Shown here: one piece after another, positions 1 to 64,000 of the stretch | How positions within the stretch are numbered: the stretch's first letter is position 1 | Layout: each line of letters begins with the position of its first letter | NCBI GenBank assembly: GCA_002256485.1 | Contig: NNSG01000006.1 | Location: forward strand, 62,001 to 126,000 | Length of the DNA: 64,000 nucleotides | Reading direction: 5' to 3' | From: Fidelibacterota bacterium 408169 | Lineage (GTDB): Bacteria; Fidelibacterota; Marinisomatia; Marinisomatales; TCS55 | Position numbers and translations under genes: made by a program | The notes under the pieces: generated by a model | Told to the model about the DNA's origin: nothing | What the model saw: the letters and a program-made list of their open reading frames with translations, nothing else | The model's database searches: none

Positions 1-277
1 TTGGGCAGAAACACGCATCGCAAACAGCATCATATACCCATTCTGTATATACATGATACATTTTTACACCCTGCGCTTCATAGTAATCTGTAAATATCTT
101 TAATTGTTCGTCTTCATCATGGGGATAGTCTTCATAATCGTGCGTTTCAAGCCATGCTGCGTCCTACGGGTTACCAAGGCATTGGATAGGCTCAATGTAA
201 ACAATGTCTTTTTCAGTCCCATTATTACAGGACACAATTATCAGCAACGAGATAATAATGAATGAAATATTATTCAT
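1..277 (-). pseudogene. small lipoprotein-like ORF interrupted by an in-frame TAG; runs off left edge
   Basis: Minus-strand ATG at 277 gives MNNISFIIISLLIIVSCNNGTEKDIVYIEPIQCLGNP* (lipobox-like LLIIVSC); TAG at 166..164; same frame stays open to the window edge: DAAWLETHDYEDYPHDEDEQLKIFTDYYEAQGVKMYHVYTEWVYDAVCDACFCP. Confidence 0.55.
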
Positions 278-343
278 AAAAACAGCATTTTTGTTAGCTT
301 CAGTGAAAATTAAAATAAAATACTAAATAATCAAAATCAAGAA

Positions 344-901
344 TCAAGCCGAACCGCCCAATCCGGAAAATTCAGACATGTCTATGCCAAAGGATTTAGT
401 CGCCAAATCCCACATAAATTTTTCATCAGAATTAAATATAAAGTCCTGAGTTGTATGCTGCAAAAGCCAGTCGCCATTTTCAATTTCTGCTTCCAACTGG
501 TATTGTGCCCAGCCGGCATGGCCCAATAAAAGTTTAGAATGTTTAGGACCTTTCTTTTCTGCTATTTCCGTAATAATAGTTTTATTGCTGGTTAATGAAA
601 AATCTTCCCCGATTGCTATAGTGCTTTCTGTTTCATAATCAGCTGAATGCAAAACGATACCACGCTCTACAAGAACCGGACCACCAAAATAAACATCAGG
701 AACCAATTTCAATATATCATCATCTTCCGGGAAAAAATCAGAGAACAAATCTTGAAGTTCCGGGGTTTCAAAAGGTTTGTTAACTATAAAGCCCAAAGCG
801 CCGTCTTTATTATGTTCACAAATAAACACAACAGCACGGCCGAAATAAGGATCCTGCATGTGAGGCATGGATATAATGATTTGATTTTTTAATGACGCCA
901 T
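344..901 (-). CDS. YqgE/AlgH family protein (DUF179)
   Basis: MPHMQDPYFGRAVVFICEHNKDGALGFIVNKP...VYFGGPVLVERGIVLH...LLGHAGWAQYQLEAEIENGDWL. Confidence 0.93.
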   Translation of the reverse strand: MASLKNQIIISMPHMQDPYFGRAVVFICEHNKDGALGFIVNKPFETPELQDLFSDFFPEDDDILKLVPDVYFGGPVLVERGIVLHSADYETESTIAIGEDFSLTSNKTIITEIAEKKGPKHSKLLLGHAGWAQYQLEAEIENGDWLLQHTTQDFIFNSDEKFMWDLATKSFGIDMSEFSGLGGSA

Positions 902-1042
902 TGATTAAATGTAAGGTTTTTGAGATATTGAAACAAGTTGGTTATTGGTTGCTGGTCTATTTGGACAGCCACCCACCAACTCCCAGTAAGATAAATGTAA
1001 ATCGTTTTATGAAAACGGCTGAATAGTATGTAAATTCTAGGC

Positions 1043-1060
1043 TGTCATTTCGAAATGACA
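1043..1060. promoter_or_regulatory. 18-bp perfect palindrome TGTCATTTCGAAATGACA just upstream of uvrA
   Basis: Direct reading; ends 12 nt before the uvrA ATG at 1072. Confidence 0.5.
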
Positions 1061-1071
1061 AAAACGGTATT

Positions 1072-3909
1072 ATGAAGCAAGATAAAATCATCATAAAGGG
1101 TGCCCGCCAGCACAATCTCAAGAATATTGACCTAGAGATACCACGCAATAAATTAGTGGTCATTACTGGTTTGTCCGGCTCGGGGAAATCATCTCTGGCC
1201 TTTGACACCATCTATGCTGAAGGACAACGGCGGTATGTGGAATCACTGTCATCCTACGCCCGCCAATTTCTTGGGCTAATGGAAAAGCCGGATATGGATA
1301 CAATTGAAGGATTATCTCCCGCTATCTCCATCGAACAAAAAGCTTCAGCGCGCAATCCAAGATCTACGGTAGGAACCGTTACAGAAATTCATGATTATTT
1401 ACGATTACTTTATGCACATATTGGTAAACCCCATTGCTGGATATGCAGCCGTCCTATTCAAAAACAAACAGTTCAGCAGATTGTTGATGCCATTTGCAAA
1501 TTTAAAATTGGGACCAAGTTTTTTGTATTGGCTCCGGTTGTACGTGGACGCAAAGGTCTTCATAAAGGCGTATTTGAAGAAATTAAAAAAGAAGGCTTTC
1601 TCCGTACCCGAGTCGATGGAAAAGTGTATGGTATCGATGACAAGATTGAACTAGAGAAAAATAAGAAACATACCATCGAAGTGGTGGTTGATCGACTCAT
1701 TATTGAAGGAGATTACAGAGAGCGATTAACCGAATCCATAGAACTTGCACTAAAGATTGGTTCCGGGTTAGTCATCATTCAAGAATTGCCTAAAACGGAT
1801 CATTTATTCAGCGAACATTTTGCCTGTCCACACTGTGAAGTATCATTGGAAGAATTGTCTCCCCGTATGTTTTCTTTCAATTCACCCTACGGTGCCTGTC
1901 CCCATTGCGACGGCTTGGGTTCCCACATGGAAATTGACCCGGAACTTATTGTCCCGGACAAAACCAAGTCCATTATTCAAGGAGCTGTTGCCCCCTTGGG
2001 TGAACAGCCCCGGGGAAATTGGTACGGCAGTATTTTAAAAAGCCTGGCCCGCCATTATGATTTCAGGTTTACCACACCCTGGATGAAATTAGACAAAAAA
2101 GTTCGTGAAATGCTCTTATACGGTTCCGGGTCAAAACAAATGAAGATGTCCTATTCTTCCAAGCGTTGGTCAGGAACGTATACAGGCGGCTGGGAAGGAG
2201 CAATTCCGAATTTAATGCGTCGTTATAAGCAGACAAAATCTGGACATATACAAAACTGGATTGAACAATTTATGAGTATGCGCCCATGCCCGGAATGCAA
2301 TGGTGCACGTCTGCGTATTGAAAGCCGTTCCGTATTTATCAATGAAAAGAGCTTGGGGGACATAGCTTCCTTATCAATTAAAGGTGCTCTGCACTTTTTT
2401 GAAAATATTCAGCTCACAAAAACAGAAACCAAAATTGCTGAACAAATACTGAAAGAAGTTAAAAATAGATTGGGCTTTTTAGTCAATGTTGGTTTGAATT
2501 ACCTTACTATTGATCGATCCGCCACAACACTCTCCGGAGGGGAAGCACAACGTATTCGATTGGCCACACAAATCGGTTCCCAGCTCGTAGGAGTTTTATA
2601 TATTTTAGATGAACCGTCCATCGGTTTACACCCCAGAGACAATGCCCGATTATTAAACACATTACAAACGTTGCGCAATCTAGGTAATACCATTCTTGTG
2701 GTTGAACACGATAGGGAAACCATGGAGTCTGCTGACCAAGTGATTGATTTAGGGCCCGGCGCCGGTGAACACGGTGGCGAAGTCATTTATTCCGGTTCAC
2801 CAAAACAACTTTTGAAATGCAGTGATTCCATAACAGGATTATATTTATCCGGACGCCGCAAAATTCCCATTCCAAAAATTCGCCGAAACGGCAATGGAAA
2901 AGTTCTAACATTATTAGGTGCTCGAGGAAATAATTTGAAAAATCTGGATGTATCTTTTCCATTGGGGAAAATGGTGGTTGTTACCGGTGTATCCGGTAGT
3001 GGTAAAAGTACTCTAGTGAATGAAACACTATTCCCCATTTTACATAAAGAACTGAATAATGCCCGATCATATCCACTACCCTATAATGAGGTGAGCGGTT
3101 TGAAATATTTGGATAAAGTTGTGGATATTGATCAAAAACCCATCGGCCGCACACCCCGCTCAAATCCCGCAACCTATACAGGTGTCTTTACCTTTATTCG
3201 CGACTTGTTTGCACAATTACCGGAATCCAAAATTCGGGGCTATAAACCGGGGCGATTTTCATTCAACGTTAAAGGCGGTCGGTGTGAATCCTGCGAAGGT
3301 GATGGTATAATAAAGATTGAAATGAATTTTCTCCCCGATGTTTATGTTACATGCGAAGTGTGCAAAGGAGCGCGCTATAACAGAGAAACACTGGAAATTA
3401 TGTATAAAGGAAAAACAGTCGCTGATGTTTTAAGCATGTCGGTGGAGGAAGCGTTAACCTTTTTTGAAAATATTCCTTCTGTAAAGAAAAAATTATCTAC
3501 GTTGTTTAAGGTGGGGCTTGGTTATATACGTTTGGGACAACAGGCGACAACTTTATCCGGCGGAGAAGCCCAACGAGTAAAACTGGCCACAGAACTTTCC
3601 CGGGTCAGCAGAGACCGAACGCTATATATTTTGGATGAACCCACAACAGGTTTGCATTTTGAAGATGTGAAGATGCTTCTGGCCGTGTTACAGCGATTGA
3701 TTGAAAAAGGCAACACAGTGATTGTTATTGAACATAATATGGATGTCATTAAATCTGCAGATTGGATCATTGATCTTGGTCCGGAAGGCGGCGATGAGGG
3801 TGGAGAATTAATCTTTGCAGGAACACCTGAGGATTTGAGTGGTGAGAAATCCTCTTATACCGGCACATTTTTAAAAACAACATTGAATAGCAGAAAAAAT
3901 GGAGATTAA
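1072..3909 (+). CDS. uvrA: Excinuclease ABC subunit A
   Basis: Two Walker A ([24 protein letters not shown]), two LSGGEAQR signatures, zinc-finger CxxC pairs. Confidence 0.98.
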
Positions 3910-3916
3910 AATAAAT

Positions 3917-6238
3917 ATGAAAACACCACAGGAATTAAAAAATGTATTCCCTTACTGGGAAATCACAAAAGACCTTATTGATCAATGTATTGATATAATG
4001 CTGAACCTGAGCCAGAGCGGGCACCCGGGCGGCTCCCGTTCAAAGGTACACGGCATGGTTGCCACATTACTGTCCGGTGCAATGCGTTGGGATATTCGTG
4101 AAGCCGGTAAACCCTTTGCCGATCGCTATGTACTGGTGGCTGGTCATGCTAATCCGGTTGTTTATGCCGCGCTGGCTGTGCTGAATGAAGCTATGCGCAT
4201 TAAGTATAATCAAACAGGGGATAAAAAATATCAGCATTTTAAAGGCAAGAAGTATCAACTTGTTTGGGAAGACTTGCTTACATTGCGCCGTAATGGCGGT
4301 CTACCAGGCCATGCGGAAATGGAAGGCAAAACACTCTTTTTTAAATTTAATACGGGTCCAAGTGGGCACGGTTCACCTGCAGCTGCGGGTGAAGCATTGG
4401 CGTTAAAGTTTGCAAAAGCACCGGAAGTAAAGGTGTTTGCTTTTGAAGGGGAAGGCGGTTTTACAGCCGGCGCTTCCCACGAAACAATCAATTCAGCTTG
4501 GGGGTTGGGATTGGGCAATTTGGTGTATTTCCTGGATTGGAATGATTTTGGAATTGATGCTCGGCCCTTTAGCTCTATTATGTACGGCACCCCGGAAGAC
4601 TGGTTTGGTTCACATGGCTGGCATGTGGAAGGAACCATGGATGGAGAAGATTGGGAATTACTAACAAAAGCCTTTTATAAACTGTTAGTGGAAAATGCTA
4701 ACCCCGACCAGCCCAAGGTGCTCTATGCCAGAATGCGCAAAGGACGGGGATATCATAAATTTGATCACACCAGCCACGGTGCTGCCCATAAACGAAATTC
4801 TGAATTGTTCTGGAAAACCAAAAGTGAATTTGCTGAAAAGTATAACGTAAAATTTGATTGTTTCGGAGAAGCGGCACCTGAAACCCGGGATGAGCAATTG
4901 ACCCAGGCCAATTCGCTTTTCAATACTGTTTTTTCTGTTATGGAAAACAACCAGGCATTGATAGACTATTTGGCAGATACGTTGGTTGAAATTGGAGATT
5001 CAGTACCCAACGAAATTGACTCTTGTCGTGTGAGTGTAAAAAATCCAATCACAGATAAATCCATATTCAATATTAACTCTTTGCCGGATGACCTTTTTGT
5101 TCAGCCGGGAGAAAAGGCGCCCAACCGTGTAGGCTTTTCTAAATATGCCAGTTACATTAATACGATTGCTGAAAAGGAATACGGTCGCCCTTTGGTGATT
5201 GCCATGAGCGCTGACTTGGCTGATTCCACCAATATATCAGGTTTCGCCAAAGAATGGGATGGGGACGGGAATCATGGTTTTTATAATAAGGATACAAATA
5301 CGGACAGTCCTTTAATGCCCCAGGGAATTACAGAATTCACCAATGCGGGGATGATGGCGGGACTGGCAACGGTTAACTTCAGCCCAGATGTATACAAAGA
5401 CTTCAATGGTTTTTACGGAGCCATGAGTACGTATGGCTCTTTCAGCTATTTGAAATACGGCCCTTTAAGGTTGTTCAGTCAAATTGCCCAGGATTCAGAC
5501 TTTAAAGTAGGAAAACTTATTTGGGTTGTTGGGCATTCTGGGCCGGAAACAGCGGAAGATAGTCGCACACACTTTGGTATTTTTTCTCCGGGGGTAACGC
5601 AGCTTTTTCCTGATGGACACATTGTAAACATTCATCCCTGGGAACACAATGAAGTTGCCCCGGCTTTGGCAGCAGCATTTAATACGGATATACCAATTAT
5701 TGGTTTGCATTTGACACGCCCCGCTATAACAATCCCCGATCGTAAAGCGCTTGGCATTGCATCATATTTTGATTCGGCAAAAGGCGCTTATATAATTAAG
5801 GATTATGATAAAGATAAAGAAAAGGAAGGAGTGGTCATCGTTCGCGGTACCAGTTCCACAAATTCTATTGTAGAATTGCTGCCGAGGATCAAGGAAGAAG
5901 GACCTAATATTAAAATTGTCTCCGCAATATCCTGGGAGTTATTCCAAAGACAAAGTACAGAATACCGTAACAGAATTATTGCTCTAGAGGAATGGCACGA
6001 TGCCATGGTTATCACCAATGGCGCAAAACGATTAATGCAAAAATGGATGGCCAATAAAACGATTGAAAAGTATTCACTGTCATCCGATTGGGATAATCGC
6101 TGGAGAACCGGTGGATCGGTAGACGAAATTGTGGATGAAGCTCATTTGTCGCCACGATGGATATGGAAAGGAATAACCAAATTTACTGCTGATCGTAAAG
6201 ATCGGTTGGATGCAATTCGCGGAGAAATCCCTGCATAA
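3917..6238 (+). CDS. Transketolase-like TPP enzyme, divergent
   Basis: SGHPGG, GPSGHGSPAAAGEALALK, FEGEGGFTAGASHETINSAW...DWND, central pyrimidine-like domain; alternative upstream ATG at 3899 overlaps uvrA. Confidence 0.8.
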   Translation: MKTPQELKNVFPYWEITKDLIDQCIDIMLNLSQSGHPGGSRSKVHGMVATLLSGAMRWDIREAGKPFADRYVLVAGHANPVVYAALAVLNEAMRIKYNQTGDKKYQHFKGKKYQLVWEDLLTLRRNGGLPGHAEMEGKTLFFKFNTGPSGHGSPAAAGEALALKFAKAPEVKVFAFEGEGGFTAGASHETINSAWGLGLGNLVYFLDWNDFGIDARPFSSIMYGTPEDWFGSHGWHVEGTMDGEDWELLTKAFYKLLVENANPDQPKVLYARMRKGRGYHKFDHTSHGAAHKRNSELFWKTKSEFAEKYNVKFDCFGEAAPETRDEQLTQANSLFNTVFSVMENNQALIDYLADTLVEIGDSVPNEIDSCRVSVKNPITDKSIFNINSLPDDLFVQPGEKAPNRVGFSKYASYINTIAEKEYGRPLVIAMSADLADSTNISGFAKEWDGDGNHGFYNKDTNTDSPLMPQGITEFTNAGMMAGLATVNFSPDVYKDFNGFYGAMSTYGSFSYLKYGPLRLFSQIAQDSDFKVGKLIWVVGHSGPETAEDSRTHFGIFSPGVTQLFPDGHIVNIHPWEHNEVAPALAAAFNTDIPIIGLHLTRPAITIPDRKALGIASYFDSAKGAYIIKDYDKDKEKEGVVIVRGTSSTNSIVELLPRIKEEGPNIKIVSAISWELFQRQSTEYRNRIIALEEWHDAMVITNGAKRLMQKWMANKTIEKYSLSSDWDNRWRTGGSVDEIVDEAHLSPRWIWKGITKFTADRKDRLDAIRGEIPA

Positions 6239-6324
6239 AATTCAAAAATTTGACGACCCCCCATTCATTTTTGTACCTTTCGTGGCTCAATTAGCATGGA
6301 TTACGATCAATTCATTACCTTTTT

Positions 6325-7350
6325 ATGACTGAAATTCACATAACAGATCCCACTCCCCTCGAAGAAGACATTATTGTTGAAAAATCTTTACGCCCAGAAA
6401 AATTCCATGAATTTATTGGCCAGAATGAAATTGTAGACAATTTGAAGTTGTATATTGAAGCGGCCAATAATCGTAAGGAATCTTTGGATCATGTACTGTT
6501 GTTTGGACCCCCGGGACTTGGTAAAACAACACTGGCAAATATTATTTCCAAAGAATTAAGTGTTAGTTTAAAACAATCTTCTGGACCAGTCCTTGAACGC
6601 GCAGGTGATTTAGCAGGCGTATTGACAAATCTAATGGGAAGGGATGTATTTTTTATTGATGAGATACACCGGTTGAATTCAGTCGTTGAGGAATATTTAT
6701 ACTCAGCTATGGAAGATTACCGAATTGAAATTATGATCGACAAGGGTCCCAGCGCCCGCAGTGTGCAACTGAATGTGGAGCCCTTTACGTTGATTGGCGC
6801 AACAACACGGTTGGGAAATCTTACATCTCCATTGCGGGATCGTTTTGGTGTTGTGTTGCGTGTGGATTTTTATAATGCAGAAGACCTGTTTCATATTATC
6901 AGGCGTTCTGCAGAAATCCTTGAAGTGGATATTGACGATGGCGGCGCAAAAGAATTAGCACACCGCAGCCGGGGCACACCACGGATTGCAAACCGCATTT
7001 TACGTCGAGCTCGGGATTATGCAGAAGTGAAAGCCAATGGTAAAATTGATGCAACTGTCGCCAAAGAAGCACTGGACGGAATGGGGATTGATATTCATGG
7101 TTTAGATGATATGGACCGCCGTATTCTGATAGCACTTATTGATCAATTTAAAGGTGGTCCTGTAGGTGTTGGTTCTCTGTCCGTTGCAGTGAGTGAAGAC
7201 GCATCGACACTGGAAGACGTCTATGAACCTTATTTAATTAAAGAAGGGTTTATTCAGCGAACATCAAGAGGACGTATTGCCCAAGAAAAAGCATTTAAAC
7301 TTTTAAACAGAACATTTAATTCAAAAATACAACAGAGGTTATTTAAATGA
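6325..7350 (+). CDS. ruvB: Holliday junction DNA helicase RuvB
   Basis: [54 protein letters not shown]. Confidence 0.98.
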
Positions 7351-8399
7351 TAAATAAAAAGAAAAAGTACAAACTGGCAGATTTTGATTATCTTTTGCCG
7401 GAAAAATATATTGCCCAATATCCTGCAAAACGTCGGGACTTGTCCAAAATGATGGTAGTGGATAAAAACACAGGTGAAATTGAACATAAAACATTTTCAA
7501 ATATGGTTGAGTATTTTCGTAAAAATGACTTAATTATTATGAACAATACAAAAGTGTTTCCAGCTCGGCTCTATGCAAGCAAAGATAAGACAGAAGCTAC
7601 TGTAGAAGTGTTTCTTCTGCGGGAATTGGAAAATGAGTTGTGGGAAGTAATGGTTCGTCCGGCACGGAAAGTACGCATCGGCAACAAACTCATGTTTGCT
7701 AAAAATGTTTTTTGCGATGTTATAGACAATACAATTTCCGGAGGACGTGTGGTGCGCTTTGAATATACTGGCAAAAATTTCTACGATATTATTGACCGTA
7801 TAGGAACATCCCCTTTACCTCCCTACATTAAACGACCTGCCGAAGCAAAAGACAAGATTCGATTTCAAACGGTTTATGCTGATGAACGTGGAGCTGTTGC
7901 GGCTCCCACTGCCGGGCTTCATTTTACCAAAGGGGTGATGAAACGCCTGCAGGACAAAGGTGTTAAAATAGCGTACACAACGCTGCATATCGGATTAGGG
8001 ACGTTTCGTCCGGTTCAAGTTGAAGACCTGAACCGCCACCAAATGGATTCAGAATATTTTGAAGTGTCCCCAAAAACTGCCTTGGCAATCAATGAAACGA
8101 AGAAAAAGCGGCGAAAGGTGTATGCTGTGGGAACATCGACAGTAAGGGCGTTGGAAACGGTTGCTGTATCGGGTTTTCAGGTATCACCTAAAAGGGGATG
8201 GACTGACAAGTTTATTTATCCGCCATATAACTTTAAAATGGTGGACGGGATCATTACCAATTTTCACCAGCCGAAAAGCACATTACTCATGATGATATCA
8301 GCCTTTTCTGAAAGGGATATTATTATGAAAGCTTACCGGGAAGCCAAGAAGAACGATTACCGCTTTCTGAGCTACGGCGATGCAATGTTCTTAAAATAA
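7347..8399 (+). CDS. queA: tRNA preQ1(34) S-adenosylmethionine ribosyltransferase-isomerase
   Basis: [20 protein letters not shown]...[10 protein letters not shown]...[10 protein letters not shown]...[11 protein letters not shown]. Confidence 0.97.
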
Positions 8400-9067
8400 T
8401 GTCATCTGCGTTGAAAGCAGGTGCTGTTATTGCCGCCGCCGGAATGGGAAACCGTTTTGGTGAAAAAAAACAGTTTAAACTGTTGGGCCGACGACCACTC
8501 CTCTTTCATACTTTAACCCCATTTCTGGAATGTGATGATATTTCTGAAATAGTGGTGGTGGTTCCACAGGAAGACCTTGAAAAAATAAAACGTGAAATCG
8601 CTTCCTTTACATCGGCAAAACTAGTAAAAGTTGTATCAGGTGGACAACGAAGACAGGATTCCGTATTGAATGGGTGCAATGCATTATCAGAAAAAGTTTC
8701 AATCATAGCTGTCCATGATGCTGCCCGGCCCTTTGTAACGTCCGAATTGATCAAATCCACCATTGATGGATGCAATGGCGTGGATGGCTGTATTGCTGCG
8801 ATCCCCTCTCAAGACACGGTGAAGCAAGTGAAGGGAGATCAAATTCAAAAAACATTAGATCGGAATTCCATTTGGCTGGCCCAAACACCTCAAACATTTC
8901 ATAGGGATATTTTGGTTAGCGCACTTCAGCAGGATATAGACTCCACCGATGAAGCATCCATGGTGGAAGCGGCTGGTGGTACAGTAGTCGTAACAGAAGG
9001 ATCACCATCTAATTTTAAGATCACTACAAGTGATGATTGGGAATTAGCAGAGAAAATGCAATCATGA
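8399..9067 (+). CDS. ispD: 2-C-methyl-D-erythritol 4-phosphate cytidylyltransferase
   Basis: AAAGMGNRFGEKKQF...VVSGGQRRQDSVLNG...VHDAARPF...QTPQTF. Confidence 0.96.
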   Translation: MSSALKAGAVIAAAGMGNRFGEKKQFKLLGRRPLLFHTLTPFLECDDISEIVVVVPQEDLEKIKREIASFTSAKLVKVVSGGQRRQDSVLNGCNALSEKVSIIAVHDAARPFVTSELIKSTIDGCNGVDGCIAAIPSQDTVKQVKGDQIQKTLDRNSIWLAQTPQTFHRDILVSALQQDIDSTDEASMVEAAGGTVVVTEGSPSNFKITTSDDWELAEKMQS

Positions 9068-9537
9068 TTAAAACAGGAATAGGCTACGACGTGCATCCCT
9101 TGGCAGAAGGTGAAACGCTTATTATAGGCGGAGTAAAAATTGACAGTCCCGTTGGTTCAGTTGGCCATTCCGATGGGGATGTGTTAATTCACGCCATGGT
9201 AGATGCATTATTGGGCGCAGCTAATTTGGGAGATATTGGTCAGCATTTCCCCAGTTCTGATAAGCGGTGGAAAGGAAAAGAAAGCATTCATTTCCTGGAG
9301 CACGCCATCAATTTAGTAAGAGAACAAGGGTTTGAAATCGACCACATTGACAGCACAATTATTTTGGAAGAACCGAAGTTAGTTGATATTATCCAGGAAA
9401 TGACATATAAGATATCTTATTCCCTTCAAATAGATGAAGCATCTGTATCTATCAAAGCCACCACAACGGATAAAATGGGATTTATAGGCCGGGGAGAAGG
9501 TGTGGGCGCGGTGGCTGTGGCTACCATTTCTAAATAA
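9064..9537 (+). CDS. ispF: 2-C-methyl-D-erythritol 2,4-cyclodiphosphate synthase
   Basis: GIGYDVHPLAEG...GHSDGDVLIHAMVDALLGAANLGDIGQHFP...KATTTDKMGFIGRGEG; ATG at 9064 preferred over the track start 9037. Confidence 0.97.
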   Translation: MIKTGIGYDVHPLAEGETLIIGGVKIDSPVGSVGHSDGDVLIHAMVDALLGAANLGDIGQHFPSSDKRWKGKESIHFLEHAINLVREQGFEIDHIDSTIILEEPKLVDIIQEMTYKISYSLQIDEASVSIKATTTDKMGFIGRGEGVGAVAVATISK

Positions 9538-9557
9538 TTTTAAATAATGAATTCACA

Positions 9558-10403
9558 ATGGATTTGTTAACATTAAAATCACATGCAAAGGTGAATATTG
9601 GTCTACAGGTATTGGATCAACGTAAAGATGGTTTCCACAATATTCACACAATTTTTCAGGAATTGGATTTCCACGATACCGTTATTTTGGAAAAAATAGA
9701 TTTCGGATGTGAATTAACGTCAAACGACAAGGATTTTCCTCTGGATTCCACTAACACATGCACAAAAGCTTATGCGATTATTCTTGAGCAATTCCCTGAT
9801 TTGGGTGGAATTAAAATCCACGTTGAAAAAAACATTCCCCAGGGATCAGGGCTAGGCGGCGGATCCAGTAACGGTGCAACAGTGTTAAAAGGCATAAATG
9901 AGTTATATGAATTAGGTTTATCAGTTGCTGATTTGCAGGATATTGGAAAAAGATTAGGAGCAGATGTTCCTTTTTTCATTCGCGGAGGAATACAGCTTGG
10001 CGAAGGTATCGGAGAAAAACTATCACCCATAAATGTAAAAATAGATTTCTCGATTTTATTGGTTATTCCCCCTGTTTTTATCTCTACAGCATGGGCATAT
10101 AAAGAGCTTAAATATGGTTTGGAGGGAATAGTTGAAAAAGCTAAATTTGCCGACTTATTCAGAAGGGATATAATTCCTTTTGGGCTTTTTAAGAATGATT
10201 TTGAACGGATTGTTATTCCAGCACATCCAAAGATTGGTGAAATAAAGGATACTCTGTTAGAAAATGGAGCCACATTTGCTAGTCTGTCGGGCAGTGGTTC
10301 GACTGTGTTCGGAATGTTTGATGAAGACACTGCAGCAAAAGCAGCCGAGTCTGTTTTCTCGTCCAACTACCGAACCATCCTAACCCTTCCAATACACAGC
10401 TGA
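9558..10403 (+). CDS. ispE: 4-diphosphocytidyl-2-C-methyl-D-erythritol kinase
   Basis: SHAKVNIGLQVLDQRKDGFHNIHTIFQELDF...NIPQGSGLGGGSSNGA...SLSGSGSTVFG. Confidence 0.95.
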   Translation: MDLLTLKSHAKVNIGLQVLDQRKDGFHNIHTIFQELDFHDTVILEKIDFGCELTSNDKDFPLDSTNTCTKAYAIILEQFPDLGGIKIHVEKNIPQGSGLGGGSSNGATVLKGINELYELGLSVADLQDIGKRLGADVPFFIRGGIQLGEGIGEKLSPINVKIDFSILLVIPPVFISTAWAYKELKYGLEGIVEKAKFADLFRRDIIPFGLFKNDFERIVIPAHPKIGEIKDTLLENGATFASLSGSGSTVFGMFDEDTAAKAAESVFSSNYRTILTLPIHS

Positions 10404-10425
10404 AATTAAATCCAAACAAACCCTT

Positions 10426-10496
10426 TGGGGCGTCGTCTAAGGGTAGGACACCTGGTTTTGGTCCAGGCAGTTGGGGTTCGAATCCCTGCGCCCCAG
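10426..10496 (+). tRNA. tRNA-Gln (anticodon TTG)
   Basis: Acceptor TGGGGCG/CGCCCCA, anticodon arm CCTGG-TTTTGGT-CCAGG, T arm TTGGG-GTTCGAAT-CCCTG; CCA not encoded. Confidence 0.93.
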
Positions 10497-10532
10497 CAGA
10501 AAGAATTAGGAGAATGGCAGATTTCCTGAAAT

Positions 10533-10595
10533 GAATCCCTGCCTGTCCGCCGTAATCCCGCAGTGGCGGGATGTAGGAGGGCGCCCCAGCAGAAA
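10533..10595 (+). repeat. Partial duplicate of the tRNA-Gln 3' end, split by a 38-nt insert
   Basis: gaatccctgc (10533-10542) + 38 nt + gcgccccagcagaaa (10581-10595), both matching 10480-10502. Confidence 0.8.
10555..10572. repeat. Perfect hairpin ATCCCGC-agtg-GCGGGAT within the insert
   Basis: 7-bp arms, 4-nt loop, locally GC-rich. Confidence 0.75.
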
Positions 10596-10601
10596 AATAT
10601 T

Positions 10602-11549
10602 ATGAGTAAAGATACCATAAAATTATTTACAGGACGAAGCAATCCCCGCCTTGGAGAACAAATCGCGGAATATCTGAGCGTTCCATTAGGCCAATTATCC
10701 ATTAAGGATTTTGCCGATGGGGAGATTTGGATCAAGTTTGAGGATAATATCCGCAACAGGGATGTGTTTATTATCCAGAGCACCAATGGTCCGGCGAAAA
10801 ACATTCTGGAACTTGTTCTTATTTTAGATGCAGCTGTCCGGGCTTCTGCTAAAAGTGTTACAGCCGTGATACCCTATTTTGGGTATGCCAGGCAGGATAG
10901 GAAAGATACACCACGAGTACCTATTTCAGCACGAGTTATGGTAGACATGTTTACTGCAGCCGGTACGGACAGAATTGTCACAATGGATTTACACTCAACC
11001 CAGATTCAAGGGTTTGCGAATATTCCGTTTGATCATCTTTATAGCCGTATGGTCTTGATGGATAAAATCAAGGCATTAGGTTTGGATCCTGAAAATTCTG
11101 TTGTTCTTTCTCCTGATGTGGGATCAGCTCGTATGAGTCAGGCTTATGCAAAACGGTTGGGCATGCATTTTGCTTTAATTGATAAACGGCGTTATGCACC
11201 GAACCAAGCAGAAGTCATGCATTTAATTGGTGAACTTAAAGGGAAAGATGTCTTAATTATTGATGATATGATTGATACAGCAGGAACGATAGTAAATGCC
11301 GCTGATGCTGCTAAGGAAAATGGTGCAAATTCAGTAACAGCAGTTGCGACACACCCCCTTTTATCTGGATCGGCAATAGACAGGATAAAATCTTCAGCAA
11401 TCAGTCAGTTGATTGTAACAGATACTGTCAAGATACCAGAAGAAAAATTATTTAATAAAATGAAAATAGTAACAGTTTCCAACATTTTTGCTGAAGCGAT
11501 CAATCGTATTCATGAAGGCGAATCTGTGAGCTCACTGTTCGAATTTTAA
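10602..11549 (+). CDS. prs: Ribose-phosphate pyrophosphokinase
   Basis: LFTGRSNPRLGEQIAEYL...FADGEIWIK...YFGYARQDRK...DMHSTQ-like MDLHSTQIQGF...VLIIDDMIDTAGT; ATG at 10602. Confidence 0.97.
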   Translation: MSKDTIKLFTGRSNPRLGEQIAEYLSVPLGQLSIKDFADGEIWIKFEDNIRNRDVFIIQSTNGPAKNILELVLILDAAVRASAKSVTAVIPYFGYARQDRKDTPRVPISARVMVDMFTAAGTDRIVTMDLHSTQIQGFANIPFDHLYSRMVLMDKIKALGLDPENSVVLSPDVGSARMSQAYAKRLGMHFALIDKRRYAPNQAEVMHLIGELKGKDVLIIDDMIDTAGTIVNAADAAKENGANSVTAVATHPLLSGSAIDRIKSSAISQLIVTDTVKIPEEKLFNKMKIVTVSNIFAEAINRIHEGESVSSLFEF

Positions 11550-11561
11550 GCGGAGAAAACA

Positions 11562-12260
11562 ATGGCAAAATATTATCAGTTAGCTGTAGAAAAAAGGGAA
11601 CAGACAGGAATAAGCACAACAAAAGCATTACGCAGAAACGGCAAAATTCCAGCAAATTATTATTATAAGGGAGAAGCCAATGTCAATTTGATTCTTGATT
11701 CAAAAGAATTTTTTCATGCCCTGAATTCAGGAAATCGTGTATTTGAGGTAGAATTTGACGGTAACACCCAATATGTAATGATCAAAGAAATGCAGTACCA
11801 TCCTGTAACAGAAAACGTTTTACACGTGGACCTTATGCGCGTTCGTAGAGATGTGAAAATGACAATTTCTGTACCTATTCACTTAGAAGGAGAGGCTGCG
11901 GGCGTTAATGAAGGCGGTGTTCTTTCTCAAATCCTTACAAGTGTTGAAGTTGAATGTTTACCAACGGACGTCCCGGAATTTATTTCTGTCGATGTGACTG
12001 AATTGGAAATGAACAGCAGTCTGACAGTTGAGGATATTGTTATAACAGGTGAATTCACAATTTTGGCGGATGAAGATCAAGCCATTGCTGCTATAGCACC
12101 TCCAAAAGAAGAGGAAGAACTCATTGTTGAAGAACTCGAAGAAGGAGAAGAGGGCGAAGAGGGCGCAGAAGGCGAAGAAGGAGCTGAAGGAGAAGCGCAA
12201 TCAGAAGGCGGTGAAGAAAAAGCTGAAGGTAAAGATGCTGCTGAAGACGGCTCTAAATAA
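11562..12260 (+). CDS. rplY: 50S ribosomal protein bL25 (CTC-type) with acidic C-terminal tail
   Basis: bL25/CTC fold sequence followed by EELEEGEEGEEGAEGEEGAEGEAQSEGGEEKAEGKDAAEDGSK. Confidence 0.92.
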   Translation: MAKYYQLAVEKREQTGISTTKALRRNGKIPANYYYKGEANVNLILDSKEFFHALNSGNRVFEVEFDGNTQYVMIKEMQYHPVTENVLHVDLMRVRRDVKMTISVPIHLEGEAAGVNEGGVLSQILTSVEVECLPTDVPEFISVDVTELEMNSSLTVEDIVITGEFTILADEDQAIAAIAPPKEEEELIVEELEEGEEGEEGAEGEEGAEGEAQSEGGEEKAEGKDAAEDGSK

Positions 12261-12262
12261 TT

Positions 12263-12814
12263 ATGAAAGCATTTATAGGCTTGGGGAATCCAGGGCCGGA
12301 GTATGCCAACACCAAACACAACGCCGGGTTCTGGGTTGTGGACGAATTGGCCAGACGTTGGTCTATCACGTTTCAACCGGGGAAAGGATCGTTTGTGTAT
12401 GCTGAAGCACCTGAAATGGGTTCTCTTTTGGTTAAACCCACAACGGGTATGAATGCCAGCGGCGTTGCTGTAAAAATGGTCAAACAGAACTGGAATATTA
12501 ATCTGGCGGATTTACATATTGTGTTGGATGACGTGGATTTACCGCTAGGGACTATGCGGCTTCGATCCAAAGGTGGTGATGGCTGTCACCGGGGGATGGA
12601 ATCTGTCATTTACCATTTAGGTCATGCGGGTTTTCCGAGATTACGTTTTGGTGTAGCAGCTTCTGACCACAAACGGCCAGCAGAAAAATATGTACTTAAA
12701 CCATTTAAGAAAAATGATCAACAGGATGCTGATGATATGATTCAGACAGTTGCTGATGCAGTTGCATCACTTCTGAATCATGGATTGCAAAAAACAATGA
12801 ATAATTTTAATTAA
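12263..12814 (+). CDS. pth: Peptidyl-tRNA hydrolase
   Basis: FIGLGNPGPEYANTKHNAGFWVVDELA...KPTTGMNASG...VLDDVDLPLGTMRLRSKGGDGCHRGMESV. Confidence 0.97.
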   Translation: MKAFIGLGNPGPEYANTKHNAGFWVVDELARRWSITFQPGKGSFVYAEAPEMGSLLVKPTTGMNASGVAVKMVKQNWNINLADLHIVLDDVDLPLGTMRLRSKGGDGCHRGMESVIYHLGHAGFPRLRFGVAASDHKRPAEKYVLKPFKKNDQQDADDMIQTVADAVASLLNHGLQKTMNNFN

Positions 12815-12834
12815 TGAAAAAGGAAATAATTTAA

Positions 12835-14976
12835 ATGAATAATCTATTATTGGTTGTTGGCGCCGGTGTATTGGCCATGTTGTTTTCGTTTTGGAAAACA
12901 ACATGGATTAATAAGCAGGATGAAGGTACGGACAGAATGAAGCAAATTGGTTCTAGTATTGCTGAAGGCGCCATGGCGTTTCTAAAAGCAGAATATCGAA
13001 TATTAACTATTTTTGTTATAGCAGTTGCTCTGTTGCTTGGATTTGCAAATTCCGGTCGTGATGATTCAAGTGCGTTGATTGCCATGTCATTCATTGTCGG
13101 AGCAATGGCTTCTGGCTTGGCCGGTTTTTTAGGGATGAAAGTTGCTACAAAGGCAAATAATCGTACAACAAACGCAGCACGTAACAGTTTATCTACGGCA
13201 CTTAATGTTGCTTTTACCGGCGGCACAGTTATGGGTTTAAGCGTTGTGGGATTGGGCGTTCTTGGGCTTGGTGGATTATTTATTTTCTATACAAATCATT
13301 TTGGTTCCGATGCAATTTCAATGCGAACGGTATTGAATGTGATATCGGGCTTTTCTTTAGGAGCCTCATCTATTGCGTTGTTTGCACGTGTAGGTGGTGG
13401 GATTTATACAAAAGCGGCAGATGTTGGTGCTGACCTTGTTGGAAAAGTAGAGGCTGGGATTCCGGAAGATCATCCGCTGAATCCTGCAACTATTGCTGAT
13501 AATGTAGGCGATAATGTAGGCGATGTTGCCGGAATGGGCGCTGATCTTTTTGAATCTTATGTAGGCTCAATTGTTGGCTCCATGGTTTTAGGAGCAAGCA
13601 TACTTGTCGCTGGCGGGTTCGATATAAATTTTGTGATATTACCTCTTCTCATCGCCGCTAGCGGAATTATAGTTTCCATTGTGGGTACGTTCATGGTTTC
13701 TGTTAAAGAGGGCGGCGATCCGCAAAAAGCTTTAAACCGTGGAGAGTTCGGAAGTTCTGCAATCATGGTCGGTGTTATCTATTTTCTGATACAGTCATTT
13801 CTCCCAGAAACATTTATTCAGGGCGGAACAGAATTCACAGCAATGGGCGTATTTTGGGCAACAGTTATCGGACTCGTTGCCGGTTTAGGGATTGGACTAA
13901 TTACTGAACATTATACCGGAACGGGTACAGCTCCGGTTTTATCTATTGCGAAGCAATCCGTAACAGGCCCGGCTACAACTTTAATTGCTGGCCTGGGCGT
14001 TGGAATGCAATCAACGGCTATACCTATTTTAATTTTAGCATCCAGCATTATGGGCGCTCATTATTTTGCAGGGCTGTATGGTATTGCCATGGCGGCGTTG
14101 GGTATGCTGGCCAACACAGGAATTCAGTTGGCTGTTGATGCCTATGGTCCCATTTCTGATAATGCCGGGGGTATTGCAGAAATGGCTGAATTACCAGAAG
14201 AAGTACGTGAACGGACAGATAAATTGGACGCTGTTGGAAATACTACTGCAGCGATTGGAAAAGGATTTGCAATTGGCTCTGCAGCATTAACTGCATTAGC
14301 ACTATTTGCCGCATTTATGGTTCAAACCGGAATTAAGAGTATTGATATTTCCAATCCAAGAGTGATGGCTGGTTTATTTGTTGGCGGTATGCTACCATTC
14401 CTTTTTTCTTCAATGGCAATGGGAGCTGTTGGCCGAGCAGCAATGGCCATGATAGAAGAAGTCCGTCGTCAGTTTAGAGATATCCCTGAATTAAAAGCAG
14501 CATTGGATATAATGCAAAGCAGTGACGAAACGACTTGGTCTGATGAAGATAAAGCAGCATATGAATTGGGATTAACAAAAGCGGAACACGGCCGCTGTGT
14601 TGAAATTTCTACACAGTCAGCCATTAAAGAAATGGTCATGCCCGGAATTTTAGCAATTATTTCTCCCGTATTGGTTGGATTTATATTTGGTCCGGAAACG
14701 CTGGGAGGATTACTTGCAGGTGTTACTGTAACTGGTGTGCTCATGGCTATTTTTCAATCCAACGCTGGTGGCGCTTGGGATAATGCCAAAAAGATGATCG
14801 AAGTTGGAATTAATGTAAATGGTGAAATGCTCAAAAAAGGATCAGAAGCTCATAAAGCTGCTGTCGTTGGTGATACGGTTGGAGATCCGTTTAAGGACAC
14901 ATCGGGACCATCATTAAATATTTTAATTAAGTTAATGTCAGTGGTGTCATTGGTGATAGCACCATTATTAGTATAA
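12835..14976 (+). CDS. hppA: Membrane-bound ion-translocating pyrophosphatase
   Basis: Polytopic; [64 protein letters not shown]. Confidence 0.97.
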
Positions 14977-14996
14977 AAGGAATTTAAGGAGAATCT

Positions 14997-15452
14997 ATGC
15001 GATATTATGAAACGCTCTACATTTTGAACCCTGATTTTGAACAGGAAAAAACAGATAGCATTTTAAATGATATTGGTGAACACGTAAGCAAATTTAGTGA
15101 AGTTATTTACCATAATGAATGGGGTAAAAAAAGGCTAGCTTACCCTATCAATAATCATAAATATGGAACATACGTACTTTTACATTTTGAAACAGAAAAG
15201 ACTGTGGGATTAGACGATTTTGAAAATTTTATGAAATTGAACAACTCTGTATTGCGTTTCCAAAATGTACGTCTTGATTCAAAGCCCGAAGTTGTAGAAG
15301 AAGATATTATGGACGAAAGTAGTGATGTAATTGAAAAAGAATCCTCTGAAAATGATGAGAAAAAAATTGTAGAGGATGACACAAAAGAACAAGTATCGGA
15401 AGCAAAAGAAGAGATAAAACCTGAAACGGTTGAAGAAGAAACTTCAGCATAA
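14997..15452 (+). CDS. rpsF: 30S ribosomal protein bS6 with acidic C-terminal extension
   Basis: [15 protein letters not shown]...[25 protein letters not shown]. Confidence 0.95.
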
Positions 15453-15469
15453 TAAAAAAAGAGGATATT

Positions 15470-15697
15470 ATGGCATTTGTAAGTCGTAAAAAGTATTGTT
15501 ATTTCAAAGAAAACAATATCAATGAAATTGACTATAAAGATGTAAAACTATTGCGCCGCTTTGTAACGGAACAGGGCAAAATCATGCCTCGGAGAGTTAC
15601 GGGCACCAGTGCAAAAATGCATAGGAAATTGATACGAGCCATCAAAAGAGCTCGAAACATTGCTTTAATGCCTTATACAAGATTAGGCGACAATTAA
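15470..15697 (+). CDS. rpsR: 30S ribosomal protein bS18
   Basis: [50 protein letters not shown]. Confidence 0.97.
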
Positions 15698-15725
15698 CAT
15701 TATATTAACCAAAAGGACTTAAACC

Positions 15726-16169
15726 ATGGATATAATATTACTAAAGGATGTAGATACATTAGGTACTGCCGGTGATATTGTTAACGTAAAACCGGGTTTT
15801 GCGCGAAATTTTTTGTTTCCCAGACGGTTGGCGTTGCGAGCATCTAAACGCAATCTGGCCATTGCGGATGAACGTAAACGTAATTCTGAAAAACGTCTCG
15901 CACATGATGCAAAAATAAATCATGAACTTGCAGATCAATTAAAAGATCTGGAAATGACATTTGAGGTACAGGTAGGAGAAGAAGAAAAAATGTTTGGAGC
16001 TGTAACTACCAATGATATTCATAAAAAATTGGAAGAAAAAGGTGTTGGTCTTGAGCGCCACCGAATCGAGTTACAGGAATCCATCAAATCCCTGGGTATT
16101 TATCATGTACCAGTACGCGTTTCTGCAGATTTAAAACCTGAACTAAAAGTGTATGTTATAAAAGCATAA
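15726..16169 (+). CDS. rplI: 50S ribosomal protein bL9
   Basis: MDIILLKDVDTLGTAGDIVNVKPGFARNFLFPRRLA. Confidence 0.97.
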   Translation: MDIILLKDVDTLGTAGDIVNVKPGFARNFLFPRRLALRASKRNLAIADERKRNSEKRLAHDAKINHELADQLKDLEMTFEVQVGEEEKMFGAVTTNDIHKKLEEKGVGLERHRIELQESIKSLGIYHVPVRVSADLKPELKVYVIKA

Positions 16170-16196
16170 CACTTGAATTCTATCTAACTCTTATAT

Positions 16197-16221
16197 AACC
16201 CTCGCATATTGCGGGGGTTAT
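16197..16221 (+). terminator. Terminator-like hairpin after rplI
   Basis: AACCCTCGCA-tat-TGCGGGGGTT (one G-T pair), then an AT-rich stretch. Confidence 0.5.
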
Positions 16222-16271
16222 TAATTTGTATAAAGAATTCTTGCCGGAAGGTATAACTGCATTTACCTTTA

Positions 16272-18506
16272 ATGATCATGTTTGCAGAAGTTGCTTTCCC
16301 GATCTCTAGTTATTGCCAATTTACTTACCAAATTCCAAAAGAATTAATTGGCTCTATTCAAGTTGGAACGCGTGTAAAAGCCCCCTTAGGTAAACGTATA
16401 GTTACGGGCATAGTTGTTAATAAATCTACAAAATCAGAATTTAAAGGTAAACATAAACAGATTAAGGAATTAGTTGACCTTCAACTGGTAATGGATGAAA
16501 AACTGTGGAAATTAGTAACATGGATGAGCACATATTATTTTACCCCGATTGGGCAAGTAGTAAAAACAGCTTTACCATCAAACTTATCAGCAAAGTATAC
16601 ACCGCCAACAACAAGCATCATTTCATTCAAAACATGGGGAGGTGATTACAAACAATTGCAAAAAAGATCCCCCGCACAAGCAAAAGTATTGAAACATCTA
16701 TCTGCTCAAAAAGGGGCTATTCCCATATCCGCACTCAAGCATTTAGTCAGTAATCCCAGTGCAATTTGCAAAGCATTATTTGAAAAAGATCTAGTTGATT
16801 TAGATGAAGTAACGAATCTACCCGATGTAACCGGGTTTACATTTTCAAAAATCCATAAAGAAATAAAATTCACAGATGAACAGCAGCTGGCGATAGATGA
16901 TTTAAATACAAAATTGAATTCAGGAAAATTCAGCCCAACATTACTCCATGGCGTTACAGGAAGCGGCAAAACAGAAATATATATTGAGCTTGTACGTCAA
17001 ACCTTGGAGCAGAACAAATCAGCAATATTACTGCTACCGGAAATATCATTAACGCCTCAAATCGCTGGAAGATTCCGAGCTGTATTTGGTGACCAGGTTG
17101 CATTATGGCATTCAAAACTATCCCATGCAGCACGGGCCTGGACTTGGAAAAAGATTTGTTCAGGAGAATTTAATGTTGTGATAGGTGCCCGCAGTGCCAT
17201 ATTTGCTCCAGTAAAAAATATTGGCGTAATTATAATTGATGAAGAACAGGAAAATTCATTTAAACAAGGGTCTCCAGCGCCAAGATATCATGCACGAGAC
17301 ATTGCTTTGATGCGTGGAAAACTGCACAAGGCAGTTGTGCTTATGTCCAGCGCCACTCCCAGTTTGGAAAGTTATTATAATTATGTCCAAGGGAAATATG
17401 ATTATATACGATTAAATGATAGATTCGGCAATGCTAATTATCCTCGAGTTTATGTTGCGGACATGATCAAAGAACAGGAAGAGACTGGTAAATTTCAGCA
17501 AGTTATTTCCAGCACGCTCCAGAAAAAAATGGAGAGAAAATTAGTCAAAGGTGAACAAGTTATTTTATTGCAAAACAGACGGGGATTTGCACCAATAATG
17601 CGTTGTGGTGATTGCGGCCATGTGGAAACATGTGTTCAATGTGAAATTGCCTTAACCTACCATAGTTACAAGCGCATGCTTAAATGCCATTTTTGTGGTT
17701 TTGAAACCGGAAGTATATCAACAGCATGTCAGAAATGCAGTAGTATAAATATAAAGCTTCTAGGAATTGGCACTCAAAAAGTAGAAGATATTATTACTGA
17801 TATTTTCCCAAACATTAAAGTGGCAAGAATTGATTATGACACGACACGCAACATTGCTTCCATGACAAAGGTTTTGGAGCAATTTGCTATCGGAAAAATT
17901 GATGTGTTGATTGGAACTCAAATGATTGCTAAAGGATTAGATTTTGACAATGCAACACTTGTGGGAATTGTAAATGGTGATACCGGTCTTTTTTTACCTG
18001 ACTTTCGTTCAGGAGAAAAAGTGTTTCAACTTATTTATCAAGCTGCAGGCCGATCCGGAAGACGGAAGTCCGGAGAAGTAGTAATTCAAACATATAATCC
18101 CGACAATCCTGTATTAAAACACGCTGCCAAATTGGATCAGAAAACGTATTACAATATTGCCTTGAGTGAACGTCAAGAATTGCAATATGCTCCCTTTTCT
18201 TGGATGATACGTATTGAAATTGAAGGAGCAAAAAAAGAACATGTAAATACAACCGCAGAAATAATATGCAGCAAATTACGGCCATCTCCAAAAGGATTAG
18301 TTATATTGGGACCTGCAAATTGTTATCGGGAACGATTGCGCGGTAAATATCGTATGCATATCATGCTTAAATCAAATAAAACACATGATATTAATGGCAA
18401 TAAAATGCATGCATATTTACAAAAAAGAATATCTGCAAAATTATTCGATAAAATTCCTTCAGGCGTCAAAGCCTTTATTGATGTAAACCCGGTGTCTGTT
18501 TTATGA
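16272..18506 (+). CDS. priA: Primosomal protein N' (replication restart helicase)
   Basis: LLHGVTGSGKTEIYIE, DEEQENSFKQ, zinc-binding CxxC repeats, GTQMIAKGLDFDN, QAAGRSGR. Confidence 0.97.
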   Translation: MIMFAEVAFPISSYCQFTYQIPKELIGSIQVGTRVKAPLGKRIVTGIVVNKSTKSEFKGKHKQIKELVDLQLVMDEKLWKLVTWMSTYYFTPIGQVVKTALPSNLSAKYTPPTTSIISFKTWGGDYKQLQKRSPAQAKVLKHLSAQKGAIPISALKHLVSNPSAICKALFEKDLVDLDEVTNLPDVTGFTFSKIHKEIKFTDEQQLAIDDLNTKLNSGKFSPTLLHGVTGSGKTEIYIELVRQTLEQNKSAILLLPEISLTPQIAGRFRAVFGDQVALWHSKLSHAARAWTWKKICSGEFNVVIGARSAIFAPVKNIGVIIIDEEQENSFKQGSPAPRYHARDIALMRGKLHKAVVLMSSATPSLESYYNYVQGKYDYIRLNDRFGNANYPRVYVADMIKEQEETGKFQQVISSTLQKKMERKLVKGEQVILLQNRRGFAPIMRCGDCGHVETCVQCEIALTYHSYKRMLKCHFCGFETGSISTACQKCSSINIKLLGIGTQKVEDIITDIFPNIKVARIDYDTTRNIASMTKVLEQFAIGKIDVLIGTQMIAKGLDFDNATLVGIVNGDTGLFLPDFRSGEKVFQLIYQAAGRSGRRKSGEVVIQTYNPDNPVLKHAAKLDQKTYYNIALSERQELQYAPFSWMIRIEIEGAKKEHVNTTAEIICSKLRPSPKGLVILGPANCYRERLRGKYRMHIMLKSNKTHDINGNKMHAYLQKRISAKLFDKIPSGVKAFIDVNPVSVL

Positions 18507-19402
18507 GAGTTTTTGTTTATAGTTTATTATTAAAAATATTATTTGCGGGAGCCACATTTCCTGGGCTTGAAAATTGGTATCATCCCCATCGCATGGCGCT
18601 TACAGGCGCTGGAGGCGCTATTCAAAACATTACTGCAGATGCGGTCAACCCAGCGGCTTTATGGATGCTGCCAAGGCAATTTGAAGTGAGTTTTATTTCT
18701 TACCCTGCAGATATAACAGCACAATCAGTTCATTTATCTTTACCCGGGAAAGAGTCGGTAACAGTTTATGGTTTACGTCATTTAAACTATGGTTTGTTTT
18801 CAGGCCGAGATGAATTAAATCAAGAGACTGAAAATTACTCCGCTACTGATACATGGTTGAACTGGGCAGCAGCAGGACACTCTTCACGGTGGCCATTAGC
18901 CTGGGGTATTAGTGCGGGTGTTTTTTATAGTACCATCGAAGACGAGCAAGCAGCACTGTTTACGTTTTCAGCCGGTGCTATTGTGGATTTAAAAAAATTG
19001 AATTCTAAACTGGGTGTTAGTTTGATAAATTCTGGATCCGTCATAAAAAACTATTCTGAAAACGAAGAAGAACTGCCAACAGCGATTGTAATTTCGATTT
19101 CAAAAAAACTTGCTTATTTACCATTGACCTTTTCACTGGATGCATATAATAGATTTAGCACAAAAATGCCTGAAATGCGTTTGGGTGGTGTCTTTGCACT
19201 TCCTTATGGGTTACAACTAAAGTTGGGTACAAGTACAAATCGATTACAGCAATCAACGGGCCAAAGTTTATCCGGTGACTTTTTTGCTGATACAGGTTTA
19301 GGTGTGGGGTGGATATATGAAAATTATAATTTTGAGACAGGGGTGTATTCCTATGGCTCCGGAGGTTGGATTTCCGGACTGGCAGTAGGTATTATGTTTT
19401 GA
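18503..19402 (+). CDS. Outer-membrane beta-barrel protein, PorQ/PorV-like
   Basis: Signal-like N-terminus, MALTGAGGAIQNITADAVNPAALWMLPRQFEVSF, aromatic-rich strands, C-terminal F. Confidence 0.55.
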   Translation: MRVFVYSLLLKILFAGATFPGLENWYHPHRMALTGAGGAIQNITADAVNPAALWMLPRQFEVSFISYPADITAQSVHLSLPGKESVTVYGLRHLNYGLFSGRDELNQETENYSATDTWLNWAAAGHSSRWPLAWGISAGVFYSTIEDEQAALFTFSAGAIVDLKKLNSKLGVSLINSGSVIKNYSENEEELPTAIVISISKKLAYLPLTFSLDAYNRFSTKMPEMRLGGVFALPYGLQLKLGTSTNRLQQSTGQSLSGDFFADTGLGVGWIYENYNFETGVYSYGSGGWISGLAVGIMF

Positions 19403-19405
19403 TGC

Positions 19406-22168
19406 GTGATTAACAAACGTATAATAATAAATAGTATCTGTGGTGTATTTCTATCCACTTTCTTAGTTGGAACCGAACTTGAAATAAATTATAACCTTGA
19501 TGTCTACTTTCATCCCCGGACAGATCAAGTCTCCGGTTTCATAGAGGGTGTTAATCATGTCCGCATAGTTAATAATTCTCAAACAGCATTAAAGGAATTA
19601 TACTTTCATAATAGCACCAACCACGATTCACATACATCTCCTTTATCAGAATTATCATCAGTACGTTGTTCACATGGAGGTATAGTTACGGGGCTGGACA
19701 GTCTCGTTTTAACAATCGGTCTGTATCCTCCGGTTCAGGTGGGTGAAACAGTCATTGTTGATATCCCTTTTAAAACGTATTTCACTTCAAAGGGGGACCC
19801 AAATCTACCTGCTTATGGTATCCGAAAAGATACGGTTACCTACAATGCCATTCATTACTACCCTGTACTGGAATATTTTTATAATGATGGATGGCATCCT
19901 GCTGATTATGGAAATTCTATAAAACCTCATTCTAATTTTGCAAAATATGAAGTGGACTTAACTGTACCGACGGGTTTTTTGATGGGGACATCAGGGCGCG
20001 TATTAAATAAGGTTGAATTAGAAACAGGGCATACCAAATATAAAATCCAAGATAATCATACACTTTCAAGCAGTGTAGTTTTTATTAAGGGAATGCAAAA
20101 ATATCCATTTAATATCAGTGGTATCACGATAGAAATCATTGCACAAAAATCGCAGGAAAATCATGTTAAGAATATTCAAGCTCGTTTGGAAAAATTGATT
20201 CCTTTTTACGAAGAACAGTTTGGTAATTCATTAATGGATAAATTGATTATCAGCAGCGGATATTCTATTGGGTCGCGAGCTATTACAACAAGCAATTATA
20301 TTATTTTTCAAGATAAAATTGACAAGGGTCATGTATTGGATCATGAATTAGCACATCAATGGTTCGGTCTGTCAATTCAAGCTGATGCATATACAGAAAC
20401 CTGGTTAAATGAATCTCTTGCTGAATATGCGAGTTGGCTATTTGAACGATCTCAAAAAGTAAAACCTGACCCCTTTACATTTACTAAACCTATCCCAGAT
20501 TTGAATATTTGGCCCGAAATTAAAGCCATGGGTATGGAAGATTGGACACAGTTTTTTCTGGATGTAATTGGTGAAAAATCACTTCCACCTATCTATCGTC
20601 CCGGGAAACAAACTAATTGGGAAGAAGCTGCAAATATATATAGTAAATATATTGTAGGCAGTCATGCATTGCAGATGCTGCAAGCATCTGAAGGAGATTC
20701 TATAATGAAGAAAATTATGCTTGATTATTCTATGATGTTTAGAGGGGAAACTGCCACTACAGAAAATTTCATTGATATAATTAAACAACACACAGACGAT
20801 AAAATAGCAGATAATTTTCGATTAGCACTTTCAACAAATCTACGATCTGATTTTAAAATTAAAGATGTAACAAGCCAATATAATGTAAAAAGACAATGGA
20901 ATAATAAAATTGCTATAGAGTATGAAAGCAGTTGGCTTTTACCGGTGGATATTTTAATTATAACTGAAAATGGAGACAGCACATTATTACCACAGAAAGA
21001 TATTAATAAATACAATACAATTGAAATAACTACCTCAACAAAATTGTTATCAGCAGAGCTTGATCCCAATAAACGACTATTTGATAATAACCGGTTTAAT
21101 AACCGCTGGCCTCGACGCATATCACTACAGCCAGATTATGGTTTACCGCACTGGGAAACATATAAGGTATATTATCGACCGAAGCTTAAAAGGGATTGGC
21201 GCGGCAATTGGCGAACAGGAGTAAAATTATCGGGCGGGTTGGGAATTAACCTGATGCCGATAATGCCAGCTTTTTACCAAAACCTATTTGACTTGGAGAT
21301 TACGTTTTCAACTGGTGTACCAGAATATAATTGGGGTGGAAAAGTGAGTTATAAAACTCCTTTGAAATCTACAGTCAACACTTATTGGGAGCTGGAGATG
21401 GGATATGAATATCCTAAAAAATGGACAAAAATTGCATTTAATAATTATCTGGGTGAGCCAAGATATTTAGCTGTACATGGCGAATCATTTTATTCCAGAT
21501 TAACAACAACATTTTCTAACACTGTATATATTTCGTCAGATTCAAGCGATTGGTGGCCGGTGGGTAGAAATATTAAATTGAAAGAAAAATGGTCAATTTT
21601 TTCTTATTCAACAGATCAGCGATACCTTATGGAAGTCCACCTTCTTGGAGGTTTTCAGGAAGAGTCGTCATTTTATAATTTTGGAGTTTCTGCAGATGTA
21701 GAAACTCATAAAATAGAAGGTTTTATTATTCGTATTCATAGTGAAGCCGGTTTTGTTTGGGATGAACGCGGGGGAAACGAACTTTCTTATAGGTTATTAT
21801 ATATCCCAAAGATCTGGCAACAACGTGAAAGTCAAATCCCCCTTTTTCGCGGTGTTTCAATTATTGAAAAAGAATGGCAAAAGAATATTTTCAGCAGCGG
21901 GATAAGTGTTGGCTGGGAGACGAAAACAATAGCATGGCCCATGGTGTTTATCGATGGAGCAGTCATTAGTAATAAGCAAGGAACATGGCTGGATCGAATG
22001 GATTATTTGAATAATAGTGATTCTGTGTATTTGACAGCAGGTGTTGGCCTTGAGTCTCAAACAATGATGGAAGTTGGATTATATTTTCCAATTTGGGTTT
22101 CTCATCCCATTAGAGGTGAAAATAATTTTGCTTGGAGAATGCTAATGCAATGGGGATTCTATTTTTAA
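19406..22168 (+). CDS. M1-type zinc metallopeptidase with long C-terminal region resembling an outer-membrane barrel (GTG start)
   Basis: HELAHQWFGLSIQADAYTETWLNESLAEY = HEXXH-18-E; C-terminal third rich in alternating strands, ends WRMLMQWGFYF. Confidence 0.8.
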   Translation: MINKRIIINSICGVFLSTFLVGTELEINYNLDVYFHPRTDQVSGFIEGVNHVRIVNNSQTALKELYFHNSTNHDSHTSPLSELSSVRCSHGGIVTGLDSLVLTIGLYPPVQVGETVIVDIPFKTYFTSKGDPNLPAYGIRKDTVTYNAIHYYPVLEYFYNDGWHPADYGNSIKPHSNFAKYEVDLTVPTGFLMGTSGRVLNKVELETGHTKYKIQDNHTLSSSVVFIKGMQKYPFNISGITIEIIAQKSQENHVKNIQARLEKLIPFYEEQFGNSLMDKLIISSGYSIGSRAITTSNYIIFQDKIDKGHVLDHELAHQWFGLSIQADAYTETWLNESLAEYASWLFERSQKVKPDPFTFTKPIPDLNIWPEIKAMGMEDWTQFFLDVIGEKSLPPIYRPGKQTNWEEAANIYSKYIVGSHALQMLQASEGDSIMKKIMLDYSMMFRGETATTENFIDIIKQHTDDKIADNFRLALSTNLRSDFKIKDVTSQYNVKRQWNNKIAIEYESSWLLPVDILIITENGDSTLLPQKDINKYNTIEITTSTKLLSAELDPNKRLFDNNRFNNRWPRRISLQPDYGLPHWETYKVYYRPKLKRDWRGNWRTGVKLSGGLGINLMPIMPAFYQNLFDLEITFSTGVPEYNWGGKVSYKTPLKSTVNTYWELEMGYEYPKKWTKIAFNNYLGEPRYLAVHGESFYSRLTTTFSNTVYISSDSSDWWPVGRNIKLKEKWSIFSYSTDQRYLMEVHLLGGFQEESSFYNFGVSADVETHKIEGFIIRIHSEAGFVWDERGGNELSYRLLYIPKIWQQRESQIPLFRGVSIIEKEWQKNIFSSGISVGWETKTIAWPMVFIDGAVISNKQGTWLDRMDYLNNSDSVYLTAGVGLESQTMMEVGLYFPIWVSHPIRGENNFAWRMLMQWGFYF

Positions 22169-22210
22169 AATAGTGTTATTATTTATTATTTACAGAAATA
22201 AGGGTTTTAA

Positions 22211-22249
22211 CTAGTAAAAATATTAGAAAACTCTTTCTTTCTAGTAAAA
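22211..22249. promoter_or_regulatory. Candidate operator upstream of the Lrp/AsnC gene
   Basis: Direct repeat CTAGTAAAA at 22211-22219 and 22241-22249 (30-bp spacing) plus imperfect inverted repeat TATTAGAAA/TTTCTAGTA. Confidence 0.35.
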
Positions 22250-22292
22250 TATTTCTGCAATAAGTTCTTTTAACAATAAAAAGGTTGTATAT

Positions 22293-22769
22293 ATGTTTGA
22301 TAAAAAAGACATTCAAATTTTAGAAATCCTACAAAATGATGGTCGTTCAACAGCTAGTGATATTGCTAAAGATGTAGAACTGTCAATTCCTGCGGTGGGA
22401 GAACGAATCAAAAAATTAACTGAAAAAGGGCTCATAAAACAATTTTCAGCTATACTGGATCATAAACAAATCGGCATTGACCTTACAGCATTTGTTTTTA
22501 TTATTAGTGAGCATTCTGATCATTACGATGAATTTGTAGAGAAAGCTAAAGAAACGAAGGCAATTTTGGAGTGCCATTCTATTACAGGTGGTGGGTCGCA
22601 TATTTTAAAAGTACACGTGAAAAATTCACAAGCGTTGGAAGATTTTTTATATGAAATTCAAAATTGGCCCGGCGTGTCGCGAACGCAGTCAAACGTAGTG
22701 CTCTCAACATATAAAGAAACCATGAACGACGACCTAATAACATTAAAGGAATTACATAACATTGCTTAA
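22293..22769 (+). CDS. Lrp/AsnC family transcriptional regulator
   Basis: DIQILEILQNDGRSTASDIAKDVELSIPAVGERIKKLTEKGLIKQFSAILD. Confidence 0.95.
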   Translation: MFDKKDIQILEILQNDGRSTASDIAKDVELSIPAVGERIKKLTEKGLIKQFSAILDHKQIGIDLTAFVFIISEHSDHYDEFVEKAKETKAILECHSITGGGSHILKVHVKNSQALEDFLYEIQNWPGVSRTQSNVVLSTYKETMNDDLITLKELHNIA

Positions 22770-22919
22770 TTAATAAAGATTATTGTATTATACATTTTCA
22801 AGGTTTAATATTTGTTTGGTATAAACGCTGGAGCAATAAGAAATCCCGACCTTTAGAAGATAGATTTAGCGAGTTTTAATGGCATAAAAAGCCATAATTT
22901 TTTATAGTTCGTTTTTTTT

Positions 22920-22942
22920 GCCCTAACAACAATTGTTTGGGC
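22920..22942 (+). promoter_or_regulatory. Hairpin in the gltB leader
   Basis: GCCCtAACAA-caa-TTGTTtGGGC then AATTATTTT; upstream ATGGC-ataaaaa-GCCAT at 22879-22895 followed by T-rich sequence. Confidence 0.4.
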
Positions 22943-22981
22943 AATTATTTTCCTCCAAAATCCAAATAAGTAGAAATTCTT

Positions 22982-25900
22982 GTGAGAAAAAATAAAAATA
23001 TATACCCATTTTTTAATAAAGATTTATTCCATGATGCTTGTGGGGCAGGATTTATTGTGACGCTTTCCGGGAAACCGGAAAGCAGGGTTCTCCCCTTAGC
23101 TATTAAAGGGTTGCAACGATTGGCTCACAGGGGGGCAATATCTGCTGATAAGGAGACGGGGGATGGGGCAGGTATACTTACGGATATACCTAAACCATTT
23201 TTCCGTGAAATTCTACAGACTGAGTTGGGAATAAAAATACCAATACGTAAGTCATTTTCTGTCGGAATGGTGTTTACCACTCCCAGGGAAATTAATTGGT
23301 TGAAAAATACTGTAAAAACCCATGCAAAAATCCGCGGATTTTCTGTTATTACTTTTAGAAAAGTAAAAGTGAATTCAAATGTATTAGGACAATTTGCTCG
23401 GTCCAAGCAACCATCAATCGTACAATTTTTCTTGTATGAGAATAGAAAAAGCAATCGCTCTCTGGAGTCAAGATTGTATTTACTCAGAAAAGAAATTGAA
23501 AAAGATGTGCTTATTCAAAAGAAGAAATCATACATCTGTTCTCTTTCATCAAAAACGATTGTTTATAAGGGACTAATGACCTCTTCCCAACTTGATCATT
23601 TTTATCAAGATCTTGCTCATGAAAAATATATAGTAAAACTGGCGATTTTTCACGAACGATTCTCTACAAACACCCAGTCAACTTGGTCTATGGCACAACC
23701 ATTTAGAATGCTGGCTCACAATGGAGAAATTAATACAATCAAGGGAAACCGATTGTGGATGAAAACCCGGGAAAGGGAAATCAAATCTCTGTTTTGGAAA
23801 GACGACTTAGAAGCATTGAAACCAATCGTTAATGATAAGGGGAGCGATTCAGAAAGTTTAGATAATATATTAGAATTCTTGACAAGAAGTGGACAGGATT
23901 TATTCAGCAGCACCATGATGATAATACCTGACCCCTATGAATATGATCAATTTATACCCAAGGGGTTAAAAGACTTTTATATATACCATGAAAACTTTAT
24001 GGAACCCTGGGATGGCCCAGCTGCCATGGTATTTACCGATGGAGACCACGTTGCTGCCAAAATGGACCGCAACGGTTTACGTCCGTTGCGGTATACAATT
24101 ACAAAAGATGGTTTGGTTATTATGGCTTCAGAAGCGGGGATTATTGACGTGGCTCATAAAAATCTTGATGTGCACCACCATATGAGAGCCGGAGAAATAT
24201 TTGCAGTATCTTTATTAGGAAAGGGTATACTCCGTAACCATGACCTAAAAAGAATTGTTGCTGGAAAGAAATCCTATTCCTCTTCTTTAGAAAAATATTT
24301 AACAACTATAACCAGAAACAGTCATCAACAGGAATTCGGTATTTATAGCTTACCTGAACATGGTTTTAATCCCAGATTACGGGTGGCATTTGGCTGGGCC
24401 AAAGAAGATTTTACCCGCTACTTAATACCGATGGCTGAAAGCGGAAGAGAACCTATTGGCTCAATGGGAGATGATGCTCCATCAGCAGTTATATCCAAAC
24501 AAGACCGTCGCTTTTATGATTACTTTAAACAATCATTTGCACAAGTAACCAACCCTCCTATTGACTCAATAAGAGAAAGGGGGGTGATGGCGCTCTTTCA
24601 ATATCTTGGGTCGGAAAACAATTTATTGGATACACGACCAACATTTAGAGGAGCTGTACGTATTGAGAGTCCAATTTTGTCCCCAAATGAAGTTCAAAAA
24701 CTATATAGCTTAAAGAAAAAATATCCTTATAAACGAATATATTGTCATTGTGAAATAGGCAGTAGTTGTGATAAACGTATTTCAACTATAAAAAAACAAT
24801 CAAGAGAAGCGGTTGAAAATGGTGCAAAAATAATACTTCTAACAGATGAAAATTTGCAGGAAGGACTCTTACCCATACCAATGCCATTGGTTGTTTCTGC
24901 GGTACATCATTATCTCGTTAAACATAAATTAAGAAGCTGTGTTTCGCTGATTTGTATATCTGGCGATGTAGTTGAAGATCACCATGTGGCTGTGTTGATA
25001 GGGTTTGGAGCAAGCGCGGTTTACCCATATATGGCCTATGAATTAATTAGAGAACATTTTTCTGATGATGTCCAATGGACTGAAAAAATGGGGAATTACC
25101 GTTACGCTCTTGAAAAAGGCCTTCTTAAGATCATGGCGAAAATGGGAATATCCACCATCAGTAGTTATCACGGAAGTATGTTGTTTCATGCCCTTGGTTT
25201 ATCTCGCAGATTTCTTAAAAAGTACTTTCCATCCATTCATGGAAATATCAGTGGAATAGATTTAGATCATATAATAAAGATACTCAAAAAGAGACATGAC
25301 GCTGCATTCGGAAATCATAGGCCAGAGTTTGTTGAAAGAGGGTTTTTCAGGTTCCGCAAGGGTGGGGAATTACATGGGTTTTCCCCAAAAGAATTCAAAA
25401 ACATTCATTATGCTGCAACTAATAAAGAAAAAAAGAATATTGAAATGTCTGATGTGGTTTATATACGCGATTTTTTTCAATATCGCAGTAAGCGCGATCC
25501 TATTTCTGTTGAATTAATAGAACCTCTGGAAGATATTCTTAAACGCTTTGGGTCCGGGGCCATGTCTCTTGGTGCAATTTCTGAAACTGTGCATAGAGAG
25601 ATCGCTCGCGGCATGGCTTTAGCCGGAGGTCGGAGTAATACAGGTGAAGGAGGAGAGCTTGATGATAGATACAGTCGAACAAATCCAGATAAGTATGTGA
25701 ATTCTTATATAAAACAAATTGCCAGTGGACGATTTGGGGTTTCAGTTGAATATCTGGCTGCCGCAAAAGAAATTCAAATAAAAATGGCACAAGGAGCTAA
25801 ACCCGGGGAAGGAGGACAACTACCCGGGCATAAAGTAACAGCGCAAATTGCTCATTCCAGGTCGTCAACGCCCGGCGTTCCACTTATTTCTCCTCCACCG

Positions 25901-27457
25901 CATCATGATATTTATAGCATTGAAGACATTAAACAACTTATTTATGACTTAAAAGAAGTCAATCCGAGAGCACAAATATCAGTAAAACTTGTTGCTCAGC
26001 CTGGGGTGGGGACAGTGGCTTCTGGAGTCGTTAAGGCCGGAGCTGATATTGTTTTAATTTCAGGAGGAGACGGAGGAACAGGTGCCAGCCCCTTAGGGTC
26101 TCTTAAGCATACAGGTTTACCTTGGGAATTGGGTTTAGCAGAAACACATCAAACACTGGTTGCAAACAAGCTCCGCGACCAAGTGACGTTACGTGTGGAT
26201 GGAGGAATTAAAAAAGCATCTGATATAATAATAGCAGCTATACTGGGTGCAGAAGAATATGATTACGGGACGGCAATCTTAATAGCAGTGGGATGTGTTA
26301 TGGCAAGACAATGTCACTTAAATACATGCCCTGCAGGAATCGCAACCCAAGATCCCAAATACATGAAAAAATTTAAAGGCCGAGCCAATAATATTAAACA
26401 ATACCTTCTTAATATAGGAGAAGAAGTTCGTCGAGAATTAGCACATCTTGGTTTTGAAAATTTACAGTCTTTAGTTGGTAGAACTGATTTATTAATAATT
26501 AATAGGAAGTTCAAAAAATATGCACGCACAAGAGGGTTGGATTTTTCATATATTTTTAACCACGATACTAAAAAAGGATTACCTGTGATTTCTTCAACGA
26601 AAGTCAAGTTTCAAAGCAGACAAAAGACTATTAGCCTTGATGAAGAAATCATTAATGAAGTCAGAGGTGCTATCTTAACCCATAGTTATGCAGTTGTAGC
26701 AAAAATTGTAAACAATACTCAGCGGTCAATAGGTACGCGTTTATCGGGAGAAATCGCATTTCTTTATGGAAAAGGAAATTTCAATGGTAGCATTCAAGTA
26801 CAAATGTCTGGATCAGCAGGTCAAAGTTTTGGTGCCTATCTTTCTGATGGAGTTGAATTGCGATTAAGGGGAGTTGCAAATGATTATGTTGGTAAAGGGC
26901 AATCTGGAGGTTTGATTACAATTCGTATACCCAGCGTAGTTCGACGCAAGAAAAAAGAGCATACACTTATAGGAAACGTTGCTTTATATGGCGCCACAGG
27001 TGGGACTCTTTTTGTCGCTGGCCGTGGAGGTGAACGGTTTGCTGTGAGAAATAGCGGCGCATCAGCAGTCATCGAAGGAATAGGAAATCACGGTTGTGAA
27101 TATATGACTAGGGGAACGGTTATTATTTTAGGGGAAATCGGACATAATTTTGGCGCTGGAATGACAGGTGGTCAAGCGTTTATTTATACTAAAAACAATC
27201 CTGTTTCTTACCGGCTTAATAAAGAGTTTGTAAAAGAAAAAGAACTATCAATTAACGATGAAAATCTTTTGAAGCGCTTTTTAGAAAACCACATTTTTCA
27301 TACAGATTCAGTATTAGCTGATCGAATTATTTCAGATTGGAAAAATCAAAAACAGTATTTTAAATGCATTGTTTCGATTGCTCAGGAAATCATGGATTTT
27401 CAGACTATTTATGACCTCCACGCCGCAGACAGATTAGGTGTCATTCTCAATGAATAA
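22982..27457 (+). CDS. gltB: Glutamate synthase large subunit (GTG start)
   Basis: DACGAGFIV nucleophile region, RFSTNTQSTWSMAQPFRMLAHNGEINTIKGN, FMN domain SVKLVAQPGVGTVASGVVKAGADIVLISGGDGGTGASPL, CHLNTCPAGIATQ. Confidence 0.97.
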   Translation: MRKNKNIYPFFNKDLFHDACGAGFIVTLSGKPESRVLPLAIKGLQRLAHRGAISADKETGDGAGILTDIPKPFFREILQTELGIKIPIRKSFSVGMVFTTPREINWLKNTVKTHAKIRGFSVITFRKVKVNSNVLGQFARSKQPSIVQFFLYENRKSNRSLESRLYLLRKEIEKDVLIQKKKSYICSLSSKTIVYKGLMTSSQLDHFYQDLAHEKYIVKLAIFHERFSTNTQSTWSMAQPFRMLAHNGEINTIKGNRLWMKTREREIKSLFWKDDLEALKPIVNDKGSDSESLDNILEFLTRSGQDLFSSTMMIIPDPYEYDQFIPKGLKDFYIYHENFMEPWDGPAAMVFTDGDHVAAKMDRNGLRPLRYTITKDGLVIMASEAGIIDVAHKNLDVHHHMRAGEIFAVSLLGKGILRNHDLKRIVAGKKSYSSSLEKYLTTITRNSHQQEFGIYSLPEHGFNPRLRVAFGWAKEDFTRYLIPMAESGREPIGSMGDDAPSAVISKQDRRFYDYFKQSFAQVTNPPIDSIRERGVMALFQYLGSENNLLDTRPTFRGAVRIESPILSPNEVQKLYSLKKKYPYKRIYCHCEIGSSCDKRISTIKKQSREAVENGAKIILLTDENLQEGLLPIPMPLVVSAVHHYLVKHKLRSCVSLICISGDVVEDHHVAVLIGFGASAVYPYMAYELIREHFSDDVQWTEKMGNYRYALEKGLLKIMAKMGISTISSYHGSMLFHALGLSRRFLKKYFPSIHGNISGIDLDHIIKILKKRHDAAFGNHRPEFVERGFFRFRKGGELHGFSPKEFKNIHYAATNKEKKNIEMSDVVYIRDFFQYRSKRDPISVELIEPLEDILKRFGSGAMSLGAISETVHREIARGMALAGGRSNTGEGGELDDRYSRTNPDKYVNSYIKQIASGRFGVSVEYLAAAKEIQIKMAQGAKPGEGGQLPGHKVTAQIAHSRSSTPGVPLISPPPHHDIYSIEDIKQLIYDLKEVNPRAQISVKLVAQPGVGTVASGVVKAGADIVLISGGDGGTGASPLGSLKHTGLPWELGLAETHQTLVANKLRDQVTLRVDGGIKKASDIIIAAILGAEEYDYGTAILIAVGCVMARQCHLNTCPAGIATQDPKYMKKFKGRANNIKQYLLNIGEEVRRELAHLGFENLQSLVGRTDLLIINRKFKKYARTRGLDFSYIFNHDTKKGLPVISSTKVKFQSRQKTISLDEEIINEVRGAILTHSYAVVAKIVNNTQRSIGTRLSGEIAFLYGKGNFNGSIQVQMSGSAGQSFGAYLSDGVELRLRGVANDYVGKGQSGGLITIRIPSVVRRKKKEHTLIGNVALYGATGGTLFVAGRGGERFAVRNSGASAVIEGIGNHGCEYMTRGTVIILGEIGHNFGAGMTGGQAFIYTKNNPVSYRLNKEFVKEKELSINDENLLKRFLENHIFHTDSVLADRIISDWKNQKQYFKCIVSIAQEIMDFQTIYDLHAADRLGVILNE

Positions 27458-27594
27458 ACCTCTTTAGCATTTTAGGATACATTATATATTTAGGCAAATA
27501 TAACAATATAACTTAAATATTTAACTATAATTATATAATTACTAAAATTATACTTGTTTTGACATATATTTGCTTATTATATTTATTAGTGTTG

Positions 27595-27614
27595 ATTCAG
27601 AAAGTTTTCTGAAT
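27595..27614. promoter_or_regulatory. Inverted repeat upstream of the porin-like/amt genes
   Basis: ATTCAGAAA-gt-TTTCTGAAT, 9-bp perfect arms; TTGACA at 27559-27564 upstream could be a -35 element. Confidence 0.45.
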
Positions 27615-27651
27615 ATATAATTCATTTAAAAACTAAAAAGAGAGCAACATT

Positions 27652-28269
27652 ATGATTAAGATTAGGAAGTTATGGATAATTTTATTGTTTATCACTGGAA
27701 CGAGTTACGGACAATTTGAAATTGGAGTGGATATCTTTAACCGATATGTATGGCGAGGTACAGATTTTGGAAATGCTGCCAGCCTTCAACCGTATTTAGA
27801 ATACTCCAAGGGACCAATCAAAATTGGAGCTTGGAGCTCTTGGGCTGTAAATAATGGAAACGCAAATGAGAACGATGTTTTCATCGCTGCAAGTCTTGGA
27901 GGATTATCTTTATCTATAACAGATTACTTTTTCCCGGCCTATGATGGCGCGGATCGATTTTTTGATTATTCCGAAGAGGGTGGAGAACATTTTGTTGAAG
28001 CTGGAATTAGTACAACTATTAAAGCTGTGGATATTTTTGCAGGGTATTTTTTCATAGATGCCAATAATTCAACATATTTAGAATTTTCATATGGGCCTGT
28101 TATCCTAGGCATGGGTAATGGGATGTTTACTATTGAGCCAGAGGATGAAAACGATTCCTTCGGTATAGTTAATATAGGTATTACTGCTGGCAGAGATTTA
28201 TTCTCAGCTGCGTATATCATTAATCCCCAACAGGAAACATCCTTTCTTGTTTTTGGTGTATCTTTATAA
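27652..28269 (+). CDS. Putative outer-membrane porin-like protein (TorF-like) next to amt
   Basis: Signal peptide, FEIGVDIFNRYVWRGTDFGNAASLQPYLEYSKGPIKIGAWSSWA, C-terminal LVFGVSL. Confidence 0.6.
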   Translation: MIKIRKLWIILLFITGTSYGQFEIGVDIFNRYVWRGTDFGNAASLQPYLEYSKGPIKIGAWSSWAVNNGNANENDVFIAASLGGLSLSITDYFFPAYDGADRFFDYSEEGGEHFVEAGISTTIKAVDIFAGYFFIDANNSTYLEFSYGPVILGMGNGMFTIEPEDENDSFGIVNIGITAGRDLFSAAYIINPQQETSFLVFGVSL

Positions 28270-28305
28270 TTAACCACTGAATAATCCAAAAAAGCAGAGG
28301 AAACA

Positions 28306-29610
28306 ATGAAATTAAAAATATTGACAATATTAATGTGTGTATCGGTAAATAATCTCTTTGCGTCGGATATATCAAGCACAACAGATCAAGTCTTATTTAC
28401 GATTAATAATATATGGATGTTAATTGCAACATTTTTGGTGTTTATTATGCATCTTGGTTTTGCTACATTGGAGTCAGGGTTGACCCGTGCTAAAAATACT
28501 GTGAATATTCTTTTTAAGAATATATCCATTATTGCTATTGGTTTACTAACCTATGCGATTTGTGGTTTTAATCTTATGTATCCTGGGGAATTTTTATTGG
28601 GTAATTATTTTGGTTTTGCTGGTTGGGGGATTACAAACCCGCCAGGCATTGACGGGTTAGTAGGGTATGCTGATGGAGCTTACACTTACTTTACTGATTT
28701 TATTTTTCAGGCGATGTTTGCAGCAACGGCAGCGACCATTGTTTCCGGTGCTGTAGCAGAACGAATACGGCTAAGTAGTTTTTTAGTTTTTTCCACAATC
28801 TATGTAGCATTTATTTACCCAATTGCAGGTTCATGGAAATGGGGAGGTGGATGGTTAGATCAGTTGGGGTTTTATGATTTTGCCGGTTCTACTCTCGTAC
28901 ACAGCGTTGGGGGATGGGCGGCATTGGTTGGCGCAGTGGTCTTGGGCCCTCGTGTCGGTAAATTTCATAAAAATGGAACCATCCCCATTATGGGACACAA
29001 CTTACCCCTGGCAACAATAGGCGTTTTCCTCTTGTGGTTTGGATGGTATGGGTTCAATGGTGGATCGGTTCTGTCAGCCGATCCCGGACCAGTGTCATTT
29101 GTTTTTGTTACAACAACACTGGCTGCAGCGGCAGGTGTGGTTGGCGCAATGACTGTTTCTTGGTCGATTTCAAAAAAACCAGACCTTACAATGGTACTTA
29201 ATGGATCATTGGCAGGATTGGTAGGTATTACAGCTGGAGCTGATGTTATTACGCCCATGTATGCTGTCGTTATTGGATTTATTGCCGGGCTATTGGTTGT
29301 GTTGTCAGTACTATTTTTTGATCGGATTCGGATTGATGATCCCGTCGGAGCTATTTCTGTACATTTAACCTGCGGTATATGGGGTACATTGGCTGTGGGA
29401 ATATTTAGCAGCGAGTATAGCTTTTTAACCCAATTGTTAGGAGTTGTTTCCTTTGGTTCATTCTGCCTTGTTTCAGCATTAGTTATTTTTTATGGGATTA
29501 AAATGATCATGGGTCTTCGCGTGAGTGAAGAAGAAGAAATGATAGGATTAGATTTGGGCGAACATGAAATGGAAGCGTATGCAGGTTTCCAAATTTTCAC
29601 AGTAGAATAA
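28306..29610 (+). CDS. amt: Ammonium transporter
   Basis: FLVFIMHLGFATLESGLTRAKNTVNILFKN, DFAGSTLVHSVGGWAALVGA, LLWFGWYGFNGGS. Confidence 0.97.
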   Translation: MKLKILTILMCVSVNNLFASDISSTTDQVLFTINNIWMLIATFLVFIMHLGFATLESGLTRAKNTVNILFKNISIIAIGLLTYAICGFNLMYPGEFLLGNYFGFAGWGITNPPGIDGLVGYADGAYTYFTDFIFQAMFAATAATIVSGAVAERIRLSSFLVFSTIYVAFIYPIAGSWKWGGGWLDQLGFYDFAGSTLVHSVGGWAALVGAVVLGPRVGKFHKNGTIPIMGHNLPLATIGVFLLWFGWYGFNGGSVLSADPGPVSFVFVTTTLAAAAGVVGAMTVSWSISKKPDLTMVLNGSLAGLVGITAGADVITPMYAVVIGFIAGLLVVLSVLFFDRIRIDDPVGAISVHLTCGIWGTLAVGIFSSEYSFLTQLLGVVSFGSFCLVSALVIFYGIKMIMGLRVSEEEEMIGLDLGEHEMEAYAGFQIFTVE

Positions 29611-29631
29611 AACTTATCAGGAGAAATAAAA

Positions 29632-29976
29632 ATGAAATTAATAATTGCTATAATACAGCCGGAAGAATTGCCAGCGATGAAAGAAGAATTGTTGAAAAAG
29701 AAAATCTATAAGTTTACTGTTTCAAATGCATTGGGCCAGGGTAAAGAAATACCTGTACATGAGGTATACAGAGGAATAGCACACGAAATATCTTTATTGA
29801 AGAAAGTCAGATTAGAAATCGCAGTAAATGATGATTTTGTTGAACCGGCCGTAGAAGCTATAACAACTGTAGCAAGAAAAGAAGGGGATAAAGGTAGAGG
29901 GAAAATATTTATTTTACCAATTGAAGAATGTATTCGTATCAGAACTAATGAAAAAGGTTCTGAGGCAATAGGGTAA
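29632..29976 (+). CDS. P-II family nitrogen regulator, atypical T- and B-loops
   Basis: MKLIIAIIQPEELPAMKEELLKKKIYKFTVSNALGQGKE...YRG...LLKKVRLEIAVNDD...GRGKIFILPIEECIRIRT. Confidence 0.93.
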   Translation: MKLIIAIIQPEELPAMKEELLKKKIYKFTVSNALGQGKEIPVHEVYRGIAHEISLLKKVRLEIAVNDDFVEPAVEAITTVARKEGDKGRGKIFILPIEECIRIRTNEKGSEAIG

Positions 29977-29992
29977 AATTGTATATTATGCC

Positions 29993-30044
29993 TTGAATTT
30001 CCTGGTATATTAAATATATACCTTAATAATTATAGGAAAATCAA
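29993..30044. promoter_or_regulatory. Nested dyad-symmetric element in the glnA leader
   Basis: Outer arms TTGAATTTCCT/AGGAAAATCAA (10 of 11 complementary), inner arms GGTATAT-taaat-ATATACC (perfect). Confidence 0.5.
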
Positions 30045-30088
30045 GATAAATACATAAAATATTAACTTAATTGTAAAAGGAAATAAAA

Positions 30089-31099
30089 ATGAGTAAAATG
30101 AAAGCAGAATACATTTGGATTGATGGTCATCAACCTACTGCAAAATTACGATCCAAAACAAAAGTTATTGAAGGATCTATTAATAATTTGGATGATATCC
30201 CCGAATGGGGATTTGATGGTTCCAGCACCATGCAGGCAGAAGGGCATGATAGTGATTGTTTGTTAAAACCAGTTTATTATGTTAAAGATCCTCTTCGTGG
30301 AGAAGATCATATCTTGGTAATGAACGAAGTTCTTCAAGCGGATGGTTCTGTTCATGAATCCAATACACGCGCACAGTTAGTAGATATTGCTGAAAAATTC
30401 AAAGACCACGAACCATGGTTTGGTATTGAACAGGAATATACATTTTTTGTTGGGCGCTCACCCTTAGGGTGGCCCGAAGGCGGTTACCCCGCTCCACAAG
30501 GTCCTTTTTATTGTGGTGTAGGTGCGGATGAAGTGTTTGGAAGAGAGATTGTTGAAGAACATATGGATGCATGTTTGGAAGCAGGGATTGAAATTTCCGG
30601 TATTAATGCAGAAGTTATGCCCGGCCAATGGGAATTCCAGGTTGGGCCTGTAGGCGCAACGGATGCAGGGGATCAATTATGGCTTGCACGTTGGTTGTTG
30701 TATCGTATTTCTGAAGAATATGGTGTTAATGCCACCCTCCATCCCAAACCAGTTAAAGGCGACTGGAATGGCGCCGGCGCTCACACCAATTTTAGCACTA
30801 AATCTATGCGAGAAAACGGAGGAATGAAAGTGATTGAAGCGGCCTGTGAAGCGCTGGGGGAAAATCATGATGGACATATTGCAATCTATGGCGCTCATAA
30901 TGAGGAGAGATTAACCGGACTACATGAAACGTGTTCTATTCATGAATTTCGGTATGGCGTGAGTGACCGTGGAGCGTCCATCCGCATTCCTATGGCCACA
31001 GCAAAAGATGGTCACGGATATTTGGAGGACCGCCGTCCCTCTGCTAATATGGATCCTTACCAGGTGTGTGCTGCCTTGATTAAAACTTGTTGCAGTTAA
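30089..31099 (+). CDS. glnA: Glutamine synthetase, type II (eukaryote-like GSII)
   Basis: 336 aa; YIWIDG, WGFDGSSTMQAEGHDSDC, PWFGIEQEYTFF, GPFYCGVGADEVFGREIVEEH, NAEVMPGQWEFQVGP, NWNGAG-like DWNGAGAHTNFSTKSMRENGG, RRPSANMDPY. Confidence 0.95.
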   Translation: MSKMKAEYIWIDGHQPTAKLRSKTKVIEGSINNLDDIPEWGFDGSSTMQAEGHDSDCLLKPVYYVKDPLRGEDHILVMNEVLQADGSVHESNTRAQLVDIAEKFKDHEPWFGIEQEYTFFVGRSPLGWPEGGYPAPQGPFYCGVGADEVFGREIVEEHMDACLEAGIEISGINAEVMPGQWEFQVGPVGATDAGDQLWLARWLLYRISEEYGVNATLHPKPVKGDWNGAGAHTNFSTKSMRENGGMKVIEAACEALGENHDGHIAIYGAHNEERLTGLHETCSIHEFRYGVSDRGASIRIPMATAKDGHGYLEDRRPSANMDPYQVCAALIKTCCS

Positions 31100-31122
31100 T
31101 GTAATGTAACACTTGTAGACGC

Positions 31123-31152
31123 AAAAGCCCTTTTAAGGGCTTTTGTTTTTTT
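31123..31152 (+). terminator. Rho-independent terminator after glnA
   Basis: AAAAGCCCTT-tt-AAGGGCTTTT followed by GTTTTTTT. Confidence 0.9.
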
Positions 31153-31196
31153 ATGCAATGATGGTTGGAATTGTGTAGTAAAATTTCTATTCTTTA

Positions 31197-32573
31197 ATGC
31201 TTATGAAGAATATTTATTATCCATTTCTACTCTTTGTATTCCTCTTTTGGGGCTGTACTGAAAAGGCGCAGAATTCTAATGTTGATCAATCTGTTATAAA
31301 TAGTCGTGAATCTTGGAAAATTATTCAGGAAGATATTTTTTCCCAAAATTGTGTGGATTGCCATACAGCGGGGACATCATTTGCCAATCAATCCAATCTT
31401 GTTCTTACTCAAGATGTGGCATATGATCAGTTGACCAATCATCCTGTTGACAATCAGGCTGCATTAAATGATGGTTTGGAAAGAGTAGGAACCGATGGAT
31501 TAAACAGTCTGTATAAAAGCTATTTCTGGGAGAAAATTAATGCTCCCGACAAGGAACACTTTTTTAGCGACCATCTTAATTATGGTTCGTTAATGCCCTT
31601 AGGGTTGCCATATCTAACGAATGGACAGTTGGAATTTATTCGCCAGTGGATTATTGCGGGAGCACCTGAAACAGGGAGCGTTGCGGATACAACTCTGTTA
31701 GTGGATACCACACGCTTTGAGGAAATTAATTTTAGTCCGTTGGCAATTCCTGAAAATGGTATACAAATCCACCTTGGCCCTTTTGAAGTGCAACCCAACT
31801 ACGAACGAGAATTTCTAAATTTTACGGATTTTGATACAAGTGGGGATATATATGTGAATCAAGTTGAAATAACCATGCGACCGGGTAGCCATCATTTTAT
31901 CTTGTATACTTTTCGTAATAGCATGCCTGATTTATTGATTCCCGAAGTGGGGGTTTATCGAGATTTGAGAGACGAAAATGGAAATTTCAATATTGACAAT
32001 TTTGCCGTTATGTATTTCCATGATTTTTTTGCTGGAACTCAATGGCCATATATAAATAGAACATATCCACCAGGAATGGCTATTAAGATCGACGCTGATA
32101 AGGGGTTAGATCTTAATTCTCATTATGTGAACCGATCTGACGATATTTTGATTGGTGAAATATATGCAAATATCCATTTAGTGGATCCTGTAGAAGTAGA
32201 TCACATAGCTGAAATTTTGACGCTAAATCATGATGAATTTGAATTGCCTCCAAATGAAATAACTACTCTTGAACGAACATTTACATTTAACCAACGCATG
32301 CATATTCTCCAGCTCTTTTCTCACGCCCATGAGCACAATTTGGAATTTGCTGTGGAGGTTGCAGGCGGCGATAAGGATGGGGAATTGGTTTATATTTCTT
32401 ATGATTGGGAACACCCTCCTATTTTGGAATTGGATCCTCCACTCACATTGAACCAAGGTGAAGGCTTACGGATGATTGCTACTTATGATAACTGGACCAA
32501 TGATACCCTGACCTTTGGTTTATTGAGTGAAGATGAAATGATGATTCTCTTTGGCTATTATTATACTGATTAA
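31197..32573 (+). CDS. Lipoprotein with c-type heme motif and PHM-like copper monooxygenase domain
   Basis: Lipobox-like FLFWGC; CVDCH; PHM-like candidate ligands GSHHFILY, LNSHY, SHAHEHNLEF, SEDEMM. Confidence 0.65.
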   Translation: MLMKNIYYPFLLFVFLFWGCTEKAQNSNVDQSVINSRESWKIIQEDIFSQNCVDCHTAGTSFANQSNLVLTQDVAYDQLTNHPVDNQAALNDGLERVGTDGLNSLYKSYFWEKINAPDKEHFFSDHLNYGSLMPLGLPYLTNGQLEFIRQWIIAGAPETGSVADTTLLVDTTRFEEINFSPLAIPENGIQIHLGPFEVQPNYEREFLNFTDFDTSGDIYVNQVEITMRPGSHHFILYTFRNSMPDLLIPEVGVYRDLRDENGNFNIDNFAVMYFHDFFAGTQWPYINRTYPPGMAIKIDADKGLDLNSHYVNRSDDILIGEIYANIHLVDPVEVDHIAEILTLNHDEFELPPNEITTLERTFTFNQRMHILQLFSHAHEHNLEFAVEVAGGDKDGELVYISYDWEHPPILELDPPLTLNQGEGLRMIATYDNWTNDTLTFGLLSEDEMMILFGYYYTD

Positions 32574-33806
32574 ATGAAATTCCACAATCCTTTAATAATC
32601 TTCAAGACACTCCTTTATTTAGTCCTTCTGACTAATCTTGCTGCTGAAAATAAATACCCAATTGTTTTGGTACATGGTTTTATGGGGTGGGGTGCTGATG
32701 AAATGTCTGGTTATAAATATTGGGGTGGTAAAAATGATTATGAAGATTTTCTTCGTGAACAAGGATATGAAGTTTATACCGTATCTATTGGCCCCGTATC
32801 CTCTAACTGGGATCGAGCAGTAGAATTATTTTATCAGATAAAAGGTGGTCAAGTTGATTATGGTCAGGGCCATTCAGAAAAATATGGATTACAGCAAAAA
32901 CCGCAGGGAAAGTTTTTTGATGGCCTTTATCCTCAATGGGATCAAAATCATCCGGTTCATTTTATTGGACATAGTATGGGCGGGCAAACGGTTCGAATGC
33001 TGCAGTATTTACTTGAAAATATTATTTATGACAATGAGGAAGAATTTATACCCGAAAAAAACCTATTAATGGCCAATATTCATGAAGGGTGGATTCGTTC
33101 AATTACCACAATATCCACACCCCATAATGGTACAACTCTTTCAGATATAATTACAAAAGGCATTCCATTTTTACAGGATGTAATAGGTTTAGCGGCAGTT
33201 GTGGGCAACGATTTTTATGATTTTGATCTCCAGCAATGGGGCTTTGAAAAACAAGAAGAAGAAACATGGGCAGCGTATTTCAGGCGTATGCGTGAACATA
33301 AAGCCTGGGGCACAAAAAATATGTGCGCTTGGGATGTTAGTATCGAAGGGGCTCGTGAATTAAATACAATTGCGCCGGCTAATTCCAGCATTTATTATTT
33401 TTCCTTCTCTACCGCCAATACCCGTTTGGATACAGCCAGTGGATTTCATACACCTGATGAAACTATGAGTTTAATTTTGCGCGCTAATGCACGTGTGATG
33501 GGTAAAAATAAGGCCTATTGGGCTGACGGCTCCGCAACGGATTCCACATGGTTCGAAAATGATGGTATCGTAAATACAATTTCTCAATTTGGTCCCACAA
33601 GCGGCTTGAACGGAGCCGATCCCATTGCAGAATACCGCTCGGATGAATTATTAATCCCCGGACAGTGGTATCATATTAATACGATCAATATGGATCATAA
33701 ATCACCTCTGGGACATGGCTTGAACGATGAAGAAGATGTCCAAGAAATGCTAAAATTATTAGAAAATCAATGCAATCTCCTGTGGTCTTTACCGAGGAAG
33801 GAGTAA
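32574..33806 (+). CDS. Secreted triacylglycerol lipase-like alpha/beta hydrolase
   Basis: YPIVLVHGFMGWG, VHFIGHSMGGQTVRML, late D and H (NDGIVNT..., DHKSPLGHG). Confidence 0.85.
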   Translation: MKFHNPLIIFKTLLYLVLLTNLAAENKYPIVLVHGFMGWGADEMSGYKYWGGKNDYEDFLREQGYEVYTVSIGPVSSNWDRAVELFYQIKGGQVDYGQGHSEKYGLQQKPQGKFFDGLYPQWDQNHPVHFIGHSMGGQTVRMLQYLLENIIYDNEEEFIPEKNLLMANIHEGWIRSITTISTPHNGTTLSDIITKGIPFLQDVIGLAAVVGNDFYDFDLQQWGFEKQEEETWAAYFRRMREHKAWGTKNMCAWDVSIEGARELNTIAPANSSIYYFSFSTANTRLDTASGFHTPDETMSLILRANARVMGKNKAYWADGSATDSTWFENDGIVNTISQFGPTSGLNGADPIAEYRSDELLIPGQWYHINTINMDHKSPLGHGLNDEEDVQEMLKLLENQCNLLWSLPRKE

Positions 33807-33814
33807 GTAGAATT

Positions 33815-35803
33815 ATGCCCAAAAAACTTCCTATACATATAGATGACTTGTATAAATTTAGAATCCCCTCGGAGCCAAGCATTAGTTCCGCCAGTCAACA
33901 CGCCGTGTTCATTGTGGAACGAATGGATAAGAAAGATAAAAAGTATTATTCCAATATATATTCTATAAGAACAAATGAGCGAAGTATAAAACAATTAACA
34001 TTTGGGAAACGAAACGACCATTCCCCCACTTGGTCTCCGGATGATAAAACAATCGCTTTTATTCGTAAACAGGAGAAATCCAGTCAGATCTGGCTCTTAC
34101 CCATGGATGGCGGAGAAGCTCACCCGCTAACAAAATTACCCAAAGGCTCAATCAGTGATATCCAATGGTCTCCGAATGGTAAAAAAATTCTTTTCCTTTT
34201 TCATCCACTTGGGAAAGAAGTAAGAACAAACAAAGATGGAAAAATTGAAACACCTGTATACCGGCATATTAAGGAAATATGGTTTCGCATGGATGGACAG
34301 GGATACTTTGATAGTGAAAATACCCATGTGTGGGTGGCGAATGGAAAAACAGGTTCTACTAAACAAATAGTTTTTGGTGACTATGACGATATGTTCCCCT
34401 GCTGGTCCCCGGATGGGAAGGAAATTTGCTTTGTTTCCTTTCGGGAAAAGGACTGGCGTCAGCGGCTAGATGAACATGATATTTACCGTGTTCCGGCAAA
34501 TGGTGGAAAATTAATAAAAGTCAAAACACCTTCAGGGCCTAAGGACGGAGGACTTTCTTTGTCACCTGATGGTAAAACCATAGCTTACATTGGCCATGAC
34601 CAGCCTTATAAAGGATGGGGTGAGGTTAATTATATTTTGAATACAGTGAATATTGCCGGGAAAAAACACGAATCGTTCGGGAAAGAATTAAACCGCATGG
34701 CCATGATGTTGACCTTAGGGGATATTACACCGTCGTTTGTCATTACATCTCCCATTTGGAGTAAAAATGGAAAGTCGGTTTATTATGGTATTACTCATGA
34801 AGGGCGGCATCATATTGTTAAAACGGATGTAATAACTGGCCAGGACAAAATTATTACTGCAAAAAATGCCGTGGCATGTACATGGTCAATGGATAGTCAA
34901 GAAACAGTTTTGATTTATAATGGAGCCAGCCTGGAATCGCCGGATGAATTGTTTACTATACAATTGAAAACCGGTGAAACAAAACAAATAACACAATTAA
35001 ATGGCCGGTATATCAACAGTCGAACTTACTCGGTTGCTGAAGAAGTAGAATTTTATAACCGTAAACAAAAATTAATGGGCTGGATAGTTAAACCACCAAA
35101 TTTCAATCCTAAAAAGAAATACCCTTTTATTTTGAATATTCACGGCGGCCCCCGTTGTCAGTATGGCCGAACATTTTATCACGAAATGTATGTGTTAGCC
35201 CAAGCAGGATATGTCGTTATGTATTCCAACCCTCGAGGCAGTCAGGGATATGGAGAAAAATTTGCCAGAGCCATTAAAGGAAAATGGGCAGAACCAGCCA
35301 TGAAGGATCTCATGTCAGCGGTGGATTTTGCTCTTTCTCTGGGTTTTGTAGATAAAAATAAAATGGGTGTAACAGGCGGCAGCTACGGTGGTTACATGAC
35401 CAACTGGATTGTGACACACACAAATCGATTTAAAGCGGCAGTTACACAACGGTGCGTGTCGGATTTATCCAGCATGTTTGGTAATTCAGATATTGGCTGG
35501 GATTTGTCTTGGGAATTTGGCGGTACTCCCTGGGAAAACAGGGAAGCATACTTAAAATGGTCACCCATTACATATATAGATAAATGCATCACTCCTCTGC
35601 TTATTATTCACAGTGAGTTCGATCTTCGTTGTAATATTGAGCAAGGAGATCAAATGTTTACGGCTCTAAAATATTTAAAACAAGATGTGGAATATGTACG
35701 TTTTCCTGATGAGCCCCATGGTTTATCCCGCCACGGTCGTCCCGACCGCAGGGGAGCAAGGTTAAAATTTATTGTAGACTGGTTTGATAAGTATTTAAAA
35801 TAG
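33815..35803 (+). CDS. S9 family (prolyl oligopeptidase/acylaminoacyl) peptidase
   Basis: WD40/TolB-like repeats WSPDGK, catalytic GVTGGSYGGYMTNW, HSEFDLRC, FPDEPHGLSRHG; preferred start ATG 33815 with upstream AGGAAGGAG. Confidence 0.93.
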   Translation: MPKKLPIHIDDLYKFRIPSEPSISSASQHAVFIVERMDKKDKKYYSNIYSIRTNERSIKQLTFGKRNDHSPTWSPDDKTIAFIRKQEKSSQIWLLPMDGGEAHPLTKLPKGSISDIQWSPNGKKILFLFHPLGKEVRTNKDGKIETPVYRHIKEIWFRMDGQGYFDSENTHVWVANGKTGSTKQIVFGDYDDMFPCWSPDGKEICFVSFREKDWRQRLDEHDIYRVPANGGKLIKVKTPSGPKDGGLSLSPDGKTIAYIGHDQPYKGWGEVNYILNTVNIAGKKHESFGKELNRMAMMLTLGDITPSFVITSPIWSKNGKSVYYGITHEGRHHIVKTDVITGQDKIITAKNAVACTWSMDSQETVLIYNGASLESPDELFTIQLKTGETKQITQLNGRYINSRTYSVAEEVEFYNRKQKLMGWIVKPPNFNPKKKYPFILNIHGGPRCQYGRTFYHEMYVLAQAGYVVMYSNPRGSQGYGEKFARAIKGKWAEPAMKDLMSAVDFALSLGFVDKNKMGVTGGSYGGYMTNWIVTHTNRFKAAVTQRCVSDLSSMFGNSDIGWDLSWEFGGTPWENREAYLKWSPITYIDKCITPLLIIHSEFDLRCNIEQGDQMFTALKYLKQDVEYVRFPDEPHGLSRHGRPDRRGARLKFIVDWFDKYLK

Positions 35804-35807
35804 AGCT

Positions 35808-36137
35808 ATGATTAATATAAATGATTTTAAAAAAGTTGAATTACGTGTAGGTACTATCGTTGATGTTGACGGTTTTCCAGAAGCAGAGAAACCTGCATAT
35901 AAACTAAAAATTGATTTTGGTGGATTTGGCTTGAAACAATCCAGCGCCCAGATCACAGATCATTATTTACCGAAGGAATTGATGAATCTGCAAATAATTG
36001 CAGTTGTGAACTTTCCACCCAAAAAGATTGCATCTTATGCATCTGAAGTGCTTGTTCTTGGTGCTAATGGGGAGGATGGGGGGATTATTTTATTGGAATT
36101 AGATAAACCAATCCAAAATGGAGCAAAAATAAGCTAA
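35808..36137 (+). CDS. CsaA-like tRNA-binding domain protein
   Basis: INDFKKVELRVGTIVDVDGFPEAEKPAYKLKIDFG...SSAQITDHY...VVNFPPKKI. Confidence 0.9.
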   Translation: MININDFKKVELRVGTIVDVDGFPEAEKPAYKLKIDFGGFGLKQSSAQITDHYLPKELMNLQIIAVVNFPPKKIASYASEVLVLGANGEDGGIILLELDKPIQNGAKIS

Positions 36138-36175
36138 TATTGCTTCTTCACCAAATATATTTGTAATATACAAGT

Positions 36176-36601
36176 ATGGAATTTGGTGAAGCTCTAAAGC
36201 AGTTCCTCTTGGATCTACAGCGATTATTCAGATTGAATATTGTTGATGATGAAATTACACTCTCACAGATATTGCTTATTTCCAGTGTGCCCTTTGACGG
36301 TATAGATATGACTTCTATGTCCCAACAGCTGGGAGTGGATAATAGTACACTTACTCGATTAGTGGATATTCTTGTGCGGCGTGATTGGATAGAAAAATCA
36401 AAAGGGCGACATGACAAACGAATTACATTACTAAAATTGACAAAAAAGGGACAGGAGATACAGGAGAAAGTTGAAGAACGGATTGATTTATTGGGCGATA
36501 CTGTTTATGCTTCAATCCCATTGGAAGATAGAGATGAAGTGAAAGAAATATTATCAACATTTCATTGGACATTATCAAAAATACTATTAAAACAAGAATA
36601 A
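36176..36601 (+). CDS. MarR family transcriptional regulator
   Basis: MTSMSQQLGVDNSTLTRLVDILVRRDWIEKSKGRHDKRITLLKLTKKGQE. Confidence 0.9.
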   Translation: MEFGEALKQFLLDLQRLFRLNIVDDEITLSQILLISSVPFDGIDMTSMSQQLGVDNSTLTRLVDILVRRDWIEKSKGRHDKRITLLKLTKKGQEIQEKVEERIDLLGDTVYASIPLEDRDEVKEILSTFHWTLSKILLKQE

Positions 36602-36602
36602 A

Positions 36603-37673
36603 TTGTATAATACAAATAATATTTCAAAAAAACTTCTCCATTGGTATAGTTTGTATCAAAGGGATCTCCCGTGGAGAAAAACACAGGATTCGTATAAAAT
36701 ATGGTTGTCAGAAATTATGCTTCAACAGACTCAAGTTGATACTGTAATGCCTTATTATACAAAATGGATAAATAAATATCCGACTTTAAAAGATGTTGCT
36801 TTGGCGGAAGAAAGTGATTTATTGAAGATGTGGGAAGGTTTGGGTTATTATAACCGTTGTAGGAATTTTAAGAAAGCATGTAATATTGTTTTGACAGACT
36901 ATGCAGGAACAGTTCCTTCTGATTTTAATGATTTTATCAAAATGGCCGGTGTGGGGTCGTATATTGCATCTGCTGTTTTATCCATTGCTCATGATAAACC
37001 CCATCCTGCACTGGATGGAAATATTATGCGTGTTATGGCTAGATTTCTGAAGAAAAAAACAGTATCTCGATATAACAAAAAAGTAATTTATAATCATATT
37101 CGTAAGTGGATGAATTATGGTTCCCCGGGAGATATAAATCAAGCGCTAATGGACATAGGCAGCCAAATTTGTAAACCAAACCAGGCTCATTGTTATAAAT
37201 GTCCATTAGAAAACTCATGTTCTGCAGCACAAACACACTCACCTGAATCGTATCCCACACCAAAACTTCATAAACCTATTCCTCATTACGATGTGGTTAC
37301 AGGTGTAATCTGGAACCATGAAAAATTCTTAATTTTACAACGAAAAGAAAAAAACCATCTGGGTGGATTATGGGAATTTCCCGGTGGAAAAATAAAAAAT
37401 GGCGAGAGCCATAGTATAGCCCTGGCTAGAGAGATAAAAGAAGAATGTGGTTTAAAAGTTAATATCCAAGCAAAAATTGGCAGTATAAAGCATGTATACA
37501 GTCATTTTTCTATAAAAATGACTTCCTATCATTGTGTTTCAAAAAACAACACAATTTTAAAAACAACTCAACCGTATATGTGGATAAAGCCCACTCAAAT
37601 CAAGGATTTACCGTTTCCCAAAGCCAATCATAAATTGTTTGCAACCCTGAATAAACAAGGCTGGTATGTTTAG
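36603..37673 (+). CDS. mutY: A/G-specific adenine glycosylase with NUDIX-like C-terminus (TTG start)
   Basis: LPWRKTQDSYKIWLSEIMLQQTQVDTVMPYY, CKPNQAHCYKCPLENSC cluster, LGGLWEFPGGKIKNGES. Confidence 0.95.
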   Translation: MYNTNNISKKLLHWYSLYQRDLPWRKTQDSYKIWLSEIMLQQTQVDTVMPYYTKWINKYPTLKDVALAEESDLLKMWEGLGYYNRCRNFKKACNIVLTDYAGTVPSDFNDFIKMAGVGSYIASAVLSIAHDKPHPALDGNIMRVMARFLKKKTVSRYNKKVIYNHIRKWMNYGSPGDINQALMDIGSQICKPNQAHCYKCPLENSCSAAQTHSPESYPTPKLHKPIPHYDVVTGVIWNHEKFLILQRKEKNHLGGLWEFPGGKIKNGESHSIALAREIKEECGLKVNIQAKIGSIKHVYSHFSIKMTSYHCVSKNNTILKTTQPYMWIKPTQIKDLPFPKANHKLFATLNKQGWYV

Positions 37674-38373
37674 AATCATTATATCTATTATTCTTTGGCC
37701 ATTGGCTTTATTGGTGTTTTTATTATTTGTTGCCGTTTTTTTATTATTGAGATTATTTATAAAACCTATCCCCCTTTTTCCATACGTTCGATTTGCCTGT
37801 AGAATAATGATGTTGGCCGCAGGTCAATGGTTGCGAATAGAAGGTAATCTCCCAAACAAAAAAGGGCAGCCGTATCTTTATTTATTTAATCATGAATCCA
37901 TGTTTGATCCCTTTATGTTTGCCGGTTCAGTAAAACATTATATTACCGGCGTTGGGGCTAATTATCAATTTTCATACCCAGTTTGGGGTTTTTTGATAAA
38001 ACGATACGGTGCTATCCCAATTAAAAGAAAAAAACTGGATGAAGCGATCCATAGCCTTGACACGGCAGAAGAATTGATCCACAATAATATTTCATTTATC
38101 ATTTCTCCTGAAGGAACAAGAACAGTCTCTGGTGAAATGGGGCCATTCAAAAAAGGACCTTTTCATGTTGCACTTAAAACAGGAGTTACCATTGTACCGG
38201 TTGCTTTAATCGGCGCATATAAAGCCAAGAAAAAAACGGATTGGAAACTGAATCCGGGAATTTTAACCATTCGATTTGGCGAACCGATTTTTAGAGATGA
38301 GTATTCAAAGTTGGATTTAGATACTTTGAGTAAATTAGTACGAAGTAAAATTATAAAATTGATCAATCAATAA
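37666..38373 (+). CDS. plsC: 1-acyl-sn-glycerol-3-phosphate acyltransferase
   Basis: NHESMFDPFMFAGSVKH, GAIPIKRKKLDEA, FIISPEGTRTVSGEMGPFKKGPFHVALKTG. Confidence 0.9.
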   Translation: MFRIIISIILWPLALLVFLLFVAVFLLLRLFIKPIPLFPYVRFACRIMMLAAGQWLRIEGNLPNKKGQPYLYLFNHESMFDPFMFAGSVKHYITGVGANYQFSYPVWGFLIKRYGAIPIKRKKLDEAIHSLDTAEELIHNNISFIISPEGTRTVSGEMGPFKKGPFHVALKTGVTIVPVALIGAYKAKKKTDWKLNPGILTIRFGEPIFRDEYSKLDLDTLSKLVRSKIIKLINQ

Positions 38374-38394
38374 TATTTGAGAAATAGTTAGAAA

Positions 38395-39069
38395 ATGGAT
38401 ATAAAAACATTTAACTGGGTAGTTACAGGAGCAAATGGAAACGTTGGGATGGCGCTGATTAATGAACTGGTTCAACGACAATATTATATTTTTGGAATCG
38501 ATTATGGGAAAGGGCAACAACTGAAAGAGCTCAATGATTACTATATTTATATGGAGGCTGATCTTACTGAACAAAAGGAAGTTTTTCGTGTAGTTGATGA
38601 AATGTTGAAGCGAAAGAAATTGATACATGTGTTAGTCAATATTGTTGGCGGATTTGCCATGGGTAATCCAGTGGAAGAAACCACAAGAAACGATTGGGAT
38701 TACATGTTTAATCTTAATTTTCAGACTGCACTTAATTGTTGTAAAATAACATTGCCCGAAATGAAAAAAAACGGCTTTGGACGGATAATCAATTTTGGTT
38801 CTGTTGCCGCACAGGAAGGGATGGCACATGCAGGACCATATGCTGTCAGTAAAGCTGCTGTCGTTGCCTTGACAAAGACTCTTGCTTTAGAAGGGAAAAA
38901 ACATGGTATCACATGCAATGCAATTATACCGACAATTATTGATACACCTCAAAACAGGAACGCTATGCCGGAAGCTGATTTTTCTACCTGGACATCACCA
39001 CGAGCAATAGCTAAAACAATCATTGAGACAGTGAAGAATGATAAAACAGGAGAAATGATTTATGTCTAA
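38395..39069 (+). CDS. SDR family oxidoreductase
   Basis: VTGANGNVGMALINEL, GPYAVSKAAVVALTKTLALEGKKHGITCNAI. Confidence 0.9.
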   Translation: MDIKTFNWVVTGANGNVGMALINELVQRQYYIFGIDYGKGQQLKELNDYYIYMEADLTEQKEVFRVVDEMLKRKKLIHVLVNIVGGFAMGNPVEETTRNDWDYMFNLNFQTALNCCKITLPEMKKNGFGRIINFGSVAAQEGMAHAGPYAVSKAAVVALTKTLALEGKKHGITCNAIIPTIIDTPQNRNAMPEADFSTWTSPRAIAKTIIETVKNDKTGEMIYV

Positions 39070-39622
39070 AAATGTTTTAGTTCCCCTTGCTGAAGGATTT
39101 GAAGAAATTGAAGCTGTAACGATTGTAGATATATTGCGCAGAGCTGGTGCAACAGTTACAACTGCTGGTTTGCATAAACGAAATGTAACTGGGTCCCACG
39201 GGATTTCAATAATAGCTGATAGTGTAATACAAGAAGAGATTGATAAGGAATGGGATTTGGTTGCTCTTCCCGGAGGTATTCCCGGGGCCCAAAACCTTGC
39301 TGAAAATGAAGATGTTGTTACATTAATTCAAAAAACATCGGCTCATAAGAAATTTACAGCTGCTGTTTGTGCTGCTCCCATTGTTCTTGAAAAAGCCGGT
39401 GTTATTAAAGGGAAAAAAGTGACATCACATCCTTCGGTAGAAAAAGAAATCGTAACAGCTTTTCATCAAGAAACGCGGACGTTAGTTGATGATAAAATAA
39501 TTACAGGACAGGCATGTGGCTCCGCAATGGAATTTGCTTTTGAACTGGTGGCAGTATTATGCGGTGAAGAAAAAGTTAAAGAAATGGATAAAAGTATATT
39601 ATCCGTAAACGTCAAATCATAA
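39062..39622 (+). CDS. DJ-1/PfpI family protein
   Basis: VLVPLAEGFEEIEAVTIVDILRRAGATVTTAGL, ALPGGIPGAQNLAEN, AAVCAAPIVLEKAG. Confidence 0.93.
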   Translation: MSKNVLVPLAEGFEEIEAVTIVDILRRAGATVTTAGLHKRNVTGSHGISIIADSVIQEEIDKEWDLVALPGGIPGAQNLAENEDVVTLIQKTSAHKKFTAAVCAAPIVLEKAGVIKGKKVTSHPSVEKEIVTAFHQETRTLVDDKIITGQACGSAMEFAFELVAVLCGEEKVKEMDKSILSVNVKS

Positions 39623-39635
39623 AGAAGGATTAAAT

Positions 39636-40976
39636 ATGAGTTCAAAAATATTACAGAAAACCATAAAAGAATACCGAAAAAGTGTAGTGAATAATCCAAA
39701 AGTAATGCTGGCAAGAAATTCATCTATTAAAACAAACTTTGTTGATATTGCGATGAATTGGGAAGCGTTTAGAAAAATTGACCATACTTTTTCTCACACA
39801 GTTTCCGGGGAAATGAAAGTTACCAATCAAAAATCCAGCGGTAGATGTTGGGGATTTGCCGGCTTGAATTTGTTCCGAATATATTTGGGTAGGAAGTATA
39901 AGCTCAAACAATTTGAGTTCAGCCAGAATTATTTCATTTTTTGGGATAAGCTGGAAAAAGCCAATTATTTTTTAGAAAGTATTATAAAAACAGCCGGAGA
40001 ACCAAGAGATGGTAGACTCATTATGCATTTGTTATCCGATCCTGTCCAAGACGGAGGTCAGTGGCATATGTTTGTAAATCTAATTGAAAAATATGGAGTT
40101 GTGCCAAAGTCAGAAATGCCTGAAAGTTATCAATCCAGTAATACAACCAGGGTGAATAGGATGATAACAAGGAAACTGCGGGAATTTGCAATTATACTTC
40201 GAGAATCACATCAAAAAGGTGTTGCCATCACTGAGATGAGAGAACTAAAAAAGGACATGCTGGAAACCATATATAAAATTCTAACTATCAGTTTTGGATC
40301 TCCACCAGAAAAATTTGATTGGCAAATAAAAGACAAAGACAAAAAATTCCATCGGTTTGAAAATCTCACTCCACAGAAATTTTTTAAGGAACATGTCGGA
40401 ATCAACTTACAGGATTACATTTGCTTAATCCAATGTCCAATGTCGGATAAAACATACAATGAAGTCTATACTGTAGATTTTCTTGGTAATGTTGTAGAAG
40501 GTGAATCTATTCGTTATTTAAATCTTCCCTCCAAAAGATTAAAGGAAGCAGCAGCAGCATCAATAAAAAAGGATAATCCAGTTTGGTTTGGTTGTGATGT
40601 AGGGAAACATTTTCATCGGGATATTGGCATCATGGATATGGACATTTATGATTTTGAATTGTTTTATGACACACCTTTCCCTATAAATAAATCACAGAGA
40701 TTGGAATACGGAGATAGTTTAATGACACATGCAATGCTGTTCACGGGTGTTGATTTGGATGGTAAAGGTAAGCCCAAAAAATGGAGAGTGGAAAACAGCT
40801 GGAGCGATAAGTATGGTGATAAAGGGTATTATATTATGACTGACAAATGGTTTGATGAATATAATTATGAAGTGGTGGTTCATAAAGATTTTGTTAGTAA
40901 GGAAGAAATGAACGTGTATAAAAAAGATCCCATAGTACTTCCGCCGTGGGATCCCATGGGCGCATTGGCAAAATAA
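39636..40976 (+). CDS. pepC: C1 family aminopeptidase C / bleomycin hydrolase-like
   Basis: VTNQKSSGRCWGFAGLNLFR, THAMLFTGVDLDGKGKPKKWRVENSWSDKYGDKGYYIM. Confidence 0.93.
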   Translation: MSSKILQKTIKEYRKSVVNNPKVMLARNSSIKTNFVDIAMNWEAFRKIDHTFSHTVSGEMKVTNQKSSGRCWGFAGLNLFRIYLGRKYKLKQFEFSQNYFIFWDKLEKANYFLESIIKTAGEPRDGRLIMHLLSDPVQDGGQWHMFVNLIEKYGVVPKSEMPESYQSSNTTRVNRMITRKLREFAIILRESHQKGVAITEMRELKKDMLETIYKILTISFGSPPEKFDWQIKDKDKKFHRFENLTPQKFFKEHVGINLQDYICLIQCPMSDKTYNEVYTVDFLGNVVEGESIRYLNLPSKRLKEAAAASIKKDNPVWFGCDVGKHFHRDIGIMDMDIYDFELFYDTPFPINKSQRLEYGDSLMTHAMLFTGVDLDGKGKPKKWRVENSWSDKYGDKGYYIMTDKWFDEYNYEVVVHKDFVSKEEMNVYKKDPIVLPPWDPMGALAK

Positions 40977-40986
40977 TCCATGAAAA

Positions 40987-41008
40987 GGAAACCTTTGCGA
41001 AAGTTTCC
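40987..41008. repeat. Hairpin GGAAAC(c)TTT-gcg-AAAGTTTCC in the pepC/aminotransferase gap
   Basis: 9 bp with one bulged C. Confidence 0.6.
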
Positions 41009-41068
41009 GCCAGTTGTTGGACACGTTCCACTTCCGCATACCGGCCGAAGGCGGGCAAAGTTTAATAT

Positions 41069-42199
41069 ATGAAAGACCTCTATTTATTAGATCCTGACAT
41101 TACCTTTTTAAATCACGGTTCCTTTGGTGCATGCCCAAAACCGGTTTTTGAAGTATATCAAAACTGGCAACGTAAACTTGAGAAGCAACCTGTGGAATTC
41201 ATGACTCGGAACGTTTATGATGAATTAGAAAAAGCACGTCATGCACTTGGTGATTATGTGAGCTGCCACGGAGATGATCTTATTTTTGTGACAAATCCAA
41301 CAACAGCTGTGAATGCAGTCATTCGCAGTTTGGACCTTGGCCCTGGTGATGAAGTACTCATGACAGACATGGAATATGGATCACTTGTTCGTACGTGGGA
41401 ACTATTTGCAAAGGAAAAAGGATTTTCCATTATTCAACGATCTACGTCCATACCTCTTACAACACATGATGATTATGTGGAGCACTTTTGGGAAGGTGTG
41501 ACTAAAAATACTAAAGTCATTTATTTGAGTGAAATTACCAGCTCCACGGGATTGATTTTACCTGCCGAGGCGATTTGCAAAAAAGCCAAAGAAGCGGGCA
41601 TAATGACATTCATTGATGGAGCGCACGTACCGGCACATATTCCATTGAATATATCTGACATGGATCCAGATGTATATGTGGGCGCTTGTCATAAATGGCT
41701 TTCTGCCCCAAAAGGGTCATCTTTTTTGTATGTGAAAAAATCATTGCAGGAAAAAATAAAACCACTCATTATTAGTTGGGGCTCTGTGATTGACCCTGCT
41801 CCAACTGCCTTTATTTATGAAAATCAATATCAAGGTACCTGGGACCCAAGCGCTTTTTTAACCGTTCCCACAGCTATTCAATTTCAAAAAGATCATGATT
41901 GGGATTCGGTGCGAAAACGATGCCGCAACTTAAACCGAGAAACACGGGATCGTATTTATGATATTATTGATACAGAACTCATTTGCCCAAATAATTCTGA
42001 ATGGCTCGGGCAAATGGCCAGCATCATCATCCATATAGACAATGGGCTTGATTTTAAATGGCGCCTTATGGATGAATATAAATTAGAAATGCCCGTTTTC
42101 CCCTGGGGTGACAAAATACTATTTCGCACATCTTTCAATGCCTATAACGATGAAAAAGATGCAGACAGATTGATTGACGTATTAGGTGAATTGTTTTAA
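41069..42199 (+). CDS. Class V aminotransferase (isopenicillin N epimerase-like)
   Basis: FLNHGSFGACPKPVFEVYQ, TNPTTAVNAVIRSL, IDGAHVPAHIPLNISDMDPDVYVGACHKWLSAPKGSSFLYV. Confidence 0.9.
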   Translation: MKDLYLLDPDITFLNHGSFGACPKPVFEVYQNWQRKLEKQPVEFMTRNVYDELEKARHALGDYVSCHGDDLIFVTNPTTAVNAVIRSLDLGPGDEVLMTDMEYGSLVRTWELFAKEKGFSIIQRSTSIPLTTHDDYVEHFWEGVTKNTKVIYLSEITSSTGLILPAEAICKKAKEAGIMTFIDGAHVPAHIPLNISDMDPDVYVGACHKWLSAPKGSSFLYVKKSLQEKIKPLIISWGSVIDPAPTAFIYENQYQGTWDPSAFLTVPTAIQFQKDHDWDSVRKRCRNLNRETRDRIYDIIDTELICPNNSEWLGQMASIIIHIDNGLDFKWRLMDEYKLEMPVFPWGDKILFRTSFNAYNDEKDADRLIDVLGELF

Positions 42200-42204
42200 G
42201 GTAT

Positions 42205-42226
42205 AAAGCTTATATTAAGCTTTTTT
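42205..42226 (+). terminator. Terminator-like hairpin in a convergent gap
   Basis: AAAGCTT-atatt-AAGCTTT then TTT. Confidence 0.6.
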
Positions 42227-43347
42227 CATGCTTCTTGAACCAAGATATTTGCTTTACATTGAGGATAATCAAGAAGACACTCATGGAATATATGGCAAGT
42301 GCGTTTGCATATTGACACTAACATGAGCATTAGAGGAACTTCTATTAGTACACCAACCACTGTGGCCAATGCCGCCCCTGATGATAAGCCAAAAAGAATG
42401 ACGGCGGTGGCAATGGCTACTTCAAAATGGTTAGAAGCCCCGATCATAGCTGCTGGTGCAGCATCATGATATGAAAGTTTTAACCACCTTGCCAAAACAA
42501 AATAGCCAATAGCAAATATAAAGATGGTTTGTATAAAAAGCGGAATAGCAATCCAAAAAATCGTAAGTGGATTATTAATGATAACTTCGCCCTTAAATGA
42601 AAATAGCAGAACCAATGTTAATAGTAGCGCAGTTATACTAATAGGAGTAAGCCAATGCAAAAACTTTTCATTAAACCATTTTATCCCTTTGTATTTGATT
42701 ATCCACTTTCTCGATAAATAGCCTGCTACGAGAGGTAATGCCACATAAATTGAGACAGAAAACAACATAGTTTTCCAAGGTACAGGCATAGAATTAACAT
42801 TTAGCAATAAACTGCCTAACGGGCCATAAAGAAAAAGCATCATTAAAGAATTAATTGCCACCATCACCAAAGTAAGTCCATCATTACCCTTTGAGAGATA
42901 ACCCCACATTAAAACCATTGCTGTACACGGTGCAATTCCCAGCAAAATTGTTCCTGAAATATAGCTCCGCCATAACTCAACTTCTTCACCATTGGCAAGG
43001 ATTTCTGTGCCTGGCAGAAAATCCTTAAACAAATAACCCAAAAAGAAATAAGAGATTGCAAACATTGAAAATGGTTTAATAGCCCAATTTATAAATAGGG
43101 TGAGAATCACAGGTTTTGGTGTTTTTGCTGATTTTATTACTTGAGTAAAATCAATCTTTACCATAATAGGGTACATCATAAAAAACAGACAAACAGCAAT
43201 AGGAATAGACACCTGATACATTGAAAAATCATTGAGTGTCGTCGCAATTTCAGGTGCAGCTTTTCCTAAGGCAATGCCCCCCGCTATACAAAGCAATACC
43301 CAAAAAGTTAAATATCGTTCAAAGATTGATAACTTTTTTTCTGCCAT
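42226..43347 (-). CDS. ACR3-type arsenite efflux transporter
   Basis: [83 protein letters not shown]. Confidence 0.9.
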
Positions 43348-43450
43348 TTTTATTACTCCTCGATATTCAAGTTTAAATACTGTGTGATTATTAGTTCCAT
43401 TAATTTTCCATTTTCAATATATTCGCTTGTTAAAATCAATATCATTAGTC

Positions 43451-44887
43451 TTATAGTAATTCTGCAGCTTTTAATGCAGAATGCCATTGGCCTAATTTCT
43501 CTTGTCTATATTCATTGATCATTTTTGGTGTAAAGATTTGATCACATTCGACCATTTCTTCTGCTATTGATTCGCCGGCTGCTTTTTTTAATAAGTTGAA
43601 AACACCATAGGCTGTTCTGTCTTTCATGGACGAATGACCAATAGAATTTCCCGTTATATCTGATATAAACTGCAGTAAAGGTTTTCTAGCACCGCCTCCA
43701 CTGGCCGGGATCATTTTATCTGTAATTTCCGTTTTCATGGTGTGAAAAATATCATTCACCAAAAAGCCGATGGATTCCATTCCGGCTCGAATAATTTCAT
43801 CATGTGTTGCATTCTCTAATTCATGAAAAATAGTTTTAAACCCACTTTTCCAATAGGGTGCCGCCAAGCCTGAAAAACCTGGTATCATAATGCCATTTGT
43901 AGTTGCATTTTCACATCTCGAATCCCAATTCATTTCTTCATGAGGGATACCGAGTGTTGTTTCCAGCCAATAGAATAATGAATTACAGGCATTAATGGAT
44001 CCTTCAAGCAGGTAAACAATAGACTCCTTGTTAGAAAATAACACATTATTTAACAGGCCATCATACTGCAAAGGTCGGTCGCCGGAATTCATTAAGACAG
44101 AACCGGATGTGCCAAAATTCATTGCAAGAAAGCCTTCCTCCATTCCACCCTGTCCAATGAGAGCGCTTTGCTGATCGCCCAGTACGCACGCGAGTGGAAT
44201 TCCATTATATTCTCCAAAATCTCCAAGAGCCGGAACAATCTTTGGTAAAATATCCTGGTTAATTTGAAAAAGAGAACATAATTCATTATCCCACTCCAAA
44301 GATTGAATATTCATTAGCTGGCTTCTTCCTGCTATTGTATGATCGATGGCTGGTGTTCCGGTCAATTGATGAATGAGGAATGAACTTAATGTGCCGTACA
44401 AGGCATCACCGATATCTGCCCGACTCTTCAGTTGATCGTTGTTACGAATTAAGTGCTGAAATTTTAATCCACCAAAATGGGGACTCAAGGGAACGCCGCA
44501 TTGTGAATGAATCATTTTACTGTATTGAGCATATTCACTTTCAATTTCTGTTGCCCGGCTGTCCTGCCAACTCAAAGCAGGAATGAGAGGCTCTAATGTT
44601 TCTTTATCCCAAAAAAGGAAAGTGGATCGTTGTGCGGCCAATCCCATGGAATGGATATGAAGTGAATGCTCATTGGCGAAATCAACTGATTTTTGAATTA
44701 AGTGTTCGCACGCATGAAAGATCTCTAGTGGATCACACTCTACATGATGTGTATTTGGCCGTGTTAAAGAATGTTTAATCCGGTGAGAAAAAACAACCTT
44801 TCCTCTTTGATCAAATAAAAAACACTTCGTGGAAGATGTTCCTTGGTCAATAATAAGAAAAGATGTGGAACCGGAGGCGTCCGGCAC
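43451..44887 (-). CDS. FGGY-family carbohydrate kinase (glycerol kinase-like)
   Basis: IIDQGTSSTKCFLFDQRGKVV, ALSWQDSRA, LGDQQSALIGQGG, NFGTSGSVL, ASGGGARKPLLQFISDITG. Confidence 0.88.
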   Translation of the reverse strand: MPDASGSTSFLIIDQGTSSTKCFLFDQRGKVVFSHRIKHSLTRPNTHHVECDPLEIFHACEHLIQKSVDFANEHSLHIHSMGLAAQRSTFLFWDKETLEPLIPALSWQDSRATEIESEYAQYSKMIHSQCGVPLSPHFGGLKFQHLIRNNDQLKSRADIGDALYGTLSSFLIHQLTGTPAIDHTIAGRSQLMNIQSLEWDNELCSLFQINQDILPKIVPALGDFGEYNGIPLACVLGDQQSALIGQGGMEEGFLAMNFGTSGSVLMNSGDRPLQYDGLLNNVLFSNKESIVYLLEGSINACNSLFYWLETTLGIPHEEMNWDSRCENATTNGIMIPGFSGLAAPYWKSGFKTIFHELENATHDEIIRAGMESIGFLVNDIFHTMKTEITDKMIPASGGGARKPLLQFISDITGNSIGHSSMKDRTAYGVFNLLKKAAGESIAEEMVECDQIFTPKMINEYRQEKLGQWHSALKAAELL

Positions 44888-44889
44888 GA

Positions 44890-45225
44890 TCAGTCAGCTA
44901 CGGTGTAATCATAAAGGGATTCAAACTCATCCGTTTTTAACATCCGAATGGCGTCCCATGTAAGTTTAGTGCAGACTCGTGCACATATTTGGCATCCAAT
45001 ACATTCATCAAAACGAATCTGCACAGGTGGAATGGGAATTCCATATTTTTCTGTGGGAACCGCTTCAATACAATCTACAGGACAAAATGGAACACATACC
45101 TGACACCCAGTACAATTATCCTCGTCAACAACAGCGATTAATTTCGGTTTCTTCTTTTTCCGATTGATTTTCTCTGCAGGCTCGGGTACAGTTTTATAAT
45201 GATCGTATTTATATGTATCTGCCAT
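44890..45225 (-). CDS. 4Fe-4S dicluster ferredoxin
   Basis: CTGCQVCVPFCPVDCIE and CIGCQICARVCTKLTWDAI. Confidence 0.92.
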   Translation of the reverse strand: MADTYKYDHYKTVPEPAEKINRKKKKPKLIAVVDEDNCTGCQVCVPFCPVDCIEAVPTEKYGIPIPPVQIRFDECIGCQICARVCTKLTWDAIRMLKTDEFESLYDYTVAD

Positions 45226-45279
45226 AATAGTATTAATTAAGAAGCGTGAAATTATGTTTTGTTATAGTAAATCCAAACG

Positions 45280-46509
45280 TTAATTCAATTGTCTCATTTC
45301 TTTTGATGTTAACCCAATTAGACCCGTCAATACAGCCCCCATTCCAAAAATAAGAAAAACAAAACGGACATCCATTCCAGCTGCCAGGATACCCACCAAA
45401 GCAGATGACATGGCTGTCATTCCAACAACTGCCAGATGAACCATGGAAAATAGACGTCCATGATATTCATTTGGTGTATTTTTCTGGATAATTGATGTTC
45501 TGGAAATAGTAATAACTGGTATACCCATCCCGTGAACTATTATCATAACAATTGCCGCGGGAACTGAAGGAACCCAGTAAAAAAAAGAATATGTAATGCC
45601 ATCCCAAATCAGCGCCAGTAATAATAATACACCATTGCTTAACCGATGGCTGATTTTATACATAAACCATGACCCTATGAGCATACCACCGGCCATGCCA
45701 GCTTCCACAAAAGCAAAATCGGACGCTGTGCCACCCAATGTGATTTTTACAAATATTGGCATGCCGACAATTGCGGGACCCATGATGAAAATATTATTTA
45801 AAATCGTTAAGATGATTAAATATCCAATACTACGGTGTTTAATAATATAGTGTAATCCGGATATAAGCTGTTTGAATGTAGCATGTGTTTTCTGGGAAGG
45901 ACGATTTTTTGGCTTGATAACAAATAATAACAGTATGCTGGCGATTAAAAATGATAGTGCATCAAAAATAAATAATCGGGTCAAAGAAATTATTCCCAAT
46001 AGTATTCCCGCCATGGCCGGGCCGATTAAATAAGCCAGCTGTGAACTGGTTGCTATCACAGAATTAACTTTTGTCAAATGATCTTTGGCTACTACTTCCG
46101 GAACAAATGCATTCATCGCAGGTGGGAACATCGTACCAAAACTGCTTCGTATAAATGCCAATCCACCAATGATCATTGCATCTGCCACGCCATAATATAG
46201 CGTAAGGGGAATGAGCATCACTGTTAAGGATTGACTTGTGTTTGCCAAATGCATAATTGTTAGGCGATTGTATTTATCGGCGAACACTCCTCCAAGAAGT
46301 CCAAAAAGCATTGCAGGTAAAAAAGCGCTCATGGCCACCAGCCCTGTGATAATAGGTGAGCCGGTCAAATCCAATATCAGCCAGATAAGGGCTAGTTGAT
46401 ACACAGCATCTCCCATCGATGAGATTAGTTGTGCCAGCCAAAGAACAGTTACATTTCGATTCCACATAGTAATAATTAGTGGGAAAGTTAATGTCAAAAT
46501 CCTTTTCAC
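45280..46509 (-). CDS. MFS transporter
   Basis: NRNVTVLWLAQLISSMGDAVYQLALIWLILDLTGSP, multiple TM helices. Confidence 0.88.
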   Translation of the reverse strand: MKRILTLTFPLIITMWNRNVTVLWLAQLISSMGDAVYQLALIWLILDLTGSPIITGLVAMSAFLPAMLFGLLGGVFADKYNRLTIMHLANTSQSLTVMLIPLTLYYGVADAMIIGGLAFIRSSFGTMFPPAMNAFVPEVVAKDHLTKVNSVIATSSQLAYLIGPAMAGILLGIISLTRLFIFDALSFLIASILLLFVIKPKNRPSQKTHATFKQLISGLHYIIKHRSIGYLIILTILNNIFIMGPAIVGMPIFVKITLGGTASDFAFVEAGMAGGMLIGSWFMYKISHRLSNGVLLLLALIWDGITYSFFYWVPSVPAAIVMIIVHGMGIPVITISRTSIIQKNTPNEYHGRLFSMVHLAVVGMTAMSSALVGILAAGMDVRFVFLIFGMGAVLTGLIGLTSKEMRQLN

Positions 46510-46583
46510 CTTTTATAAAACCCTCCTAAATTTTCACTCTAATTTTGTACAGTTTATATAACCAACTCATTTAGGAGATAAAA

Positions 46584-46886
46584 ATGACATACATAATTGC
46601 AGAACCTTGTGTAAGTACATGTGACACTGCATGTGTAGAAGTATGCCCGGTGGATTGTATCCACGGGCCCGATGATAAAACTGGTTCTGGCGCTGAAGCA
46701 AAAGCAGAAGGATTTGATCCTGAAGGCAAGCAGCTTTACATTGATCCAGAAGAATGCATTGATTGCGGAGCCTGTGAACCGGAATGCCCGGTTGAAGCAA
46801 TCTTTGAAGAAAGTGAAGTTCCTGAAGAGTGGAACAAATACATCAGAATCAATTACGAATGGTTCGGCCAAGAATACACCGGCTGA
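46584..46886 (+). CDS. Ferredoxin with 4Fe-4S motifs and inserted acidic loop
   Basis: [57 protein letters not shown]. Confidence 0.92.
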
Positions 46887-46912
46887 TTCATTAATCCAAT
46901 CAATCTTAACTC

Positions 46913-46949
46913 AAAGAACGGCTGTTTTACACAGCCGTTCTTTATCTTT
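46913..46949 (+). terminator. Rho-independent terminator after ferredoxin
   Basis: AAAGAACGGCTG-ttttaca-CAGCCGTTCTTT, 12-bp perfect stem with T-rich tail. Confidence 0.85.
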
Positions 46950-46957
46950 TAAACATC

Positions 46958-48082
46958 ATGAATAAACAAGACGTATTAGACCTGCTAAAAACAATAAAAT
47001 ATCCTGGTTTCAGTCGGGATATAGTTTCCTTTGGAATGATTGATAATATTACTGTTGATAGCAATAGTGTTTCAATTTCATTAAAAATAACCACAGATAA
47101 AGATGATAAAAAACAAGCGGTAATTGATGCAGTTAAAAATGTTTTACAATCAACAAATGCATTTGATAAAATTGATGTATCACTTGCACAAAAAAATCAC
47201 ACACCACCGCCCTTACAGGAACAACAGGCACCAGCCGGGCCAGCACCATTAGAAGGGATTGAACATATAGTTGCCATCGCCAGTGGAAAAGGCGGTGTGG
47301 GCAAATCAACTATAGCTGCAAATATTGCCACAGCGCTTACACAAAAAGGTCACAAAGTTGGTTTACTCGATTTAGATATTTATGGACCTTCATTACCTAC
47401 AATCCTTGGATTCAATGATAACCCGGAATTAACCCAAGACAAAAAATTAATCCCCCTTAACCGTTATGGTATGAAAGTCATGAGTTTTGGGTTTATCAGC
47501 GGTAACGATACTCCCGCCATTTGGCGCGGACCACTGGTTAGCCGAATGACTGAACAGTTTTTCCAGGATGTTATCTGGGGAGAATTAGATTATCTGATAT
47601 TAGATCTACCGCCTGGAACAGGAGATGTACAACTAACATTGAGCCAAAAATTACGCATGAGTGGGGCTGTAATTGTTACGACTCCTCAAGATATTGCTTT
47701 GTCTGATGTACGCAAAGGTGCCGATATGTTTCGAAAAGTTCAAACACCTGTTTTGGGGGTGATAGAAAATATGTCCGGTTTAGTTATCGAAGGTCAAATT
47801 TCAAGCGAAAAAGATGTAAAAATTGATATAGCCGGTATTGGCAATGTTGATGTAGATAAAAACGGACATTTTGAATTTATGGTGGATGTTTTCAAAAAAG
47901 GTGGTGGTGTTACAGAAAGTAAACGATTGGGTGCTCCCCTATTAGGCGAAATTCCCATTGATAAAGAAATAATGAATTCCACCGATAATGGCAAACCCCT
48001 TGTTTTAAGTCAACCGGATTCACCAGTATCACACGTTTATGTTCAAATAGCTGATCGCATTCATACTTCGTTGCAAGATTAG
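46958..48082 (+). CDS. Mrp/NBP35/ApbC-family P-loop ATPase with N-terminal DUF59-like domain; no cysteines
   Basis: IASGKGGVGKSTIAANIA, LDLDIYGPSLPTILG, LDYLILDLPPGTGDVQLTLSQ, GVIENMS; C-terminal CxxC absent. Confidence 0.93.
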   Translation: MNKQDVLDLLKTIKYPGFSRDIVSFGMIDNITVDSNSVSISLKITTDKDDKKQAVIDAVKNVLQSTNAFDKIDVSLAQKNHTPPPLQEQQAPAGPAPLEGIEHIVAIASGKGGVGKSTIAANIATALTQKGHKVGLLDLDIYGPSLPTILGFNDNPELTQDKKLIPLNRYGMKVMSFGFISGNDTPAIWRGPLVSRMTEQFFQDVIWGELDYLILDLPPGTGDVQLTLSQKLRMSGAVIVTTPQDIALSDVRKGADMFRKVQTPVLGVIENMSGLVIEGQISSEKDVKIDIAGIGNVDVDKNGHFEFMVDVFKKGGGVTESKRLGAPLLGEIPIDKEIMNSTDNGKPLVLSQPDSPVSHVYVQIADRIHTSLQD

Positions 48083-48097
48083 CACTATAAGGGTACA

Positions 48098-48889
48098 ATG
48101 ACAACCCATCTTGCTGACATTTTAATTTATACACTTTTGGGGTTTGCTGTTTTATATCCTTTCTTTTTCTGGTTTACTCCCCGACAAAAAATCGATTCCG
48201 GTTTTTATAATTTTAACTTGGGTCTTTCAGGGATGCTTGGAGGAATGGCCTTGGTTTTATCGTGGGCTACCGGTATGGATCAGATGCACGTTTACGGAAT
48301 AACAGGCTGGCTTGGACTACATTTATTAGTTACGTATCTGTATTGGAATAATGAAAAAATTTCCTTATTCGTCATATCGTTTGTATCTAGTTTAGGATGT
48401 TTTGTTTTTATTCTTTTTGCAAAATCTATGTTTACTGATAGTAATATTTATTCAGTGATATTTACAGGTAGCCTAAGCCAAGCTATCCTTGCCGGTGTCA
48501 TATTTTCAATGATTCTTGGGCATTGGTATTTGAATGTTGTTCAATTACCTATTATTCTACTGCGCAGAACATCAAATATGCTGGCGTTTCTTTTAGTCAC
48601 TCGATTGATATGGAATTTAATTCAATTACAGTCATTTTCAGTTGTAGATCAATATGGAAGAATGCTTTCTGTCTTTCAATATATAGCAACATTAGATGGC
48701 TTCTTCTTGGGAGTAGCTGTGTTTTTTGGACTTCTTGTCCCATTAATATTGCACATTTTTATTTGGCGAACATTGAAAATCCACGCAACTCAAAGTGCGA
48801 CAGGATTATTATACATTAGTGTTTTAGCCATTATGGTTGGTGATTTATGTTATAAATATGTTCTATTTCAAGATGGATTATTATTGTGA
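48098..48889 (+). CDS. Conserved-looking polytopic membrane protein of unknown function
   Basis: About 7-8 hydrophobic segments; motif-like GHWYLNVVQLPIILLRRTSNM, QSATGLLYISVLAIMVGDLCYKY. Confidence 0.75.
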   Translation: MTTHLADILIYTLLGFAVLYPFFFWFTPRQKIDSGFYNFNLGLSGMLGGMALVLSWATGMDQMHVYGITGWLGLHLLVTYLYWNNEKISLFVISFVSSLGCFVFILFAKSMFTDSNIYSVIFTGSLSQAILAGVIFSMILGHWYLNVVQLPIILLRRTSNMLAFLLVTRLIWNLIQLQSFSVVDQYGRMLSVFQYIATLDGFFLGVAVFFGLLVPLILHIFIWRTLKIHATQSATGLLYISVLAIMVGDLCYKYVLFQDGLLL

Positions 48890-49182
48890 GTGAGTTAGAT
48901 TTCTCAAAATGTCCAGAGTGTGAATGTAAACATTTTTATCGCCAAAAAGATTTTAACAGAGCCATTGGTTGTCTGGTGATATTAGTGGGCGCCATTCTGG
49001 TCCCATTTACATATGGCTTAAGCCTTGCTTTAGTTGCAGCAATTGATTGGTATTTATACAAAAAAATATCCGACGTAGTTGTGTGTTATAAGTGCCGGAA
49101 GGAATTCAAAAAGGTTGATATTCCTGAACACATTACACCATTTGATCATCATATTGCTGAATTGTATGAGGAACTGGATTGA
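48886..49182 (+). CDS. Small zinc-ribbon-like membrane-associated protein
   Basis: CPECECKH ... CYKCRKEF flanking a hydrophobic hairpin. Confidence 0.6.
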   Translation: MSELDFSKCPECECKHFYRQKDFNRAIGCLVILVGAILVPFTYGLSLALVAAIDWYLYKKISDVVVCYKCRKEFKKVDIPEHITPFDHHIAELYEELD

Positions 49183-49282
49183 GTACGGTGCGTTATACTC
49201 GAAACAAGTCTATACACTGTTTGTATATAGACAGTGAAAAAGGTAATTTCGCCCGCAATTTTTATAGATAATTAAATTTTTT

Positions 49283-50041
49283 ATGTCAATTGATTTATTA
49301 AAAAATAACGTAATCAATAACGGGAATGTCCCCAATCATATTGCTATTATTATGGATGGTAACGGGCGATGGGCAAAAGAGAAAGGCCTTCCCCGCTTTG
49401 CCGGCCATAGTGAAGGGATCAACTCCGTAAGAGAAATTACCAGAATTTGTGGTGAAATAGACGTGAAACATTTGACCCTTTATACATTTTCTTCAGAAAA
49501 TTGGTCAAGACCCAAAACGGAAGTATCTGCTTTGATGAAATTGTTATTAAAAACAATCAAAACGGAAGTAACTGAACTGGATAAAAATAATGTGAAATTA
49601 ATCACCATCGGCGAATTAGACGATTTGCCCCCAAGCGCACGTCAGGGAATTCTGGATGGAGTTGAAAAAACTAAAAACAATACAGGCTTGAATCTTGTTC
49701 TTGCCTTGAGCTATGGCGGCAGGCAGGAAATTCTTAAAGCAGTCAAAAATCTTTGTTCGGATCTGGAGAAGAAAAAAGTAAAATCCGCTGATATAAATAC
49801 CTCACTGTTTAAGAATTATTTGTATACAGCATCGATACCGGATCCGGAACTACTCATTCGTACTGGCGGAGAAAACAGAATCAGTAATTTTCTCCTTTGG
49901 CAAATAGCGTATACAGAGTTATATGTGACGGATCTTTATTGGCCATCCTTCCGTGAAAATGAATTGCTGTTGGCAATTCAAAACTATCAGGAACGGGAAA
50001 GGCGTTTTGGAAAAGTGAGCGAACAACTAGAATCATGTTAA
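49283..50041 (+). CDS. uppS: Isoprenyl transferase (undecaprenyl diphosphate synthase)
   Basis: NHIAIIMDGNGRWAKEKGLPRFAGHSEG, LTLYTFSSENWSRPK, PDPELLIRTGGENRISNFLLWQIAYTELY. Confidence 0.97.
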   Translation: MSIDLLKNNVINNGNVPNHIAIIMDGNGRWAKEKGLPRFAGHSEGINSVREITRICGEIDVKHLTLYTFSSENWSRPKTEVSALMKLLLKTIKTEVTELDKNNVKLITIGELDDLPPSARQGILDGVEKTKNNTGLNLVLALSYGGRQEILKAVKNLCSDLEKKKVKSADINTSLFKNYLYTASIPDPELLIRTGGENRISNFLLWQIAYTELYVTDLYWPSFRENELLLAIQNYQERERRFGKVSEQLESC

Positions 50042-52440
50042 ATAAATTTTTATATTTCATACTTATACTATTATTAGCATCAAATTGTCTTTTTGCTCAG
50101 CAGGAAGATATCAAGCTAAAGGAAATTAATATTGAAGGGAATAATTTAACGTCAGAATCGATGATCCGATATACAGCCGGATTGCAAGAAGGGGAAAATA
50201 TTGCCCCAGGTGATTTCTCCAGAGCCGTAAAAAGACTATGGCAACTTGGTTTGTTTAATGATATTCAAATCAGAATGGATGAAGAATCAGAGGAGGGGTT
50301 GTCCCTTACTATTGTTGTAAAGGAAAATTATATTATAGGGGAAATCCTTTATAATGGGAATAAGAAAATAAAAGATAAAAAATTTGATGAAGATTTAGCC
50401 CTGCGCAGCGGAATGCGGATTCAGCCAAACCTCATTAATGAAACCATTAAAAAAATGAAAGATCTTTATGCTGAAGACGGTTATTTGCTTGTCGATATCG
50501 AAGGTGTTTTGGCTGAGCCCGAAGATATGTCCGAAACGGACGATGCCAGGAAAAAACAAATCCGCCATTTAGTTTTTAACATTAATGAAAATAAAAAAGT
50601 AAAGTTGCGTCATATCAAATTTGAAGGTAATGAACAATTCTCATCCTTCCGTTTACGCCGTGAGCTTAAAGAAACAAAAATGCAGCGATGGTATTTATTT
50701 TGGCGTTCCCATTTTGATGAAAAGAAATTTGATGAGGATAAACTTAACCTAATCAATTTTTATCATAACGAAGGCTATCGGGATGCTGCAATTCTTTCAG
50801 ATTCTATCTATTATGATGAAAACAAAAAAGCAATGACCATACTCATTAGTATAAATGAAGGGCCACAATACCGTTACAGACATTTTACATGGGAAGGGCA
50901 ATCGCTTTATACAGAAGAAGAGTTAAGCCGCGCTTTGGATCTGGAAATTGGCGAAAAGTATAACGAAGAAGATTTTAATATTGCCGTGTATGAACGCATG
51001 CATGGTCTGTATATGGACCGTGGATATATTTACAGTAATATCATTCCAAAGTTTACACCGGTTGGTAAAGATTCACTGGATATTCATTTTGAAATTACAG
51101 AAAATCATAAAGTTTTTATTCGCAATATTTATGTACAAGGTAATGATAAAACACGGGAAAATGTAATTCGCAGGGAACTCCATGTGTTCCCAGGAGATGT
51201 GTTTAATCGTCAACTTTTGCAGCGGAGTGCTCGTGAATTATTTATCTTGAATTATTTTAGCAATGTCGTTCCCGATGTTGTGCCGGTCGATGAAGACGAA
51301 ATTGATTTAGAAATAACGGTTGAAGAAAAATCATCTGACCGCGCCAATGCCAATGTAGGTTATAGCGGCGTATATGGGCTTATGGGCGGTGGTGGTGTAG
51401 AATTCAATAATTTTCGTGGATTAGGTCAGCAGCTTACTATGAGTTACAATGTTGGTTCACAACAAACTGTTAATTATTACTCGCAAAATCAAGGTGCGAA
51501 ATATGAATCGTTCAGCGTACGTTTTATGGATCCTATGATTTTTGATACGCCAAACAGGGTTGGTTTCTCATTTTTTAATTCTTTTCGAGGTAGATCATCC
51601 AGTTTTGGAATACCCTTGGATATTCAAGTTGTTGGCGGATCAGTTCAATGGGGAAGGCGTTTTAAATGGCCAGATGATTATTTCCGTGGCTATTGGGTAC
51701 TGAATACGACATCTAAATCATATGAGGGCGCTCAAAGCGATATTGATACATATGCGGGAGGACTCGATAAAACATTGGGCCTCGGCATAACACAAGTTTT
51801 AAGCCGTGATAGTCGAGACCGGCAAGAGTTTACCAGCAGGGGATCACGATTTACCTGGGAGTCAACCATCTCTGGTGGCCCCTTCGGAGGCAATGAAGAT
51901 TTTCTTAAACACGTATTGAATTTGGAATGGTATACACCTACATTCTGGAAAATTGTACTGATGAGTTCATTGAAAATGGGTGTAATTGATGCATTACCAT
52001 CGAAGGAAGAACGATCCATAATTCCGTTTGATGAAAAATTTATAATGGGAGGGAATGGTATTCCCTATGGTAATATGCTTCGGGGATATACTGAAAATTC
52101 CATAGGACCAAAATCTTCTTCCGGGAATACAGTTCCGGGAAATGCCATGATGAGATTTGTTTCGGAATTAAGGGTTCCGTTTTCAGAAAATCCCGTAATT
52201 TATGGGCTCATGTTTGCAGAAGCTGGAAATGTTTGGAATACAGAATCCATGACTGAACCGTTCAGCATTCCAAGGTCTGGACCTTTGAGTCTTAAAAGAT
52301 CAGCCGGATTTGGAATCAGATTCTTTATGCCTATGATAGGAATGCTCGGATTTGACATGGGTTATGGTTTTGATGATAATAATGGTGATGGCAATCCAGA
52401 CGGCTGGAACTACACTATCATTTTTGGCCAATCTTTTTAA
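50035..52440 (+). CDS. bamA: Outer-membrane assembly factor BamA (Omp85)
   Basis: Signal peptide, POTRA-like repeats, C-terminal barrel; size, architecture and position before skp-lpxD. Confidence 0.95.
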   Translation: MLNKFLYFILILLLASNCLFAQQEDIKLKEINIEGNNLTSESMIRYTAGLQEGENIAPGDFSRAVKRLWQLGLFNDIQIRMDEESEEGLSLTIVVKENYIIGEILYNGNKKIKDKKFDEDLALRSGMRIQPNLINETIKKMKDLYAEDGYLLVDIEGVLAEPEDMSETDDARKKQIRHLVFNINENKKVKLRHIKFEGNEQFSSFRLRRELKETKMQRWYLFWRSHFDEKKFDEDKLNLINFYHNEGYRDAAILSDSIYYDENKKAMTILISINEGPQYRYRHFTWEGQSLYTEEELSRALDLEIGEKYNEEDFNIAVYERMHGLYMDRGYIYSNIIPKFTPVGKDSLDIHFEITENHKVFIRNIYVQGNDKTRENVIRRELHVFPGDVFNRQLLQRSARELFILNYFSNVVPDVVPVDEDEIDLEITVEEKSSDRANANVGYSGVYGLMGGGGVEFNNFRGLGQQLTMSYNVGSQQTVNYYSQNQGAKYESFSVRFMDPMIFDTPNRVGFSFFNSFRGRSSSFGIPLDIQVVGGSVQWGRRFKWPDDYFRGYWVLNTTSKSYEGAQSDIDTYAGGLDKTLGLGITQVLSRDSRDRQEFTSRGSRFTWESTISGGPFGGNEDFLKHVLNLEWYTPTFWKIVLMSSLKMGVIDALPSKEERSIIPFDEKFIMGGNGIPYGNMLRGYTENSIGPKSSSGNTVPGNAMMRFVSELRVPFSENPVIYGLMFAEAGNVWNTESMTEPFSIPRSGPLSLKRSAGFGIRFFMPMIGMLGFDMGYGFDDNNGDGNPDGWNYTIIFGQSF

Positions 52441-52462
52441 TCAATTCAACCAAGGAGGACTT

Positions 52463-52996
52463 GTGCCTAAACAAATAATAACACTAATCATTGCTTCAGT
52501 AGTGTTGACTTCAACATTACTCGGTGAAATAAAAATCGGTTTTGTTCAATCGGATCGTATTCGTGCAGAATATGAAGAATTTCGTGATGCAGAATCACAA
52601 TTGCAGATGGAATTCCGGAAAGTGCAAATGGAATATCAAATGCAATTAATGGAATTGGATAGCCTCAAAAACGCATATGAAACACAGCGGCTGATGAGTT
52701 CACCTGAATGGCGTCGTGAAAAAGAACAAGAAATCGCAACCAAGGAACGCAATCTGCAAGTTTTTCAAGCAGAAAAAGTGGGTCCGGAAGGACTGCTTTA
52801 TCAAAAACAGGCCCAGATGGAATTTGAAATTCTATCCAAAGTAAAACGTGCTGTGGATAAAGTTGCTGCCGAAAAAGAATACGACTACATTATTGATGGT
52901 TCAGTTTCACTACTTTTTGGCAATCCTGCATTTGATGTAACTGACGATATTCTTTATGAACTTCGGAAGTATAACATATCCGAAGATGATAAATAA
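52463..52996 (+). CDS. OmpH/Skp family periplasmic chaperone
   Basis: IKIGFVQSDRIRAEYEEFRDAESQLQMEFRKVQMEYQMQ...; GTG at 52463 with AAGGAGGA upstream. Confidence 0.88.
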   Translation: MPKQIITLIIASVVLTSTLLGEIKIGFVQSDRIRAEYEEFRDAESQLQMEFRKVQMEYQMQLMELDSLKNAYETQRLMSSPEWRREKEQEIATKERNLQVFQAEKVGPEGLLYQKQAQMEFEILSKVKRAVDKVAAEKEYDYIIDGSVSLLFGNPAFDVTDDILYELRKYNISEDDK

Positions 52997-53004
52997 CTAA
53001 ACCT

Positions 53005-54015
53005 TTGGCATCATTGCAGGAATTGGCCTCCCTATCCGGCGGTCAAGTGATTGGTAATCCCAAACTTGAAATTTCAGGTGTCTCTGAAATCCAGAATGGT
53101 GTATCTGGAACAATCACGTTTATAGGTAATCCAAAGTATAAAAAATACGCAAAGGATACACATGCCTCGGCAATTATTACTGCAAATGAAGCAGACCTAG
53201 CTAAAACGAATGGATTATTAGTTAAAAATCCCCAATTGGCTTTTGCAAAAATCCTGAATCATTTTTATTCACCCCCTGAAACAAACAAAGGGATTCATCA
53301 AACAGCTATCATTTCCGATTCAGCAACAATCGGTAAGGATGTTAGCATTGGTCCTTTTTCACTAATTGAAGAAAGGGCTTCAATCGGAGATCATTCTATT
53401 ATTGGTGCGAATACTATTATTGGTAACGATGCCTCAATTGGTAAAAATAGCCATTTGCATAATAATATCACTATTTATCATAACTGTACAATCGGTGATA
53501 AAAATACCATTTTCAGTGGAACCGTTATTGGTAGTGATGGTTTTGGATATGTTGAAGAGGATGGAAACCATAGAAAAATTCCTCAAGCCGGAACGGTTGT
53601 TACCGGCGATAATGTTGATATCGGCGCCAATTGTACTATTGATCGAGGAACCATTGGGGATACAGTAATCGGTGCCGGAAGTAAGTTTGATAATTTGGTG
53701 CATATCGCTCACAATGTGAAAACCGGTAAAGGGTGCCTCTTCACTGCAGGCGTTTCGATTGCAGGGAGCGTTGAATTAGGAGATTTTTGTATATTTGCAG
53801 GGAACTCTGGTTGTATTCCGCATGTGAAGATAGGAAATGGCGCTGTTTTTGCAATAAAGAGTGTTGCAACGAAATCTCTTCCGGGTGGGAAAACATACGC
53901 TGGTGTACCCGCTAGAGAAATAAAAGAACAGCATAAAAAAGAAGCTGTGATGTCAGAAATAGCATTAATAAAGAAAAGATTACAACAATTAGAAAATGCT
54001 GAAAACCCATCATAG
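53005..54015 (+). CDS. lpxD: UDP-3-O-acylglucosamine N-acyltransferase (TTG start)
   Basis: Hexapeptide repeats; FGYVEEDGNHRKIPQAGTVVTGDNVDIGANCTIDRG. Confidence 0.96.
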   Translation: MASLQELASLSGGQVIGNPKLEISGVSEIQNGVSGTITFIGNPKYKKYAKDTHASAIITANEADLAKTNGLLVKNPQLAFAKILNHFYSPPETNKGIHQTAIISDSATIGKDVSIGPFSLIEERASIGDHSIIGANTIIGNDASIGKNSHLHNNITIYHNCTIGDKNTIFSGTVIGSDGFGYVEEDGNHRKIPQAGTVVTGDNVDIGANCTIDRGTIGDTVIGAGSKFDNLVHIAHNVKTGKGCLFTAGVSIAGSVELGDFCIFAGNSGCIPHVKIGNGAVFAIKSVATKSLPGGKTYAGVPAREIKEQHKKEAVMSEIALIKKRLQQLENAENPS

Positions 54016-54949
54016 ACTACAACGAACCATAAAAGAAGCATCTTCATGTACAGGCGTTGGTTTACATACAGGTGTAGAAAGTAAGATAACATTTAAACCA
54101 GCACCAGAAAACTACGGTATACGATTTAAACGAACGGATATTAAGGGCAGTCCAGCAATTAAAGCTGATATCGATCACGTAGTTGATATTTCTCGTGGAA
54201 CAACTATTGAGCAAAATGGCGTTCGTATTCATACAGTAGAACATGCATTAGCAGCAGTTTCCGGATTACGAATAGATAATATTCTGATCGAGTTAACCAG
54301 CAAAGAAACACCTGTGATGGATGGAAGTGCCAAAGATTTTGTTGATGCATTACAATCGTCTGGCCAGATTACTCAAGATAAAAATCGCAGAGTCTTGCCA
54401 ATCAGGAATGCAGTAACCTATTCCGACACAGTAAAAGAAATTGATATACATGTTATTCCATCAAATCGTTTTCGTGTAACATTCATGGTAGATTATCCAT
54501 TGCCGCAATTGGGAACACAATATGAAGCGATTTATAATATGGAAGAAGATTTTGCAAAAGAAGTCGCCCCAGCAAGAACATTTTGTTTTATGAGTGAAGT
54601 GGAAATGTTAAAGGAACAAGGATTGATCAAAGGCGGTACATTAGAAAATGCTGTGGTGATTATTGATAAGGAAATAGTCCCTGATGAAATTGATCATTTG
54701 CGAGCACTGTTCAACATCGAAGAAACAATTATTTCTGGCGCAAATGGAATCTTGAATGGTAAAATTTTACGTTATAAAAATGAGCCTGTCCGTCATAAAA
54801 CACTTGATTTGATTGGCGATTTAGCACTGTTGGGCGTCCCAATTAAAGGACATGTTACCGCTGCCAGAAGTGGGCATGCCAGCAACGTAGAATTCGTTAA
54901 AATGATTCGCCAAGAATACGCTAATTATTTTAAAGAAAACAAAATTTAA
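53996..54949 (+). CDS. lpxC: UDP-3-O-acyl-N-acetylglucosamine deacetylase
   Basis: CTGVGLHTG, HTVEHALAAVSGLRIDN, MDGSAKDFVDAL, ARTFCF, RHKTLDLIGDLALLG. Confidence 0.96.
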   Translation: MLKTHHRLQRTIKEASSCTGVGLHTGVESKITFKPAPENYGIRFKRTDIKGSPAIKADIDHVVDISRGTTIEQNGVRIHTVEHALAAVSGLRIDNILIELTSKETPVMDGSAKDFVDALQSSGQITQDKNRRVLPIRNAVTYSDTVKEIDIHVIPSNRFRVTFMVDYPLPQLGTQYEAIYNMEEDFAKEVAPARTFCFMSEVEMLKEQGLIKGGTLENAVVIIDKEIVPDEIDHLRALFNIEETIISGANGILNGKILRYKNEPVRHKTLDLIGDLALLGVPIKGHVTAARSGHASNVEFVKMIRQEYANYFKENKI

Positions 54950-54969
54950 ATTTTAAACAGAGAGCTAAA

Positions 54970-55410
54970 ATGTTGTATATAGAAGAAATTATGAAACTCC
55001 TGCCACACCGTTATCCATTTATTTTGATAGATAGAATAATTGAAATTGAACCTGCAAAGAGTTGCACGGCAATAAAAAATGTGACCATTAACGAACCCTA
55101 TTTCCATGGACATTTTCCAGATCAACCTGTAATGCCTGGAGTACTAATTCTAGAATCTATGGCCCAAGCCGGTGCGTTTCTTACGCTGAATTCAGTTGAA
55201 AATCCCATGTGTAAAAACATGTTCTTTTCAGCCGTTGAAAAAGCCAAGTTTCGTAAACCAATTATTCCGGGTGATCAGGTTAGGATAGAAATGGAATTGT
55301 TAAAAATTCGGATGAATGCAGTTAAACTTCGTGGTATTGCCTATGTGGATGATAAAATCGTTACCGAAGCCATAATTATGGCAAATATAGTTGATCGCGC
55401 TGGAGCGTAA
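54970..55410 (+). CDS. fabZ: 3-hydroxyacyl-ACP dehydratase FabZ
   Basis: LLPHRYPFILIDRIIE, EPYFHGHFPDQPVMPGVLILESMAQAGA. Confidence 0.97.
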   Translation: MLYIEEIMKLLPHRYPFILIDRIIEIEPAKSCTAIKNVTINEPYFHGHFPDQPVMPGVLILESMAQAGAFLTLNSVENPMCKNMFFSAVEKAKFRKPIIPGDQVRIEMELLKIRMNAVKLRGIAYVDDKIVTEAIIMANIVDRAGA

Positions 55411-56186
55411 TTATTTCAACACTTATCCATCCTGCTGCTCTTGTATCGAAGGGAGCAAAACTAGGAAACAATGTTTCGGTGGGCCCTTTTTCCGTAGTTG
55501 AAAGCAATGTAACAATCGGCGATGATTCCAGCATTGGAAATAATACAACGGTTAAAGCAGGGACGACGATTGGCAAAAATACCCACATTTTTCATAATTG
55601 TTCCATAGGAGAAATACCTCAAGATCTAAAATTTGGCGGCGAAGAAACCACAACCTCGATTGGCGACTATGTTACTATTCGAGAATCAGTCACCATTAAT
55701 CGAGGAACATCTGCCAGAGGATGTACAGAAATAGGCAATAATGTTTTATTAATGGCCTGTACTCATGTGGCTCATGATTGTGTTCTTGGTCATAATGTGA
55801 TTATGGCCAACTTAACCACCTTGGGAGGACATGTAGAGCTGGGGAATTGGGTCTCTTTGGGAGGTGGTGTCCTTGTGCATCAATTTTCTAAAGTCGGGGA
55901 CCATGTTTTTATTGGTGGAGGCTTTCGTATAGTACAAGATGTCCCGCCTTTCATTCTTGGTGCAGGAGAGCCACTACAATATAGTGGGATAAACCAGATT
56001 GGTTTACGCCGTCGGGGATTTAATGGAAATGCCAGAAAATTAATTAAGGAAACGTATAAATTGTATTTCAGATCAGGCTTAAACCGAAAAGAAGCCCTTG
56101 AAAAAATCAAAACAGATCTAGAACAAACAGATGAAATAACTTCAATCATAAATTTTATAGAATCCAGTGATCGTGGCATAATTTGA
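55410..56186 (+). CDS. lpxA: Acyl-ACP--UDP-N-acetylglucosamine O-acyltransferase; inferred ATT start
   Basis: Frame from 55410: (I)ISTLIHPAALVSKGAKLGNNVSVGPFSVVESNV...; no ATG/GTG/TTG between the in-frame TGA at 55392 and GTG 55479. Confidence 0.88.
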   Translation: MISTLIHPAALVSKGAKLGNNVSVGPFSVVESNVTIGDDSSIGNNTTVKAGTTIGKNTHIFHNCSIGEIPQDLKFGGEETTTSIGDYVTIRESVTINRGTSARGCTEIGNNVLLMACTHVAHDCVLGHNVIMANLTTLGGHVELGNWVSLGGGVLVHQFSKVGDHVFIGGGFRIVQDVPPFILGAGEPLQYSGINQIGLRRRGFNGNARKLIKETYKLYFRSGLNRKEALEKIKTDLEQTDEITSIINFIESSDRGII

Positions 56187-56902
56187 AATGGTACAAACAG
56201 AGTATGATTTTTCGTTTATTAATATATTGTCTAATTTTTACTTCTTTTTTAACAAGTCAGTGGATATCGTTTGATTTGTCAAAGGCAGATGCTGCAACAT
56301 TTGATAAACAAGTTGAACCAGCTATAGTGTCATCTGTATTAACCGGCGGTCGTTCGACCCTGTTAAATTTGACTCCAAACCAGCGGCTAGGGATTGCGGT
56401 TTCCATACCAATTGGGTGGGATATTGCAAAGACTTCTTATCAATTAAATCCCTTTATACATCCATTCATGGTTGAAGGACAGTTTTTAATCACAAAAAAT
56501 CTAGTGTTAAAAGGGAAAATGAATATGTTTTCTAATGGTGAAGAATCTGTTCAAGTTGCTGGATACGGTTGTAATTATTTTGCAAATTCATGGTCCTCAA
56601 GTGTTTCAATAGGGTGGCTGGAAGGGCCAAAACATTTACGTATACGATTCGTTGATACAGCTATTACTATGAAGAAGTCATTACTTAACATGCCCGTATT
56701 TTTTGGTGCTGGTTTTAATAAATATAGAGGAAATATTCTTGGATTAAATAGTGATGATTTCCCCGGGTCAATAGAAAACACAATTTCGTATTTAATTGCA
56801 GGTACTGAACTTCAATTCGCTGGTATAGATATTGAATTACAAACCCAAATTCATTTTGAATTCGTTCAATTTAACGTTACGATTTTCCGTTTATTTTTCT
56901 AA
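56183..56902 (+). CDS. Hypothetical exported beta-rich protein (possible outer-membrane barrel)
   Basis: Signal-like N-terminus, alternating strands, C-terminal FRLFF. Confidence 0.55.
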   Translation: MKWYKQSMIFRLLIYCLIFTSFLTSQWISFDLSKADAATFDKQVEPAIVSSVLTGGRSTLLNLTPNQRLGIAVSIPIGWDIAKTSYQLNPFIHPFMVEGQFLITKNLVLKGKMNMFSNGEESVQVAGYGCNYFANSWSSSVSIGWLEGPKHLRIRFVDTAITMKKSLLNMPVFFGAGFNKYRGNILGLNSDDFPGSIENTISYLIAGTELQFAGIDIELQTQIHFEFVQFNVTIFRLFF

Positions 56903-58047
56903 TGACAATAAAATTATCCATACTTGGTTCAACAGGATCTATTGGGGAAAACACATTACGTGTAGCAGATAATCTTGGTCAGAAATTTGATATTACCTAT
57001 TTAACTGCGAATAGAAATTCAGATAAATTGATTGCACAAGCGAAAAAATATACACCTAAAGCTGTTGCAATAATTGATGAAGAAGCAGGTAAAAAAGTAT
57101 CATCTGCACTACAGGATAACATTGAAGTATTAATCGGTAGAGAAGGATTATTAGAATTGGCCAGCCGAGATGATGTTGATATTGTAATGAACGGTTTGGT
57201 GGGTAGTGCCGGGATGGAGCCAACATTAAGATCGATTGAAGCAGGCGTAAATGTTGCCTTAAGTAACAAAGAAAGTCTGGTGATGGCCGGTTCAATTATA
57301 GAAACAGCCAAAAAGAAATCCGGGGCGGAACTATTTCCTGTTGATAGTGAACATTCAGCGATTTGGCAATGTTTGGCAGGTGAAGAAATTGGGGATGTGA
57401 GGAAAATAATTCTAACAGGCAGTGGAGGCCCTTTCAGAACAAGAGATATTAGTTCATTTATAGATATAAAACCGGAAGAAGCTTTAAATCACCCCAACTG
57501 GGATATGGGCAAAAAAATTACTATTGATTCTGCCACCATGATGAACAAGGGCTTGGAAGTTATAGAAACAAAGTGGCTCTTCGGTTTGAAAACTGATAAA
57601 ATTGATATTGTTATTCATCCCCAATCAATCATTCATTCAATGGTTGAATTTGTTGACAAATCAGTCAAGGCACAATTAGGCGTACCGGATATGAAAGTCC
57701 CTATACAATATGCCCTGACGTATCCCCGTCGCTGCTCCGCAAATTGGGAGAAGTTGGATCTGATAAAATCCAGGCAACTTACTTTTGAAGAACCGGATCT
57801 GGAAAAATTCCCCTGTATTAAATTGGCATATGAAGCTCTTTCTGCCGGAGGTTCAACACCTGCTGTATTAAATGTTGCTAACGAACAAGCAGTGTATCGC
57901 TTTTTAGATAGTGAAATAAAATTTACTGAAATACCGGCAATAATAGAAAAAGCCTGTGCTAATCATCATTACATTTCTGAACCAACTTTAGAAGACTTAC
58001 TCGCATTGGAACTCTGGACAACCAATTTTGTTAATTCATATAATTAA
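56902..58047 (+). CDS. dxr: 1-deoxy-D-xylulose-5-phosphate reductoisomerase
   Basis: ILGSTGSIGENTLRVADN, ALSNKESLVMAG, PVDSEHSAIWQCL, LTGSGGPFR, HPNWDMGKKITIDSATMMNKGLEVIE. Confidence 0.97.
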   Translation: MTIKLSILGSTGSIGENTLRVADNLGQKFDITYLTANRNSDKLIAQAKKYTPKAVAIIDEEAGKKVSSALQDNIEVLIGREGLLELASRDDVDIVMNGLVGSAGMEPTLRSIEAGVNVALSNKESLVMAGSIIETAKKKSGAELFPVDSEHSAIWQCLAGEEIGDVRKIILTGSGGPFRTRDISSFIDIKPEEALNHPNWDMGKKITIDSATMMNKGLEVIETKWLFGLKTDKIDIVIHPQSIIHSMVEFVDKSVKAQLGVPDMKVPIQYALTYPRRCSANWEKLDLIKSRQLTFEEPDLEKFPCIKLAYEALSAGGSTPAVLNVANEQAVYRFLDSEIKFTEIPAIIEKACANHHYISEPTLEDLLALELWTTNFVNSYN

Positions 58048-58061
58048 AAGGTAAAAATTTA

Positions 58062-59234
58062 ATGACAACTCTTTGGGCAACAATCATTGTATTAGGTGTT
58101 CTTGTTACTGTTCACGAACTGGGACATTTTCTAGCAGCGCGCTCTGTGGGTGTACGTGTGGATAGGTTTTCAATAGGGTTTCCTCCTCGTCTGTTTACGT
58201 TTACTTCAGTTGACAGCGGTTGGTTATTCAGAATATTCTTTTATCATCGAAATGAGGAAAACAAATTTGTCTGGGGTCCTGTATTAGAAAAAATAATCGG
58301 CAATAAAAGTCGTAAAGGGAGCAATACTGAATATTGTTTGGCCATTATTCCCTTAGGTGGTTATGTAAAAATGGCTGGGACAATTGACGAAAGCCTTGAC
58401 GATAATATAAAACACGCGGATGATGAATTAATGAGCAAGACTTCCCTACAGCAAATTTGGGTCATGAGCGCCGGTGTAATCATGAACATCCTGCTGGCAT
58501 TTGTACTGTTTTCAGGTATCGCAAAATATATGGGTATTCCGGAATTAAGCGATGATCCTGTTATTGCTCAATTAGTGCCAGATATGCCGGCAATAACTGC
58601 AGGTTTGCAAGTCGGAGATCAAATTTTAGCAATAGATGGTGAATCAATAGAAACATGGACAGATATTTCAACACGTATCCACGAAAAACCAAATACGCCG
58701 ATAGAATTAAAAATTATGAGGGGTACTGACGAATTTGATATTGCCATAACAACAAAATATCAGGTAACAGTCATTGAGGGTCATATAGACACACTTGGGG
58801 CCATTGGAATTATCCAAAATTATAGTTATCGGCCCATTGGAATGGTTGAAGCGATTCAAGCAGGTTCGAATGCTACTGTAAATGGTTTTGGAATGATTGT
58901 TATATCATTGTCTATGCTGGTCAGAGGAGACGCGTCAATGAAAGATATCGGCGGGCCTATTATGATCGCTCAATTAGCCGGGGAAACAGCCAAGGCAGGG
59001 TGGACAGCTTTACTGACCTTCATGGCGTTGATCAGTTGTAATTTAGCTTTTATAAATATATTACCTATACCTGGCCTAGATGGCGGACATATCTTTATTA
59101 TACTTATCGAAGGAATAATACGCAGGAGATTGACAATTAAAACACGGATGGTTATCCAACAAATTGGAATGGCATTTTTATTGTTATTGATTGCCACAGT
59201 GATTGTTAATGATATCAGCCGTCTTTTCGGTTAA
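58062..59234 (+). CDS. rseP: RIP metalloprotease RseP (site-2 protease, PDZ)
   Basis: VTVHELGHFLAARSVGVRVDRFSIGFPPRLF, PLGGYVKMAG, NILPIPGLDGGHIF. Confidence 0.96.
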   Translation: MTTLWATIIVLGVLVTVHELGHFLAARSVGVRVDRFSIGFPPRLFTFTSVDSGWLFRIFFYHRNEENKFVWGPVLEKIIGNKSRKGSNTEYCLAIIPLGGYVKMAGTIDESLDDNIKHADDELMSKTSLQQIWVMSAGVIMNILLAFVLFSGIAKYMGIPELSDDPVIAQLVPDMPAITAGLQVGDQILAIDGESIETWTDISTRIHEKPNTPIELKIMRGTDEFDIAITTKYQVTVIEGHIDTLGAIGIIQNYSYRPIGMVEAIQAGSNATVNGFGMIVISLSMLVRGDASMKDIGGPIMIAQLAGETAKAGWTALLTFMALISCNLAFINILPIPGLDGGHIFIILIEGIIRRRLTIKTRMVIQQIGMAFLLLLIATVIVNDISRLFG

Positions 59235-59928
59235 CTATTTCCTTTAGTTTCAAATTCATGGACCCAAATTTCAGTTTTATCTGAATTTGAACAGGTAATC
59301 GTTTTTCATCATCACTGAACCAAATTTGCATATCACCCTCATTTTTAAATAGTGTTTTCCCTTGTCGAAACGGCTTTACAACAAGGCAATTGAATGTACC
59401 GGTTTGTGTTATAACAGTTTCTTTCCCTGTAACAGCTAATTTGAAAGGGGTTGTTTTTTTATTCTCGAAAGATGTGAATTCCAGTAATTGACCTACATTT
59501 AGAGGAATAGAACGTAAATAGTAAAAAAGGGAATATGGATCTCGTACCGGCTCTGCAATTTTTACAGTATCAGAATTAATAATTGCCAGTGAAGCATCAT
59601 AATGGATAATTGTGTGAATTTTCTTATGGTAATTACCTTCCCTCAAATTCTTTATTAATTGGTGAGTAAAAAGATCTGTTTCATCCAACCAAATATCAAC
59701 CTGGTCTCTCAATTTATATAAACGATCTAATGTGGGATTAGTACTTGCCTTAAATCTTGCATGAAATGTCCCTACACCGTTGATTGATTCATGACCAAGG
59801 ACTTCAAGTGAAGCTTGGCCCGAAGGAATAATATTGAACTTTGCTGAATAAATCAGTGTTTCACCTAATTGAAAAGGTAAATCCTGTCCATTTAATATTG
59901 CTATTAAAATAAATAAGAAAAATCGCAT
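59215..59928 (-). CDS. DUF3108 domain-containing exported protein
   Basis: PFQLGETLIYSAKFNIIPSGQASLEV...DEKRLPVQIQIKLKFGSMNLKL. Confidence 0.8.
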   Translation of the reverse strand: MRFFLFILIAILNGQDLPFQLGETLIYSAKFNIIPSGQASLEVLGHESINGVGTFHARFKASTNPTLDRLYKLRDQVDIWLDETDLFTHQLIKNLREGNYHKKIHTIIHYDASLAIINSDTVKIAEPVRDPYSLFYYLRSIPLNVGQLLEFTSFENKKTTPFKLAVTGKETVITQTGTFNCLVVKPFRQGKTLFKNEGDMQIWFSDDEKRLPVQIQIKLKFGSMNLKLKEIVNRKDG

Positions 59929-59929
59929 T

Positions 59930-60502
59930 TCAATTTCTCAATTGAACCAGTTTGCCATGTTCGAGTTTATAAATACTTGACCCTTTATTTCCTTCTAAAT
60001 TTCCCCCATTTACAAATAGATCAATTTCATCTCCAAATTCTTCCAGAATTTTAGCGGGATCATTCAATGCTGGATGGTTGTGCCTGTTTACGCTTGTTGT
60101 TGTAATTGGATTTAAAGATTTTTTTGCCAATTGATTGCAGAATGTATTATTGGGTATTCTCACGCCCAGAGTTTGATTTTTACCCAGTATTTTATGACTG
60201 ACGATTCCCTTCCTAACAGGAATTATTATTGTTGATTGTTCTTTCAGATTTGCCTCAACCAATTTTATTTCATTATTAGAAAGATGACTCCAGTTTAATG
60301 CAGTATTACTATCCGGAGCCAAAACACTCATGGGCCCACTGCGTCTTTTAATTAGATTTAATTTGTCAATAGCGTCATCATTGTCAGCATCAACACCAAA
60401 ACCATAAATAGTATCTGTTGGATAAATAATGAGACCACCTTCTTCGATTACTTTTAATGCTGTAACAACTACATTTTTATTATGTACATCAATTTCGATC
60501 AT
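59930..60502 (-). CDS. L-threonylcarbamoyladenylate synthase-like (Sua5/YciO/YrdC)
   Basis: GGLIIYPTDTIYGFGVDADN, IKRRSGPMSVLAPD, TTSVNRHNHPALNDPAKILEEF. Confidence 0.92.
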   Translation of the reverse strand: MIEIDVHNKNVVVTALKVIEEGGLIIYPTDTIYGFGVDADNDDAIDKLNLIKRRSGPMSVLAPDSNTALNWSHLSNNEIKLVEANLKEQSTIIIPVRKGIVSHKILGKNQTLGVRIPNNTFCNQLAKKSLNPITTTSVNRHNHPALNDPAKILEEFGDEIDLFVNGGNLEGNKGSSIYKLEHGKLVQLRN

Positions 60503-61365
60503 GAAACTTGTGATGGTTTAGTTTTCCAGCGACGATGAAACCAGAAATACTGTTCAGGAAACTTTCTAACTTTTTCTTCTAGTAGTGTTGTAAATGCTTG
60601 TGTGATGGACTCTACTGTTTTTTCTCCTTCAGGGACGATAGGTTGGATATGAAGTTTATAAATCCCATTTCGTTTAACATGACATGTAATGAAAAACATA
60701 TCTGAATTTGTATGCAAATGGAATCGTGCAACACCCTTAGGCGTTGAAGACGGTATGTTGAAAAAGTTAACAAACACGCCTCGCTTTTTTGCGTCTTGAT
60801 CGCTGGCCAGAATTAAAATTTTATTTTCTTTCAAAACACGATACATATGTTTTAATGACGATTTACGGAAAATCATCTTCATGCCTGTATTTTCCCGGAA
60901 TTCCCTGAAGAAAATATCAGCACCCTTGTTTTTTTGTCTCAAGGCGACAGCAACACATGGATATCCTGAATATCCAAGCCATGTAGACATTATTTCCCAT
61001 TTGCTGAAATGACCTGTGGCTAAGATGGTACCTTTACCTCTTGCCAATGATCTGTCCAATAATTCCTGACCTACTATATCAAAATCTATCATTCTGTATG
61101 ATTTTGGGATTGATAAAAACTGTAAAAACGTTTGAGCGAAAAACGAGTACGTTTTTTTTAGGATCACCTGTCGACCACCAACGCTTTTTTCCGGAAAAGC
61201 ATTTGCAATATTTTTTAATGAATCTTTTTTCCGTAAACCGAGTAAATAGTATGCAAACCTTGCTAGTCTAACACCAAGTCTGTTCCTTTCACATTCCGAA
61301 AGACTCCGAAGCCAGCCGGAAAACAGCGTTAATGATGCATAGGATAATTTATGATGAAATCGCAT
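60499..61365 (-). CDS. LpxL/HtrB-type lysophospholipid acyltransferase
   Basis: LATGHFSKWEIMSTWL, DQDAKKRGVFVNFFNIPSSTPKG, YFWFHRRWKTKP. Confidence 0.9.
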   Translation of the reverse strand: MRFHHKLSYASLTLFSGWLRSLSECERNRLGVRLARFAYYLLGLRKKDSLKNIANAFPEKSVGGRQVILKKTYSFFAQTFLQFLSIPKSYRMIDFDIVGQELLDRSLARGKGTILATGHFSKWEIMSTWLGYSGYPCVAVALRQKNKGADIFFREFRENTGMKMIFRKSSLKHMYRVLKENKILILASDQDAKKRGVFVNFFNIPSSTPKGVARFHLHTNSDMFFITCHVKRNGIYKLHIQPIVPEGEKTVESITQAFTTLLEEKVRKFPEQYFWFHRRWKTKPSQVS

Positions 61366-61460
61366 TGATTAATAAAATGACCTTTATTGATGGTAAATCT
61401 ATAATAATTTCTATGATGACAGTATTGAAATTACCAATGAATTGGGGTAACATCATTCGA

Positions 61461-62804
61461 ATGAGAATACCCATTTTACTATCTTTATTTATTCAATTCC
61501 TTGCAGCGGAACCGATTGTCTTCCGAGTCCCGATTCAGGGGACGATTGATTTAGGGCTCCCTCCCTTTATTGAAAGAACTATCGCAGCAGCGGAAGAAGC
61601 AGATGCCGCAGCTATTATTTTCGATATAGATACGTTTGGCGGGCGAGTAGACGCTGCGACACAAATCAAGGATGCCATTCTTGATTCTGACGTTTTGACG
61701 GTTGCGTTTATAAATAGACGAGCTATTTCCGCAGGGGCATTAATATCTTTATCGTGCGAAAAAATTTATATGACTGGTGGCGGTACAATTGGAGCTGCGA
61801 CAGCTGTGGATATGCAGGGCAAAAAAGCATCAGAAAAAGTAATCAGCTATATGCGAGAAGAAATGGCTTCTACAGCTGAAAACAGAAATCGTAATACAAA
61901 GATTGCTACTGGAATGGTAGATGAAGAATTATCATTTACACATTTAATTATTGATGGCGATTCTGTAGAAGTGACTGACTTGGAAGGGCGAAAAGAAGGG
62001 AAGCTGATTACGCTAACAACTGAAAAAGCATTGAAGTACAAAATAGCGGATGGCGAAACAGAAACATTTGATGATGTTTTATCTAAACTGGGAATATCCA
62101 ATGCTTCAATTCGAGCATCAAAAGAAAACTGGTCAGAAAATTTTGTCCGCTTTTTAACTAACCCTGTGGTAGCTTCCTTGTTAACAACGTTTGGGTTTCT
62201 AGGAATTTTATTTGAATTACAAAGCCCTGGCTGGGGGATCCCCGGTACGTTTGGTGCAGTATGCCTGGCTTTATCTTTGGGCGCCTCCTATATTGTGCGC
62301 CTTGCCACGATGACCGATTTACTGATTGTTTTTGTTGGTGTTGCGCTGTTACTTGTGGAAGTCCTCTTAATCCCTGGTTTTGGAATAGCCGGTATATCAG
62401 GTATTGGTATTTTATTGTGGGGATTGTACGAATTACTCTTGCCTGATGTACCCGTGGGTCAGGAAATTCAATCCATGGCATTTACGGGACTTACCATAGG
62501 TATTATTGGTGGAATCATCGGACTAGTTTTATTGTTTAAGCTAATGACCAAAACAGAATTCTGGCAAAAATTGACTTCTCCTGCAGTTCAGAAAAAAAAT
62601 GAAGGCTATAATTCCTCAATTGGTTTGGAAGATTTGATTGGACAACAAGGTGCGGCGGATACAGATTTGCGTCCATCCGGGTGGGTAACTATAGGTGATC
62701 AGCGAATTTTTGTAGTAACGGAAGGATCGTATATCGATCAAAATGATAGTGTAATAATACTATCTGTGGATGGGAATAGAGTTGTTGTTAGAAAAATTAA
62801 ATAA
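61461..62804 (+). CDS. NfeD family ClpP-class membrane serine protease
   Basis: Signal peptide from ATG 61461; FDIDTFGGRVDAATQIKDAI, NRRAISAGALISLSCEKIYM, C-terminal NfeD OB-like domain. Confidence 0.93.
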   Translation: MRIPILLSLFIQFLAAEPIVFRVPIQGTIDLGLPPFIERTIAAAEEADAAAIIFDIDTFGGRVDAATQIKDAILDSDVLTVAFINRRAISAGALISLSCEKIYMTGGGTIGAATAVDMQGKKASEKVISYMREEMASTAENRNRNTKIATGMVDEELSFTHLIIDGDSVEVTDLEGRKEGKLITLTTEKALKYKIADGETETFDDVLSKLGISNASIRASKENWSENFVRFLTNPVVASLLTTFGFLGILFELQSPGWGIPGTFGAVCLALSLGASYIVRLATMTDLLIVFVGVALLLVEVLLIPGFGIAGISGIGILLWGLYELLLPDVPVGQEIQSMAFTGLTIGIIGGIIGLVLLFKLMTKTEFWQKLTSPAVQKKNEGYNSSIGLEDLIGQQGAADTDLRPSGWVTIGDQRIFVVTEGSYIDQNDSVIILSVDGNRVVVRKIK

Positions 62805-62822
62805 ATATAAAGGGAATTAATT

Positions 62823-63827
62823 ATGGCTATTGGATCAATAATAATGTTGTCTTTGCTACTGTTTTTTGTAGTACTGTTTTTCTATTTCGTCCCATTGGGG
62901 CTGTGGATACAATCTATCGTGAGTTTGGGTATAGGTCCAATTTCTATTATTGATCTTATCCGCATGCGCTTGCGAAAAATTCCTCCAAGACTGATTGTGG
63001 ATGGTGTTATCAACTTGCACAAAGCGGGATTGCAGAGCATTTCTACGGATATGTTGGAAACGCATCAATTAGCCGGTGGTCACGTTGTAAACGTTGTGTC
63101 TTCTCTAATTGCCGCTGCTAAAGCAAATATTCCCTTAACATTTGAAACTACAACAGCCATTGACTTAGCAGGGCGCGATGTCCAAGCAGCAGTGGCAACC
63201 AGTGTATATCCAAAAGTGATTGATGCACCAAAAGATGGATTTTTATCGGCTGTTGCTAAAGACGGTATTGAATTAAAAGCACGAGCACGCGTTACTGTAC
63301 GTACAAATATCCCCGGTTTGGTTGGAGGTGCAACCGATGATACGATAATTGCCAGAGTTGGCGAGGGAATTGTAAGCGCAATTGGTTCATCAATGAATTA
63401 TTCTGCTGTGTTAGAAAATCCGGATAATATTTCTAAAGCTGTATTACAAAAAGGATTGGATGCAGGAACTGCTTTTGAAATTTTATCCATTGATATAGCT
63501 GACCTTGATGTGGGTAAAAATATCGGTGCCAGTCTTCAAGCAGACCAGGCAGAAGCTGATTTACGGGTTGCCCAGGCGAAAGCGGAAACTCGCCGTGCCA
63601 TGGCTGTAGCAGAAGAACAGGAAATGAAAGCACGAACCCAGGAAATGCAAGCCAATGTAGTAGCAGCAGAAGCAGAAGTGCCTAAAGCGATGGCTCAAGC
63701 TTTCCGTGAAGGGAATTTGGGTATTTTCGATTATTATAATATGCAGAATATCAAATCAGATACAGGCATGCGGGATTCCATATCCGAGATAAGCGAAGAA
63801 ACCCACACTTCAGAGGATGATGATTGA
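62823..63827 (+). CDS. floA: Flotillin-like protein FloA
   Basis: [49 protein letters not shown], coiled-coil [28 protein letters not shown]. Confidence 0.94.
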
Positions 63828-64000
63828 TGGATAGTCTCGGCTATTGGGTTGTATTGATGATTCTTTACATACTGTCAGCTATGATGAAAAAGCGACAGCA
63901 AAAATCAGCGAGGAGAGAATTAGACCAAGGTGAAGATAAAAGTTGGCAAACTCCAGGCTTTGTTAAAGATATCTTCGCTGATTTTGTAGATAATGGCGAA
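63827..64000 (+). CDS. Hypothetical protein with N-terminal TM segment, truncated by window edge
   Basis: ATG overlaps floA stop (TGATGG); [58 protein letters not shown]. Confidence 0.65.
   Translation, partial: MDSLGYWVVLMILYILSAMMKKRQQKSARRELDQGEDKSWQTPGFVKDIFADFVDNGE

Follow-up and report, generated by a model that had tools for sequence, protein, structure and literature searches.

A 920-aa protein encoded in a Candidatus Neomarinimicrobiota genome is probably an outer-membrane-anchored M1 metallopeptidase, in which an Omp85-type barrel would hold a periplasmic M1 part that acts as an endo- or oligopeptidase and has a second, non-catalytic job. The sequence comparisons support the C-terminal ~360 residues as an Omp85-type barrel in place of M1 domain IV, and from the same comparisons we infer the activity and the substrate of the fusion protein.

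The gene and its peptidase half

The gene lies on the forward strand of the window (the whole 64,000-nucleotide stretch of DNA that was analysed) as an ORF of 920 aa, with a GTG start, occupying exactly positions 19406-22168 (genome G000). The ORF is real, as full-length orthologues occur in independent assemblies (at least 13 other genomes, from several such assemblies) and because dN/dS is low, at 0.11-0.19 for the whole gene, 0.11-0.16 for the catalytic domain, and 0.07-0.14 for the barrel, the most constrained part of the protein. The gene and the features of its peptidase half are as follows, with approximate limits for domains I and II.

19406..22168, +, M1-Omp85 fusion gene (ORF of 920 aa, full-length orthologues, purifying selection)
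19406..19471, +, probable N-terminal signal peptide MINKRIIINSICGVFLSTFLVG, read from the sequence
19475..20125, +, M1 domain I, the N-terminal beta domain (match of the relatives' profile to F3 and their alignment to the window protein)
20126..20839, +, M1 domain II, catalytic and thermolysin-like (PF01433 at residues 306-468)
20258..20311, +, position of the missing GxMEN, GYSIGSRAITTSNYIIFQ (alignment with GGGMEYP and GGMEH relatives)
20342..20356, +, zinc-binding HELAH, residues 313-317 (sequence, Pfam and orthologue comparison)
20411..20413, +, third zinc ligand, Glu336 (HEXXH-X18-E spacing and alignment)
20648..20650, +, candidate catalytic Tyr415 in YIVG (aligned with the YxK/YxKG tyrosine of M1 enzymes)
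20846..21085, +, M1 domain III-like beta domain, immediately 5' of the barrel (the relatives' match to F3 ends at residue 473 of F3)

The one Pfam domain in the protein is Peptidase_M1 (PF01433; residues 306-468, E = 1.1e-13), with a score (51.8 bits) above the curated cut-off of 27.7 that places it with the M1 catalytic domains. Residues 313-336 (HELAHQWFGLSIQADAYTETWLNE) form HEXXH-X18-E, the zinc site of peptidase family M1, in agreement with the M1-type metallopeptidase named in the first-pass annotation. Tyr415 aligns with the tyrosine of YxK(G), with valine in place of the lysine after it and a second tyrosine (Tyr412) close by, and no examined member of its own genus or the sister genus has lost Tyr415 or a zinc ligand. 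The absence of the usual upstream GxMEN, also remarked on in that annotation, was borne out by alignment with the phylum's M1 proteins: at this place the window protein has GSRAITTSNYI, its ~980-aa relatives in the phylum have GGGMEYP, and the soluble M1 proteins have GGMEH (two) or GMEH (one). In M1 aminopeptidases the glutamate of GxMEN binds the free N-terminus of the substrate, and because this anchoring residue is lost the protein is not expected to be a strict aminopeptidase; its enzyme is, as far as the sequence indicates, most likely not a standard aminopeptidase. With the zinc site intact and the GxMEN glutamate gone, it would bind peptides or unfolded chains and cut them with no strict requirement that the N-terminus be free, in the manner of an endo- or oligopeptidase.

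A profile built from ten distant full-length relatives matched the F3 aminopeptidase (profile positions 202-571, F3 residues 115-473, E = 1.7e-14), over a span of F3 that we take to run from the catalytic domain into beta domain III. Because this match stops after domain III, M1 domains I-III appear to be retained and the next part not to be the helical domain IV of M1 aminopeptidases, which was not found; the barrel comes next. No match to a POTRA domain was found in the window protein, and M1 domain III stands directly before the barrel; a POTRA domain is usual, though not universal, among Omp85 proteins. With the M1 aminopeptidases (Tricorn-interacting factor F3, ERAP1/2, PepN) the protein shares the layout of domains I-III and HEXXH-X18-E, but it differs from them in lacking GxMEN and in carrying a barrel instead of domain IV.

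The C-terminal barrel

21089..22165, +, Omp85-type C-terminal barrel, residues 562-920 (hhalign to the relatives' barrels, the relatives' NF047779 matches, amphipathic pattern)
21848..21853, +, Arg815-Gly816, counterpart of the Omp85 loop-6 (V/I)RG(Y/F) (invariance in the window-clade set, alignment with MRGY and LRGF relatives)
21953..21955, +, Asp850, counterpart of the lid-lock aspartate of strand-13 (F/G)xDxG (invariance in the window-clade set, FxDxG in relatives)
22136..22165, +, C-terminal strand RMLMQWGFYF, candidate BAM recognition signal (conserved ending)

Hydrophobic and polar residues alternate across residues 562-920 well beyond shuffled columns (mean z 6.1, fraction z 7.2), compared to z values of 0.6 and 1.1 for the M1 part in the same test and about 2 for the BamA barrel of the phylum under the same scoring. 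A simple scan marked 21 candidate amphipathic segments in the barrel; an Omp85 barrel is 16-stranded, and we infer that number here. The ending, as QWGFYF/Y/L, is conserved in the order-level orthologues.

Homology was traced by profile comparison (hhalign), in which the window-clade barrel matched the distant relatives' barrels over 350 columns (E = 2.9e-27) and the GGGMEYP family's barrel over 331 columns (E = 3.1e-10), with reversed-profile controls at E = 0.012 or worse. A single-sequence tblastn of the window protein against one distant relative (G209) extended nearly end to end (residues 14-914, E = 3.7e-36). All ten distant relatives matched NCBIfam NF047779 (Omp85_fam) in the corresponding region (best E = 2.1e-11), every match falling below the model's curated whole-protein cut-off of 200 bits. 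Omp85_fam was listed for no member of the window-clade set, the window protein included; hhalign of the window-clade barrel against the phylum's BamA barrels gave E = 0.017, not better than the best reversed control (0.012), and the same barrel, used as a profile query, had no match in Pfam or the PDB. Because the direct BamA score is not significant and the window-clade set is without Omp85_fam, the Omp85 assignment rests on the chain through the relatives, where the sequence homology is found without a direct match for the window protein, and on the motifs.

In FhaC, BamA and TamA the Omp85 lid lock pairs (V/I)RG(Y/F) in loop 6 with (F/G)xDxG in strand 13 (PMC4490367). R815, G816 and D850 are invariant across the 16 homologues of the window-clade set. 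The loop-6 motif is present as its RG core with diverged flanks (FRGV in the window, LRGF or MRGY in relatives), and strand 13 of the window protein reads FIDGA, in which F848 and D850 are kept and the last glycine has become alanine, with the full FxDxG occurring in relatives. It is very unlikely that the barrel is a mere membrane anchor for an ordinary protease, of non-Omp85 descent and similar through general barrel composition: the background-level direct score against BamA would fit such an origin, but the homologous barrels of all ten relatives match Omp85_fam and the RG and FxDxG motifs stand at equivalent positions.

Structure prediction from a four-sequence alignment gave unusable AlphaFold models (pLDDT 31 for the full protein, 33 for the barrel alone), and Foldseek with the low-confidence barrel model (pLDDT 33) returned mostly outer-membrane barrels, including BamA and TamA, none of them significant and none taken as support. 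The poor models leave some room for a conventional soluble M1 peptidase with a beta-rich C-terminus folded as a periplasmic domain, a reading made highly improbable by the Omp85 homology, the amphipathic strands and the aromatic C-terminal ending. The first-pass description of the last ~350 residues as barrel-like and ending in QWGFYF was upheld by the alternation (z 6-7) and the Omp85-type homology through relatives, and the soluble M1 C-terminal domain that would contradict it was not found, with M1 similarity ending after domain III and an Omp85-like region following; the profile search against Omp85 barrels that it proposed was positive by way of the relatives (10/10 for Omp85_fam) and negative as a direct match for the window protein.

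Orientation, relatives and known fusions

In the proposed mechanism, the signal peptide would lead to export through Sec, and BAM would recognise the C-terminal strand and insert residues ~562-920 into the outer membrane, where they would form an Omp85-type barrel with its lid lock in loop 6. This barrel would replace M1 domain IV and leave M1 domains I-III on the periplasmic side, in the place that POTRA domains take in other Omp85 proteins. In Omp85 barrels the number of strands is even and both ends lie in the periplasm. Because of this topology and the precedent of PlpD, an Omp85 fusion with an enzyme part shown experimentally to stay in the periplasm (PMC11116518), the M1 part is more likely periplasmic than on the surface by this analogy. 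Of the earlier suggestion of a surface or periplasmic enzyme anchored as its own barrel, the fusion is thus supported, with the periplasm likelier than the surface.

The relatives bear on what the two halves do. Zinc ligands are lost in three order-level orthologues (L017, L019, L020), and in the distant families f29/f26 HEXXH is kept only in L079 among the complete proteins examined. Families f30/f31 hold a 580-690-aa form, found in ~22 genomes of one clade (L024-L035, L095-L098), which begins after the zinc site and consists of the last part of the catalytic domain followed by domain III and the barrel. On a tree built from the shared C-terminal part of the relatives, the active and inactive labels need 5-6 changes, at least four of them forced by well-supported branches, while truncation needs one change and the GGGMEYP family forms one separate clade (100/98 support). 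Catalytic residues have been lost at least four to five times among the relatives. GxMEN is kept in the sister M1 proteins, but in the window's clade and the distant families it is absent whether the member is active or inactive. The motif was therefore lost as this branch diverged and not as the zinc site decayed.

One clade (~22 genomes) dropped the peptidase half and retained the barrel, so the barrel has its own role. Catalysis was repeatedly lost in proteins that kept the barrel, the most constrained part, which makes it probable that the protein also does something non-catalytic at the outer membrane. The repeated losses suggest that substrate binding and the barrel together do this second job, in which peptides or unfolded chains would be bound beside the Omp85 pore. 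A passenger of type Vd kind, in which the M1 domain would travel along its own barrel, or through it, and end up on the surface or be released to digest external protein, is unlikely. Such a route was first proposed for the patatin-Omp85 PlpD (PMC4104836) and a surface protease would suit a heterotroph, but the enzyme domain of PlpD was later found to be periplasmic (PMC11116518), the genome already encodes a T9SS-tailed M1 peptidase for export, and the complete disappearance of the peptidase half from one clade better fits an anchor or assembly role than display. The T9SS-tailed enzyme (G000:C48:64509-65903) is another M1 peptidase, a 649-aa frame with GGMEH present and a Por_Secre_tail, predicted to be a secreted M1 enzyme with a T9SS C-terminal sorting tail.

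The enzyme-Omp85 fusions known from the literature consulted are the patatin-like proteins and the PF00149 'Metallo' subfamily (PMC4104836). PlpD of Pseudomonas aeruginosa, a patatin-like Omp85 protein of the type Vd family, likewise joins, within a single chain, an N-terminal enzyme to an Omp85-type barrel (PMC11116518). PlpD has a patatin lipase and one POTRA, whereas the window protein has an M1 peptidase, and Pfam found neither a patatin domain nor a POTRA in it. The window protein is also without a match to PF00149, presumably the metallophosphoesterase family. It is PF00149, and not Peptidase_M1, that characterises the 'Metallo' subfamily (Heinz and Lithgow 2014, PMC4104836), which resembles the window protein in joining an N-terminal metal-dependent domain to an Omp85 barrel, a barrel related to those of the POTRA-less 'noNterm' Omp85 proteins. 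Within the phylum, the ~980-aa GGGMEYP family (L106-L123) combines an M1 core with a homologous C-terminal barrel (hhalign E = 3e-10), but it retains GGGMEYP and HEIGH/HEVGH...DE and falls in a clade separate from that of the window protein. Full-text searches of open-licence papers brought up no description of an M1-Omp85 fusion.

Enzyme-Omp85 fusions are few, and their role became a matter of debate once PlpD was found to have its patatin domain in the periplasm. The active, inactive and peptidase-less natural members of the M1-Omp85 family set apart what the enzyme does and what the barrel does, and make it testable whether a POTRA-less barrel assembles or moves proteins and whether a fused peptidase handles its clients. 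Tentatively, the family may be a new branch of Omp85 in which an M1 peptidase replaces POTRA as the periplasmic substrate module and then repeatedly decays into a pseudo-peptidase that binds substrate, or is dropped, while the barrel is kept; the outcome would be an outer-membrane device for assembly or secretion that originated as a protease. The automatic label 'M1 family metallopeptidase' can cover outer-membrane proteins.

Several further observations were made among the relatives. The 580-690-aa form has lost the strand-13 aspartate of the lid lock and mostly keeps the RG motif. The GGGMEYP family (L106-L123; ~960-1020 aa; HEIGH/HEVGH), also with an Omp85-like C-terminal barrel, is wider-spread in the phylum, and the genome's own copy (L124, G000:C1, ~245.3-248.2 kb) is split into two frames (272 and 676 aa) at an A-rich stretch, either by a sequencing error or as a broken gene. 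Viral contigs scanned for further relatives held none. Plasmid matches covered the M1 part only, and the one examined in detail, a Pseudoalteromonas M1 protein of 812 aa, is too short past the match for a 360-residue barrel.

Neighbourhood and type IX secretion

18503..19402, +, porQ-like gene (PorV/PorQ family, 299 aa), likely co-transcribed with the M1-barrel gene and ending 3 nt before its GTG

The porQ-like gene matched NCBIfam NF033711 (T9SS_PorQ; E = 5.8e-25) with 88 bits, below the curated cut-off of 220. The order priA, porQ-like gene, M1-barrel gene is kept in all order-level orthologues with covering contigs, those encoding pseudo-peptidases included, and the genome itself encodes SprA, ~56 Por_Secre_tail proteins, about 10 PorV-family proteins and three C25 peptidases. 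These features favour a T9SS partner that works with the adjacent PorQ-like protein and trims or binds T9SS cargo, a function compatible with the preferred reading. As an explanation it is nevertheless unlikely: where the M1-barrel gene is missing, porQ still adjoins priA and is followed directly by lrp (L150, L151, L161) or by other genes, so the pairing with porQ may reflect the insertion site only; the distant relatives of the M1-barrel gene are located elsewhere; and the T9SS (SprA, PorQ) is near-universal in the phylum while the M1-barrel gene is patchy, which makes their co-occurrence uninformative as a functional link. The M1-barrel protein matched no known T9SS family. To judge from the stable priA-porQ site, the M1-barrel gene seems to have been either inserted there or cleanly lost.

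Elsewhere in the window, the priA-porQ-like order (16272-19402) is phylum-wide, with or without the M1-barrel gene. An ORF at 10406-10804 (-) overlaps a tRNA-Gln (10426-10497, +) and is most likely spurious. A probable outer-membrane protein of 205 aa is encoded at 27652-28269, between gltB and an ammonium transporter gene; at 35-46% identity in orthologous loci, it is conserved less well than the genes around it.
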